Assembly (NCBI GenBank): GCA_023664865.1
Contig: JAMPEU010000020.1
Span: forward strand, 1-50,167
Reading direction: 5' to 3'
DNA from: Butyrivibrio sp.
GTDB taxonomy: Bacteria; Bacillota; Clostridia; Lachnospirales; Lachnospiraceae
DNA: 50,167 bases
Every line of letters starts with the position of its first letter. Positions within the stretch are counted from its first letter, which is position 1. Below are positions 1-50,167 of this stretch, in pieces. The notes under the pieces were generated by a model, which was not told the DNA's origin, ran no database searches, and saw only the letters and a list, made by a program, of their open reading frames with translations. The translations under genes were made by a program, and so were the position numbers.

Positions 1-168
1 ATCTCCGTGGTTTACTGAGGAATCGTTTATTGCCATTTTTTCGAACAGCCATACATGGCCACGGAATTCAAGGAAAAACTCTGGTTCAGCCTGGTCGAAT
101 TCGTGACGGTCCACAGCAGGGAAAAGGTTGTTTTTACATTTAAAGACGGGACAGAGATTGAAGTATAA
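1..168 (+). pseudogene. C-terminal remnant of a large serine recombinase
   Basis: Frame 1 is open from an in-frame TGA at 16-18 to a TAA at 166-168. It encodes about 49 residues ending in KVVFTFKDGTEIEV, preceded by a segment containing LWFSLVEFVTVHSR. From memory this is the typical C-terminal tail of large serine recombinases of Firmicute mobile elements. The stop at 16-18 separates it from anything upstream, so it is probably a broken gene or a leftover of a mobile-element end. The window starts here, so an upstream body cannot be checked. It is identified by motif resemblance only. Confidence 0.55.
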
Positions 169-170
169 AA

Positions 171-213
171 TCCTGCGGCTGGAATGGACAGTCAGCCGCA
201 GGATTTCGTTTTT
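171..213 (+). terminator. Rho-independent terminator
   Basis: A perfect 10-bp inverted repeat (TCCTGCGGCT at 171-180 and AGCCGCAGGA at 194-203) is followed by TTTCGTTTTT. It starts three bases after the stop of the recombinase remnant. Confidence 0.85.
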
Positions 214-294
214 CTGATTTGAACCCTCCCCCAAGGGGCAAAATCAAAAGGTTTAATACATAATCAAATTGTATCAAAGACAGAAACTTTATAG

Positions 295-327
295 AACCGC
301 AGTTGCTTAGGCTGTTCCGGTTTTTTG
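295..327 (+). terminator. Possible second intrinsic terminator
   Basis: AACCG (295-299) pairs with CGGTT (318-322), supported by CAG/CTG inside the loop, and a T6 run follows. It is weaker than the hairpin at 171 and may only be a structured leader element. Confidence 0.4.
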
Positions 328-368
328 CATATATATTTTTTCTTCTTTTGATAGTAATATCAATATTC

Positions 369-396
369 TTGTGGTAGAATTGTATTCAATTATAAT
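369..396 (+). promoter_or_regulatory. Possible promoter of the GH2 gene
   Basis: TTGTGG (369-374) and a consensus TATAAT (391-396) are separated by 16 bp. A start near 403 would leave a very short leader reaching directly into the TGGAGG ribosome binding site at 406-411, so the true start may lie further upstream. Confidence 0.35.
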
Positions 397-416
397 CGGT
401 GTTTGTGGAGGCAGCT

Positions 417-3400
417 ATGAACGAAAAAATTTTATGGAACGACGGTTGGACATTTCTAAAGACCAAACCGGGAACTACATTTACGCAGGCAGCAGAGCGG
501 TTTCAGGAATTTAAACCTGTGGATATCCCGCATGACTGGCTGATTTACGACTCGTTGAATTTATACGAGGACAGTACAGGCTGGTACAAAAAGACGTTTA
601 AATATGAGCCGGACGATGAGAAAAACGCTTTTATCATATTTGAAGGCATCTATATGGACAGCACTGTGTACATAAACGGAGTGAAAGCGGGGGAATGGAA
701 ATACGGCTATTCCGCTTTTATACTGGATGCTGCGGATTTTCTTAAATCGGGTGAAAATGAGATTCTGGTAAGCGTGTGTTTCTTAAGTCCCAACAGCCGT
801 TGGTATTCGGGTGCGGGCATTTACCGTGACGTATGGTTTAAGGTGACAGACAAGGTTTATATTCCTGAGAACGGCGTATATATAAGCACGAAAGCGCAGG
901 CAGACGGAAGCTATATGCTATACGTCGATGCAGAAATTGTTGAGAAAAAGGTCGCAATAAGTCCAGACCGCGTGGAAGTGGAGTTCAGTCTATATGACGA
1001 AAGCGGAAGTAAAGTTGAACTGGAACTTGTTCCTATGCCTGAAACAGAGTGCATAAAAAGAGAAAGCACATTAAAAGAAGACGCAAAGACAGTGACAGCA
1101 GAATGCATAGAAACAATGGCAGCAGAACGCACAAAATCAGCCAGTAAATGTTCGGTCGCAAGGCAGTATCAGGTAAAGAACATAAAGCTTTGGGATTTGG
1201 ACGCACCCATACTTTACACTTTCCAAACCAAGCTGGTTATAGATGGTAAGACAGTGCAGCAGGAAGAAGAGAAAATCGGCTTCCGCCATATCGAATATGA
1301 CGCGCAGAAGGGGTTTTTCTTAAATGGAAAGCATATGAAATTAAACGGCGTCTGCGAACATCACGATTTGGGGGCGCTCGGAGCAGCATTTAATAAGTCG
1401 GCGATGCGGCGTAAATATACCATCCTTAAAGAAATGGGCGTAAACGCGGTACGCGGCGCACACAATATGATGGCTCAAGGGGCGATTGAACTTGCCGACG
1501 AGATGGGTATGCTGATACTTTCAGAGGCATTTGATATGTGGGAGCGTCCTAAAACTACCTACGACTATGCGAGGTTTTTTAAGGAATGGGCGGAGCGCGA
1601 CGTGGAGAGCTGGATAAAGCGTGACAGAAACCACCCCAGCGTCATTATGTGGAGCATCGGCAATGAAATATATGATACTCATGCCGACGAGCATGGAATG
1701 GAGCTGACTATATACCTTAAGGAAATCGTAGAGAAGTATGATTATATGAAAAACGCTCCTGCGACGTTATGCTCAAATTATATGCCGTGGGAGAACACGC
1801 AGAAATGCGCCGATGTTCTGAAACTGATAGGCTATAATTATGCGGAGCGGTATTATAAGGAGCATCATGCCAAACACCCCGACTGGATTATATACGGCAG
1901 TGAAACGTCTTCTATCGTGCAGAGCAGGGGCGTCTACCATTTCCCGCTTAAGGCAGGAATACTTGCGGAAGAAGACGAACAGTGTTCGGCGCTTGGAAAC
2001 AGCACGACAAGCTGGAGTGCAAAATCAATGGAAGCCTGCATTACTGAAGACAGGGATATGGAGTTTTCGCTCGGACAGTTTATATGGTCGGGTTTTGATT
2101 ATATCGGTGAGCCTACGCCTTACCATACCAAAAATTCATACTTCGGGCAGATTGATACGGCGGGATTCCCGAAGGATTCCTTCTATGTATGGAAGTCCGC
2201 GTGGACGGATTATAAAAAGGAACCTATGGTGCATATTTTCCCATATTGGGATTTTAACGAAGGTCAGCTTATAGATGTGAGAGTCTGCTCTAATGCGCCG
2301 TATGTGGAGCTGTTTATAAACGGAAGAAGTCTTGGGAAACAGCATCTTACGCATGAGGCAGGGAGCGGAAACCATATTATTGCGGACTATCAAGTACCTT
2401 ATGAAAAAGGCGTGTTGTCCGCGATAGCATATGATTATGATGAGAAAAAGGTCGCAGATACTGAAAGGCATTCATTTGGCAACTCTGCGAGTATAGTGCT
2501 GGAAACTGAAAATAAGACGGTAAAGGCGGACGGCAGAGATTTGCTTTTCTTTGATATAAGCACAGTGGACGAGGCGGGCAATCCCGTAGAAAATGCGTGC
2601 GACAGGGTGAAGGTCAAGGTTAGCGGAGCAGGAAGGCTTGTCGGACTCGACAACGGAGACAGTACCGACCACGACAGCTATAAAGGTACGAGCAGACGGT
2701 TGTTTAACGGCAAATTGCTTGCCATTGTGCAGACGAATATGCAGCCGGGTGAAATTAAGGTTGAAGTAAATGGCAAGGGCATAAAGGGTGCGTCCGTGTG
2801 CTGTGAGAGCTATGAAGATCCGGATATATGTTGTAAGGAACGTAAAGATGCGGCTGCAGACAGTAAGGACTGTAAAGATGCGGCAGTATGCCGTGATAAC
2901 CGTGAATATATGGATAGCGCGAATAAGTGTGATAGGAATAAGCCCGGCAGCGCGCTTACGACGCTTGAAGCCAATACGGACAAGAAGATTGTGCTTGGAG
3001 CAGCAGATGAGATTCCCGTGCGTAGGATTAATCTGAAATCGCTTGGCGGACAGAAGTTTACGCAGGATAACGATACAATAGTGGTAGAAGCGTATGTGGA
3101 GCCGGCTGATGCCACAGACCATGAACTGAGTTTCAGGGCGGTAAACGATACCGGCGTCACAACTAATCTGGCAGGGCTTGAATATAAGGAAAACCGTGCG
3201 GTAATGAAAGCGATAGGTGACGGCGATTTTAGGCTTTTTGCAATGTCGAAGAGCGGAAGTGATAAAGTCAGAATTATGTCGCAATTAGAATTTTCCATCG
3301 AAGGATTCGGGCAGGCATATAAGAATCCCTATGAACTGATAGCGGGCAGCCTGTACACATCCGTGCCTGTGGGAGAGGTGGGCTGCGGCAATGAGAAGGG

Positions 3401-4079
3401 CGTTGCGACCGGAAGAGAAGACGAAACCGTTGTATATTTTAATAATATTGACTTCGGCAGCGTGGGGAGCGACGAGATTACCATTCCTATTTTTGCCCTG
3501 AATGATGATGAGTACCCCATGCAGATATGGGAAGGCATTCCGGGCGAAGAGGGAAGCGTCATGCTTGCAGACGTGATATATCAGAAACCTTCAATATGGA
3601 ATGTATATCAGCCTGAGATTTATAAGCTGAATAAAAGGCTTAAAGGCATTACTTCCATAAGTTTCAGACTCTATCAGAAAGTGCATATTAAGGGATTTTA
3701 TTTTACAAAATATGAAAAAGCATGGCTTGAGTTAAATGCGGGCGAAGCTGATGCGGTATACGGCGACAGTTTCGTAAGAAACGGCACTAAAATAGAAGGA
3801 ATAGGAAATAATGTCACGCTGGAATTTACCGAGATGGATTTTGGCGGCAGGAGCGTAAAAGGCATAGCAATAGATGGCAGGGCAGTAGGCGGAGTCAATA
3901 CCATTCATGTGCGTATGTACAACGGCGCTGAGGAGATTAAGCAGATTGTGGAATTTCCTGAAAGCAGCGAGTACGGCGTGCAGGAATTTGCGCTAGAGCC
4001 TGTAAGCGGCAAGTGGAACGTAGCGTTTGTGTTCCTGCCCGGAAGTAATTTTGACTTTGCTAATTTTAGATTTTACTAA
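417..4079 (+). CDS. Multidomain GH2 glycosidase (beta-galactosidase-like)
   Basis: This 1,220-residue protein is a GH2 retaining glycosidase. Domains in order are an N-terminal sugar-binding jelly roll (about 1-150), an Ig-like domain (155-290), a catalytic barrel (300-600), a DUF4982-like segment (610-680), a GH2 C-terminal immunoglobulin domain (690-790), and two carbohydrate-binding-like beta modules to the end. The acid/base is E417 in SIGNEIYD and the likely nucleophile is E496 in YGSETSS. I chose ATG 417 because TGGAGG sits 5 bp upstream; a GTG at 399 is in frame but lacks a site. There is no signal peptide, so it is probably cytoplasmic. Two lysine/glutamate/cysteine-rich inserts (about 205-248 and 795-842) are odd. 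Substrate is uncertain: galactoside, glucuronide or another beta-glycoside. Confidence 0.85.
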   Translation: MNEKILWNDGWTFLKTKPGTTFTQAAERFQEFKPVDIPHDWLIYDSLNLYEDSTGWYKKTFKYEPDDEKNAFIIFEGIYMDSTVYINGVKAGEWKYGYSAFILDAADFLKSGENEILVSVCFLSPNSRWYSGAGIYRDVWFKVTDKVYIPENGVYISTKAQADGSYMLYVDAEIVEKKVAISPDRVEVEFSLYDESGSKVELELVPMPETECIKRESTLKEDAKTVTAECIETMAAERTKSASKCSVARQYQVKNIKLWDLDAPILYTFQTKLVIDGKTVQQEEEKIGFRHIEYDAQKGFFLNGKHMKLNGVCEHHDLGALGAAFNKSAMRRKYTILKEMGVNAVRGAHNMMAQGAIELADEMGMLILSEAFDMWERPKTTYDYARFFKEWAERDVESWIKRDRNHPSVIMWSIGNEIYDTHADEHGMELTIYLKEIVEKYDYMKNAPATLCSNYMPWENTQKCADVLKLIGYNYAERYYKEHHAKHPDWIIYGSETSSIVQSRGVYHFPLKAGILAEEDEQCSALGNSTTSWSAKSMEACITEDRDMEFSLGQFIWSGFDYIGEPTPYHTKNSYFGQIDTAGFPKDSFYVWKSAWTDYKKEPMVHIFPYWDFNEGQLIDVRVCSNAPYVELFINGRSLGKQHLTHEAGSGNHIIADYQVPYEKGVLSAIAYDYDEKKVADTERHSFGNSASIVLETENKTVKADGRDLLFFDISTVDEAGNPVENACDRVKVKVSGAGRLVGLDNGDSTDHDSYKGTSRRLFNGKLLAIVQTNMQPGEIKVEVNGKGIKGASVCCESYEDPDICCKERKDAAADSKDCKDAAVCRDNREYMDSANKCDRNKPGSALTTLEANTDKKIVLGAADEIPVRRINLKSLGGQKFTQDNDTIVVEAYVEPADATDHELSFRAVNDTGVTTNLAGLEYKENRAVMKAIGDGDFRLFAMSKSGSDKVRIMSQLEFSIEGFGQAYKNPYELIAGSLYTSVPVGEVGCGNEKGVATGREDETVVYFNNIDFGSVGSDEITIPIFALNDDEYPMQIWEGIPGEEGSVMLADVIYQKPSIWNVYQPEIYKLNKRLKGITSISFRLYQKVHIKGFYFTKYEKAWLELNAGEADAVYGDSFVRNGTKIEGIGNNVTLEFTEMDFGGRSVKGIAIDGRAVGGVNTIHVRMYNGAEEIKQIVEFPESSEYGVQEFALEPVSGKWNVAFVFLPGSNFDFANFRFY

Positions 4080-4104
4080 TTTTAGGCATTATTAGCTTTA
4101 AAGA

Positions 4105-5004
4105 TTATTGACTTCCTATTTTAGCGGAAGACATAGTATTGCGGTTAAGGCTTTTATATTCGGAAGGAGTGCAGCCTTTTGCAGCCTTGAAAATGCGGTT
4201 GAAGGTTGACAGGCTTCCGAAGCCTGAACGCATCGCTACTTCTGTGATTGAAATGTTAGGCTGTATCAGCAGCGTTTCGGCGAAAGCAATCCGTTTACGC
4301 GTCAGATAATCATAGCATGACATTCCGTTAAACTGCTTAAACAGTCTGGAAAAGTGGAATTTGGAGAAACCTGCAATATCGGCAAGTTCGTCTACTGTGA
4401 TATTTTCCGTACAATGCTCTGTGATATAGTTGCAGACATTAATGAACTTCTCTATATATGCGTGCTGCTTGCTTATGGCAACACCGGGGAATCTCTCATC
4501 AACATTACTAAAGCTGGCACGTCCTAGAGTTGCGAAGAAATTAATCATCAGCGAATAAATGCGCGCTTCCGCAAAAGGGAGCTGTTCGTCATATTCGCGG
4601 CTGACCTCATCAAGATATCCGCGGAGTTTAGCGTTCAATTCGGGATATTCGTCTTTGCTTATAAGCACATACGGGTGTATGGAGTGGATAAGAAAATCCA
4701 GTCCATTGATATTACAAATAAGCCCATAATCAAAAAGCATTATAAGCCGCGCACCGTCGTCATTCTTAGGAGCAATCAGCCTGTGCAGCGTACCCGATGG
4801 GGTAATCCAGATATCGCCTTCTTTGAAAGTGTGGGGTTTATCGTCGATAATAGCGGTATACACATCTTTTTCCGGCACGATGATTTCTATAGCGTTATGC
4901 CAATGCAGCGGATAATCTACCGCCTCTGTATTGTGGTAAAGCTTTATGCCGGGATATGAATCATATGCTACTGTTTCGTGGATGCCGTTTAAAATTTCTA
5001 TCAT
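4105..5004 (-). CDS. AraC-family transcriptional regulator
   Basis: The 299-residue protein has an N-terminal cupin-like ligand domain (HWHNAIEIIVPE near residue 35) and a C-terminal AraC/XylS double helix-turn-helix (about 195-290). The second helix-turn-helix region reads EVAMRSGFGSLSTFNRIFK. Such regulators usually activate nearby sugar genes on binding an oligosaccharide or uronate. It converges on the GH2 gene and lies 27 bp after the small membrane-protein gene at 5032, so the two are probably co-transcribed. Upstream of the ATG only a weak GAAAGAAC is seen. Its target is inferred to be the hemicellulose genes; no operator was identified. Confidence 0.9.
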   Translation of the reverse strand: MIEILNGIHETVAYDSYPGIKLYHNTEAVDYPLHWHNAIEIIVPEKDVYTAIIDDKPHTFKEGDIWITPSGTLHRLIAPKNDDGARLIMLFDYGLICNINGLDFLIHSIHPYVLISKDEYPELNAKLRGYLDEVSREYDEQLPFAEARIYSLMINFFATLGRASFSNVDERFPGVAISKQHAYIEKFINVCNYITEHCTENITVDELADIAGFSKFHFSRLFKQFNGMSCYDYLTRKRIAFAETLLIQPNISITEVAMRSGFGSLSTFNRIFKAAKGCTPSEYKSLNRNTMSSAKIGSQ

Positions 5005-5031
5005 AACTTTATATCTGTTCTTTCTATATTT

Positions 5032-5385
5032 CTAAGCCGCTGTTTCTTTTCTCATACATAGGAAATTATATATCTCATACGGAATAAGCGATAATATTCC
5101 AAGCACGCAAATAAGGCTCATTGTTATCGGGAAAAATATGCACATAATAATCTTAAAAAATAATTGTTGGCGTTTGAAAAAATTCGCGAACAGTATAATT
5201 CCGGAAACCAATCCGCCAAGCAGCACAGCGCCTGAAAAACCATATATTAATATAGTCAAGGCAGTATTCCACGGGATATTAAGGGATTCCCTGCCGGCTG
5301 CCGCCATTCCGCCGTACAGGACAAACCCGATACAGCAAAATATAAGGGTAAAAAGCAAATATTCTTTCCGTTTTTCCAATTCCAT
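5032..5385 (-). CDS. Small three-helix membrane protein, unknown
   Basis: The 117-residue protein has three hydrophobic stretches (about residues 10-30, 40-66 and 75-107) and charged ends (MELEKRKEY at the start, CMRKETAA at the end). I do not recognise the family. GGGAG lies 10 bp upstream of the ATG. It precedes the AraC gene in the same direction with a 27-bp gap, suggesting a two-gene transcript. A sensing role is possible but unsupported. Confidence 0.7.
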   Translation of the reverse strand: MELEKRKEYLLFTLIFCCIGFVLYGGMAAAGRESLNIPWNTALTILIYGFSGAVLLGGLVSGIILFANFFKRQQLFFKIIMCIFFPITMSLICVLGILSLIPYEIYNFLCMRKETAA

Positions 5386-5465
5386 AATTATTTTCTCCCG
5401 CCCATTATATATATGTGGCGATTTTCATGATAAACTATATAATCTGTGCAATAAATCTGTATAAT

Positions 5466-5494
5466 AAAATACCATAAAATAAGGAAAATGTCAA
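5466..5494 (-). promoter_or_regulatory. Promoter for the membrane protein-AraC pair
   Basis: Read on the minus strand, TTGACA (5494-5489) is followed after 17 bp by TATTTT (5471-5466). The -35 is consensus and the -10 is weak. Confidence 0.5.
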
Positions 5495-5530
5495 TTTTGC
5501 CCATGTGCCGAAATAGGCAGAAACTGAAAT

Positions 5531-5959
5531 TCATTTATTCCAATTCATTACAAACTCTTTCTCATTTGTACTGTTATCTATATTTTCGGTTTTAATAAAA
5601 AAACGCTCTCGTTGATAAAATGATATTGCTCGTGTATTTTTTTGATAGACATTTAAACTTAAATTAGTTTTAATCTTCTTAACATAGTTCAATAACTGCT
5701 TTCCTATACCGTTTGATTGAGCGGTTTCTTTTATAAAAATTCCGGCAATATAATTACCTGTTAGTCCGATAAATCCCATTATTTGCTGCGTGTCATTATC
5801 TTCATACACGTAGACTTCCGCTTGTGGAAGTACATCTTTTACTGTTGCATAATTATCTGTCCAGTATTTTTCGGATATAAAACTATGAGTTTGAATGTTT
5901 GTATTAAGCCATATTTGCATAATGGTGTCCAAATCATGCGTTCTAAATGCTCTTATCAT
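5531..5959 (-). CDS. GNAT-family N-acetyltransferase
   Basis: The 142-residue protein matches the GNAT fold. The central IAGIFIKETAQSNGIGKQLL segment carries the Q-S-N-G-I-G-K acetyl-CoA loop, and NVYQKNTRAISFYQRERF is the usual beta5-alpha4 region. It resembles YjaB-type acetyltransferases. GGAGATA precedes the ATG. The coding sequence is clearly more AT-rich than the flanking sugar genes, with many AAT, AAA and ATA codons, which hints at a separate origin. Substrate is unknown. Confidence 0.85.
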   Translation of the reverse strand: MIRAFRTHDLDTIMQIWLNTNIQTHSFISEKYWTDNYATVKDVLPQAEVYVYEDNDTQQIMGFIGLTGNYIAGIFIKETAQSNGIGKQLLNYVKKIKTNLSLNVYQKNTRAISFYQRERFFIKTENIDNSTNEKEFVMNWNK

Positions 5960-6262
5960 ACATTATCTCCATAAACCCCAAATTTATATATAGAATACCA
6001 CAAGCGCACCCAAGGTTCTATCACATCTTAATTAAATTTCTTTTTCCCATCGTTTAGTTCTGTTTTAAGGCGGCAGTTTAGGGGAGCTGATTTTTGCTCC
6101 CACGGACATATTGTACAAATATTTCTGCATGGCTGAACTGTTACACAAATAGCAATTTTCGGGCATGATAAAGCAAAAAATAGAGAGTATTTGCACTAAA
6201 TTTAATATAAAATCAATGTATGGAGAATATTATCACACAACAGGAAGGGGTATGCTAACAAC
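5960..6262. other. Intergenic region between divergent genes
   Basis: This 303-bp gap separates the minus-strand acetyltransferase from the plus-strand GH3 gene. It holds a 6-bp hairpin (GGGAGC 6082-6087, GCTCCC 6096-6101) without a T run and the GGAAGGGG ribosome binding site at 6243-6250. Both promoters must lie here, but I see no convincing -35/-10 pair. No gene was found. Confidence 0.5.
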
Positions 6263-8419
6263 ATGGAACTTGTCAGAGACGAAAACAAGAATGTAGAATT
6301 TGAGAAACGTGCGCGTGAACTGGTCGCACAAATGACGCTGGAGGAAAAGGCTTTTCAGATGCTAAATGGGGCTCCGGCGATAGAACGGCTTGGCATTAAG
6401 GCTTATAACTGGTGGAACGAGGCACTCCATGGCGTGGCAAGAGCCGGTACTGCGACGGTTTTCCCGCAGGCGATTTCGCTCGCCGCTTCTTTTGATGAAG
6501 ATTTTATAGAAGAGGTTGCGGACGCTATTTCCACGGAAGGAAGGGCGAAATTCAACGCGCAGCAGAAATACGATGATTTAGACATTTACAAGGGACTGAC
6601 ATTCTGGTCGCCCAATGTCAATATATTCAGAGATCCCAGATGGGGGCGCGGGCATGAGACTTTCGGCGAAGATCCGTATCTGACTTCCAGACTTGGAGTG
6701 AGATTTGTAGAAGGTTTGCAGGGGCATGATGAGAATTATATGAAGGCGGCGGCATGTGCGAAACATTTCGCAGTACATAGCGGACCTGAAGACCTGCGCC
6801 ATGAGTTTAACGCTGAGGCGAGCAAACAGGATATGTACGAGACATATCTTCCGGCGTTTAAGGCGTGTGTCCAGGAAGCGAAAGTTGAAGCGGTCATGGG
6901 CGCGTACAACCGTACCAACGGAGAGCCGTGCTGCGGCAGCAAAACCCTTCTTATTGATATACTTAGAGACGAGTGGGGCTTTAAAGGTCATGTGGTTTCA
7001 GACTGTTGGGCAATCAAGGATTTTCACGACGGGCATGGGGTGACGTCCGGTGCGCTTGAGTCGGTTGCGCTTGCAGTAACTAACGGCTGCGATTTAAACT
7101 GCGGCAATCTTTTCATATATGTTAAGGAAGCGGTGGAAAAAGGAATGATACCGCAGGAGAGGGTTGACGAGGCTTTAGTCCATCTTTTCACCACCAGAAT
7201 GAAACTCGGACTTTTTGATGAAAAGGGAAAGACTCCTTATGACGACATTCCTTACACTGTGGTTGACTCCAAGCCGATGCAGGAGCTTAATCTGAAAGCG
7301 GCGGAGAAGTGCATAGTGCTGCTTAAGAATGAGGATAACCTTCTGCCGCTTGATAAATCGAAGATAAAGACCATAGGCGTAATCGGGCCAAACGCAGATA
7401 ACAGAAAAGCGCTGGTCGGCAACTATGAAGGTACGGCATCCCGCTATTATACCATTTCCGAAGGTATTCAGGAATATGTAGGCGGCGATGTAAGGGTGCT
7501 GGTATCGGAAGGCTGCCATCTGTATAAAGATAAACTCAGCAACTTAAGCGCAGGAAGCGACAGAGATGCCGAGGTAAAAGCGATATGTGAGGCAAGCGAT
7601 GTAGTGGTAATGTGTATGGGGCTCGATGCCGGACTTGAAGGAGAAGAGGGCGATGAGAGCAACCAATATGCCAGCGGCGACAAGCCGAACTTAAATCTTC
7701 CGGGCATACAGCAGGAGATGTTGGAAATTGCCTATGCGTGCGGCAAACCGATAGTATTGGTGCTGCTTTCGGGAAGTGCGCTTGCAGTAGGCTGGGCGGA
7801 CGAACACATTCCGGCGATTGTTCAGGGCTGGTATCCCGGCGCGCAGGGCGGCAGGGCGATAGCAAGAGTATTGTTCGGCGATAAAAATCCCGAAGGAAGA
7901 ATGCCTGTGACATTCTATCGCACTACAGAAGAACTCCCTGAATTTACCGATTATGCGATGAAGGGAAGAACCTATCGCTACATGAAGAACGAGGCGCTTT
8001 ATCCTTTCGGCTATGGCTTATCCTATACTGAGTTTGACTATAAAGAGATATCCGTGTCGTCTGATACTGTGGGCGAAGACGGCATCGTGGTAAAAACTGT
8101 CGTAAGCAATACAGGAGACAGGGAAGGAACGGAGACTGTTCAGGTCTATGTGAAAGCGGACAGGGAAGGTACGCCGAATGCGCAGCTTAAAGGCATCTGC
8201 AAGCTTAACTTGAAACCCGGCGAGAGCAGGGAAGTTGCAATTAAACTTCCGCTTAAAGCGTTTGCGCTTTACGACGAACAGGCGGTAAACAGGGTTGCGG
8301 CAGGAAAATATCTGGTCTATATGGGCGGAACGCAGCCCGATACGCGCAGCGAGAAACTGACCGGAAAGAAGGTCGGTATGGCGGTAGTGACTGCGGCGGA
8401 AGATGTAGTTGTAGATTAG
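6263..8419 (+). CDS. GH3 glycosidase, probable beta-xylosidase
   Basis: The 718-residue protein has the GH3 layout: an N-terminal barrel with NWWNEALHGVARAG and DPRWGRGHETFGEDP (substrate subsites), the nucleophile D247 in VSDCWAI, a second alpha/beta sandwich, and a C-terminal fibronectin-III-like domain from about 600. The NWWNEALHG signature is typical of bacterial beta-D-xylosidases and alpha-L-arabinofuranosidases of this family. It has no signal peptide. GGAAGGGG sits 12 bp upstream of ATG 6263. It would remove xylose from the non-reducing end of imported xylo-oligosaccharides and sits upstream of the GH67 gene. A beta-glucosidase activity cannot be excluded. Confidence 0.88.
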   Translation: MELVRDENKNVEFEKRARELVAQMTLEEKAFQMLNGAPAIERLGIKAYNWWNEALHGVARAGTATVFPQAISLAASFDEDFIEEVADAISTEGRAKFNAQQKYDDLDIYKGLTFWSPNVNIFRDPRWGRGHETFGEDPYLTSRLGVRFVEGLQGHDENYMKAAACAKHFAVHSGPEDLRHEFNAEASKQDMYETYLPAFKACVQEAKVEAVMGAYNRTNGEPCCGSKTLLIDILRDEWGFKGHVVSDCWAIKDFHDGHGVTSGALESVALAVTNGCDLNCGNLFIYVKEAVEKGMIPQERVDEALVHLFTTRMKLGLFDEKGKTPYDDIPYTVVDSKPMQELNLKAAEKCIVLLKNEDNLLPLDKSKIKTIGVIGPNADNRKALVGNYEGTASRYYTISEGIQEYVGGDVRVLVSEGCHLYKDKLSNLSAGSDRDAEVKAICEASDVVVMCMGLDAGLEGEEGDESNQYASGDKPNLNLPGIQQEMLEIAYACGKPIVLVLLSGSALAVGWADEHIPAIVQGWYPGAQGGRAIARVLFGDKNPEGRMPVTFYRTTEELPEFTDYAMKGRTYRYMKNEALYPFGYGLSYTEFDYKEISVSSDTVGEDGIVVKTVVSNTGDREGTETVQVYVKADREGTPNAQLKGICKLNLKPGESREVAIKLPLKAFALYDEQAVNRVAAGKYLVYMGGTQPDTRSEKLTGKKVGMAVVTAAEDVVVD

Positions 8420-8425
8420 GAAAGA

Positions 8426-8600
8426 TACTGTTCATAGTTATATATGGCATGAACTCATATGTTTCCATGAGTGGCACACTTTCGTTCCGTGTAAAATCGC
8501 AGCGGTACTAAGCTCGAAAATACCTCGCTAAGTACCGGCGTTTTACAAGGACCGCTCACGGAAACATATGAGTTCATGCCGCTCAAAACTGTGAATAGTA
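8426..8600 (+). repeat. Large hairpin repeat, copy 1
   Basis: This begins seven bases after the GH3 stop. A 21-bp perfect inverted repeat (8446-8466 with 8560-8580) is flanked by weaker outer arms (8426-8437 with 8589-8600) whose two mismatches are G-U compatible. Inside are the one-sided segment CACACTTTCGTTCCGTG (8475-8491), TGTAAAA/TTTTACA (8490-8496, 8541-8547), and GCAGCGGTACTAAG with CTAAGTACCGGCG. It is a member of the family also found at 8636, 15968, 17887, 38439 and 43021. Confidence 0.9.
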
Positions 8601-8635
8601 ACATAAATTGCAAAACTTATTATTTCACAGCATGA

Positions 8636-8800
8636 GTTGTACAATATATACAAAACATAAGCCGGGCGCTCAACAGAAAATTTACTTCGTAAATTATCTG
8701 GCGCCGTCGGTACTTAGCGAGGTCTTTTCGAGCTTAGTACCGCTACTGGCGGCAATGCAGCGAAAGCGTGCCCTACGTTGTTTTGTATATATTGTACAAC
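8636..8800 (-). repeat. Large hairpin repeat, copy 2 (reverse orientation)
   Basis: The outer arms are a perfect 21-bp inverted repeat (8636-8656 with 8780-8800) with no similarity to the arms of copy 1. On the minus strand the core contains CACGCTTTCGCTGCATTG, then CCGCCAGTAGCGGTACTAAG. It differs from copy 1 by one base over about 37 central bases. An extra small hairpin (AATTTAC ttc GTAAATT, about 8679-8695) is inserted on one side. It lies 40 bp upstream of the GH67 start. Confidence 0.88.
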
Positions 8801-8839
8801 GTGGCTTATTAAATATAAGAAGGGAGTACGAACATAAAC

Positions 8840-10873
8840 ATGGCTTACGAACAAGCATGGCTTGCTTACACATGCAAAACATCAGATAAGGAGATTGCGA
8901 ATCTCGAATATATATATGCAGACACAGAAAAAGACGAGCTTATAAATAACAGCATAAAAGAGCTGCAGCTTGCATTTGCGGGTATAAGCGGGCATGAACT
9001 TAAGGTATGCCCCTTATCGGACGGCGATATAGCGGAAATTCCGTTCGCTGCAAATGGAGCCGATACGAACATAAACTTAAAAAGTATACATCTTATAATT
9101 AAGGAAGGTCTGAAAGCGGAAGGCTACAGAGTCTATGGGAAAAACGGCGGCATTATCATAGAAGCGCCCGACTCCAAAGGCATCCTGAACGGAACTTTTG
9201 AACTTATCCGTCAGATTAAGATGGAAAATCCGCTTGCAGACATGGACATATGCAAAGAGCCGGTTATGCCGCTTAGAATGTTAAATCATTGGGATAATAT
9301 GGACGGCAGCATTGAACGCGGATATTCGGGGGCTTCGTTCTTTTTTGAAAATAATGAAATCATAGTAAATGACAGGACTGTCACTTATGCGAGGCTGGCG
9401 GCAAGCGTGGGGATAAACGCGGTCGTAATCAATAACGTCAATGTGAAAGATTCTGCTACATGGCTTATCACAGACAGGTATTTTGATAAGTTAAAGGCGA
9501 TGTCCGAGATTTTTGCAGGCTTCGGAATTAAGCTCTTTATGAGCCTTAACTATGCCGCACCGGTTGAACTGGGCGAACTTGACAGCGCAGATCCGCTGGA
9601 TTTAGAGGTACGCGAGTGGTGGAAAAAGAGAATGGAGCTTGTATTTAATGCAATCCCCAATCTGGGAGGCTTCCTTATTAAAGCGGATTCAGAAGGGCGT
9701 CCGGGGCCTTTTACATATGACAGGACTCACGCCGACGGAGCCAATATGTTAGCCGAAGCGGTAGAGCCTTACGGCGGAATCATAATATGGCGTTGTTTTG
9801 TATATAACTGCAAGCAGGACTGGCGCGATTACAAGACGGACAGGGCTAGGTCGGGCTATGACAATTTCATGCCCTTAGACGGTACGTTTAAAGATAACGT
9901 AATCTTGCAGATTAAAAACGGACCGATGGATTTTCAGGTTAGAGAACCGGTACATCCATTGTTCGGAGGACTTACGAAAACCAATCAAATGTTGGAAGTG
10001 CAGATTGCGCAGGAATATACGGGGCAGCAGCGGCATATATGTTATCTAATCCCGATGTTTTCCCAGGTTTTGCAATTCAGGACCTATGTGAAGGATAATG
10101 ACGATACGGTGGGAGATATCGTATCCGGCAGGACTTTTAATCAGATAAACTGCGGCATGGCGGCGGTAGCGAATACCGGAAATGATGATAACTGGACGGG
10201 GCATGACTTTGCGGCAGCAAATCTTTACGGTTTCGGAAGGCTTGCTTTTGATACGTCTCTTACGCCGCAGGAAATAGCGAAAGAGTGGATTAATCTGACA
10301 TACGGCACGGATAAAGAAGTGGAAGGGATTCTTCTTAATATATTGATGTCTTCATGGCCAACTTATGAGAAATACACATCGCCGCTTGGCATAGGCTGGA
10401 TGGTGAATCCAAACTACCATTATGGACCGAATGTGGATGGGTATGAGTACGACAGGTGGGGGACATATCACCGCGCCGACCATCTGGGCATAGGCGTTGA
10501 CAGGAGCCATGACGGAACCGGGTACGCCACGCTTTACAGAGAGCCTAACGCCTCTATGTACGATGATAAGGAGAAATGTCCCGACGAGCTGCTTTTATTT
10601 TTCCATCATATTCCATATACATGGAAGTTAAAAAGCGGCAAGACTGTAATCCAGCATATTTACGATACGCATTTTGAAGGCGCGGAGGATGTGGAGAAGA
10701 TGGCGCGCGACTTTGAGGGGCTTAAGGGAAAGCTGCCGGATGGCGTATATGCAAGGGTTATGGCACGAATTGAGCATCAGAAAGAACATTCAAAAGAATG
10801 GCGCGACAGGATAAACACTTATTTCTACAGAATATCGGGGATTCCTGACGATAAAGGCAGAAAAATATATTAA
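8840..10873 (+). CDS. aguA: GH67 alpha-glucuronidase
   Basis: The 677-residue protein is a GH67 alpha-glucuronidase, which cleaves 4-O-methyl-glucuronic acid from the non-reducing-end xylose of aldouronates. The family signature ADSEGRPGPFTYDRTHADG is intact. E285 matches the published catalytic acid number of the Geobacillus enzyme. The size fits the family. There is no signal peptide, as expected for the intracellular enzyme. GGGAG precedes ATG 8840. The neighbours (GH3, sugar ABC importer, uxuA, uxuB) match aldouronate utilisation clusters of other Firmicutes. Confidence 0.95.
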   Translation: MAYEQAWLAYTCKTSDKEIANLEYIYADTEKDELINNSIKELQLAFAGISGHELKVCPLSDGDIAEIPFAANGADTNINLKSIHLIIKEGLKAEGYRVYGKNGGIIIEAPDSKGILNGTFELIRQIKMENPLADMDICKEPVMPLRMLNHWDNMDGSIERGYSGASFFFENNEIIVNDRTVTYARLAASVGINAVVINNVNVKDSATWLITDRYFDKLKAMSEIFAGFGIKLFMSLNYAAPVELGELDSADPLDLEVREWWKKRMELVFNAIPNLGGFLIKADSEGRPGPFTYDRTHADGANMLAEAVEPYGGIIIWRCFVYNCKQDWRDYKTDRARSGYDNFMPLDGTFKDNVILQIKNGPMDFQVREPVHPLFGGLTKTNQMLEVQIAQEYTGQQRHICYLIPMFSQVLQFRTYVKDNDDTVGDIVSGRTFNQINCGMAAVANTGNDDNWTGHDFAAANLYGFGRLAFDTSLTPQEIAKEWINLTYGTDKEVEGILLNILMSSWPTYEKYTSPLGIGWMVNPNYHYGPNVDGYEYDRWGTYHRADHLGIGVDRSHDGTGYATLYREPNASMYDDKEKCPDELLLFFHHIPYTWKLKSGKTVIQHIYDTHFEGAEDVEKMARDFEGLKGKLPDGVYARVMARIEHQKEHSKEWRDRINTYFYRISGIPDDKGRKIY

Positions 10874-11042
10874 TCCGCTATTCTTGGCAATATAGTCAAA
10901 ATAAGGGGGTATATTGAGCAGAATGCTATATTTATGCGCCTTAGAGAAATATACATTCATAAAAGTTGCACAATAAGTAAGCAAGATTTGAATGTGAAAT
11001 AGCAATATATAACAAGAAAAACTAATCAAATTTGTGCTATTA

Positions 11043-11048
11043 TATAAT
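11043..11048 (+). promoter_or_regulatory. Possible -10 of the importer operon
   Basis: A consensus TATAAT lies 30 bp before the first permease ATG, inside a 205-bp gap after the GH67 gene. There is no good -35 at the expected distance, so an activator may be needed, or transcription may continue from upstream. Confidence 0.3.
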
Positions 11049-11078
11049 CAGTATTAAATAATTATGGGGGTGTAAAGG

Positions 11079-12032
11079 ATGAAAAGTTCTAAAAAGAATG
11101 TACCTGCGGCAGGCGGCAACAAGAACTTCGGCGTCTATATCAAGCGATATTGGCAGTTGTATGCGTTGCTGGCTCTTCCGCTGCTATACCTGTTTATTTT
11201 TAAGTACATACCAATGGTATATCTGCAGATTGCTTTCAAGAAGTACAGTATCGTTCAAAGCGTATGGGAGATGCCGTGGGCGGATAATCATGGATTTGAA
11301 TACTTTATTAAGGCGTTTAATAATGGGGACTTTATAAGGGCGCTGCGCAATACTTTGACGCTGAACCTTCTGGATTTATTTATAGGTTTCCCGATTCCTA
11401 TTATATTTGCCCTGATACTTAATGAGCTGGTATTTAAGAACTTTAAGCGTGTAGTACAGACCATTGCTTATATGCCCCATTTCCTTTCATGGGTTATCAT
11501 TTACGGTCTTGCCCTGCAGATATTTGCACCGACTACCGGTTTCTTAAATATGCTGATTACCAAACTGGGATTTGAGGCGATTCCTTTCCTGAATGATTCA
11601 AACCATTGGGTAGGAACTTACATATTCTTAGGAGTATGGCAGAGTTTTGGCTGGAACTCTATTGTCTACCTTGCGGCCATTGCGGGAATCAACTCAGAGC
11701 TTTATGAGGCGGCTTCCGTAGACGGAGCGGGACGATTTGCGAAAATGTGGCATATAACGCTGCCGGGCATTCGCTCGACAATCGTAGTGCTTTTGGTAAT
11801 GAGCCTTGGTAATATTTTAGGAAGCGGCTTCGACAGACCATTCGCATTGCAGAACAATTTGGTTATGGACGTGGCGGAAGTGCTTTCGACCTTCATATAT
11901 AAATACGGTGTCAGGAGCCTGCAGTTCTCGCTGACAACAGCGGTTGGTTTCTTCCAGTCCCTGATATGCGTTATCTTCCTGTTACTTGCCAACTGGATTT
12001 CACGCCGGCTTGGTGAACGTGGAATCTGGTAG
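11079..12032 (+). CDS. Sugar ABC transporter permease (LplB type)
   Basis: The 317-residue inner-membrane permease has about six transmembrane segments and the coupling (EAA) loop EAASVDGAGRFAKMWHITLP. It belongs to the LplB/YteP-like MalF-type permeases. It pairs with the MalG-type permease 20 bp downstream and the lipoprotein at 12989. GGGGG (11066-11070) is its ribosome binding site. The context between GH67 and uxuA suggests uptake of aldouronates or xylo-oligosaccharides. No ATPase is encoded nearby, so a shared MsmX-like ATPase elsewhere is likely (inference from related systems). Confidence 0.92.
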   Translation: MKSSKKNVPAAGGNKNFGVYIKRYWQLYALLALPLLYLFIFKYIPMVYLQIAFKKYSIVQSVWEMPWADNHGFEYFIKAFNNGDFIRALRNTLTLNLLDLFIGFPIPIIFALILNELVFKNFKRVVQTIAYMPHFLSWVIIYGLALQIFAPTTGFLNMLITKLGFEAIPFLNDSNHWVGTYIFLGVWQSFGWNSIVYLAAIAGINSELYEAASVDGAGRFAKMWHITLPGIRSTIVVLLVMSLGNILGSGFDRPFALQNNLVMDVAEVLSTFIYKYGVRSLQFSLTTAVGFFQSLICVIFLLLANWISRRLGERGIW

Positions 12033-12052
12033 AAGGGAAAGGGGGAAAATAT

Positions 12053-12928
12053 ATGAATAAAGTTCGTTCAAGGTCTGAAAAAATAGGAGATTGGGTATTT
12101 ATATTGATATGCGTTATCGTCAGCCTGATTTGCGTTGTTCCGATGCTTAACCTTTTAGCTAAATCTTTAAGCTCGGCGGACGCGCTGATTAAGCGTGAGG
12201 TGTATCTGCTGCCGAAGGGACTGAATTTTGACGCATACGGCATGGTATTTGGCGATGCGAAATATGTACGCTCGTTCTTCTGGACCGTGTTCCTGACTGT
12301 TATATGTACATTTGTATCACTGACAATGACGGCGCTTTGCGCATACCCGCTTATATTTGAGAAGTTAAAAGGGCGCGGGGCAATCAATATTTTCATTACG
12401 ATAACAATGTTCTTTAATGCGGGTACTATTCCTAACTACCTGCTTATGAAGAGCATAGGATTTTTAAATAATCCGCTTGTACTCATTGTTCCAAGCTGTA
12501 TGAGCGTGTATAACATGATTATTATGAGAAGCTTTTTCTACGGAATCCCCGACAGTCTCAGGGAATCGGCGGAGATTGACGGCGCAAGCTTCTTTAGGAT
12601 ACTGGTGAGTATATATCTGCCACTGTCCAAGCCGGTATTTGCGACGCTCGCCCTGTTCTATGCGGTAGGAAGGTGGAACGGTTACTCGGACGCTTTGCTC
12701 TATATTAATAAAGAAGCGTTATATCCGCTGCAGCTCTTCCTGTACAATATACTTAACAATATGAACAGTGTGGAGATTGCGACGCAGGAAGGTTTCTCCT
12801 CGCCGGGACTTAGTGAATCGGTTAAAGCGGCAGTCGTTATGTTCTCAACGATACCGATTTTGTGTATCTATCCGTGGTTACAGAAATACTTTATTCATGG
12901 CGTAACCATGGGAGCTGTAAAGGAATAA
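12053..12928 (+). CDS. Sugar ABC transporter permease (YtcP type)
   Basis: The 291-residue permease is the MalG-type partner of the preceding gene. It has about six membrane helices and the coupling loop ESAEIDGASFFRILVSIYLP. The C-terminal HGVTMGAVKE ending is typical of YtcP/YesQ-type proteins. GGGGGAAAA precedes the ATG, 20 bp after the upstream stop, so the two are in one operon. Confidence 0.92.
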   Translation: MNKVRSRSEKIGDWVFILICVIVSLICVVPMLNLLAKSLSSADALIKREVYLLPKGLNFDAYGMVFGDAKYVRSFFWTVFLTVICTFVSLTMTALCAYPLIFEKLKGRGAINIFITITMFFNAGTIPNYLLMKSIGFLNNPLVLIVPSCMSVYNMIIMRSFFYGIPDSLRESAEIDGASFFRILVSIYLPLSKPVFATLALFYAVGRWNGYSDALLYINKEALYPLQLFLYNILNNMNSVEIATQEGFSSPGLSESVKAAVVMFSTIPILCIYPWLQKYFIHGVTMGAVKE

Positions 12929-12988
12929 TCGGAAGCTGTTTTACAGAATCCGTTCATTCAAATAAAACCAAATAGGGAGGTAAAAAAA

Positions 12989-14752
12989 TTGAAAAAGAAA
13001 ATTTTGGCAGTAGTGCTTGCCTGTGCAATGACATTCTCATTGGCAGCATGCGGCAACAGCGATTCCGGAACAACTTCGTCTACTGATAATAATCAGACGA
13101 CGTCTTCCGGTACGGAGACCACAACTCCGTCTACAGACTCAGGCACCACGGATGCCGGCACCACAGACGCTGGCACAGATGCAGCAGATCCGACAAACGG
13201 TGAAGTTGTTGACGGTAAGTTTGTAGACACAAGACACATCACGGTAGAAGTTTATAACCGTGAAAACGACGGCGGTTCAGACCCGACCAACAATAAGTAC
13301 ACCAAGTATATCCAGGATAAGATGCTTGAACTGCACAACGTAGAAGTTGAGTTTATCTCAGTTCCCCGTTGGACAGAGGTAGAGCAGATTAACAACCTGC
13401 TTGCAGCAGGCGATGCTCCTGACATCTGTGTAACTTATGATTATGCAACAATTCAGACTTACGCTAACATGGGGGGGGTTCAGAATTTATGGCCTCATGT
13501 CGATACCTACAAAGATATGCTTCCGAATATGTGGAACTGGCTCGGCTCATTTAATATTTATGCTGATCAGGATCCTGCGAACAATGATCTTTGGGCTATT
13601 GAAGGTAAGCTGGCGGTTGCTAACCGTATCAATACTTTTGTTCGTAAGGATTGGCTTGATGCGTTAGGCTTAAGCGAGCCTACAACATGTCAGGAATTTG
13701 AGGATATGCTGATTGCCTTCAGAGACAATGCAGATACTCTTCTTGGCGCTGACGCAGACAAGATGGTTCCTTTCTCCATCAGCTACGATGTAGGCTGGAG
13801 AGCAGCCCTGTTGATAGAGTCCAACATGGATCCTGATATTACTGATTACGAGTATTTCGTAAACGGTTTTGACGACAGAAAGCTTACCCAGAACGGAACA
13901 AAGGAAGCTATCCGCACATTGAACAAATGGTATAATGACGGACTTATCTGGAAAGATTTTGCTCTGTACGGAAGCGGTGATACCACGGAAGACGACATGA
14001 TGAAAGCCGGATATGTAGGCGCATTCATGCACAACTGGGATTATCCTTTCAGAAATGGTGAAGATTCTATCCAGACTAACCTTGAGAGAATTGTAGGTCC
14101 TGACGCTTGCTACGTTGCAGTTGACTGCTTCGAGGACAGCAAGGGCACACATACCAAGTTTGTAAACAGCTCTGTGGGTGACAGAAAGATATTCTTCCCT
14201 TCAAGCAACGACGAAATCCTTGCATCATTAATGTATCTTGATTTCATCAGTATGCCTGAGACAATCGAGTACCTGCAGATTGGTGATGAAGGCGTTACAC
14301 ACAACAAGCTGGATGATGGCGCGATTGAAATTATCGCTGCAACAGGCGATGATATCCAGAACTCCGGTATGAACATCGATTATACGATTACATGTAACGG
14401 TCTGAATCTGGTAGATCCTGATGTGACGGCAAAATCAATGGCTCATAATTACAGTGGTATTGATACGGCTCTGGTTGAAAAAGCTAACGCAATTGCTAAT
14501 ACGGATACACGTTCATTTGCTCCTGTAAACGTAGGCGAGATTAAGGCTGCTGAAGGTCAGGGCGAGGCTCTTTCAAGCAAGAGAGACGTTATTCTGGACA
14601 ATGCAGTAGTAGCTTCTACTGATAATTTCGATAAGGTATGGGATGATGGCATGGCTGATTACTTAAGCTCAGGCGGTCAGGCAATTATGGACGAACGTGC
14701 TGAGAAGTGGAAAGCTACATTTGGTGATGCAACATCACTTCCTAACAACTAA
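12989..14752 (+). CDS. Sugar-binding lipoprotein of ABC importer (TTG start)
   Basis: The 587-residue extracellular binding protein is anchored through Cys21 (lipobox LAAC). A Ser/Thr/Gly/Asp-rich linker (about 22-68) spaces the binding domain from the membrane. It resembles LplA/YtcQ family binding proteins of about 500-580 residues. The start is TTG at 12989, set by AGGGAGG (12974-12980) and the signal peptide that begins directly there. It is the third gene of the importer operon. A run of eight G at 13471-13478 lies in the coding sequence. The ligand is inferred, not shown. Confidence 0.92.
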   Translation: MKKKILAVVLACAMTFSLAACGNSDSGTTSSTDNNQTTSSGTETTTPSTDSGTTDAGTTDAGTDAADPTNGEVVDGKFVDTRHITVEVYNRENDGGSDPTNNKYTKYIQDKMLELHNVEVEFISVPRWTEVEQINNLLAAGDAPDICVTYDYATIQTYANMGGVQNLWPHVDTYKDMLPNMWNWLGSFNIYADQDPANNDLWAIEGKLAVANRINTFVRKDWLDALGLSEPTTCQEFEDMLIAFRDNADTLLGADADKMVPFSISYDVGWRAALLIESNMDPDITDYEYFVNGFDDRKLTQNGTKEAIRTLNKWYNDGLIWKDFALYGSGDTTEDDMMKAGYVGAFMHNWDYPFRNGEDSIQTNLERIVGPDACYVAVDCFEDSKGTHTKFVNSSVGDRKIFFPSSNDEILASLMYLDFISMPETIEYLQIGDEGVTHNKLDDGAIEIIAATGDDIQNSGMNIDYTITCNGLNLVDPDVTAKSMAHNYSGIDTALVEKANAIANTDTRSFAPVNVGEIKAAEGQGEALSSKRDVILDNAVVASTDNFDKVWDDGMADYLSSGGQAIMDERAEKWKATFGDATSLPNN

Positions 14753-14786
14753 GCAGTAGAATTAGACAGTAAAAAATAAGCAGATA

Positions 14787-14816
14787 AGGGGCGTTCCTGT
14801 GGGAGCGCCTCTTTTT
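14787..14816 (+). terminator. Intrinsic terminator after importer operon
   Basis: GGGGCGTTCC (14788-14797) pairs with GGAGCGCCTC (14802-14811) with G-U tolerance, followed by T5. It ends the transporter transcript and would separate it from uxuA. Confidence 0.8.
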
Positions 14817-14896
14817 GAAAAAGGTATGTTATAATAAGAAATGCAGCAGTGAAGATACTGAAAAGATACAAAAATAAAAGAAAGGAATTAAACGAT

Positions 14897-15964
14897 ATGG
14901 AAATGACATTGCGCTGGTACGGCTCAAAATTTGACACTGTAACTTTGGAACAGATAAGGCAGATTCCCGGAGTGAAGGGAATTATCACCACTCTTTATGA
15001 TACACAGCCCGGCGAAGTATGGCAGACAGAGCGCATCAGAGCCATGAAAAAAGAAGTCGAGGCGGCGGGCATGCACATCGCCGGAATAGAAAGCGTCAAC
15101 ATACATGACGCAATCAAAGTAGGTTCCGCCGACAGGGATACATATATTGACAATTATATTGAGACACTTGAAAATTTGGGAAAAGAAGATATACACATGG
15201 TATGTTACAATTTTATGCCCGTATTTGACTGGACAAGAACCGAGCTTGCGCGTAAAAGAGAGGACGGCTCGACTGTGCTTGCTTATACGCAGGAGGCTGT
15301 GGACGCTTTAGTCCCTGAAAAGATGTTTGAGTCTATCGCAGGCGACGCGAACGGAAGCATCATGCCGGGCTGGGAACCTGAGCGCATGGAGCATGTTAAG
15401 GAACTTTTTGAAATGTATAAAGACGTGGACGATGAGAAACTTTTTGAAAATCTCAAGTATTTTCTGGAGCGCATCATGCCGGTCTGCGATAAATATGATA
15501 TAAATATGGCTATTCACCCCGATGATCCAGCGTGGAGCGTATTCGGGCTTCCGCGTATTATTATAAATAAGAAAAATATCCTTAGAATGATGCAGATGGT
15601 AGACAATCCACACAACGGCGTGACGTTCTGCTCAGGCTCTTACGGCACCAATCTTGAGAATGACCTGCCTGATATGATTCGCTCACTGAAAGGCAGAATC
15701 CATTTTGCACATGTGCGTAACCTTAAGTTCCATTCACCGACTAATTTTGAAGAGTCGGCGCATCTTTCAAGCGACGGCAGCTTCGATATGTACGAGATTA
15801 TGAAAGCTTTGTACGATATAGGGTTCGACGGACCTATCCGCCCCGACCACGGAAGAATGATATGGGGCGAGAAGGCAATGCCCGGCTACGGACTCTATGA
15901 CAGGGCGCTGGGCGCGGCGTATTTGAATGGGTTGTGGGAAGCGATAGAGAAGAGTGCGAAATAG
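14897..15964 (+). CDS. uxuA: Mannonate dehydratase
   Basis: The 355-residue enzyme dehydrates D-mannonate to 2-keto-3-deoxy-D-gluconate. It starts MEMTLRWYG, like other UxuA proteins, and carries metal-site motifs FCSGSYGTN and HFAHVRNL and the C-terminal RPDHGRMIWGE. I place the start at ATG 14897, with AAAGGA about 12 bp upstream. An in-frame start at 14849 would add a 16-residue basic extension not typical of the family. Together with UxuB downstream it processes glucuronate released by GH67. Confidence 0.95.
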   Translation: MEMTLRWYGSKFDTVTLEQIRQIPGVKGIITTLYDTQPGEVWQTERIRAMKKEVEAAGMHIAGIESVNIHDAIKVGSADRDTYIDNYIETLENLGKEDIHMVCYNFMPVFDWTRTELARKREDGSTVLAYTQEAVDALVPEKMFESIAGDANGSIMPGWEPERMEHVKELFEMYKDVDDEKLFENLKYFLERIMPVCDKYDINMAIHPDDPAWSVFGLPRIIINKKNILRMMQMVDNPHNGVTFCSGSYGTNLENDLPDMIRSLKGRIHFAHVRNLKFHSPTNFEESAHLSSDGSFDMYEIMKALYDIGFDGPIRPDHGRMIWGEKAMPGYGLYDRALGAAYLNGLWEAIEKSAK

Positions 15965-15967
15965 TAG

Positions 15968-16160
15968 TTACTGTTCATATGCATTGAATGTGACATGGAT
16001 TTATATGATTTCACTTGAGGTACGCTCTCGCTCCGTGTAAAAGCGCAGCGGTACTAAGCTCAAAAGCCGCTTTGCGTCTTTTTTACTAAGTACCGGCGTT
16101 TTACAAGGACCTCAAGTGAAAGCATATAAATCCATGTCACCCATAGGCTGTGAATTAGTA
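15968..16160 (+). repeat. Large hairpin repeat, copy 3
   Basis: This starts four bases after the uxuA stop. The 31-bp arms (15990-16020 with 16110-16140) have one mismatch. The core contains TACGCTCTCGCTCCGTG, TGTAAAA/TTTTACA, GCAGCGGTACTAAG and CTAAGTACCGGCG. The apical part pairs AAAAGCCGC with GCGTCTTTTT. Weaker outer arms contain ACTGTTCATA and CTGTGAAT, as in copy 1. Confidence 0.9.
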
Positions 16161-16229
16161 GTAGAGAATATACTTGTGTAATTATTAGTTGTGTTGTCGG
16201 ATAAAAAGACAGCGGAATGGGGGATTGTG

Positions 16230-17840
16230 ATGAGATTAAATGAGGAAGGTTTAAAAAACCGTACACAGTGGGAAGATGCAGGATATGCGCTGCCACAGTT
16301 TGACAGAGGGAAGATGGTGAAAGAAACCGAGCAGAATCCGTTTTGGATTCATTTTGGCACCGGCAATATTTTCCGTGCTTTTCAGGCTAATGTCGTACAG
16401 AACCTGTTAAATCAGGGAGATTTGGCATGTGGTCTGGTGGCAGTGGAAGGCTTCGACTATGAGATTATCGAGAAGATGTATAAACCGCATGATAATTATG
16501 GAATTCTGGTAACGCTCAAGGCGGACGGCAATGTCGAAAAGACTGTGGTGGGAAGTATAGCCGAGTCATATACGCTTAATTCTGCGAATGAGAAAGAATT
16601 TATGCGCCTGAAAGAGATTTTCTGTAAAAGTTCCCTGCAGATGGCGACGTTTACCATTACTGAAAAGGGCTACAGCCTTGTGAACGGCAAGGGCGAATTG
16701 CTTAAAGACGTGGAGGCGGACTTTGCAAACGGTCCTGATAAGCCAAACAGCTATATAGGGAAAGTGGTGTCTCTGCTTTATGCGCGTTATAAAGACGGGG
16801 CTAAACCGCTCGCCATGGTGAGCATGGACAACTGTTCGCATAACGGCGATAAACTCTATGCGGCGGTTAATGCTTTTGCAGAGGCATGGACGAAGGCGGG
16901 GGTTATTGACGAAGGCTTCCTTAAATATGTGAACGATGGCGAGAAAGTGTCTTTCCCATGGACTATGATAGATAAGATAACGCCCAGACCTGACGCGTCC
17001 GTGGAAGATATTCTGAAAAAAGACGGAGTGGAAGAGCTTGAGTCTGTAATTACTTCTAAGAATACATATGTAGCTCCGTTTGTGAATGCTGAAGAATGTG
17101 AGTATCTGGTGATAGAGGATTCATTTCCGAATGGCAGACCGTGCCTTGAAAAGGGCGGTTTCATGTTCACAACGAGAGAGACCGTGGATAAAGTTGAAAG
17201 AATGAAGGTCTGTACTTGTTTAAATCCGCTGCATACCGCGCTTGCTGTATATGGCTGTCTGCTCGGATATACTAAAATATCCGAAGAAATGAAAGACACG
17301 CAGCTGCGCAGGCTTGTGGAAATCATCGGGTATACGGAAGGACTTCCGGTAGTGGTTAATCCTAAAATTATAAATCCGAAGGAATTTATCGATACCGTGC
17401 TTAATGTGCGTATTCCGAATCCTTTCATGCCTGATACTCCGCAGCGCATCGCCACAGATACGTCACAGAAACTGGCAATCCGTTTCGGTGAAACCATTAA
17501 AGCCTATAATGCGTCAGACAGCCTTGACGTAAAAGAACTTAAGTTAATTCCATTGGTATTTGCAGGTTGGCTGCGTTATTTGATGGGAGTAAACGATAAC
17601 GGTGAAAAGTTTGAACTAAGTCCGGATCCGCTGCTTGCTACTGTGTGTCCGTATGTCGAAGGAATAAAGTTAGGCGACCGTGTAGGAGATGACAAGCTGA
17701 AAGCAGTTCTTGCCAATGAAAAGATTTTCGGCGTGAATCTCTATGATGTCGGAATGACGGAAACGGTTATGGGATACTTTAACGAATTGATAGCAGGAGT
17801 GGGGGCTGTGAGGACGGTTTTGGAGAAGTATGTGAAATAG
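16230..17840 (+). CDS. uxuB: Fructuronate reductase (mannitol dehydrogenase family)
   Basis: The 536-residue NAD-dependent polyol/uronate dehydrogenase reduces D-fructuronate to D-mannonate. The N-terminal Rossmann region reads FWIHFGTGNIFRAFQANVV. The family KxxxxNxxH region reads KVCTCLNPLHTALAVYGCLL. I choose ATG 16230 because GGGGG (16219-16223) is well placed; a TTG at 16191 lacks a site. It lies after uxuA, separated by hairpin repeat copy 3. Mannitol or tagaturonate reductase activity is possible, but the uxuA neighbour favours UxuB. Confidence 0.9.
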   Translation: MRLNEEGLKNRTQWEDAGYALPQFDRGKMVKETEQNPFWIHFGTGNIFRAFQANVVQNLLNQGDLACGLVAVEGFDYEIIEKMYKPHDNYGILVTLKADGNVEKTVVGSIAESYTLNSANEKEFMRLKEIFCKSSLQMATFTITEKGYSLVNGKGELLKDVEADFANGPDKPNSYIGKVVSLLYARYKDGAKPLAMVSMDNCSHNGDKLYAAVNAFAEAWTKAGVIDEGFLKYVNDGEKVSFPWTMIDKITPRPDASVEDILKKDGVEELESVITSKNTYVAPFVNAEECEYLVIEDSFPNGRPCLEKGGFMFTTRETVDKVERMKVCTCLNPLHTALAVYGCLLGYTKISEEMKDTQLRRLVEIIGYTEGLPVVVNPKIINPKEFIDTVLNVRIPNPFMPDTPQRIATDTSQKLAIRFGETIKAYNASDSLDVKELKLIPLVFAGWLRYLMGVNDNGEKFELSPDPLLATVCPYVEGIKLGDRVGDDKLKAVLANEKIFGVNLYDVGMTETVMGYFNELIAGVGAVRTVLEKYVK

Positions 17841-17886
17841 ATAGTAGATAGGTGGAATTGATTTGATAATAGTTTAGGTTGTGGTG

Positions 17887-18032
17887 GGTATGGGGCATAT
17901 GTTTCCCTTTGCGGCACACTCTCGTTCCGTGTAAAACGTAGCGGTACTAAGTTCAAAAGCCATAAAGCAGGCTTTTTCACTAAGTGCCGACGTTTTACAA
18001 GGGCCGCAAAAGGAAACATATGCCCCCATACC
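17887..18032 (+). repeat. Large hairpin repeat, copy 4
   Basis: The arms (17887-17915 with 18003-18032) pair over 28-29 bp with one mismatch and one bulge. The core has CACACTCTCGTTCCGTG, TGTAAAACGT/ACGTTTTACA, GTAGCGGTACTAAG and CTAAGTGCCGACG. The apical hairpin AAAAGCC/GGCTTTTT differs from copies 1 and 2. It starts 46 bp after the uxuB stop. Confidence 0.9.
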
Positions 18033-18087
18033 TTCCATGTATTGAATTATTATTCACTTATTCACTCATTTACTTATTCGCTTATTT

Positions 18088-18114
18088 ATTCACAGTTGTT
18101 GGGCGGCATGGACT
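18088..18114 (-). repeat. Remnant of hairpin repeat end
   Basis: Read on the minus strand this stretch (GAGTCCATGCCGCCC then ACTGTGAAT) resembles the right flank of copy 1 (GAGTTCATGCCGCTC then ACTGTGAATAG at 8570-8598). It has no core and abuts the 3' end of the minus-strand gene at 18116. Confidence 0.5.
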
Positions 18115-18115
18115 C

Positions 18116-18373
18116 TTACTTGTCTTGCTGCGTGTTCTCATTTTCTGACTTCGCCGCATCTCGTTTTTGTTTGGTGATAGTGTAGAGCTGGATATATACC
18201 CATATCAGAATGGGGAGCCCGATAGAAGCAAGCAGGCAGGCCGCAAACAACCTGTCTGAATTGGGAAAATCCAGACAGGCGGCAATGAACGTGATAATAT
18301 ACATACCTACTAAAATTACTACACAGATAAGCGCCGCAATCTGTTGTGGCGTTTTGGTTCTTTTTTCTTTCAT
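18116..18373 (-). CDS. Small two-helix membrane protein, unknown
   Basis: The 85-residue protein has two hydrophobic segments (about 10-33 and 43-65) and a charged C-terminal tail (KQKRDAAKSENENTQQDK). AAGGATT lies upstream of the ATG. It follows the PocR-MCP gene in the same direction with a 25-bp gap, so they may be co-transcribed. The family is not recognised. Confidence 0.65.
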   Translation of the reverse strand: MKEKRTKTPQQIAALICVVILVGMYIITFIAACLDFPNSDRLFAACLLASIGLPILIWVYIQLYTITKQKRDAAKSENENTQQDK

Positions 18374-18398
18374 GAATAAATTAAATCCTTAATAAATA

Positions 18399-19181
18399 CT
18401 ATACTATATTTAAGCCGTTAATGGTTACTGTGAGATTGGCAAGCTTGGAATCGATTTCCTTGCTGGTCTCAGCCATGCTTGCGGCAAGTTTCTGTACTTC
18501 TGTCGCAACTACCGCAAATCCGCGTCCTGCCTCACCTGCGCGCGCCGCCTCGATAGAAGCGTTGAGTGCAAGCATATTCTGGCGTTTGCTGTAAGCTGCG
18601 ATTTGCGATGTGCTGTCGTTGGCAGCTTTAATTTCTTCTACTGCCGTTGAAATACCGTCTTTAAGTTTGTCAAGAATAGAGCTGTTATTCTTTTCAAAGT
18701 AGCTGGAACGCACATACATGTTGATAACATCTCCGAGGAGGTTTGCAGCCGCTTCAATTTCTGCGCGGGTTTTGATGGAAACTTTATGTAGTGCGTTTAT
18801 GTAAAGGTCTTCGTCAATATCCAGTTCTCTTGCGACTTTGCGGAAATATTCTTCGTCGGGATTCTCGGGGAGAACTTGTCCGCCGATTACGCTTCCAAGA
18901 ACCGTGCCGTCGCTTAATGTAATCGGGATTCCAAAGTCTACAAGTCCTGCATGGCAGTTATATACGCCCTTACCTTCACGGTCACATTTTTCACAGCGTT
19001 TGCAGCCTTCTGCACTGCCGCGGGTAAGCTTGATACAAAAATCCGTAAAATTATAACATTCGCTTATGTACTTACCGTCTGCGCCGACGGCAACTGTAGC
19101 TAATCCTGTGGATTTCGCCCAATTATTCATTATACTCTCAAATTTCTGCATATCACAAAAGTCTTCGATTTTTATTGCCAT
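18399..19181 (-). CDS. PocR-domain soluble chemoreceptor-like protein
   Basis: The 260-residue protein joins an N-terminal PocR sensory domain (about 5-165, with [20 protein letters not shown] and GSVIGGQ) to a short methyl-accepting signalling hairpin whose tip ([15 protein letters not shown] then [15 protein letters not shown]) is the CheA/CheW-binding region. There is no membrane segment or HAMP, so it is cytoplasmic. The coiled coil is much shorter than in standard receptors and stops soon after the tip. GGGGGATATGGC sets the start. PocR domains often bind small hydrocarbon derivatives; the ligand here is unknown. Confidence 0.88.
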
Positions 19182-19492
19182 GCCATATCCCCCTTGATAT
19201 ATATTTTTGCGTCAAGTTATGTGACTTAATTTTATCATTTATTACTGAGATTGTAAAGTGCGAGTTTGCAGTGAATATTTGGCGAACATGAGGTTAAGAA
19301 AGTATATGATTTTTTATAAAATATTTCTGTCTGATAATGAAATAATATAGTGACAAACCAGGCAAATTACTATATTATTATCTGTAGCAATTAAGCAGCT
19401 GTTTATTCAGCCCAATACTCCGCAGCAAACTGATAGGGCGGCAAAACGCTTGGCTGGCTGCCTGCGGAAATAAACGGAATGGAGTATTCATT
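19182..19492. other. Divergent intergenic region with dyad and structured leader
   Basis: This 311-bp gap lies between the PocR gene and the beta-mannosidase gene. It contains an 11-bp perfect inverted repeat (AATAATATAGT 19341-19351, ACTATATTATT 19369-19379), a possible operator or hairpin. Further on, AATACTCC (19414-19421) can pair with GGAGTATT (19481-19488), which contains the ribosome binding site. CCGCAG/CTGCGG and GGCGGC/GCTGCC can pair inside. No gene was found. Confidence 0.6.
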
Positions 19493-22096
19493 ATGGAAAA
19501 AATCGAAATAAACCAAAACTGGCAGATGCAGATTATCGGTGAGAACATATACGGCATATCGGAAGAATGGCTGGACGCGGAAGTGCCAGGTTCCGTATAT
19601 GGCAATTTGTTAAAAAAAGGATTGATACCTGATCCGTATTATCGTATCAACGAGCTGGACGCTTTGAAACTGATGGAGCAGGATTTTTGTTTCAGGACGA
19701 CGTTTGATATATCGAAAGAACAGTTGGAAGGGGACTTTCTGCTGCTGCGTTTCGATGGCATAGATACTTTGGCAGACGTGTATCTTAACGGCGGGCATCT
19801 TGGATATTGCGATAATATGCACAGAATATGGGAATATGATATACACGAGATTGCAAAAGAAGGGGAAAATTCTCTCAGGGTACAGATATACTCACCGACT
19901 AAGTACATAGAAGAAGAGAATGAAAAAATCTATACCGGAGGCTCTTTGGAGTGTATGGAAGGATTTCCGCATCTTAGGAAAGCGCACTGTATGTTTGGCT
20001 GGGATTGGGGACCGAGACTGCCGGATGCCGGAATTTTCAGGGCTGTGTCGATTTTGTCAGGAAAAAGGGCAAGGTTGGAACAGGTTTACATAACGCAAGA
20101 GTGGAATTATAAGGCGGCAGAAGAGACTGTTTTGAGCGCAAATGCCTCAAATGTGGCGGATGTGAATGATGATGAAACAGTGATTGTTATGTGCAATGTT
20201 ACAATAGAAAGTTTTATAGATGGTAATAGTTCCGGGTGTGGTGTCAGTGCCAATATGGATACTGACGTTAAAATTGACGTTGGTGACGACGGATTAATTC
20301 TGAAAACTGCGCTCTTTGCCCCTGACGGTCAATTGGTTGCAGAGAAATCTTCCGCTGCAAGCGAAGATTGGGACAGGTTCGTAGTCAATGCCCCGCAGAA
20401 ATGGTGGCCGCACGGCTATGGAGAGCAGCCTTTATATACGATAAAGGTGATATTGGAGAACGAAGACGGCAAGGAGCTGGATTCGTTTGTAAGGCGGATA
20501 GGGCTGCGTACAATCACCGTCAATACAGAGAAAGACGAATGGGGAGAGTGTTTCGCCCATGAGGTGAACGGCGTGAAGATTTTTGCAATGGGCGCAGACT
20601 ACATACCCGAAGACAACATTCTTTCGAGGGTGACGAAGGAGCGTACATATAAGCTGCTTAAAGATGCGGCGGAGGCTAACCATAATTGTATCAGGGTGTG
20701 GGGCGGCGGCTACTATCCGGACGACTACTTCTATGACGCCTGCGACGAGTTGGGGCTGATTGTATGGCAGGACTTTATGTTTGCCTGTGCATCTTATGAG
20801 CTGAATGATGATTTTGAACGCAGTATAAGCGCTGAAATCCGTGATAATATCAGAAGAATACGCCATCATGCCTGTCTGGGATTGTGGTGCGGCAATAATG
20901 AAATGGAGACTCAGACTCTGGACAAAGTCTGGAAACCTTCTATTAAGCAGAAATATGATTATATTAAGCTGTATGAATATATTATTCCGAAAATAGTGGA
21001 AGAGGAAGATCCTGCGACGTTTTACTGGCCTTCTTCGCCGTCTTCGGGCGGCAATTTCGACAACCCATGGGATGAGAACCGTGGAGATGCGCATTATTGG
21101 GACGTATGGCACGGAAACAAGCCGTTCACGGAATATAGGAAGTTCTATTTCCGCTATCTTTCGGAGTTCGGTTTCCAGTCGTTCCCCTGCCTGAAGACAG
21201 TGGAAAGCTTCACGGAGCCTGCGGATAGGAACATTTTTACAAGGGTTATGGAGATGCACCAGAGAAACAGGGCGGCAAACGGCAAGATTTTGGATTATCT
21301 GTCGGCAACCTATCTTTATCCTGCGGACTTTGAAATGATGCTGTATGCGTCGCAGCTTTTACAGGCTGACGCGGTTCGCTATGGAATCGAGCATTTCAGG
21401 CGGCATCGGGGCAGATGTATGGGGACGGTGGTATGGCAGCTCAATGACATCTGGCCTGTGGCGTCATGGGCGAGCATCGACTATTACGGAAGATGGAAGG
21501 CGCTGCATTATGCGGAGAAAAGGGCGTTTGCCCCGATTATGATTTCCTGCGAGGAAATAGGGGAACTGAGCGAAAGACCTTATTGTATCAAGCAGCCTGC
21601 GCCGATTGAAAAGGCGGCGAGACTCCATGTGGCGAATGAAACGATGGAAAAAGTCAGCGGAAAGGTGGTATGGTCGCTGCGTGAATCCGACGGAAGTATT
21701 ATTGTATCAGGTGAGAAAAACGTCGCAATAGAGCCGCTTGATGGCGTATGGCTTGAAAAACTGGACTTTTCGGAATATGACGAGTTAGAGGTTTACATAA
21801 GTTATGCTTTTTTAATGGCTGGGAAGACTGTGTCCGAAGGAACCTGTCTTTTTACTGCACCAAAACATTATCCGTTTAAAAACCCTGAACTGTCATACCG
21901 CAGGGAAGGTAAGGAACTGATAATATCAGCGTCCGCCTATGCTAAGAATGTAGCGATTGAGGGCATGGACGGCGACGTAAAACTGTCAGATAACTTCTTC
22001 GATATGAATCCGGGCGAGCGGCGCGTGGAGATTACAGAAGGGGACGCGAAGGAGTTTTCGCTTAAATCTGTGTACGATATCGCGGGGAATAGATAG
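19493..22096 (+). CDS. GH2 beta-mannosidase
   Basis: The 867-residue protein is a GH2 beta-mannosidase, removing mannose from beta-manno-oligosaccharides. Family motifs are the N-terminal VPGSVYGNLLKKGLIPDPYY, FGWDWGPRLPDAG, the acid/base E470 in CGNNEME, and the nucleophile E558 in SEFGFQSFP. There is no signal peptide. GGAG at 19481-19484 sets the start. An insert at about residues 211-273, rich in Asp, Asn and Val, interrupts the Ig-like domain between strands. It extends the substrate range of the locus to mannans together with the GH27 enzyme. Confidence 0.93.
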   Translation: MEKIEINQNWQMQIIGENIYGISEEWLDAEVPGSVYGNLLKKGLIPDPYYRINELDALKLMEQDFCFRTTFDISKEQLEGDFLLLRFDGIDTLADVYLNGGHLGYCDNMHRIWEYDIHEIAKEGENSLRVQIYSPTKYIEEENEKIYTGGSLECMEGFPHLRKAHCMFGWDWGPRLPDAGIFRAVSILSGKRARLEQVYITQEWNYKAAEETVLSANASNVADVNDDETVIVMCNVTIESFIDGNSSGCGVSANMDTDVKIDVGDDGLILKTALFAPDGQLVAEKSSAASEDWDRFVVNAPQKWWPHGYGEQPLYTIKVILENEDGKELDSFVRRIGLRTITVNTEKDEWGECFAHEVNGVKIFAMGADYIPEDNILSRVTKERTYKLLKDAAEANHNCIRVWGGGYYPDDYFYDACDELGLIVWQDFMFACASYELNDDFERSISAEIRDNIRRIRHHACLGLWCGNNEMETQTLDKVWKPSIKQKYDYIKLYEYIIPKIVEEEDPATFYWPSSPSSGGNFDNPWDENRGDAHYWDVWHGNKPFTEYRKFYFRYLSEFGFQSFPCLKTVESFTEPADRNIFTRVMEMHQRNRAANGKILDYLSATYLYPADFEMMLYASQLLQADAVRYGIEHFRRHRGRCMGTVVWQLNDIWPVASWASIDYYGRWKALHYAEKRAFAPIMISCEEIGELSERPYCIKQPAPIEKAARLHVANETMEKVSGKVVWSLRESDGSIIVSGEKNVAIEPLDGVWLEKLDFSEYDELEVYISYAFLMAGKTVSEGTCLFTAPKHYPFKNPELSYRREGKELIISASAYAKNVAIEGMDGDVKLSDNFFDMNPGERRVEITEGDAKEFSLKSVYDIAGNR

Positions 22097-22197
22097 CGGT
22101 TATGTTTTATGAAATAGTTTGTGCAGGCAGCGGTTATGTTTTATGAAATAGTTTGTGCAGACAAAGGTTATGTTTTATGTAATAGTTTGTGTAGACG
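22096..22197 (+). repeat. Three tandem 34-bp repeats
   Basis: Units at 22096-22129, 22130-22163 and 22164-22197 share GGTTATGTTTTATG, then AATAGTTTGTG. Unit 1 begins at the last base of the mannosidase stop codon. The third unit has diverged. There are no spacers, so this is not a CRISPR array. Confidence 0.95.
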
Positions 22198-22252
22198 GCA
22201 GTTAGCCTTATGCGCGTAAATTTAAGGATTGAGTAAAAATGGGGGATTGTTT

Positions 22253-23008
22253 ATGTACGCTGGGAAGGGAAAAGGCTTGAGCGCCAATCAGTTAAAGTTA
22301 ATCGCCATTATAGCGATGACGTTGGACCATTTGACATGGACATTTTTTCCCGGATATTCAAAGGAGTGGTATGTTATACTGCTGCATATTGTAGGCAGGC
22401 TTACCGCGCCGATTATGTGGTATTTTATTGCCGAAGGCTATCATCATACGCATGATATTAAGAAATATGCGGCGAGATTGTTTATACTGGCGGGTATATC
22501 GCATTTTGCCTATAACTTTTGTTTCGGGATACCGTTTATTCCGCTTAAAACGTCCGTATTTAACCAGACGGGCGTAGTATGGTCGCTTGCGTGGGGCTTG
22601 GTTTTGCTTTACATATATGATAAATCGCAGTGGAAACATTGGCAGCAGATATTGGCAACCTTTGTCATTTGTCTGATTACGTTTCCGTCTGACTGGAGCT
22701 GTATCGCGACAATGGCGATTGTGTCAATCGGCGTAAACAGGGGAAATTTTAAGAAACAGATGATGGCTATGATGATATGGACGGCGGCGTATGCTATTGT
22801 GTATTTCTTCTTTATTGATAAGGTCTACGCCATAATCCAGCTTGGCACATGCCTGACTATTCCGTTTCTGCGGCTCTATAACGGCGAGCGCGGTTCATAT
22901 AAGGGAATGGGGAAGTTGTTCTATGTGTATTACCCGCTGCATCTTTTCGTATGTGGGATTATACGCGTATTATTATGGGGTGCGTCGTTTTTAACCGGAG
23001 TTGGCTGA
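22253..23008 (+). CDS. TraX-family membrane protein
   Basis: The 251-residue polytopic protein has the TraX-family opening GLSANQLKLIAIIAMTLDHL, the GRLTAPIMWYFIAEGY motif and about eight hydrophobic helices. TraX of F plasmids acetylates pilin, but chromosomal Firmicute homologues have unknown acyltransferase-like roles. I choose ATG 22253, 8 bp after GGGGG (22241-22245), over an in-frame TTG at 22229. It follows the mannosidase and the tandem repeats; a functional link is not evident. Confidence 0.88.
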   Translation: MYAGKGKGLSANQLKLIAIIAMTLDHLTWTFFPGYSKEWYVILLHIVGRLTAPIMWYFIAEGYHHTHDIKKYAARLFILAGISHFAYNFCFGIPFIPLKTSVFNQTGVVWSLAWGLVLLYIYDKSQWKHWQQILATFVICLITFPSDWSCIATMAIVSIGVNRGNFKKQMMAMMIWTAAYAIVYFFFIDKVYAIIQLGTCLTIPFLRLYNGERGSYKGMGKLFYVYYPLHLFVCGIIRVLLWGASFLTGVG

Positions 23009-23117
23009 TTTTTAATATGGCAATACGGCAGTTCAGCCCATAAGTGCAGGGAAATACATCTGTTCATGCGCTTTGAGCCGGACTGATGTGGTATATGTCA
23101 AGGCTTATTCGTCTTCC

Positions 23118-23783
23118 TTATTCATCTTCCTTGACAAACCCCCATGAATCCCAGTGCCAGATGCTGACTTCTCCATCAGGGGAAGTCAGCACGAGGCGGT
23201 AATCAGGCGTTTTACTGCCGCTTATGGAGATTTCCACCACGTCCTGCCCTATATAAGAGGACTGCCATTTAGGGCGGATTGTGTATGTAGTGGAAACTGC
23301 GCCGTCATATACTGCTTCTTCAGGTTTTTCAGGTTCTTTATGACCGGCTGCATTTAAGTCATGTCCATACTCATATACGAAAATATGCTGCGACCATTCC
23401 GTATCTTCCATCTCCGTTTCGTCTATCCAGAAGGGCTTATGAGCGCCGAAATGCCCCTGCCGCCAGCATAGGAGTATAAGTTCGTCATAACCGTCATTGT
23501 CAATATCGCTAGAGAGCGCCTGCTGTACTTTCACTCCATCGGGAGAAGACCATGTAACATCACCATTATACTTAACAATTGCAGATTTGCGACGTAATTC
23601 TATTTCATATTCACCAGTATCGTCATAGAATGTCCCGCTTTCCCACTTTACCCAATTAGGTATGTCCGTCCTGTGTGAAAACACTATATACAAAACGGCG
23701 CCGGAGCATACCAGCGCCATTGTCATAATGAATATTATTGTTCGTCTGGATAATTTTTTTAATGCAGAAGCGGTCATTGCCAT
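23118..23783 (-). CDS. Membrane-anchored protein with FG-GAP-like segment
   Basis: The 221-residue protein has one N-terminal transmembrane anchor (about 15-35) and an extracytoplasmic domain. A segment SSDIDNDGYDELILLCWRQG (about 91-110) resembles calcium-binding FG-GAP/VCBS loops. It begins 5 bp after the stop of the DUF3160 gene, so the two form an operon. A similar LSGNGAADIVLVKI segment occurs in the M56 protein at 32065. The precise family is not recognised. Confidence 0.7.
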   Translation of the reverse strand: MAMTASALKKLSRRTIIFIMTMALVCSGAVLYIVFSHRTDIPNWVKWESGTFYDDTGEYEIELRRKSAIVKYNGDVTWSSPDGVKVQQALSSDIDNDGYDELILLCWRQGHFGAHKPFWIDETEMEDTEWSQHIFVYEYGHDLNAAGHKEPEKPEEAVYDGAVSTTYTIRPKWQSSYIGQDVVEISISGSKTPDYRLVLTSPDGEVSIWHWDSWGFVKEDE

Positions 23784-23788
23784 GCTCC

Positions 23789-26068
23789 TTATTCATTCCG
23801 ATATCCCATCGTCCACTCAGGCTTTTCAATCGGAAGCGGTTCATAATTGCGCTCTCCGTCTTCTCCGGGCTTAATTCCTAACATATAATGCCATTCACTG
23901 TCAGTCAGCCTGTCTTGGAGCGGCCACTCGAACTGATAGAAATTGTATACGCTGCCCCTTGCAAGTCTGATTTTGCCGTCCACATTTACAAGGACTAAGA
24001 TATATGAAGGATTAGCGGTGCCTACTTCAAGTACCATCCAGCCGTCAGGATCGGTTGCGATATCCGCAATAACGGCGGCAGGAAATTCCTGCGTGGCTAC
24101 ATAATCTTCACCGCTGGCATCTGCTGCAACTTCAATCCAGAAATGCTCAATATAACCGCCATAGCATCTGATAAACTCGTATTCGTCGTCAGTCAGAACT
24201 TCGTCCATAAGCTCTTTATTGGAGATTGTAAGCAGTTGTTCGGACATTTGTGACAGACGCGATAGATTTTCTTCGTCGTTTTCAGTCAACATGCCATATT
24301 CTTTAAGCCCCTGCAGCGTCATATTGGCAAGGTTGTTAAAACTCGCATATACGAGCGGTTCCGGCTCTACATATCCTTTGTCGTCATATTCTATGTCGCC
24401 GCCGCCCATTTCCGCCATTACCTGTTTGGAATATAAAATAGTGTCGTGTTTAAGCTCCGTGAAACTGCCTGCAAAACATTCCAAATCTTTTTTCAGCCAT
24501 TCATCGCTCTGCATAAATTCCGGATAGCCCTCGCCCTTCGGACTAAGAAGGGGGCGGAGCGTATTCAGCCAGCCCGCGTACAGGCTTGCCGACCAGAGGG
24601 TGTCGTCTGCTGCAAGGAGAGCGCTCTGCAGTTTCACCATATTTTCTGAATAATTTTCGTAATTCGTATCGCCCTGTTCCTGTAAAATGTCAAGCGCCAT
24701 CTCGCTGCCAAGCGCGGCGGGAACGTCCAGCACGTCGGGAAGCATACGTATTTCTCCGCTGCTGTTTTTTCTTACGTCACTGTAGATAAGTTTCTGCATA
24801 ATCGCCGCGTCAATGGTGAAACGCTGTCCCATAAACCTAAAGCCGGGGATTACATTGTCTTTGCCGTCATCAATTGGTATGGAATTAATCTGCGGAGCAG
24901 GGAGCGTGCCTGTTAAGTTATGAAAGACATTGAACGCTTCTCTGTCGGCTTTAAGTTCGGCAGCAGTGAAATCGCTGCCGTAAGCTTCAGTCATAGCCTG
25001 TGAATACTCGTATGCTCCAAGGTCGTCGCTTGCGCCTGCAAAAAACGATGTTACCGCATAGATGCCTTCCCATAGGCTATACGCTTCGGGGTTATCTGCA
25101 AGAACCTTGGTTATAAGGAGAGAACTCCTGTCCATGTCAACATTCTCCTGCCTAAAATGGATTCTGCCATACCACATCATTGCTTTGAAATATTTTTCCA
25201 GCGTCTCGTCGCCTTCATAATATCCGCGGGGTTTGTACTGTGAGTAATCTTCATAGTCGTTTGTTATCAGGGAAGTACCTATTCCCTCGGCAGCGTTTAT
25301 TTTATCGAGTTCGCTTGCAACAACTGACTCTACATAGTCGGCGGGAGTAACGCTTTCATCAAGAAGCTTTGCCCCAATGGTAAAAAATGCGACGTTTCTC
25401 TGAGCGGCATCTTCCCATTCGCTGCCTTTTAAAAGTTCATATTGCGCCATGCTTTCTTCAAGCATCAGCGTGCTTAAGCGGGTAAGGTTTTCGCTTAGGT
25501 ATTCTCTTTCGATATTTTTAAGCAGATAACTGAAATACAAGTGGTAGGCGTGCATAAGCGAATCCACCGTTACAAAGCTGGGGATACACTCGTATCTGTT
25601 CATTTCGTATACTTCATGAAATTCGCAGCCGGGATTACCATAGACAATGAAACCGTTGTCTGTCAGCTTTTCTATAAATTCATCTGCATCTGTGAAATAA
25701 TGAAATTGATACAAATTATCGACATTGCTTAAATCAGGCTCAACCGTATACGGCGCGACGCAAGGAGTTATGCCGATATCGGAGTCTGCTGAGGTCTGCT
25801 TTATAAGGAGCGGCCTGCCGTTTGCAAAAGGCTCGGAAAAGGTTTGTGCGGCATCTTCCGGCGCGCTGTCTTGTGAAGTGGCAGAAGTATCGGTTGATGT
25901 ATCTGTCCCGTTTGGCTCGTTTGCCGCCTGATTTTCAGCAGTTGTATTTGCGACGTTTTCTGTAGAAGTATTGTCTGTGCTGCTTTCCGATGCCTGCGGC
26001 GCGGCACATGAGCATAAGAGGCTTACGATAAGCGACACGGCAAGAAAAGTTTTTAGTTTCTTTTTCAT
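23789..26068 (-). CDS. DUF3160 lipoprotein
   Basis: The 759-residue secreted lipoprotein (lipobox LCSC, Cys21) has a low-complexity Ser/Thr/Asn/Asp linker (about 25-75) and then a large domain matching DUF3160. Its start region includes VTVDSLMHAYHLYFSYLLKNIE, and the end contains the GYIEHFWIEVAAD and VGTANPSYILVLV stretches. The function of the family is unknown. GGGGAGGG sets the ATG. It is followed 5 bp later by the membrane-anchored gene at 23118, probably a partner acting at the cell surface. Confidence 0.85.
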   Translation of the reverse strand: MKKKLKTFLAVSLIVSLLCSCAAPQASESSTDNTSTENVANTTAENQAANEPNGTDTSTDTSATSQDSAPEDAAQTFSEPFANGRPLLIKQTSADSDIGITPCVAPYTVEPDLSNVDNLYQFHYFTDADEFIEKLTDNGFIVYGNPGCEFHEVYEMNRYECIPSFVTVDSLMHAYHLYFSYLLKNIEREYLSENLTRLSTLMLEESMAQYELLKGSEWEDAAQRNVAFFTIGAKLLDESVTPADYVESVVASELDKINAAEGIGTSLITNDYEDYSQYKPRGYYEGDETLEKYFKAMMWYGRIHFRQENVDMDRSSLLITKVLADNPEAYSLWEGIYAVTSFFAGASDDLGAYEYSQAMTEAYGSDFTAAELKADREAFNVFHNLTGTLPAPQINSIPIDDGKDNVIPGFRFMGQRFTIDAAIMQKLIYSDVRKNSSGEIRMLPDVLDVPAALGSEMALDILQEQGDTNYENYSENMVKLQSALLAADDTLWSASLYAGWLNTLRPLLSPKGEGYPEFMQSDEWLKKDLECFAGSFTELKHDTILYSKQVMAEMGGGDIEYDDKGYVEPEPLVYASFNNLANMTLQGLKEYGMLTENDEENLSRLSQMSEQLLTISNKELMDEVLTDDEYEFIRCYGGYIEHFWIEVAADASGEDYVATQEFPAAVIADIATDPDGWMVLEVGTANPSYILVLVNVDGKIRLARGSVYNFYQFEWPLQDRLTDSEWHYMLGIKPGEDGERNYEPLPIEKPEWTMGYRNE

Positions 26069-26167
26069 AAATAACCCTCCCCATAATGCAATTAAAGTAA
26101 ATTATTGCCTGCTTAAGTTGAGATTATTATATTATAGATTTAAGTGCGTGGCAAGGAAATAAAAATA

Positions 26168-26195
26168 TTGACAATTTCCTAAGATTTGATATGGT
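26168..26195 (+). promoter_or_regulatory. Promoter of the GNAT gene
   Basis: TTGACA (26168-26173) and TATGGT (26190-26195) are 16 bp apart, about 70 bp upstream of the ATG. Confidence 0.6.
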
Positions 26196-26267
26196 ACTAT
26201 ATAAATAAAATTTGTACTGATAAGCGGACATAGAATTGCATACTAAGGAAGGGGAGAGATTATTATT

Positions 26268-26771
26268 ATGTTGTATTTGAAAGAAGCGTCGCTGGAAGAT
26301 GTAGAGAAAGAATACGAATTTATCACTAATACGCCTAAAAATGAGAACGGCTTTACTAATCCGGCAGCCGGATGTTCAAGAGAAGAATTTGAAAGCTATA
26401 TTCTGCCCGGTTTTGTCAATGCGGCAAAAGGAATCGGGGTGCCGGAAGGCTTTGTGCCGGAGACGGAATTGTTTTTATGGGATGATGAACAAATCGTCGG
26501 GATGTTCAGAATACGGCATTACCTTACGGAAACTCTGGCAAACGGAGCGGGGCATATAGGATATGGGATAAAGAAGGAATTTCGAGGAAAAGGCTACGCC
26601 ACCGAGGGCTTGAAACTGACCATAAAAAAGGCGTGGACAATTATAAGAGAGGACGAAATTTATATGTCAGTCCGTAAGGATAATCCAGAGTCGCTTAAGG
26701 TACAGCTAAAGAATGGCGCATATATCCACCATGAAGACGAGCAGGAGTTTTATACAAGGATTAAAAAATGA
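26268..26771 (+). CDS. GNAT-family N-acetyltransferase
   Basis: The 167-residue protein is a GNAT acetyltransferase of the YdaF/RimJ-like group. IGYGIKKEFRGKGYATEGL carries the R-G-K-G-Y-A acetyl-CoA loop, and VRKDNPESLKVQLKNGAYIHH is the C-terminal strand-helix region. GGAAGGGGAGAG precedes ATG 26268. It may be co-transcribed with the hypothetical gene at 26828, 56 bp downstream. The acceptor substrate is unknown. Confidence 0.9.
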   Translation: MLYLKEASLEDVEKEYEFITNTPKNENGFTNPAAGCSREEFESYILPGFVNAAKGIGVPEGFVPETELFLWDDEQIVGMFRIRHYLTETLANGAGHIGYGIKKEFRGKGYATEGLKLTIKKAWTIIREDEIYMSVRKDNPESLKVQLKNGAYIHHEDEQEFYTRIKK

Positions 26772-26788
26772 TTTTTCTTGAAACCTTT

Positions 26789-26824
26789 CCGCCGCCTGAT
26801 TCGTATTATAGGTAAAGGCGGTGG
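26789..26824 (+). promoter_or_regulatory. Hairpin covering the ribosome binding site
   Basis: CCGCCGCCT (26789-26797) pairs with AGGCGGTGG (26816-26824), nine pairs with one G-U. The right arm contains the AAAGG/GGCGG candidate ribosome binding site four bases before ATG 26828. It may reduce translation of the downstream gene or link it to upstream translation. Confidence 0.5.
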
Positions 26825-26827
26825 CTT

Positions 26828-27586
26828 ATGGATAATACGATGAACTTTAGCGCAATGACAAGGTTGTGCCACAACATATTAAGGGCAGGTCAGGCATATG
26901 GCAATAAGGGTGCAGCGGGTATTGCGGGCGCATCAGACATAAGTATAGGCGGCATATCTTTTAGTGAGAGTCTGGCAAATAAGAATGCGGAAATCGAAGA
27001 ATACAAACGCTATATCTATGATAAAATCGAAGCTTTGCCCATACACCCCTCGAATATCCACGATTCAATATCGGTTCATATATCAGATGCGGGTTTTGAA
27101 GCAATGATGAACGACTCTGAGTATGAAAAGTGGGTTTTGGATACTCTGGAAAAGAATTTTATGTGTCCTGACCAGTGGAGCGGCACGAGCGGCGGCAAGT
27201 TCGTAATATTCCGTTTTGGAGCCAAGAGAAGTGAATTTCGCGCTGACGTTTGGCGCATCGGTTTCAGGAGCGGAAACGGATACAGGCAGTTTAACGAGAA
27301 ATCGGAAGACAGCTTTTGGCAGCGCAGGGAGAAGCGCAGGAAGCTGCTCAAAGAAGAACTGGAAGAAATGCAGGAAAAGAAGGCTGTTGCGAGGCGGATT
27401 GCGAAGTCGCAATATTATGCGCAGATGGCGGAATTTACTCAGCTGGCGAAATTGCAGCAGGAAGAAAATGTGACAGATGTGTCGGGAATGCCGTTGAATT
27501 ATGATGCGCTTGCAATGCAGATTTTTTCTACATTTAAGACAAGCATCCTGCTGGAATCTGTGAGAGGGAAGAAGTTTGATAAATAG
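26828..27586 (+). CDS. Hypothetical protein with basic coiled-coil segment
   Basis: The 252-residue protein has no signal peptide or membrane segment. The N-terminus is glycine/alanine/serine-rich (about 20-50). A middle region (80-150) looks globular, with several aromatic residues. A highly charged helical stretch follows (about 160-200: RREKRRKLLKEELEEMQEKK). The family is not recognised. It is followed 78 bp later by another small unknown gene in the same direction; the pair may work together. Confidence 0.65.
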   Translation: MDNTMNFSAMTRLCHNILRAGQAYGNKGAAGIAGASDISIGGISFSESLANKNAEIEEYKRYIYDKIEALPIHPSNIHDSISVHISDAGFEAMMNDSEYEKWVLDTLEKNFMCPDQWSGTSGGKFVIFRFGAKRSEFRADVWRIGFRSGNGYRQFNEKSEDSFWQRREKRRKLLKEELEEMQEKKAVARRIAKSQYYAQMAEFTQLAKLQQEENVTDVSGMPLNYDALAMQIFSTFKTSILLESVRGKKFDK

Positions 27587-27664
27587 TGACTATTCGGCTG
27601 TGTAACTGTGAAGGCACTAAGCAGTCAGGATAAATGATAAAAGACATAATATGGAGGCAGGCTT

Positions 27665-28024
27665 ATGGATTTAGGTGCAATCGGATATAATAGGCAAGAT
27701 TATGCGCAGGCGGCAGGAAGAAGTCAGGCAGGCGCAAAGACAGTGGGGAAGAGCGAAGCGGCTGAACATACGGACTTTAGCCTTAAATATGTACAGGCGC
27801 AGGAGGACAGCGATAGAAACAAGAACAACGAGTCAGACTCAGAAACCGAGTCTGAGATAATAGTCAGGGCGGATGGCTCTAAGGTATTGATGATGACTAC
27901 GCATATCGGCGGAGCGGAGACAATGATGAGCATACAGATATCGGGACCTGCAGAACTTCAGAATAGTCAAATGCCCCCACGGCAAGATGAGTCCATCGCG
28001 GTAGTCGCCCATATGTTCAAGTGA
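27665..28024 (+). CDS. Hypothetical small acidic protein
   Basis: The 119-residue protein has a polar low-complexity middle (SDRNKNNESDSETESE, about 49-64) and then a short beta-rich C-terminal part with RADGSKVLMMTTHIGGAETMMSIQIS. GGAGG precedes ATG 27665. The similar GYNRQDYAQAAGRSQAG and GRAGQAYGNKG-type N-termini of this gene and its neighbour hint at related processing or assembly, but this is weak. Not recognised. Confidence 0.6.
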   Translation: MDLGAIGYNRQDYAQAAGRSQAGAKTVGKSEAAEHTDFSLKYVQAQEDSDRNKNNESDSETESEIIVRADGSKVLMMTTHIGGAETMMSIQISGPAELQNSQMPPRQDESIAVVAHMFK

Positions 28025-28119
28025 TGCAAGCAGCCGTTTGGCTCATTGCTCGTGGGAATAAAGCCAATTTAGGCTTATCGAAAGCGGTTTATCTTAGCGT
28101 CTTCACGGTTATAGTGATT

Positions 28120-28623
28120 TTACCGTGCCAATACTTCAAGAATTTCACCGACATACATGGTGTGCATATCATTATCTGCATACCATTTTTTTATGTCCGG
28201 CGCGATAAATGAATCCTCGGTAATCTTGGTTGCGGACAGCTTTTGGCAGAGCAGAATCAAATTGCCTTCATCGATAAAAGGTATAGAAAGCTTATAATTC
28301 CATGAAAGCCCTGCGCCTTTCATCTTATCTTCGTCGCGCCCCGTGTGCGAACCGCAGTAATTGAGAGCATCTTTATACTGGCTGCCTAAAAAAGAAACGG
28401 AGAAGAAATCGCCTGCATCGATGAATTCCTTCGTATATCTTGAGTCGCGGACAAAAACAAAGACTACGTTTTTACCCCAAAGGACGCCGATGCCGCCCCA
28501 GCTTATCGTCATGGTGTTGGCTTTCTGTTTGGAGCCTGCCGAAACCAAAGCCCATTCCTTCCCTATTTTTTCAAACGGATTAAATTCCAGCTTATCAATT
28601 GGAAATGGTTGAAATAAGTGCAT
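28120..28623 (-). CDS. Flavin reductase-like protein (FMN-binding split barrel)
   Basis: The 167-residue protein matches the flavin reductase/FMN-binding split-barrel family. NTMTISWGGIGVLWGKNVVFVFV and the RDSRYTKEFID stretch are the usual FMN-binding region, and the C-terminal TMYVGEILEVLA is typical. I choose the ATG at 28623, with GGAGGG 7 bp upstream, over an in-frame start at 28656. It is monocistronic. The redox partner is not apparent. Confidence 0.88.
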   Translation of the reverse strand: MHLFQPFPIDKLEFNPFEKIGKEWALVSAGSKQKANTMTISWGGIGVLWGKNVVFVFVRDSRYTKEFIDAGDFFSVSFLGSQYKDALNYCGSHTGRDEDKMKGAGLSWNYKLSIPFIDEGNLILLCQKLSATKITEDSFIAPDIKKWYADNDMHTMYVGEILEVLAR

Positions 28624-28925
28624 ATTAAGCCCTCCTTTTGATATTTTTATATACATATGGATATGTTTATGCTAATCTGTATTATACATGGTCTTAAGAT
28701 AATTGTCATGTGTTTGATGTAATAAAATGAAATTTTTGCTTTATACAAATTTCGCAGAGCAGAGAAGGTAAAAAGCAAAATATGATTTATTTTTAGCAAG
28801 CATATTGTAGAAAATGTGATTAGACTGCAGTAGCATAATTATATACAATATGAACCACACGAGTTATGTAAACTAAAAGAGCATAATTTATACAAATAAA
28901 TCTGAAAGCAAAGGAAGGCTTAACT

Positions 28926-30059
28926 ATGACAGAGAAGAAGAGTTACCGAAATGTGTTTGCGCAAATCGGCATAAGTGAAGAGGATATTAGCAGGAGGCTT
29001 GCAGAAATCAAGCATACTTTCTTTTATGAGGAAGGTGAAAAGCTTTATTATCCCGTGGGAGACGATATGGCGTATATCGTGGATACGGGGAATAACGACG
29101 CCAGAACCGAGGGCATGAGTTACGGCATGATGCTCTGCGTGCAGCTTGATATGAAAGAAGAGTTTGACCGCTTATGGAAATGGTCGAAGACATACATGTA
29201 TATGGACGAGGGAGAAAATGAAGGTTATTTTGCATGGTCCTGCGCTACGGACGGCAGCAGGAACGCATACGGTCCTGCACCTGACGGCGAAGAGTTTTTT
29301 GCGATGGCGCTTTTCTTTGCATCCCACAGATGGGGCGACGGCGAAGGGATTTTTGCATACTCTAAAGAGGCGAAAAAAATTCTGGACGCCTGTCTTCACA
29401 AAGGGCAGAATGGCAGAGCGGGCAGCGCAATGTGGAACCATGAAAATCATCAGATTTTGTTCGTACCCGGCTCAGATTTTACCGATCCGTCCTACCATCT
29501 GCCGCATTTTTATGAACTGTTTGCATTATGGGCTAATGAAGAGGACAGGGCGTTCTGGAAACAGGCGGCAGTATCCAGCCGTGAATACCTTGCTAAGGCA
29601 TGCCATCCCGTTACGGGATTTAGCGCAGAGTATGCCGAGTTCGACGGCACGCCCATGAGCAGGAAGCTGCCGTGGACTAACGACAGGCACGACTGGTTTT
29701 ACAGCGATTCATACAGGACAGTGGCAAACATCGGTCTTGACTATGAATGGTTTGGAGAAGACAAAGGGCAGATAAAAGCGGCGGACAACATTCAGAAATT
29801 TCTGACGGCTGACAGGATAAGCGGTACATACCATGTATATGAAGTGGATGGAAAAGTGGCTGCCGAGTCAGCGCTGCACCCGGTAGCAATTACGGCGACA
29901 ATCGCACAGGCTTCACTCGCAGCGGATAATGAATATACCCGCGAATGGGTGGAGGCTTTCTGGAATCTGCCGCTTAGAACCGGGGAAAGAAGATACTATG
30001 ACAACTGCCTTTACTTTTTTGCCTTTCTTGCCTTAAGCGGCAATTATCGGATTTGGTAA
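28926..30059 (+). CDS. GH8 reducing-end xylose-releasing exo-oligoxylanase
   Basis: The 377-residue protein belongs to the Rex8A group of GH8 (alpha/alpha-six barrel, inverting), which removes one xylose from the reducing end of xylo-oligosaccharides. The acid is E62 in ARTEGMSYGMM. Other typical segments are FAWSCATDG and YGPAPDGEEFFAMALFFASHRWG. The length fits Rex enzymes. There is no signal peptide, as expected for intracellular action on imported oligomers. AAAGGAAGG precedes the ATG. The 269-bp gap upstream presumably holds its promoter. Works with GH67, GH3 and GH43. Confidence 0.93.
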   Translation: MTEKKSYRNVFAQIGISEEDISRRLAEIKHTFFYEEGEKLYYPVGDDMAYIVDTGNNDARTEGMSYGMMLCVQLDMKEEFDRLWKWSKTYMYMDEGENEGYFAWSCATDGSRNAYGPAPDGEEFFAMALFFASHRWGDGEGIFAYSKEAKKILDACLHKGQNGRAGSAMWNHENHQILFVPGSDFTDPSYHLPHFYELFALWANEEDRAFWKQAAVSSREYLAKACHPVTGFSAEYAEFDGTPMSRKLPWTNDRHDWFYSDSYRTVANIGLDYEWFGEDKGQIKAADNIQKFLTADRISGTYHVYEVDGKVAAESALHPVAITATIAQASLAADNEYTREWVEAFWNLPLRTGERRYYDNCLYFFAFLALSGNYRIW

Positions 30060-30153
30060 GGCGAAAAGAGTAGACAATCATTAAACAGCAATAATATCAA
30101 GATAATGTTGGGACGATATTAAAACAATATATAGAAAACGGAGGATTTAGATT

Positions 30154-31284
30154 ATGGTTAAACTGACGCCGCCGATGGGGTGGAATTCATGGAACACATT
30201 CGGAGATAAAATCGATGAAAAGCTGATATTTGAAACGGCTGACGCAATGGTCGCAAACAGCTTGCTGCAGAAAGGATACGAATATCTGGTAATTGACGAC
30301 TGCTGGTCGCTTAAGGAAAGGGACGATAAGGAACATCTTGTGCCTGATCCTGAAAAATTCCCGCACGGAATGAAAGCGGTAGCGGACTATGTACATTCAA
30401 AGGGGCTTAAATTCGGAATGTATTCGTGCGCCGGAAATCTGACGTGCGCGGGATATCCGGGCAGCTTTGAACATGAATTTATTGATGCTGCGACGTTTTC
30501 TGAATGGGGAGTGGACTTTCTAAAATACGATTACTGCTACCACAGCCCTATTATTCATGGAAAATACCTCTATCACCGAATGGGGCTTGCATTGCAGAAC
30601 TGTGGCAGGGACATACTTTTCAGTGCATGCTCATGGGGAGCTGATGAAACGCATGAGTGGATTAAGACAACGGGGGCGAACGCATGGCGTTCCACTGGCG
30701 ATATCTTTGATACATGGGAGTCCATAAAAGACCTGACAAAGCAGCAGGAGAAACTGCATCCGTATAACGGCGCGGGCTGCTTTAATGACATGGATATGCT
30801 GGTAGTGGGAATGTACGGTAAAGGCAACGTGGGCCTTAAAGGCTGCAATGACACACAGTATAAGACGCATTTTTCCATATGGGCGTTCATGGGTTCTCCG
30901 CTGATGATAGGCTGCGACGTGCGGAACATGAATAAAGAAACGCTTGAGATACTCGGAAACGAAGAAATCATACGGATAAATCAGGACAGGGCGTGCCGCC
31001 AGCCAGTGAAACTGAAAGGCTCTTGCTCCATAGAAGATGTCATTATATATTCAAAACAGCTTGAAAACGGCGATATTGCAATCGGAATGTTTAACTTGAG
31101 TGATGAAAAGGCGCAGGCAAGGTTTAATCTGGATGAGATAGGGCTGCCGTTCAGCACAGGCAAGACATTAGAACTGACGGAATTATGGAGCGGCGAAGTA
31201 AGCGGCGTGAAAAATGCGACGTTTATCTGCGAACTGCAGCCATACGACTGCGCAGTATTTCGCGGCAGGGTGGTCGATTTATAA
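30154..31284 (+). CDS. GH27 alpha-galactosidase
   Basis: The 376-residue protein is a GH27 retaining enzyme. It begins TPPMGWNSWNTFG and has the nucleophile D126 in FLKYDYC and acid/base D214 in NDMDMLVVG, then a C-terminal beta domain. It probably removes alpha-galactose side chains from galactomannan oligosaccharides; beta-L-arabinopyranosidase is an alternative in this family. There is no signal peptide. GGAGG precedes the ATG. Its TAA overlaps the ATG of the zinc-ribbon gene by one base. The GH8 gene ends 94 bp upstream. Confidence 0.93.
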   Translation: MVKLTPPMGWNSWNTFGDKIDEKLIFETADAMVANSLLQKGYEYLVIDDCWSLKERDDKEHLVPDPEKFPHGMKAVADYVHSKGLKFGMYSCAGNLTCAGYPGSFEHEFIDAATFSEWGVDFLKYDYCYHSPIIHGKYLYHRMGLALQNCGRDILFSACSWGADETHEWIKTTGANAWRSTGDIFDTWESIKDLTKQQEKLHPYNGAGCFNDMDMLVVGMYGKGNVGLKGCNDTQYKTHFSIWAFMGSPLMIGCDVRNMNKETLEILGNEEIIRINQDRACRQPVKLKGSCSIEDVIIYSKQLENGDIAIGMFNLSDEKAQARFNLDEIGLPFSTGKTLELTELWSGEVSGVKNATFICELQPYDCAVFRGRVVDL

Positions 31285-31475
31285 TGGAAAAATGTATGCA
31301 GTGCGGCCAAACGCTTACTTATAATGAAATCGGTGCCCACAAGAAGTTCATTAACCGCGGCAGCACAGAATTTCTTTGTAAAAACTGCTTGGCGGATAAA
31401 CTCGATATAACTGTTGCTGATATTGACAGGAAAATAGAGGAGTTTAAGCTTCAAGGGTGTACGTTGTTTGTGTAG
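31284..31475 (+). CDS. Small zinc-ribbon protein
   Basis: The 63-residue protein has two CxxC knuckles (MEKCMQCG at the start and FLCKNCLADK at about 32-41) and a short helical tail. Its ATG overlaps the GH27 stop (TAATG), so translation is probably coupled. A terminator follows at 31503. Such proteins may bind nucleic acid or protein; function is unknown. Confidence 0.75.
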   Translation: MEKCMQCGQTLTYNEIGAHKKFINRGSTEFLCKNCLADKLDITVADIDRKIEEFKLQGCTLFV

Positions 31476-31502
31476 TGGTATTAAAGAAGGAATATAAATT
31501 TA

Positions 31503-31552
31503 ATCCCCTGTAAATGCTAATAGACTTGGCATCAGCAGGGGATTTACTTTTT
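31503..31552 (+). terminator. Intrinsic terminator
   Basis: ATCCCCTG (31503-31510) pairs with CAGGGGAT (31536-31543), followed by TTACTTTTT. It closes the GH27-zinc-ribbon transcript. Confidence 0.8.
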
Positions 31553-31624
31553 ATACACTATGTTTGGCCTTATAATATGTAAAACCCCCATTATATTATT
31601 ATTAACTTTTTTTGAGTATTAACA

Positions 31625-31654
31625 TTGACATATATATTAAACAAGATGTATAAT
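31625..31654 (+). promoter_or_regulatory. Promoter of the BlaI-M56 unit
   Basis: TTGACA (31625-31630) and TGTATAAT (-10 at 31649-31654) are 18 bp apart with a TG extension. A BlaI-type operator is expected here, but no clear TACA/TGTA dyad is seen. Confidence 0.8.
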
Positions 31655-31687
31655 GATAACAAATATTTAATGAAGGGAAAAGAGGAA

Positions 31688-32065
31688 ATGAAAAAGCTAT
31701 CGGACTCAGAATTTGAAATTATGAAAGTCTTATGGAGTAGAGATGTACCTATGACATCTAATGAGATATTGGACAGGCTAAGGGATAGATTTGATTGGAA
31801 ACTGGCGGGACTAATGACTTTTCTGGCGCGAATGGTTGATAAAGGATATGTATATTGTGACAGGAGTACGCGCACCAATTATTATTCCGCAATTATTTCG
31901 CAGGATCAATATCGAATGCAGGAAAGTGAGTCATTTTTGGAAAAATTATACGATAACTCTGCAACAAAGATGATAGCCCAGCTTTATAAAGGAAAGAAAA
32001 TGTCGCAAAATGAACTTGCTGAATTAAGAAACTATCTCGATTCATTAGAAGGAGAGAAAAAGTAA
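31688..32065 (+). CDS. BlaI/MecI-family repressor
   Basis: The 125-residue winged-helix protein (LSDSEFEIMKVLWSRDVPMTSNEILD) belongs to the BlaI/MecI/CopY penicillinase-repressor family, with a C-terminal dimerisation part. ATG 31688 follows GAAGGG by about 10 bp. Its TAA overlaps the ATG of the M56 protease by one base, the usual repressor-protease pairing. It probably represses its own operon and is inactivated through the protease. Confidence 0.92.
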   Translation: MKKLSDSEFEIMKVLWSRDVPMTSNEILDRLRDRFDWKLAGLMTFLARMVDKGYVYCDRSTRTNYYSAIISQDQYRMQESESFLEKLYDNSATKMIAQLYKGKKMSQNELAELRNYLDSLEGEKK

Positions 32066-33738
32066 TGGGGGAGTTTATTTTCGCAGTCTTAAATACATCT
32101 CTGGTAGTGGGAACGAGTATTGTAGTCTTACATATTTTCTTTCTTTTATTTGGCAGCAGTTATAGCGCAAAGTGTAGAAAGGCAATTTGGATTTTGACAG
32201 CAATTTGCTTATTGCTGCCATTCCGACTGTTTGTAACTCCGAGGGCATATACGGCAGAAATTCCCAATGTGGTATTAAAAGAAATTGATTATGTAAAAAC
32301 TTCCCATGAGCAAGGCGGTGTAGGGCAAACAGCTCCGACAGATTTTTCAAGGCAGAATCCATCTAAGGCTGTATCAAGACTGGAAATCACTTTAGCAGAG
32401 ATGGCTTTTATTTTATGGATATGTATAGGCATTCTTATGGCAGGCTACTATACGGCTGGTTATTGGAGAATGAAAAGGAAAATAAAACGGTGGGGTAATA
32501 AATGCGGTAACGAAAGTATCCGAAAAGTTCTCGTAGAGGTATCTAATCAATATGGACTGAAAAAAATTCCCGGATTGTATATTCTGCATAATTCGTCAGC
32601 AGGACCATTTACAACAGGAGTGTTAAAGAATGTTGTGGTGCTGCCGGATGAAGTCAAAAGCGAAAGAGATTTAGGTTTTATTATGAAGCATGAAATACTT
32701 CATTGTAAAAATAAGGATATTTGGTGGAAACTACTGTTTCTTGTTGTGAATATCATTCATTGGTTTAATCCGCTTGTGTGGATGTTGAGGAGAACTGCAG
32801 AGCAGGATATGGAGATTGCCTGCGACGAGGAGCTTACCTTCAACAAAACGAAAGAATACCGAGAAGAATATTGCGACGTAATTATGTCATGGGTTACAAA
32901 AAATCAATACAAAGGGAGTACGCTCGCTACCGGATATGTGCAGGGGGTAAATTTTTTAAAACGAAGATTTTCTAGTATTTTTGATAGCAGAAGAAAGAAG
33001 AAAGGTATTTTGCTGATTGGAGCAACCTGCATTTTTATAATGTTTGTTGGAAGTATGATACAAGTTAAGAGCGGCGCAAAAATATATGCAAGACGAAGGA
33101 TTCCTATACTGAATGGTATAGAAGTAAGGACAGATGTAGACGGAGATAGAGAAGTAGACAAGGTGTTTGTATCGGATAATAATCCGGACGGCTGGGATTT
33201 GGTAGAAACGAGTGTAAGTGTACGCTTGAGCAGCGGTGAGGAGATGTGGATAAATTATCCTGAGCGTTGGGATTCATATCTCGTGACAGGTGATTTGAGC
33301 GGGAACGGAGCCGCCGATATTGTCTTGGTAAAAATTGCATGGATGAGCAATCACGGCGTAGGAGATGTCACAGTGTTACATGTGCAGACAGATAAGGCGG
33401 AAAAGCCTGAATTGGTGGAATATCCCAGAAATTTTATACAGAATCCGGAACTTGAGCCGGAATGGATAGGCGGCTGGGAGAACTATCCTTATGCGGAGGA
33501 TATCGGTATTTTTGCCGAGCAGCCGTTTACTTTAGATGAGGATTGCTTTGGGGCAGCCATTATCGAGAAGGATAAAAAGACGATGTTGCGTGTGATTAAA
33601 TTGGTGGACGCACAGACAGACAGCGGTATGTGCATAGACTGTTCGTATACGCTGGAAGGCTGGTATATCGAGGATATACAGATGGTTTATGATTACTACG
33701 GCGGAGGTTGGGATGAAAAGCTTTTGGGCATATGGTAA
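32065..33738 (+). CDS. M56-family (BlaR1-like) sensor metalloprotease
   Basis: The 557-residue protein has several N-terminal membrane helices, the zinc motif H209-E-I-L-H213 and a further helix at about 313-335. Its extracellular C-terminal domain is not a penicillin-binding fold. That domain contains DVDGDREVDKVFV and TGDLSGNGAADIVLVKI, similar to FG-GAP/VCBS calcium-loop repeats. The signal sensed is therefore probably not a beta-lactam. The gene is coupled to the BlaI gene (TAATG) and followed by a lipoprotein gene. No beta-lactamase is nearby. Confidence 0.9.
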   Translation: MGEFIFAVLNTSLVVGTSIVVLHIFFLLFGSSYSAKCRKAIWILTAICLLLPFRLFVTPRAYTAEIPNVVLKEIDYVKTSHEQGGVGQTAPTDFSRQNPSKAVSRLEITLAEMAFILWICIGILMAGYYTAGYWRMKRKIKRWGNKCGNESIRKVLVEVSNQYGLKKIPGLYILHNSSAGPFTTGVLKNVVVLPDEVKSERDLGFIMKHEILHCKNKDIWWKLLFLVVNIIHWFNPLVWMLRRTAEQDMEIACDEELTFNKTKEYREEYCDVIMSWVTKNQYKGSTLATGYVQGVNFLKRRFSSIFDSRRKKKGILLIGATCIFIMFVGSMIQVKSGAKIYARRRIPILNGIEVRTDVDGDREVDKVFVSDNNPDGWDLVETSVSVRLSSGEEMWINYPERWDSYLVTGDLSGNGAADIVLVKIAWMSNHGVGDVTVLHVQTDKAEKPELVEYPRNFIQNPELEPEWIGGWENYPYAEDIGIFAEQPFTLDEDCFGAAIIEKDKKTMLRVIKLVDAQTDSGMCIDCSYTLEGWYIEDIQMVYDYYGGGWDEKLLGIW

Positions 33739-33836
33739 TCATGAGTCAGGTGATAAAAACAAGAAATGCATAAGAAAAGATTGAAAAAGTGATTACAATT
33801 ATGAAAACAGCAAAAAAGTAAGGTGGAGATGAATTC

Positions 33837-34388
33837 ATGAAAAAAGTATGGAGTTGTTTATTAGTTACATTGCTGTCTGCTATTATAGCAGGCTGTGCCA
33901 AAGATACAGAAGTCATTCCAGCAGAGGACTTCTGGAAAATAGAAACTAATGAGGACAACATTATAAAATTTGCCACAGGGCTTGAAATGATAGTACCCGA
34001 TGAATATAGAGAAAATATAGTTTTTGAGACAGAAAGCAATAATAGTAGTTTTAACAGGCTGTTAGTTTGTGAGAAGGGAAATGCAGACGCAGGGCTGGGC
34101 GGAATTTTATTTTGCTTAGAGCTTATTGAATATACGGAAAATCCGCTGGTTATTATGGATTGGGATAAAGTATTTGGCTTGTATGAACATGGAGATAAAG
34201 AATTTGTATTGCTTTTAACTTTACCGGGCGACAGACAATATTCGGAAGATAATCAGGCGCTGATAAATGCCTATATGGAATTAAGTTCTATAGTAGAGAA
34301 TGTCACTATTAATACAGATAAAATGCTTAATTTTACTAAGAAAGATATCAGCAAATTAGAGTGGATTGTATATGAAAGTGATTTATAA
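33837..34388 (+). CDS. Hypothetical lipoprotein
   Basis: The 183-residue protein has a signal peptide with lipobox IAGC (Cys20) and an unrecognised extracytoplasmic domain. AAGGTGGAG precedes the ATG. It lies 98 bp after the M56 gene and before a strong terminator, so it is likely the third gene of the BlaI-regulated unit and perhaps a ligand, target or accessory sensor. Confidence 0.75.
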   Translation: MKKVWSCLLVTLLSAIIAGCAKDTEVIPAEDFWKIETNEDNIIKFATGLEMIVPDEYRENIVFETESNNSSFNRLLVCEKGNADAGLGGILFCLELIEYTENPLVIMDWDKVFGLYEHGDKEFVLLLTLPGDRQYSEDNQALINAYMELSSIVENVTINTDKMLNFTKKDISKLEWIVYESDL

Positions 34389-34437
34389 TTAAGTAAATCG
34401 TAAACCACTAAATTTTATTTTTGTCTGCAACACAATC

Positions 34438-34482
34438 CGAAAACCCCGAAACTGCGCCTTTGCAGCCTCGGGGTTTTCTTTT
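34438..34482 (+). terminator. Intrinsic terminator
   Basis: GAAAACCCCGA (34439-34449) pairs with TCGGGGTTTTC (34468-34478), followed by TTTT. Confidence 0.9.
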
Positions 34483-34594
34483 AGGGGAGGATAAGTATTT
34501 CATTATCTTTTGACTACTATCATTATTACCTTATTTGCAAGGTTTATTCAGTGTGACAAATTTTTCCGAAATTTTTTAAAAAGATAAATATAAT

Positions 34595-34623
34595 TTTACT
34601 TTTTCCCTAAAATGTTATATACT
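34595..34623 (+). promoter_or_regulatory. Promoter of the SEC-C-thrS operon
   Basis: TTTACT (34595-34600) and TATACT (34618-34623) are spaced by 17 bp, about 33 bp before the SEC-C ATG. Confidence 0.7.
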
Positions 34624-34655
34624 AACGGAGTATAAAGAAGGAGGCATGGTTACAA

Positions 34656-35162
34656 ATGACATTATTGGATAAATGGCGCGAAAAAGCCTATTCTGAAACA
34701 ACCGACAAGGCGGCTTTACAGAAAATATGGGCGGATTACTTCGCTAAAGAAAAAGAAATTTATATGCAGCTTTTGAAAAATCCCGACGAAGTGGTAGAGG
34801 GAACGGTAAAGGAGCTGGCTGAAAAGTACGATGTTGATATTATGACAATGACAGGATTTTTGGACGGCATCAACGACAGCTTGAAGACTCCTAATCCGAT
34901 TGAGGAAATGGAAGAAGATACCAAGGTGAATCTCGGATTTGAAAAAGCGCTGCTTTATAAGAACATGGTAGCGGCGGATGCGGACTGGCTCTACAATCTG
35001 GAAGAGTGGAACGATATCTTTGATGAAGATACCAGAAAGACTCTTTACAGGGAGCAGAAGGATTCCACCACAATCCGTAAAGAAGCCAAGGTATATCCTA
35101 ACGATCCTTGTCCATGCGGAAGCGGGAAAAAATATAAGAAATGTTGTGGCAGAAATGCGTGA
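34656..35162 (+). CDS. SEC-C zinc-motif protein
   Basis: The 168-residue protein has a mostly helical N-terminal domain and a C-terminal SEC-C metal-binding motif ([17 protein letters not shown]), as in the SecA C-terminus. AAGGAGG precedes ATG 34656. It is the first gene of an apparent operon with the C_GCAxxG_C_C gene, the small membrane protein and thrS. Its stop overlaps the next start by eight bases. Role unknown; perhaps translation or export related. Confidence 0.85.
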
Positions 35163-35631
35163 CAATGAGAATGAAGTAAATGGCACGCGCGTGCAGGACG
35201 CGGTGGCTTTATTTGAGAGCGGCTACAACTGCGCACAATCGGTATTTGCAGCCTATGCCGATTTATTTGGCATGGATATGAAGACTGCGCTGAAAATGTC
35301 AAGCGCGATGGGCGCAGGAGTCGGGCGTATGCGGGAAGTCTGCGGTGTAGTGTCTTCGATGGCGATGCTTGCCGGATTGAAAGAAGGTAATGACGATCCT
35401 GAAAATGAAGAGGCAAAAGCGCATATTTACGGGCTTGTGCGCCGTATGAGCGCTGAGTTCCGCTCCAAACATGGAACAATCATATGCAGGGAGCTGCTTG
35501 GCATAGAAGGCATGGAAGAGAGCGCGAAGCCTTCCATAAGGACGCCGGAGTTCTATGCGTCCAGACCGTGTAGGAAACTTATCGCCCATGCTGCACAGAT
35601 TATAGAGGATACCCTTTTGACAGAGGACTAG
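35155..35631 (+). CDS. C_GCAxxG_C_C-family redox protein
   Basis: The 158-residue protein shows the family signature: YNCAQSVF, then [17 protein letters not shown], with further cysteines at the C-terminal side (TIICRELLG and SRPCRKLI). These proteins are proposed to bind a redox cofactor or metal. Start ATG 35155 overlaps the SEC-C stop. An in-frame GTG at 35146 is an alternative, and neither has a strong ribosome binding site, which suggests translational coupling. Confidence 0.88.
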
Positions 35632-35652
35632 TATAAAAAGGAGATGCGGTAT

Positions 35653-36003
35653 ATGGTAACGACAATAGCATTTGTGAAAAAAACGGCGGCGGAATTAAAG
35701 AAAGCCTCCGTAAAACTTTTTCAGGGTGAAATTACGGTAAGCAAGAGGGAATGTTGGCTGGTAGGCATCATACTGCTGCTTACGGGAATCGCAGTCGGTC
35801 TGATAAATGCGCCGCTGACGCATGGTATAAATATAAGTATGTTCAGTAATAACGGAAATAACAGCGGCAATGGTAATGGCAACGGTACTGATAATGCGGA
35901 CGACAATCCCATTCATACAGATAAGGATGAGTTATGTAAACCAAATTCAAAAAGAGGGAAAAATAAATGCCAACATGGCAGGAAGGAGTATGATAATCAA
36001 TGA
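35653..36003 (+). CDS. Small membrane protein with Asn/Gly-rich tail
   Basis: The 116-residue protein has one hydrophobic helix (about 35-58), a Gly/Asn-rich stretch (NGNNSGNGNGNGTDN) and a charged tail. I choose ATG 35653, 9 bp after AAGGAG; the ATG at 35644 touches the ribosome binding site. Its stop overlaps the thrS start (ATGA). Not recognised; it may only serve operon coupling or be a membrane accessory. Confidence 0.65.
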   Translation: MVTTIAFVKKTAAELKKASVKLFQGEITVSKRECWLVGIILLLTGIAVGLINAPLTHGINISMFSNNGNNSGNGNGNGTDNADDNPIHTDKDELCKPNSKRGKNKCQHGRKEYDNQ

Positions 36004-37958
36004 AAATCACATTAAAAGACGGTTCGGCGAAAGAATATGCGCAGCCTATGAGCATATATGAAATTGCTGCGGATATTTCAGAAGGGCTGGCAAGGGCAGC
36101 ATGTGCCGGAGAAGTAGACGGTAAGGTGGAAGACCTGCGAACTATAATTGATAAGGACTGCGAACTGAATATCGTGACGGCAAACGACGCTGCCGGGCTT
36201 AGGGTTATCAGACATACTGCCTCCCATGTGCTTGCAGAAGCGGTTAAGCGGCTGTTCCCGAATGCCAAGGTAACAATCGGGCCGGCTATTGACGAAGGCT
36301 TTTATTATGACTTTGATGCAGAGCCTTTTTCCAGGGAAGATTTGGACAAACTGGAAGCCGAAATGAAGAAGATTATAAAAGAAGGGCATAAGATAGAGCG
36401 TTTCACGATGCCGCGCGAAGAGGCGATTCGTTTCATGGAAGAAAAAGGCGAGCCTTATAAGGTGGAACTGATAAAAGACCTGCCGGAAGATGCGGAGATT
36501 TCCTTCTACGACCAGGGCGGATTCGTAGATTTGTGTGCGGGACCGCATCTTATGAGTACGAAAAACATTAAGGCGTATAAGCTGACATCATCGTCAATGG
36601 CTTACTGGCGGGGCGATTCCAATAAGGCGCAGCTTCAGCGTATTTACGGTACGGCTTTCCAGAAAAAAGAAGAACTTGAGGCATACTTAGAGCATCTGGA
36701 AGATATAAAGCGGCGCGACCACAACAAGCTTGGACGCGAAATGGAATTATTTACAACTGTGGATGTAATCGGACAGGGGCTTCCGCTGCTGCTTCCTAAG
36801 GGAACCAAAATGATTATGAAGATGCAGCGCTGGATAGAGGACCTTGAGGATAAAGAGTGGGGCTATGTGAGGACCAAGACTCCGCTTATGGCAAAGAGCG
36901 ACTTATACAAGATGTCCGGGCATTGGGACCATTATAAAGAAGGAATGTTTGTACTCGGAGACGAGGAAAAGGATAAGGAAGTGCTTGCACTCAGACCTAT
37001 GACCTGCCCGTTCCAGTATTTCTGCTATAAGAACAGCCAACATTCCTATAGGGAGCTGCCGATTCGTTACGGCGAGACTTCGACTTTATTCAGGAACGAG
37101 GATTCCGGCGAGATGCACGGACTTACCAGGGTGCGCCAGTTTACGATTTCCGAAGGGCATCTGATTGTAAGACCGGATCAGATGGTGGAAGAGTTTAAAG
37201 GCTGTATGGCGCTTGCCAAACATTGCCTGACCGTGCTCGGCGTAGAAGAGGATGTTACTTACCATTTATCCAAATGGGATCCCGACAACCGCGAGAAGTA
37301 TATCGGCGAGCCGGAAGTGTGGAACGAAACCGAGCAGCATATCAGAGAGATTTTGACAGAGTTAAATATTTCCTTCGTGGAAGATGTCGGCGAAGCGGCG
37401 TTCTACGGACCGAAGGTAGATATCAACGCCAAGAACGTATACGGCAAAGAAGATACGATGATTACTATTCAGTGGGACGCTCTTTTGGCGGAGCAGTTCG
37501 ATATGTATTATATCGACCAGAACGGTGAAAAACAGCGCCCGTATATCATACACAGAACTTCTATGGGCTGCTATGAGAGGACTTTGGCATGGCTGATAGA
37601 GAAATACGCGGGCAAATTCCCGACATGGCTGTGTCCGGAGCAGGTGCGCGTGCTTCCTATTTCTGAGAAATATGAAGAATATGCCGAATCAGTCAGAAAA
37701 GAATTGGCAAAGAATGATATCGACGTGACGGTTGACAACCGCTCCGAGAAGATTGGCTTCAAAATACGTGAGGCAAGGCTGGCGAAAATTCCGTATATGC
37801 TGGTAGTAGGGCAGCAGGAAGAAGAGGAAGGTACTGTTTCTGTCAGAAGCCGTTTCGCGGGAGATGAGGGCGTCAAGCCGCTTAACGATTTTATCGAGCA
37901 GATTTGTAAGGAAATAAGAACCAAAGAAATCCGCAAGGAAGAAAATGTGGCTGAATAA
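36000..37958 (+). CDS. thrS: Threonyl-tRNA synthetase
   Basis: The 652-residue class II synthetase has a TGS domain (1-60), an editing domain with HTASHVLAEAVKRLFP, a catalytic core with motif 2 (FRNEDSGEMHGLTRVRQF) and motif 3 (GCYERTLAWLIEKY), and a C-terminal anticodon-binding domain. GGAAGGAG precedes the start, which overlaps the upstream stop by four bases. Unlike many Firmicute thrS genes, no T-box signature was seen in the operon leader at 34389-34655. Confidence 0.97.
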   Translation: MKITLKDGSAKEYAQPMSIYEIAADISEGLARAACAGEVDGKVEDLRTIIDKDCELNIVTANDAAGLRVIRHTASHVLAEAVKRLFPNAKVTIGPAIDEGFYYDFDAEPFSREDLDKLEAEMKKIIKEGHKIERFTMPREEAIRFMEEKGEPYKVELIKDLPEDAEISFYDQGGFVDLCAGPHLMSTKNIKAYKLTSSSMAYWRGDSNKAQLQRIYGTAFQKKEELEAYLEHLEDIKRRDHNKLGREMELFTTVDVIGQGLPLLLPKGTKMIMKMQRWIEDLEDKEWGYVRTKTPLMAKSDLYKMSGHWDHYKEGMFVLGDEEKDKEVLALRPMTCPFQYFCYKNSQHSYRELPIRYGETSTLFRNEDSGEMHGLTRVRQFTISEGHLIVRPDQMVEEFKGCMALAKHCLTVLGVEEDVTYHLSKWDPDNREKYIGEPEVWNETEQHIREILTELNISFVEDVGEAAFYGPKVDINAKNVYGKEDTMITIQWDALLAEQFDMYYIDQNGEKQRPYIIHRTSMGCYERTLAWLIEKYAGKFPTWLCPEQVRVLPISEKYEEYAESVRKELAKNDIDVTVDNRSEKIGFKIREARLAKIPYMLVVGQQEEEEGTVSVRSRFAGDEGVKPLNDFIEQICKEIRTKEIRKEENVAE

Positions 37959-37970
37959 AATAAGAATGCA

Positions 37971-38007
37971 GTATGGACTCATATGCTGGGCGGCTGTGAA
38001 TAGTATG
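37971..38007 (+). repeat. Core-less remnant of the hairpin repeat
   Basis: It reads GTATGGACTCATATG, then CTGGGCGG and CTGTGAATAGTATG. This joins a left-arm-like end to the right flank seen in copy 1, with the core missing. It starts 12 bases after the thrS stop. Confidence 0.5.
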
Positions 38008-38109
38008 TATGAAACGCCGCAGCACTTCTGAATAAATACTTCAATATAGGAAATAATAACCTTAATAGCGTGTTAAGACGTTAAAAAATGGACAGTTTAG
38101 GAGGTTATT

Positions 38110-38424
38110 ATGGCAGAATTAAAATGCGGCGTGGAGAATTGCGGTTATAATCAGGAGTGTTATTGCTGCAAGGGTGATATTATGGTAGGCGGACAGCATG
38201 CGTGCGACTGTGACGATACATGCTGTGAGAGCTTCGTTCAGAGAAGAGACGATTCGTATACAAGTTCGCTTTCACACCCAAGCAGGACGATAAGTATCGA
38301 CTGTGAGGCGGCAAATTGTAAGTACAACAGTAATTATAAGTGTTATGCGGAACATGTTGACATCAAAGGCTGCGGAGCGGCAGATTGTAAAGAGACGGAG
38401 TGCGCGACGTTTAGAGAAGCGTAA
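38110..38424 (+). CDS. DUF1540 cysteine-rich protein
   Basis: The 104-residue protein carries two DUF1540 repeats (LKCGVENCGYNQECYCCKG and IDCEAANCKYNSNYKCYAE) and 15 cysteines, so metal binding is likely. AGGAGG precedes the ATG. Function in the family is unknown; it is common in spore-forming and gut Clostridia. Confidence 0.92.
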   Translation: MAELKCGVENCGYNQECYCCKGDIMVGGQHACDCDDTCCESFVQRRDDSYTSSLSHPSRTISIDCEAANCKYNSNYKCYAEHVDIKGCGAADCKETECATFREA

Positions 38425-38438
38425 GCGTAAAAGTATGG

Positions 38439-38579
38439 TCCACGGTAATGAATATAATCCATAGCAGGCACGCTTTCGCTGCATTGCCGCCAGTAGCGGT
38501 ACATAAAGTGCTAAAATACAGCACTTAAGTACCGACGGCGGCACAGCACCTGCTATGGGTTATATTGTATTACCGTGGA
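38439..38579 (+). repeat. Large hairpin repeat, copy 5
   Basis: The arms (38439-38468 with 38549-38579) pair over about 29 bp with one bulge and one G-U. AAAAGT/ACTTTT (38429-38434, 38584-38589) extends them and ends in T5, so it can act as a terminator. The core contains CACGCTTTCGCTGCATTG, TGCCGCC/GGCGGCA, GTAGCGGTAC and AAGTACCGACG, with apical AAGTGC/GCACTT. It starts 15 bases after the DUF1540 stop. Confidence 0.9.
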
Positions 38580-38627
38580 TTGAACTTTTTCAAACTGCGG
38601 ACGGACTGAATTTTTTCAAATTTCCGC

Positions 38628-38656
38628 TTGACATCATGCAGAAACTATGATAGAGT
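38628..38656 (+). promoter_or_regulatory. Promoter of the infC operon
   Basis: TTGACA (38628-38633) and TAGAGT (38651-38656) are spaced by 17 bp, just downstream of hairpin copy 5. Confidence 0.7.
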
Positions 38657-38663
38657 ATCATAC

Positions 38664-38857
38664 GTGTAAGGGGATTTACACATAAAATCAAGCAGAGTAT
38701 CCACTCTCACCTTGCGGCGATTGTGCCAGCATGAGTTCATAACTCATAATGATGGGAATATATTTCCTGTCATATGTATGTGCATGGTTTCGGAATGAAT
38801 ATGTCCGAGGCGGTTCTGTACATAGGGTTGGGTGGATAGTTATGCTATCCATTTTTT
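38664..38857 (+). ncRNA. L20-type leader RNA of infC-rpmI-rplT
   Basis: The leader of about 280 nt holds a 5' hairpin (GTGTAA/TTACAC, 38664-38681) and a middle region with CTCTCACCTTGCGGCG and CCGAGGCGG. It ends in an attenuator hairpin at 38833. In Firmicutes this operon is controlled by L20 binding to such a leader; the exact class (Rfam L20 leader) is an inference from position and shape. Confidence 0.65.
38833..38857 (+). terminator. Attenuator hairpin of the infC leader
   Basis: TGGATAG (38833-38839) pairs with CTATCCA (38845-38851), followed by T6. It lies upstream of infC in the same transcript, so it is probably a regulated terminator. Confidence 0.8.
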
Positions 38858-38940
38858 GTTCTATAGGAAAATGCGCTACGGTGTAGTAACATGCCGAGTC
38901 TGCGGTTTTTTGAAATGATTTTAGTGAGGAGGGTAAAACT

Positions 38941-39447
38941 ATTAGCGAATTATTCATTAACGAACAGATTAGGGACAAAGAAGTCAGGGTAATAGGCGAA
39001 GACGGTGAACAGCTTGGAATTATGTCTCCCAAGGAGGCATTGAAGCTTGCTGAGGAAGCGGGAGTCGATTTGGTGAAAATCGCGCCGACGGCTAATCCGC
39101 CTGTATGCAGGATTGTGGATTACGGCAAGTACAAGTATGAGCAGACCAGAAAAGAAAAAGAAGCAAAGAAGAAACAGAGAGTTATTGAAATCAAAGAAAT
39201 CCGGCTTTCACCGAATATTGATACCAATGATTTGAATACGAAGGTGAATGCTGCAAGGAAGTTCATTGCCAAAGGCGACAGGGTGAAGGTTACGCTTCGT
39301 TTCAGGGGGCGTGAAATGACGCATATGAATAACAGCAAACACATTCTTGATGATTTTGCCGAGGCGCTTGCCGATGTGGCTGTTATTGAGAAAGCGCCGA
39401 AGGTAGAGGGGCGTAGTATGACTATGTTTTTAGCTGAGAAGCGGTAA
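38941..39447 (+). CDS. infC: Translation initiation factor IF-3 (ATT start)
   Basis: The 168-residue protein begins (M)SELFINEQIRDKEVRVIGEDG, the normal IF-3 N-terminus, and contains SPKEALKLAEEAGVDLVKI and ANPPVCRIVDYGKYKYE. The only suitable start is ATT at 38941, seven bases after GAGGAGGG (38926-38933). No in-frame ATG, GTG or TTG occurs between an upstream stop at 38911 and an internal ATG at 39022 that would delete conserved N-terminal residues. AUU initiation allows IF-3 autoregulation, as known in E. coli. Confidence 0.95.
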   Translation: MSELFINEQIRDKEVRVIGEDGEQLGIMSPKEALKLAEEAGVDLVKIAPTANPPVCRIVDYGKYKYEQTRKEKEAKKKQRVIEIKEIRLSPNIDTNDLNTKVNAARKFIAKGDRVKVTLRFRGREMTHMNNSKHILDDFAEALADVAVIEKAPKVEGRSMTMFLAEKR

Positions 39448-39520
39448 GCTTGTTCAGTTTAAAATAACTGATATCCCTTGATATCTCATGAATATATTAA
39501 TGTTAGGAGGAATTTTTGAA

Positions 39521-39718
39521 ATGCCAAAAATGAAGACAAACAGGTCAGCAGCAAAACGTTTTAAAGTAACCGGTACGGGTAAATTAAAGAGAAATAAAGC
39601 TTATAAACGCCATATCTTAACTAAGAAATCTCCTAAGACCAAGAGAAATCTTAGGAAACCCGCTATTACAGATGCAACGAATGTAAAGACTATGAAAAAG
39701 ATATTGCCTTATTTGTAA
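39521..39718 (+). CDS. rpmI: Ribosomal protein bL35
   Basis: The 65-residue protein starts [20 protein letters not shown], characteristic of L35. ATG 39521 follows GGAGG by about 11 bases. An in-frame upstream ATG at 39488 would add a non-family extension. It is the second gene of the infC operon. Confidence 0.97.
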
Positions 39719-39770
39719 GATTTCACGTTTGCAGATATTTTGAAAGAGAGTCGTAAGGAGGAAAAAAGAA

Positions 39771-40127
39771 ATGGCAAGAATTAAAGGCGGTATGAACGCT
39801 AAGAAAAAGCATAACAGGGTTTTAAAGCTTGCGAAAGGATATAGGGGAGCAAGGTCAAAACAGTATAGGGTAGCAAAACAGTCCGTAATGAGGGCGTTGG
39901 CTTCATCATATGTCGGCAGAAAAGAAAGAAAGCGCCAGTTCAGACGTTTGTGGATTGCACGTATCAACGCGGCTGCAAGAATGAACGACATATCCTACAG
40001 CAAATTCATGTATGGGCTTAAGAATGCCGGCGTTGAAATCAACAGAAAGATGTTAGCCGAGATGGCAGTAAACGATGCAGAAGGATTTAAGAGCTTGGCA
40101 GAGCTTGCAAAAGCCAATCAATCTTAA
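39771..40127 (+). CDS. rplT: Ribosomal protein bL20
   Basis: The 118-residue protein ([20 protein letters not shown], then [20 protein letters not shown]) is bL20, an early 50S assembly protein and the likely repressor of this operon. AAGGAGG precedes the ATG. A large hairpin at 40156 follows. Confidence 0.97.
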
Positions 40128-40155
40128 GCAAGACAAGTAGTAATTGAGTATTGTA

Positions 40156-40245
40156 AAGCAACAGTTCAGTTAGGGACATGGACGCATATGTTCCAATTGA
40201 GACTAATCATACGCGTTCATGCGCCTGCAGACGAACTGCTGCTTT
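40156..40245 (+). repeat. Hairpin after rplT, related to repeat family arms
   Basis: AAAGCAACAGTTC (40156-40168) pairs with GAACTGCTGCTTT (40233-40245). Inside, CATGGACGCATATG (40177-40190) pairs with CATACGCGTTCATG (40208-40221). The inner arm matches the arm of copy 6 but the conserved core is absent. It may end the rplT transcript. Confidence 0.7.
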
Positions 40246-40299
40246 GGAATTTATAAGGGCTTGCTTTTTTTAATAAATTTGGTTATAATAAATATGTTT

Positions 40300-40372
40300 C
40301 GGGATGTGGCTCAGGTGGTAGAGCGCTACTTTAGGGAAGTAGAGGTCGCAAGTTCAAGTCTTGTCATTCCGA
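40300..40372 (+). tRNA. tRNA-Pro (anticodon AGG)
   Basis: All arms fold: acceptor CGGGATG/CATTCCG with one G-U, D arm GCTC/GAGC, anticodon stem CTACT/AGTAG with loop TTAGGGA, variable AGGTC, T arm GCAAG/CTTGT with TTCAAGT, and discriminator A. Anticodon AGG is at 40333-40335. The body resembles proline tRNAs. CCA is not encoded. Confidence 0.9.
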
Positions 40373-40377
40373 TTGGG

Positions 40378-40422
40378 AGAAAGTCTTAAGACGCCGTAGG
40401 CGGGCTGGGGCTTTCTTTTTTT
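40378..40422 (+). terminator. Intrinsic terminator after tRNA
   Basis: AGAAAG (40378-40383) pairs with CTTTCT (40411-40416), with an inner CGCC/GGCG hairpin, followed by a T run. Confidence 0.8.
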
Positions 40423-40479
40423 AACACAATTACTTTGCCCTCATATTATATAAAAAACACATATAGGAACTGTTTTAGC

Positions 40480-41379
40480 ATGAAGTTTGTAAGTAATTGT
40501 AATTGTACGGGGGATTTTGATAAAGGGGATATGGCTTTCCCACCGCAGCATCAGGATAGGCAGCCCGGATTTGAGTATGTAATGGAGCCCATACCTGTTT
40601 CTGAATGTGGAAAGACATGCCGCAAACTTGAGAATAAAGTCGCATTAATTACGGGCGGCGACAGCGGCATAGGCAGGGCGGTTGCCTACGACTTTGTCAA
40701 AGAGGGCGCGTCAGTGGTGATTGTGTACTATGATGAAGAGATAGACGCAAGACAGACGGCTGAAAGGATTGAGGAACTTGGCGGCAAGTGTCTGCTTTTG
40801 TGCGGCGATTTGAAAAATGCAAATTTCGCAAAATATTGTGTGGAAAAAACGATTGAGCGTTTTGGCAAACTGGATATATTGGTGAATAATCATGCAGTCC
40901 AGTTTATCCAAAGAAGCATCCTGAATATATCCCACGAACAGTTAGAATGTACATTTAGGAATAATGTATTTTCATTCTTTTATCTGATACAATATGCCCT
41001 GCCGTATATGAAAAGGGGCGGCAGCATCATTAATACGACGTCGGTAACGGCATATCAGGGAAATAAGGATTTAATTGACTATAGTGCAACAAAAGGGGCG
41101 ATTGTTGCCTTGACAAGGTCGCTTTCCCTATCCCTTGTAGAAAGCGGAATCAGGGTAAACGGAGTTGCGCCGGGACCGATATGGACGCCATTAATTCCGG
41201 CATCTTATTCGGCAGAAGAAGTGGCAACATTTGGAAAAGGAACATCCCATGTGCCTATGGACAGAGCCGGACAGCCGTGCGAAGTCTCACCCTGTTATGT
41301 ATTTCTTGCCTCAGATGATTCAAGCTATATGACAGGACAAGTGCTTCATCCGAATGGCGGGACGATAGTAGGTTCATAA
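40480..41379 (+). CDS. Short-chain dehydrogenase/reductase
   Basis: The 299-residue SDR has the cofactor motif TGGDSGIGR, the NNHA strand motif, the catalytic S/Y/K (TTSVTAYQ, YSATKGA) and the C-terminal SSYMTGQVLHPNGG. The N-terminal extension with MAFPPQHQDRQPGFE and EPIP matches the YghA/YhdF-type group. I choose ATG 40480, preceded by AGGAAC at 11 bases. An upstream TTG at 40435 is in frame, but its region overlaps the tRNA terminator vicinity. Substrate unknown. Confidence 0.92.
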   Translation: MKFVSNCNCTGDFDKGDMAFPPQHQDRQPGFEYVMEPIPVSECGKTCRKLENKVALITGGDSGIGRAVAYDFVKEGASVVIVYYDEEIDARQTAERIEELGGKCLLLCGDLKNANFAKYCVEKTIERFGKLDILVNNHAVQFIQRSILNISHEQLECTFRNNVFSFFYLIQYALPYMKRGGSIINTTSVTAYQGNKDLIDYSATKGAIVALTRSLSLSLVESGIRVNGVAPGPIWTPLIPASYSAEEVATFGKGTSHVPMDRAGQPCEVSPCYVFLASDDSSYMTGQVLHPNGGTIVGS

Positions 41380-41386
41380 CAATAAA

Positions 41387-41424
41387 ATAGCTGCAGTACA
41401 CATTTGCAAGCGTACTGCAGCTAT
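41387..41424. terminator. Bidirectional hairpin terminator
   Basis: ATAGCTGCAGTAC (41387-41399) and GTACTGCAGCTAT (41412-41424) form a perfect 13-bp stem between the convergent SDR and GGDEF-EAL genes. T-rich flanks are weak. Confidence 0.65.
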
Positions 41425-41479
41425 AAATATTTTAAGTCAATTTGATAACAACCATTAAACAGATTGTGCAGTTATTAAC

Positions 41480-42808
41480 TTACATTACTAAATCCGACTT
41501 GGGCATATGCTCGTCAATAAAATTCTCAAACTTATCCTGGCAAATCGGCTTAGAGAAATAGTAGCCCTGCTGTATCTGACAGCCTATTTCAGACAGATAG
41601 TTGCTTTGTTCTAAAGTTTCTACGCCTTCGCAGAGGGAAGTTATCTGCAGCCTCTTAGCCATATCTATAACGCAGGAAATAATAACTTTGTCATTTTCCT
41701 TCAGGTGGTCCTCTTCGTCACTGTCCTTTAAGAAAACTTTGTCGAGCTTAATGATATCTATCGGCAGCCTGCTCAAAAGGTTCAGGGAAGAGTAGCCGGA
41801 ACCGAAATCATCCATCGATACTCTTGCGCCCATCGCATGGAAACCATCGACTAATTGGAGCGCCTTGTCGGTATTCTCAATGTAAATGCTTTCCGTCAAT
41901 TCAAACTCTATCATTTCCGGCGGAATCCGGTATTCGTCAAACAGTGATTTTATATAAGGAAGGATTTCAAGCTTCTGCAAATGAATCCTCGATACATTGA
42001 CGGAAATCGGAACTATCGGCTTGTTCTCGCGAATACGCTTGTTGATAAACTTAAAGACTTCACGGTATACAAAATTATCTAAGTCGATTATCTGGCCGCT
42101 ATGTTCGATTAACGGGATAAATTCATCGGGGAAAATGAAGGTTCCGTCCGGTTTCTGCCAGCGGATTAACGCTTCCGCGCCTATGATGTTGAGTGTTTCA
42201 GTCTGCATTTTCGGTTGGTAATATACTTTAAATTCACCGTTCTGCAAAGCGTCGGGCAAGCTGGAAGTAATCTCGACTTCCTTCTTAATGCCTTCAAGCA
42301 TCTGGTGGTTGAACAATACGCAGCACTCATTGTCCATCTCTTTAGCGACTTTTCTTGCTAAGTTGGCATTGGATACTACTGTCGCCGCATCTAACTTTCT
42401 GCTTTCTTTAGAAATGATGGAAATGCCTGTACATAATTTTAATTTTGCATCCAGATATTTTCTTTGCAGCTTAACCTCAAAGTCGAGGTTGGTCTGCTGT
42501 ATTATATCCCTGAAATCGTTGTCTGTCGTACCTTCATTCAACAACGACGCCGTTACAATATTATCGGAATAAACTCTTGCCGCGCAGAGCATATATGGGT
42601 TATTCTTGGTCGCAAGTTCAACAAATTCTTTTAACAGCATATCGCCGCGCTGATATCCGTATGTGTCGTTGATGTATTTAAAATGTTTAATATCAGTGTA
42701 AACAATAGCAATACGCCTGTCGCCTATCTTGGCAATTTCTTTGTCCAATTTTACTAAAAAATCTTCATATCTGTGTAGTCCTGTTAGAATGTCTCTTACT
42801 TGTGCCAT
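41480..42808 (-). CDS. GGDEF-EAL protein with degenerate GGDEF, c-di-GMP phosphodiesterase
   Basis: The 442-residue cytoplasmic protein has a GGDEF domain (1-165) in which the active-site loop is replaced by RVYSDNIV, so diguanylate cyclase activity is unlikely. It also has a complete EAL domain (about 180-430): GAEALIRW, ISVNVSR, FELTES, MDDFGSGYSS, KLDKVFL, CEGVET and QGYYFSKP. It probably hydrolyses c-di-GMP, with the GGDEF part acting as a sensor. AAGGGCGG precedes the ATG. Confidence 0.93.
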   Translation of the reverse strand: MAQVRDILTGLHRYEDFLVKLDKEIAKIGDRRIAIVYTDIKHFKYINDTYGYQRGDMLLKEFVELATKNNPYMLCAARVYSDNIVTASLLNEGTTDNDFRDIIQQTNLDFEVKLQRKYLDAKLKLCTGISIISKESRKLDAATVVSNANLARKVAKEMDNECCVLFNHQMLEGIKKEVEITSSLPDALQNGEFKVYYQPKMQTETLNIIGAEALIRWQKPDGTFIFPDEFIPLIEHSGQIIDLDNFVYREVFKFINKRIRENKPIVPISVNVSRIHLQKLEILPYIKSLFDEYRIPPEMIEFELTESIYIENTDKALQLVDGFHAMGARVSMDDFGSGYSSLNLLSRLPIDIIKLDKVFLKDSDEEDHLKENDKVIISCVIDMAKRLQITSLCEGVETLEQSNYLSEIGCQIQQGYYFSKPICQDKFENFIDEHMPKSDLVM

Positions 42809-42868
42809 GATGATAACGCCGCCCTTTCTATGCGAGCAAAAGATGTTCGTTGAAATTTGTTTAACAAT

Positions 42869-42897
42869 AGTTTACAATTTTCCCCTGTAGGTGTCAA
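42869..42897 (-). promoter_or_regulatory. Promoter of the GGDEF-EAL gene
   Basis: On the minus strand TTGACA (42897-42892) and TAAACT (42874-42869) are 17 bp apart. Confidence 0.8.
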
Positions 42898-43020
42898 CAA
42901 AAACTTGGATAAATTTGCTATAAATTTATTGGATAATTTTATTATTTTATATAATTTTTATAGTGGCGTAAGTGGTGCATAGTGATTTCACTGTCCAATC
43001 TGCTAAGTAACTACGGATTA

Positions 43021-43197
43021 AGTTAGAGCTACAGGTACATGGACGCATATGTTTCCGTGCAGAGCCCCTTGAAAAACGTCGGTCCTTAGTGAAAAAGCTG
43101 CTTTTTAGCTTTTGAACTTAGTACCGCTACGTTTTTCACGGAACGAAAGTGTGGCTCAAGGGGAAACATATGCGTCCATGTACCTGCAGCTCTAACT
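43021..43197 (-). repeat. Large hairpin repeat, copy 6 (reverse orientation)
   Basis: The 36-bp arms (43021-43056 with 43162-43197) differ at one position. On the minus strand the core reads CACACTTTCGTTCCGTG, TGAAAAACGT/ACGTTTTTCA, GTAGCGGTACTAAG and CTAAGGACCGACG. The apical AAAAGC/GCTTTTT pairs. Unlike other copies it lies between divergent genes, not after a stop codon. Confidence 0.92.
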
Positions 43198-43277
43198 GCC
43201 ATGTCGGACAAATGAATTGACAATATCGGGATTGTGAAATATGATTAAATATACGAAAAAGGAGCAGTCTAAAAATC

Positions 43278-43574
43278 ATGATTGATAAAGCAACATTCCA
43301 CCCGCTTAATTATATTAAGAAAGAAGAGTATTCCGGCAGCATGGAAGGAATGCGTTATATGCTTAAGAAGGTAAAAATTGAAGACGGGGAGAAAATCAGG
43401 GTGACAATCTGGCCGGAACCGTATGGAATCAAGAGGACGCCGGAGGATGAAAAGCAGCATATAGATGTGCCGCTAAGCACGGAAGGGGTGGAGCAGGCGG
43501 CGGACTGGCTCAACGAACAGTATGAGGCGCAGAAGGAACGCTGGAAGGAAAGCCTGCGCAAGCCGTGGGTTTAA
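43278..43574 (+). CDS. Hypothetical small protein
   Basis: The 98-residue protein begins MIDKATFHPLNYIKKEEYSG and has a central IRVTIWPEPYGIKRTPED. The C-terminal helix ends with WKESLRKPWV. It is soluble, with no recognised domain. AAAGGAG lies upstream of ATG 43278. It precedes the tandem repeats and the MATE gene in the same direction. Confidence 0.7.
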   Translation: MIDKATFHPLNYIKKEEYSGSMEGMRYMLKKVKIEDGEKIRVTIWPEPYGIKRTPEDEKQHIDVPLSTEGVEQAADWLNEQYEAQKERWKESLRKPWV

Positions 43575-43603
43575 GCGTATAAATAGGAACAAATAAATGA
43601 AAT

Positions 43604-43715
43604 AGACAAGTGAGAATGAACAAATAAAGATAAACAAGTAATAATAAACGAGTAGTAATAAGCAAGTAATAATAGACGAGTAATAATAAACGAGTAGTAA
43701 TAAACAAGTAATAAT
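43604..43715 (+). repeat. Eight tandem 14-bp repeats before the MATE gene
   Basis: Units such as AAACAAGTAATAAT (43632-43645), AAACGAGTAGTAAT (43646-43659) and AAGCAAGTAATAAT (43660-43673) repeat eight times from 43604 to 43715; the first two are degenerate. The array lies 37 bp before the MATE start, in its probable leader. Confidence 0.9.
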
Positions 43716-43751
43716 AAGCAGGAAGAAAGATAAGTAAGGAAGTAGATATAC

Positions 43752-45128
43752 ATGTCAGCGAAATCACAAAATGCAAAATATGAAATGGATATGTGCAGCG
43801 GACCGATACTTGGCAAAATCCTTTTGTTTACACTGCCGTTAATGTTTTCAAGCATTTTGCAGTTATTGTTCAATGCGGCGGATATTATCGTGGTCGGCAG
43901 GTTTGCGGGGGATAATTCTTTAGCGGCTGTGGGTTCTACGTCGTCGCTTATTAATCTTTTGGTCAATTTTTTCATGGGCTTGTCGGTCGGGGCGAATGTC
44001 CTGGTCGCACGCTACTTCGGGGCAAAGCAGTCAAAAGACTTGTCCGAGACGGTACATACGGCTATGCTTCTTAGCATATGCAGCGGAATTGTCCTTGCCT
44101 TAATCGGTCTGGTGGGGGCGAAGCAGATTCTTATCTGGATGGATTCGCCCGAAGAAGTCCTTCCGCTTTCTGCGCTTTATCTTAGGATATATTTTCTGGG
44201 AATGCCGGCGACGATGCTGTATAATTTCGGCAGCGCCATTATGAGGGCGACGGGCGATACCAGACGTCCGCTCTATTATCTTTCGATAGCAGGGGTTATT
44301 AATGTGCTGCTCAATCTGCTGTTTGTCATTGTATTTAAGATGGATGTAGCGGGCGTCGCCACGGCGACGGTCGTTTCGCAGTGCATCTCGGCATTTCTGA
44401 TAGTCAGGTGTATGATAGGCGAGCAGGCGGGGGAAATACGCCTTAAGGCATCGGAACTTCATATAAATAAGGATAAATTTTTCAGGATACTGCGTATCGG
44501 GCTGCCGGCGAGCTTTCAGGGGATTCTCTTTTCGTTCTCCAATGTAATAATCCAGTCTTCCGTCAATTCATTCGGTAAGACGGTGGTTGCGGGCAATTCC
44601 GCCGCTGCTAATCTGGAAGGCTTTGTCTATGTGGCGATGAACGCTTTCCATCAGGCGACGATTTCATTCACGAGCCAGAATGTGGGGGCGGCAAAATATG
44701 ATAGGATAAATAAGATTCTCTACACATCTCAGGCATGTGTGCTGGTCGTGGGGACTGTGCTTGGGAATATCGTCGCATTATGCGGGTATCCGCTGCTTGG
44801 CATGTATACGACAAGCAGGATAGTCATGGACGCGGGCATGAAGAGGGTGCGTGTAATATGTACGACATACGCGCTCTGCGGCATGATGGACGTTATGGTG
44901 GGTTCGCTTAGGGGCTTGGGCTATTCCGTTATGCCTATGATAGTATCGCTGATTGGGGCGTGCGGACTCAGGTTAGTGTTTATTTTTACGATTTTCAGAT
45001 TAGAGCAGTTCCATAATGTGACGGCGCTTTATATGACCTATCCGATAAGCTGGCTGGTTACGTTTCTTGCGCATGTGGCATGCTTTATCGTGGTGCGGAG
45101 AAAAATAGGGGAGCGCAAGATGGCATAA
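43752..45128 (+). CDS. MATE-family efflux transporter
   Basis: The 458-residue membrane protein has 12 predicted helices and MATE features: SGPILGKILLFTLPLMFSS, FNAADIIVVGRFAG, MRATGDTRRPLYY and the internally repeated half. It is an Na+ or H+ coupled multidrug/metabolite exporter. AAGGAAG precedes ATG 43752. The 14-bp repeat array upstream is unusual. The substrate is unknown. Confidence 0.95.
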   Translation: MSAKSQNAKYEMDMCSGPILGKILLFTLPLMFSSILQLLFNAADIIVVGRFAGDNSLAAVGSTSSLINLLVNFFMGLSVGANVLVARYFGAKQSKDLSETVHTAMLLSICSGIVLALIGLVGAKQILIWMDSPEEVLPLSALYLRIYFLGMPATMLYNFGSAIMRATGDTRRPLYYLSIAGVINVLLNLLFVIVFKMDVAGVATATVVSQCISAFLIVRCMIGEQAGEIRLKASELHINKDKFFRILRIGLPASFQGILFSFSNVIIQSSVNSFGKTVVAGNSAAANLEGFVYVAMNAFHQATISFTSQNVGAAKYDRINKILYTSQACVLVVGTVLGNIVALCGYPLLGMYTTSRIVMDAGMKRVRVICTTYALCGMMDVMVGSLRGLGYSVMPMIVSLIGACGLRLVFIFTIFRLEQFHNVTALYMTYPISWLVTFLAHVACFIVVRRKIGERKMA

Positions 45129-45146
45129 AATATCAATTTAAGTCAC

Positions 45147-45231
45147 GAGTTCAACCTAAATGAACAAAAACGGGGTTCCATGCCTGAAAAGCGGTAAGTC
45201 ACCCCTTATTTTGTTCACTTAGGTTGAACTC
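45147..45231 (+). repeat. Long inverted repeat of another type
   Basis: GAGTTCAACCTAA, TGAACAAAA and CGGGG (45147-45175) pair with CCCC, TTTTGTTCA and TTAGGTTGAACTC (45202-45231), about 27 bp with small bulges. It lacks the core of the other family. It follows the MATE gene; no T run follows. Confidence 0.85.
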
Positions 45232-45319
45232 TGGCTGCCGGAAGGTGATAGACTGTGGAGAAGATTGTATTAACAGCGATAATGTTTTGAATAATATAAA
45301 TTCTATAAGGAGGAAGAGC

Positions 45320-46804
45320 ATGAAATACAAAAATCCGATTGTGCGGGGGATGAATCCGGATCCCAGCGTGTGCAGCGCAAATGGCAAATATTATATGGTG
45401 TGCAGCACTTTTCAGTATTTTCCGGGAGTGCCGCTTTTTGAGAGCGAGGATATGGTGAACTGGAAGAAGATAGGGCATTGCCTTACCAGAACGAGCCAGC
45501 TTGAACTTAAGGGGGCGCAGACGACAGGCGGAATCTATGCGCCTACAATCAGGTACAATGACGGCAGATTTTACATGGTGACTACCAATGTGAGCATTGA
45601 TAAGAATTTTTATGTGTATACAGATGATATCTACGGAGAGTGGTCGGAGCCGATATATGTGGAGCAGGGCGGCATCGATCCATCTTTGTATTTTGAGGAC
45701 GGCAGAAGTTTTTTCATAAGCAATGGTGAAGACGAGCAGGGCGTAAGCTGTATCAGGATGTGTGAAATCGAGATAGAAACAGGCAGGAAACTTAGCGAAA
45801 CCAAACCGCTGTGGTATGGAAACGGCGGAAGGTATATAGAAGCGCCGCATCTGTATAAGTTCGGAAAATATTATTATATTCTGGACGCAGAGGGCGGCAC
45901 GGAATATGGTCATATGGTCTGCTATGCCAGAAGTGAGAATATGTGGGGGCCTTTTGAGTCCTGCCCGAAGAATCCCGTGCTGACGAACCGCAATCTGGGC
46001 GGCTATCAGCTGCAGGGTACGGGGCATGGCGACGTGATAGAAGATAAAGACGGCAACTGGTGGTTCATACATTTGGCGTTCCGCCAGATAGACAAATGGC
46101 AGACCTATCATCATTTGGGGCGCGAGGTCTGTCTTGTTCCGGTTAAATGGCAGGACGGCTGGTTCTATATGGGTGACGGCACGGCTAAGCTGGAATATGA
46201 ACTTCCCGACATTAAGGGGGAACAGAATGAACTTTCCTTCCGTAAGACTTTTGCGGATTTGTCGCTTAAAGCGGACTGGTGTTTCCTTAGGGAATACCGT
46301 GCGGAAATGTATGAATTTGGTAAAGATTACCTGAAAATCAAAGCGTCGGCTGACGATATCTTTGGACTGGGTTATCCTTCTTTTGCGGCTATTAGGCAGA
46401 GCGAGTTCCGGATGGAAATCGAGTGTAAGGTGGAGGGAAACTGCAAAGAGGCGGGCATAACGCTTTTTATGGATGAAAAGCACCATTACGATATATATTT
46501 GAATGATGAGGGCTGCGTGGTACTGCGGTATACGATAGGCTGCGTCAGCAAAGAAATGCAATCGCTCAAGGTACAGGATGGCAGTGCTGCAATTAAAATT
46601 TCCGCCGATGCGCTGGGATACCGCTTTTATGCGATGGAAAAAGACGAGCAGGGTGAATATGCGGAACTCGGATACGCCGATACAAGATACTTGTCTTCGG
46701 AAGTGGCAGGCGGCTTTACTGGAGTCATGATTGGGCTTTATGCAGTGGATGGTGATGGAAAAGAGGCAGTATTTAGGGATTTGGTGGTATCGCATGAGGA
46801 ATAG
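45320..46804 (+). CDS. GH43 glycosidase (beta-xylosidase/arabinofuranosidase)
   Basis: The 494-residue protein has an N-terminal five-bladed GH43 propeller with D14 (NPDPSVC), D120 (GIDPSLYFEDG) and E174 (YIEAPHLYK) as the catalytic triad, and a C-terminal beta-sandwich (about 300-494). It is a cytoplasmic enzyme without a signal peptide, acting on xylo-oligosaccharides or arabinose side chains. I choose ATG 45320 with AAGGAGGA (45307-45314). A hairpin-repeat fragment follows its stop. Confidence 0.92.
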   Translation: MKYKNPIVRGMNPDPSVCSANGKYYMVCSTFQYFPGVPLFESEDMVNWKKIGHCLTRTSQLELKGAQTTGGIYAPTIRYNDGRFYMVTTNVSIDKNFYVYTDDIYGEWSEPIYVEQGGIDPSLYFEDGRSFFISNGEDEQGVSCIRMCEIEIETGRKLSETKPLWYGNGGRYIEAPHLYKFGKYYYILDAEGGTEYGHMVCYARSENMWGPFESCPKNPVLTNRNLGGYQLQGTGHGDVIEDKDGNWWFIHLAFRQIDKWQTYHHLGREVCLVPVKWQDGWFYMGDGTAKLEYELPDIKGEQNELSFRKTFADLSLKADWCFLREYRAEMYEFGKDYLKIKASADDIFGLGYPSFAAIRQSEFRMEIECKVEGNCKEAGITLFMDEKHHYDIYLNDEGCVVLRYTIGCVSKEMQSLKVQDGSAAIKISADALGYRFYAMEKDEQGEYAELGYADTRYLSSEVAGGFTGVMIGLYAVDGDGKEAVFRDLVVSHEE

Positions 46805-46809
46805 GCGGT

Positions 46810-46846
46810 TTCCAAGGACCACTCAGGGAAACATATGCGTCCATGC
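46810..46846 (+). repeat. Half-element of the hairpin repeat
   Basis: Contains AAGGACCACTCAGGG, AAACATATGCGTCCATGC, matching only the right half of copies 1 and 6. The left half and core are missing. It starts six bases after the GH43 stop. Confidence 0.65.
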
Positions 46847-46901
46847 TCTACGGGCTGAACTTTTAAGTAAAAGTAAAATTTCTAATTTCAATTAAAAAGC
46901 A

Positions 46902-46929
46902 TTGACGGGGGGGTGAAATGTTGTATACT
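46902..46929 (+). promoter_or_regulatory. Promoter of the Sel1 gene
   Basis: TTGACG (46902-46907) and TGTATACT (-10 at 46924-46929), spacer 16 bp, contain a G7 tract in the spacer. Confidence 0.7.
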
Positions 46930-46971
46930 GTTCCTTAGCGCTAAAAAATAAATACAGCGAGGAGACGGAAA

Positions 46972-48831
46972 ATGAAGAAAAAATTACTAATGGCAGTTCT
47001 GTCGTTGTGCATTGCCGTGTCAATGACGGCATGCGGCAAAGATGCAGACACGGAGGAAGTGATAGAGACAACTGCAGCAGAAGAAGGCGCGGATGCCGGC
47101 GAACAGGCGCAAACAGGGGCGCAGGAAGAAGTGCAGGAACAAGAAGGAGCGGAAACGCAGGCGCAGGAAGAAGTGGACGAGTATTACGAGGCGGGACGCA
47201 AGAGCCTTTACGGTCTGGACGGTGCGCAGGTTAATCTTGAGGACGCTTATACGAATTTCACAAAGTCGCAGGAACTTGGAAATACTGATGCGAATTTCTA
47301 TCTTGGCCTGCTTGCCGACCGGTACAGCTATCCTGAGCAGGATTATGAAGAGGCGAAGGCGGCGGCAAGGGAATATTATGAGCAGAGCGGGGACAACCCT
47401 TATGCGCAGGTCGCTTTAGGGGTATTATATTGTTATGGACAAGGCGTAGAAGAAGATAAGGAAAAAGGTGAAGAACTTTTTCAGTCAGCGGTAGATAAGG
47501 GCGCGGTTGAAGGATATTATGGGCTTGCCATTGCCGCGCGCGGAAGAGAAGATTATGGAACTGCGCTGGAATATTATAATAAAGTAGCGGAAGAAGGCAG
47601 CGAGCAGTTTTTTATCACAACCGCAATGTGCAGTATTGGCGAGATGTATGCGTGGGGCATTGGAGTGGAGAAGGACGAGGCAAAAGCCCTTGAATGGTAT
47701 GCCAAAGCCGCGGATTCAGGGGATACGTCCGTAATGAGTGATGTTGGCGAGATGTATGCGCGTGGATGGGGATTTGAACAGGACATAGAAAAAGCCATCG
47801 AGTGGTATACCAAAGCCGCGGATTCAGGAGATACATCTGCAATGTGCGCTATCGGAGAGATGTATGCGTATGGAGACGGAGTGGCTCAGGACATAGAAAA
47901 AGCCGCCGAATGGTATACTAAAGCGGCAGATTTAGGCGATACGTCCGGTCTGATTAGTCTTGGAGATATGTACTGTTGGGGCAGTGGAGTGGAGCAGGAC
48001 GGAGAAAAAGCCATCGAGTGGTATACCAAAGCAGTGGATTTGGGCGATATAGTCGCGATGCGAATGATAGGCTATATGTATGCGAATGGAGAGGGAGTGG
48101 AACAGGACGGAGAAAAAGCCATCGAATGGTATACTAAAGCAGCAGATTTAGGCGATATAGTCTCTATAACTTCGATAGGCGCTATATATAGGCAAGGCTT
48201 AGGAGTGGAGCAGGACGGAGAAAAAGCCATCGAATGGTATAGCAAAGCGGTAGATTTAGGAGATATAGACGTAATGCTATATATAGCCAGTACATATGCG
48301 TTTGGCGATGGAGTGGAACAGGATTATGATAAGGCTCTTGAATGGTATACCAAAGCCGCGGATTTAGGCAGTTCAGACGCAATGTCTAATATCGGTAGTA
48401 TGTATGAGGAAGGCTTAGGAGTGGAGAAGAACGCAGAAAAAGCTATCGAATGGTATGCCAAAGCTGCGGATTTAGGCGATACAACCTCAATGCGTTTTAT
48501 CGGCTTTATGTATATGCATGGACAGGGAGTGGAACAGAATGACGAAAAAGCAATCGAATGGTATGCTAAAGCAGTAGCTTCAGGCAGTTATGTAGAATTC
48601 GATGTCTTAATGGAACTTTTAGGCGGATATGATGCGACACTGGAATGGTTTACAGAATCAGGTGATATAGATACACTGGTGGCTATCGGTTTTGCGTATG
48701 AGTATGGTAATGGAATAATGGAGCAGGATTATGATAAGGCAATGGAATGGTATCAGAAAGCGGCAGATTTAGGGAGTGAAGAGGCGCAGGGAAATCTTGA
48801 GTGGATACAGGGGAAAGTGCAAGGGCAGTAA
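46972..48831 (+). CDS. Sel1-repeat lipoprotein
   Basis: The 619-residue lipoprotein (lipobox MTAC, Cys21) has a Glu/Gln/Ala-rich linker (about 23-70) and then about 14 tandem Sel1 (TPR-like) repeats of 36 residues with the core EKAIEWYTKAADLGD. Ten are highly similar at DNA level (about 47,680-48,570). Sel1 arrays bind partner proteins; here an extracytoplasmic scaffold or stress adaptor is likely. GAGGAGACGG precedes the ATG. The near-identical repeats may vary in number by recombination. Confidence 0.93.
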   Translation: MKKKLLMAVLSLCIAVSMTACGKDADTEEVIETTAAEEGADAGEQAQTGAQEEVQEQEGAETQAQEEVDEYYEAGRKSLYGLDGAQVNLEDAYTNFTKSQELGNTDANFYLGLLADRYSYPEQDYEEAKAAAREYYEQSGDNPYAQVALGVLYCYGQGVEEDKEKGEELFQSAVDKGAVEGYYGLAIAARGREDYGTALEYYNKVAEEGSEQFFITTAMCSIGEMYAWGIGVEKDEAKALEWYAKAADSGDTSVMSDVGEMYARGWGFEQDIEKAIEWYTKAADSGDTSAMCAIGEMYAYGDGVAQDIEKAAEWYTKAADLGDTSGLISLGDMYCWGSGVEQDGEKAIEWYTKAVDLGDIVAMRMIGYMYANGEGVEQDGEKAIEWYTKAADLGDIVSITSIGAIYRQGLGVEQDGEKAIEWYSKAVDLGDIDVMLYIASTYAFGDGVEQDYDKALEWYTKAADLGSSDAMSNIGSMYEEGLGVEKNAEKAIEWYAKAADLGDTTSMRFIGFMYMHGQGVEQNDEKAIEWYAKAVASGSYVEFDVLMELLGGYDATLEWFTESGDIDTLVAIGFAYEYGNGIMEQDYDKAMEWYQKAADLGSEEAQGNLEWIQGKVQGQ

Positions 48832-48900
48832 ACGTCCTTACGCCTTAATGGGAACGATTGCACCGATGTATATCATCAGAATATAGGAGCAGTTTATAAC

Positions 48901-48942
48901 ACGGAATACCTTTACTTCCAACAAGGTATTCCGTTGCTTTTT
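48901..48942. terminator. Bidirectional intrinsic terminator
   Basis: ACGGAATACCTT (48901-48912) and AAGGTATTCCGT (48923-48934) form a perfect 12-bp stem followed by a T run. It lies between the Sel1 gene and the convergent nuclease gene. Confidence 0.85.
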
Positions 48943-49859
48943 CAATTAGTTCCTGCCAGTTGGAGCTGCTCTCGTAAACGCCGGTTTTCCGCCGTTAGCC
49001 GGGCAATCTCTACTTCAAGTTTTTCTTTCTCTTCTTTCATTTCCCTGTACTCATCACTGGGCAGTCTAATCAACCGTTCTGTCACATTATTAACCTCCTT
49101 TTGTAGTTCCGGATGTTCTGCAAATATCCTCTTTGCCGCATGCCGCAGCAATCTTGTATAGTCACGGCACTGTAGCTGTGTAAGACTGCCTGCAGACACT
49201 TCTTCCTCTAAAATCAATATAACCTCCTCCAAATACTCTGTCAATTCTTTTTTGGTGAATTTCTTTCGGTTTTTTTGTATACGGAAACGAAGTATTGTAT
49301 ACGGCAGGAACAAAGTCAAATGCTTATTTCTGATTTCTTCCAAAGAATAACTCTGGATTTTGACAGTCGGAATCTGATAGATATGCTCGCTGTTATCCTG
49401 AAACAATATGCGGCACTTAAGATGCTCTGGAATATTGCTGTTCTTGGCGGGGTAAATCACCACTGAATGTGGAAACTTAAGCGTAATCTCTCCGGTATCA
49501 CCATCTATGTTTTTCGCATGGGTGATTGCAAAATGCACGTCATAGGCAAACATGCGGATTACCATTTCATGCTCGTTCTCCATCTGGCACTCCAGATGAT
49601 AATAATCTGTGCCGCCTACCAGAAGCGCGATATCCATAAAGGTAGAACCGGGAGGCTCTTCTGAATTTTCCCAAAGGGTAGAAGTCTCTGTCTTTAACAG
49701 CACAATGGAAGTTCCCTTCGGGTAATCTTTGCCGTAAACTTCTTTAAATAGCGGAAATAGCTGCTCCGGCATAGTATCAACAATGGCCTTTAAAATCTCA
49801 TCCCACAGTTTACGGCCATCATAAGCTGCGGTTTCTTTCTTAAGTGTTTTTTCTGACAT
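48942..49859 (-). CDS. Rpn-family PD-(D/E)XK nuclease/transposase-like protein
   Basis: The 305-residue protein has the PD-(D/E)XK core seen in Rpn proteins (recombination-promoting nuclease, PF04754 group): FMDIALLV then YYHLECQMEN. A C-terminal coiled coil (about 255-300) follows. I choose the ATG at 49859, with AAAGGAA upstream; an in-frame ATG at 49886 has no site. It is probably a DNase of mobile-element origin. Confidence 0.82.
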   Translation of the reverse strand: MSEKTLKKETAAYDGRKLWDEILKAIVDTMPEQLFPLFKEVYGKDYPKGTSIVLLKTETSTLWENSEEPPGSTFMDIALLVGGTDYYHLECQMENEHEMVIRMFAYDVHFAITHAKNIDGDTGEITLKFPHSVVIYPAKNSNIPEHLKCRILFQDNSEHIYQIPTVKIQSYSLEEIRNKHLTLFLPYTILRFRIQKNRKKFTKKELTEYLEEVILILEEEVSAGSLTQLQCRDYTRLLRHAAKRIFAEHPELQKEVNNVTERLIRLPSDEYREMKEEKEKLEVEIARLTAENRRLREQLQLAGTN

Positions 49860-50008
49860 AAAATTCCTTTCTTTTTTCTGCTGCAATGGTTAAAACATCG
49901 CAAACGCTAACAAGTTACTTTAAGTTACCTTAAAACTGTGAAATGTGGCGAAACGCCGGAATGTCATGACTGCCATGAAAGCAGTCACAAATGTTTTTCA
50001 CTTAGTTT

Positions 50009-50037
50009 AATATATCAATTATGACGGATATTGTAAA
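50009..50037 (-). promoter_or_regulatory. Promoter of the Rpn-type gene
   Basis: On the minus strand TTTACA (50037-50032) and TATATT (50014-50009) are 17 bp apart, about 150 bp before the start. Confidence 0.65.
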
Positions 50038-50068
50038 TAAATTTTTTTAAAAAGTTGTGGATTTCCTA

Positions 50069-50097
50069 TTGACATTAATCTGATTATACTGTATATA
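50069..50097 (+). promoter_or_regulatory. Promoter of the gene entering at the right edge
   Basis: TTGACA (50069-50074) and TATATA (50092-50097) are spaced by 17 bp, followed by GGAAGGAG at 50114-50121. Confidence 0.75.
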
Positions 50098-50134
50098 TAA
50101 CATATAAACAGTAGGAAGGAGCATAGTTACATAT

Positions 50135-50167
50135 ATGAAATTATTGCAAAATTCCGGCGTACCGATA
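50135..50167 (+). CDS. N-terminus of a gene cut by the window end
   Basis: ATG 50135 follows GGAAGGAG by 13 bases and opens MKLLQNSGVPI before the window ends. A good promoter lies upstream. Only 11 residues are visible, so no function can be given. Confidence 0.55.
   Translation, partial: MKLLQNSGVPI

Follow-up and report, generated by a model that had tools for sequence, protein, structure and literature searches.

ERIC, YPAL and bcr1 elements are described by sequence consensus. They are large intergenic palindromes with tens to hundreds of mostly intergenic copies (PMC2267715). The element described here is like them in its size (~100-200 bp), in its tens to hundreds of mostly intergenic copies and in its predicted fold, whereas arms that vary while pairing, an asymmetric conserved core and another host group set it apart. 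REP sequences with TnpA-REP (Y1) are reported to be high-copy intergenic palindromes that often stand in pairs of opposite orientation (PMC3733652, PMC8266576, PMC2817692), and the present element shares these traits; REPs, however, are 20-40 bp long, and here direct repeats flank the elements and no Y1 transposase was found in four high-copy genomes. Template switching has been reported to create and maintain perfect hairpins (PMC8794818) and, between inverted-repeat arms, to homogenise the arms and invert the spacer (PMC8604942). Patterns consistent with arm homogenisation (PMC8794818, PMC8604942) and with spacer inversion (PMC8604942) are seen here, but in our case the process would act on a dispersed mobile family with a conserved core. 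Finally, IS4-type MITEs resemble the element in being short and non-coding, with terminal inverted repeats and 10-bp direct repeats, and in one genome (G022) there are insertion sequences with the same ends; unlike in such MITEs, the conserved part is a central folded core, for which the partner insertion sequences gave no match, and the ends vary while the core stays.

We suggest, with a probability of about 0.72, that the element is a non-autonomous mobile palindrome of the MITE class, whose arms are matched by DNA copying and whose core is kept by the fold of one strand. The outer ends of the arms would be the terminal inverted repeats on which a transposase provided in trans acts, and the outer arms would stay complementary mainly by copying across the palindrome, through template switching or arm recombination, with one arm repairing the other. 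The same arm-copying process may flip the core, which would be kept by selection on the fold of one strand, as RNA or as single-stranded DNA.

Copies in the window and spread of the family

The window is a stretch of 50,167 nucleotides, contig C93 of a 3.82-Mb draft genome (G000, here the own genome), and G020 is the sister genome. When the window was searched with a covariance model with filters off, the six copies pointed out in the sequence-only reading were all found again, with E values of the core matches from 6e-25 to 2e-11 (Table 1); the training alignment of the model included five of these copies and excluded the one at 38439. A seventh full copy is absent from the window, and the next model matches, with E values of 0.009 and weaker, are opposite-strand shadows or chance. 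The conserved segment has nine matches at up to three mismatches, compared with 1.5 expected, and the folding energies of the window copies range from -75 to -113 kcal/mol, copy 4 giving -105 (-53 when clipped). The element is typically 150-190 bp long and is dispersed in the intergenic DNA of Lachnospiraceae. Solo arms or decayed fragments without the core, with the arm motifs CATATG and GTTCAG, lie at approximately 37962-38005, 40160-40240 and 46800-46870 of the window.

Table 1. Copies of the palindromic element and a solo remnant in the window (strand is that of the core match).
Feature	Positions	Strand	Core and remarks
Copy 1, subfamily A	8426..8600	-	Core 8464-8562; GNRA hairpin 8475-8491, minus strand; orthologous G020 site occupied too
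Copy 2, subfamily B	8604..8810	+	Core 8683-8781; GNRA hairpin 8754-8770, plus strand; arranged divergently with copy 1; outer limits taken from the stretch missing in G020 (start at 8636 in the sequence-only reading)
Copy 3	15969..16155	-	Core 16010-16120; absent in G020
Copy 4	17887..18036 (outer limits approximate)	-	Core 17904-18014; common to own genome and G020
Copy 5	38439..38584 (outer limits approximate)	-	Core 38458-38559, most divergent of the six; shorter, different palindrome in G020
Copy 6	43021..43200 (outer limits approximate)	+	Core 43055-43164; in G020 a collapsed outer palindrome only, around CATATG
Solo left-arm remnant of a further copy	18091..18115	.	Same copy intact in G020 (C44:23948-24129)

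The inner core sequence recurs far beyond the window: with one mismatch allowed, the own genome has 143 matches to an inner 14-mer, compared with three for the reversed pattern, and a 17-mer form of the core has 170 matches there, compared with none for the reversed pattern. Of 36 same-genus relatives, 25 have a match to the 17-mer, whereas the 24 genomes from other families of the order have none. Lachnospiraceae are common in the gut, and in the search of this family that the sequence-only reading had proposed, the model matched 87 of 200 genomes, which represent 86 of 199 genera; together with the approximately 170 matches in the own genome, this marks a large dispersed family. In a sample of the phylum, model matches were found in 4 of 299 genomes, all from the window's own family, with the stricter filters that were used in both surveys and by which weak matches are lost. 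Contigs matching the model also come from records with the titles Mogibacterium, Candidatus Crickella, Selenomonadaceae and Muribaculaceae, and the range of the element may therefore extend beyond Lachnospiraceae. Four strong model matches (L132, L144, L172 and L176) lie on contigs of the Muribaculaceae-titled record; this family belongs to a different phylum, and these contigs are likely mislabelled or mis-binned. When loci with the 17-mer were checked with the model, 19 of 24 matched, including four from the Muribaculaceae-titled record; exact 17-mer matches in a cyanobacterial record and in four viral contigs (L139, L188-L191) gave no model match and were set aside as chance. Copy 1 had no match in the plasmid and phage collections.

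The repeat is new to Rfam and to the papers searched, in agreement with the sequence-only reading, to which no described family with this core was known. In the window, only a tRNA was returned by Rfam at the gathering threshold, and at E values up to 10 positions 8400-8840 gave three chance-level matches, the best with an E of 2.8. No description of the repeat was found in the open literature, which was searched mostly without subscription papers and is therefore weak evidence of absence. If our reading is right, a repeat of nearly half of the sampled Lachnospiraceae genera has been missing from Rfam and from those papers.

Core fold, covariation and strand symmetry

The informative, folded strand is the reverse of the strand given in the sequence-only reading, and the one-sided segment CACRCTYTCGYTSCRTG described there is the reverse complement of a GNRA hairpin. 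Along the folded strand, the 5' half consists of the outer arm, a GRCC-YTTG junction, helix P2 and CGYCGG-YA-CTTAG-YGA, followed by a variable apical stem, after which come GAR-CTTAG-TACCG-CT-RCG, P2 again, a protruding hairpin (A-RY-GNRA-RY-G) and the outer arm. On this one strand, the core of about 100 nt would form a CU bulge, a CUUAG/CUUAG helix and, beneath a variable apical stem, a tandem-GA loop, with a GNRA hairpin bulging from the 3' side. In 183 of 205 elements, the position of this hairpin was assigned without pre-selection of the loop, and 173 of these are GNRA (GAGA 88, GAAA 45, GCAA 13, GGGA 10, GCGA 8, GGAA 8 and GTAA 1). All 173 loops of GNNA form among the 183 assigned hairpins carry a purine at position 3, a preference associated with RNA. 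An alternative hairpin count, 223 of 272, demanded a GNRA loop to score and includes motif matches that are not elements. The inner loop is mostly a tandem GA (CGA..GAG in 115, TGA..GAA in 55 and TGA..GAG in 17 of the 205 elements). Alignment A2 holds 54 of 68 representatives, which were hand-picked; it excludes copy 5 of the window (38439), variants with a long apical part and others, among them three representatives without a clear GNRA hairpin (L170, L173 and L180).

The core also varies by modules. A 20-bp hairpin module (AAGACCACTTNCAGTGGTCT on the strand of the sequence-only reading), which resembles a second small hairpin, is present or absent at one spot within the core, even between orthologues (L029, L033 and L011 compared with G020; also L015, L022 and L041). 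In L045 and one locus of another genome, a longer hairpin, GAATG...CATTC, stands in place of the GNRA hairpin, which is a module swap.

We analysed covariation in 41 elements outside the model training, mostly one per genus, in an alignment that leans towards the model structure because the rows were aligned to the model. Standard pairs occupied 95.6% of the core cells, and both sides changed in 19 of 24 core pairs, compared with a shuffled mean of 15.2; a value of 19 was attained in only 1 of 500 shuffles. The core had a covariation score of 0.623, compared with 0.208 for the shuffled controls, none of 500 of which was as high, while slid partners scored 0.140 at most; the slid-partner controls make a large alignment artefact unlikely. 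Judged by the shuffled and slid controls, covariation beyond shared ancestry and alignment bias is present in the core, the part that this analysis covered. At copy 4 (window 17887), the GNRA stem shows a compensatory change from A-U to G-C between the own genome and G020.

G·U and A·C are mirror images of each other across the two strands, so selection on the fold of one strand predicts more G·U than A·C. In the GNRA stem, the pairs were GC/GC 177, AC/GT 19, GT/AC 15 and AT/AT 1, with six G·U and no A·C, under a scoring that placed G·U slightly above A·C when locating the hairpin. The isolated mismatches of P2, taken only from the 183 hairpin-assigned elements, were 10 G·U, no A·C and eight others. 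The isolated mismatches in the outer arms of 172 elements were 40 G·T, 39 A·C and 43 others; here and in the core only distinct contexts were counted, and 1,074 of 7,263 aligned arm positions mismatch, partly through misalignment at the arm ends. The occurrence of G·U without A·C in the core, compared with the symmetric counts in the outer arms, indicate that the core is constrained on one strand, while the outer arms look kept complementary at the level of DNA. Since the strand-specific pairing is confined to the core helices, outer arms and core helices have to be treated apart. One P3 position is counter-evidence, being C·A on the GNRA strand in 52 of 205 elements, which equals a G·T wobble on the other strand. 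A loose first count, with contexts repeated and P2 included, gave 470 G·T and 371 A·C on the strand of the sequence-only reading, the opposite of the prediction from selection on the core strand, and a small strict count gave 14 G·T and 19 A·C on the same strand.

These results divide what had been proposed from the sequence. A structured RNA or a protein-recognised hairpin was suggested there on the ground that arms differ from copy to copy and yet keep pairing; what stands is a covarying structured core with strand-specific pairing, but the outer arms, where G·T equals A·C, do not count as evidence of structured RNA, and the whole palindrome is a mobile repeat. The near-random orientation to neighbouring genes and the core inversion at one shared site also speak against taking all the arms as such evidence. 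If our reading is right, two causes of covariation, DNA-level arm copying and strand-specific selection on the core, are separated within one molecule. The same tally of G·T against A·C mismatches could be run on further families of hairpins before their covariation is accepted as proving an RNA.

The comparison with the sister genome bears on the arms. At L058, the flanks and arms are colinear between the two genomes, and the core is identical at 87 of 91 positions when reverse-complemented, compared with 59 of 77 in direct alignment, so that the core has been inverted in place at one of the eight shared sites that were read. Template switching by itself would account for arms that match yet are free in sequence, for mismatches that are symmetric between the strands and for flips of the core. 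Based on the lack of a strand signature in the outer arms and the inversion at L058, DNA-level copying between the arms best explains the outer arms. In G447, which has 10 copies, the central block is 98.7% identical between copies, the outer 24 bases average 43%, and the outer arms within a copy match at 33-96% ungapped (mean 70%); a fixed element inserting into existing palindromes would also give this pattern. At six of the eight shared sites, leaving out L058 as inverted and L040 as visibly more divergent, the element differs between the own genome and G020 at 30 of 975 positions (3.1%) and the flanks at 255 of 2,721 (9.4%). The elements are thus either constrained or exchanging sequence among copies, and the low divergence spans arms and core, which arm copying alone would not cause. 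As the family offers many natural replicates, it lends itself to testing palindrome maintenance and core inversion in bacteria.

The strong covariation and strand-specific pairing of the core, its GNRA loops and its tandem GA would also be expected of a cis-acting structured RNA in 3' UTRs or intergenic transcripts, such as a terminator, an mRNA stabiliser or an RNase III site, with the arms selected as RNA too. Several copies start a few bases past the stop codon of an ORF, for example at window 8426 and 15969, and the six shared copies evolve more slowly than their flanks, both of which speak for such an RNA. Against it, G·U mismatches of the outer arms are not in excess when read on the core strand, and the core is flipped between the sister genomes at one shared site. 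In addition, between co-oriented genes, as defined by crude longest-ORF calls, the folded strand is sense in 22 and antisense in 30 cases in the own genome, and sense in 33 and antisense in 22 in other genomes. We therefore consider a cis-acting RNA unlikely. The orientation of the elements to neighbouring genes is close to random, and core flips fit this.

Insertion sites, transposon ends and candidate movers

In the stretches compared, G020 is mostly 85-95% identical to the own genome. The whole palindrome, with both arms, is absent from G020 at six sites (window 8604-8810 and 15969, L037, L039, L049 and L052); in this two-genome comparison, insertion and deletion are unpolarised except as direct repeats suggest. 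At window 43021 and at L015, all that is left in G020 are collapsed outer arms, whose breakpoints fall at the short direct repeats CATATG and CTCAT, and at L025 it keeps a single arm; we read these three remnants as deletion products.

Direct repeats flush with the arm ends were found at a score of at least 10 in 7 of 193 elements, compared with approximately 0.1 expected from permuted flanks. Their lengths at this score are 10 to 25 bp, weaker cases have 7 and 8 bp, and repeats within the range of 7 to 25 bp occur in the own genome, in G020 and in other genera. Copy 3 is flanked by the 7-bp repeat TAGTAGT (15962-15968 and 16156-16162), which taken alone is weak evidence of a duplication, with four own-genome cases scoring at least 7 compared with 1.7 expected. 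L243 of G020 has a flanking direct repeat of 25 bp with two mismatches, far above the other lengths. An earlier permissive search, superseded by the stricter end definition that supplies the figures used here, included a 13-bp repeat at L010; at a score of at least 8 it gave no excess in the own genome (1 of 71, compared with approximately 0.9 expected) and 3 of 112 at other loci, compared with 0.8 expected.

The element thus shows two features of MITEs. First, it is a short dispersed unit that is present or absent as a whole at the six sites, its non-coding nature being judged by length only. Second, terminal inverted repeats occur together with target-site duplications (10 bp at 24 of 29 sites in G022; 7 of 193 elsewhere). 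As to an autonomous partner with the same ends, candidates were found in G022, at 4 of 11 DDE_Tnp_1 loci, and none for the own-genome ends in the DNA examined. One point against the MITE reading is that a range of repeat lengths from 7 to 25 bp outside G022 is unusual for a single DDE transposase.

Such variable target duplications would be explained by a retrotransposed structured RNA, similar to a SINE, and G022 and G010, which both carry elements, have 10 and one matches to the reverse transcriptase domain PF00078, respectively. This domain had no match in the high-copy drafts G000, G020, G016 and G063 (86-97% complete), although it is found in five of six relatives that lack the 17-mer, and G022 shows uniform 10-bp repeats and IS4-type ends, so we regard a SINE-like origin as highly improbable. 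The Y1 transposase domain PF01797 likewise had no match in the same four drafts (86-97% complete), with 16 matches in G022 and one in G010. Reverse transcriptase and Y1 transposase were therefore rejected as general movers, since they were not found in the four high-copy drafts, though present in G022 and G010. As the own genome gave a match to neither, we regard both a retroelement and a REP as unlikely.

G022 has 118 model matches, including a young-looking group of near-identical elements. Of the 29 sites read, 23 have exact 10-bp repeats, one has ten with a single mismatch, one has nine, and four have no direct repeat but inverted flanks. The last (L300, L307, L309 and L319) carry TTACTATTCACGGC / GCCGTGAATAGTAA, as if the elements had gone into the middle of a second palindrome, an event that would make the arms longer. 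The ends of the G022 elements are CAATGTCATTAAGTTAAG, 18 bp with at most two mismatches by selection, and the 4 of 11 fetched G022 DDE_Tnp_1 loci have both CAATGTCATTAAGTTAAG ends within 0-2 mismatches, as does a DDE_Tnp_1 transposon in a contig of the viral collection. DDE_Tnp_1 is a domain that we take to be IS4-type. The core was not found in the G022 DDE_Tnp_1 loci with matching ends or in the viral-collection transposon. The shared ends and the absence of the core indicate that an IS4-type transposase is the likely mover in G022 and that the core is no part of the insertion sequence; very probably, a resident IS4-type (DDE_Tnp_1) transposase supplied in trans moves the G022 elements. The earlier concern that the repeats might turn out to be an IS-derived MITE is accordingly borne out in part: the G022 elements carry IS4-type ends, but the insertion sequences with these ends gave no match to the core.

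The DNA examined yielded no transposase whose ends match the elements of the own genome, a scan of that DNA gave no insertion sequences with GTTAC/GTAAC-type ends, and DDE_Tnp_1 had no match in the high-copy genomes G016 and G063; mobilisation in trans in these genomes is thus argued by analogy with G022. A 1.57-kb pair of G022 ends was rejected as a transposon, being two elements around one gene, which we read as a short-chain dehydrogenase. L421 of the viral collection holds another MITE, in two copies, which shares the 18-bp ends of the G022 elements and has apparent 10-bp repeats but no core match, indicating that these ends are used by unrelated cargo.

The ends differ between groups, with GTTACTNTTCATGGGG in G412 and AGGTAATTGCGAAAC in the own-genome loci L010 and L016, and the element forms include GTTAC-ended and AGGTAATT-ended ones; across genomes the ends differ and the core stays. 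Tentatively, the core could be an undescribed functional folded module, of RNA or of one DNA strand, which is carried in the inverted repeats of unrelated transposition systems, so that arms and ends would be interchangeable vehicles and a host or element factor would read the GNRA hairpin and the CUUAG core.

Gene context and pairing of copies

Elements lie within an ORF in 1 of 72 cases in the own genome and 5 of 106 in others; the own-genome case (L065, 987-1094) was rejected as an element, being a chance motif match without the fold. When elements lie up to 520 bp apart, 20 of 21 pairs are divergent, with the 5' ends of the folded strands facing each other, one is in the same direction and none is convergent; beyond 520 bp, 11 pairs are divergent, five convergent and three in the same direction. 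The 520-bp limit was chosen after the pairs had been seen, and at 700 bp there are 21 divergent and three same-direction pairs. One of these three same-direction pairs (L357, 75 bp apart) is probably one element counted twice, and approximately 17 of the 20 divergent close pairs are independent because four come from one repeated arrangement in G408. Copies 1 and 2 of the window (8426-8810) form a divergent close pair.

This directionality, by which insertion or retention would depend on orientation, together with a strand-specific core fold in elements oriented nearly at random to genes, would suit a single-stranded DNA hairpin of which one strand is recognised by a recombinase in replication or transfer, like integron attC sites or REP/IS200-type ends. 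To our knowledge, the enzymes of attC and REP/IS200-type systems produce no flanking direct repeats, which are present here; moreover, Y1 genes were not found in the four high-copy genomes, in spite of those in G022 and G010, and the invariant purine at position 3 of the GNNA loops points to RNA. Such a hairpin is, in our judgement, improbable. Insertions may favour the ends of existing copies as targets, because many G022 insertions sit at GTAACA^GTTC or within GTTACTATTCAC palindromes. The four G408 loci (L356, L379, L380 and L381) contain divergent core pairs with a spacing of 366-404 bp, possibly a composite element that was amplified as a unit.
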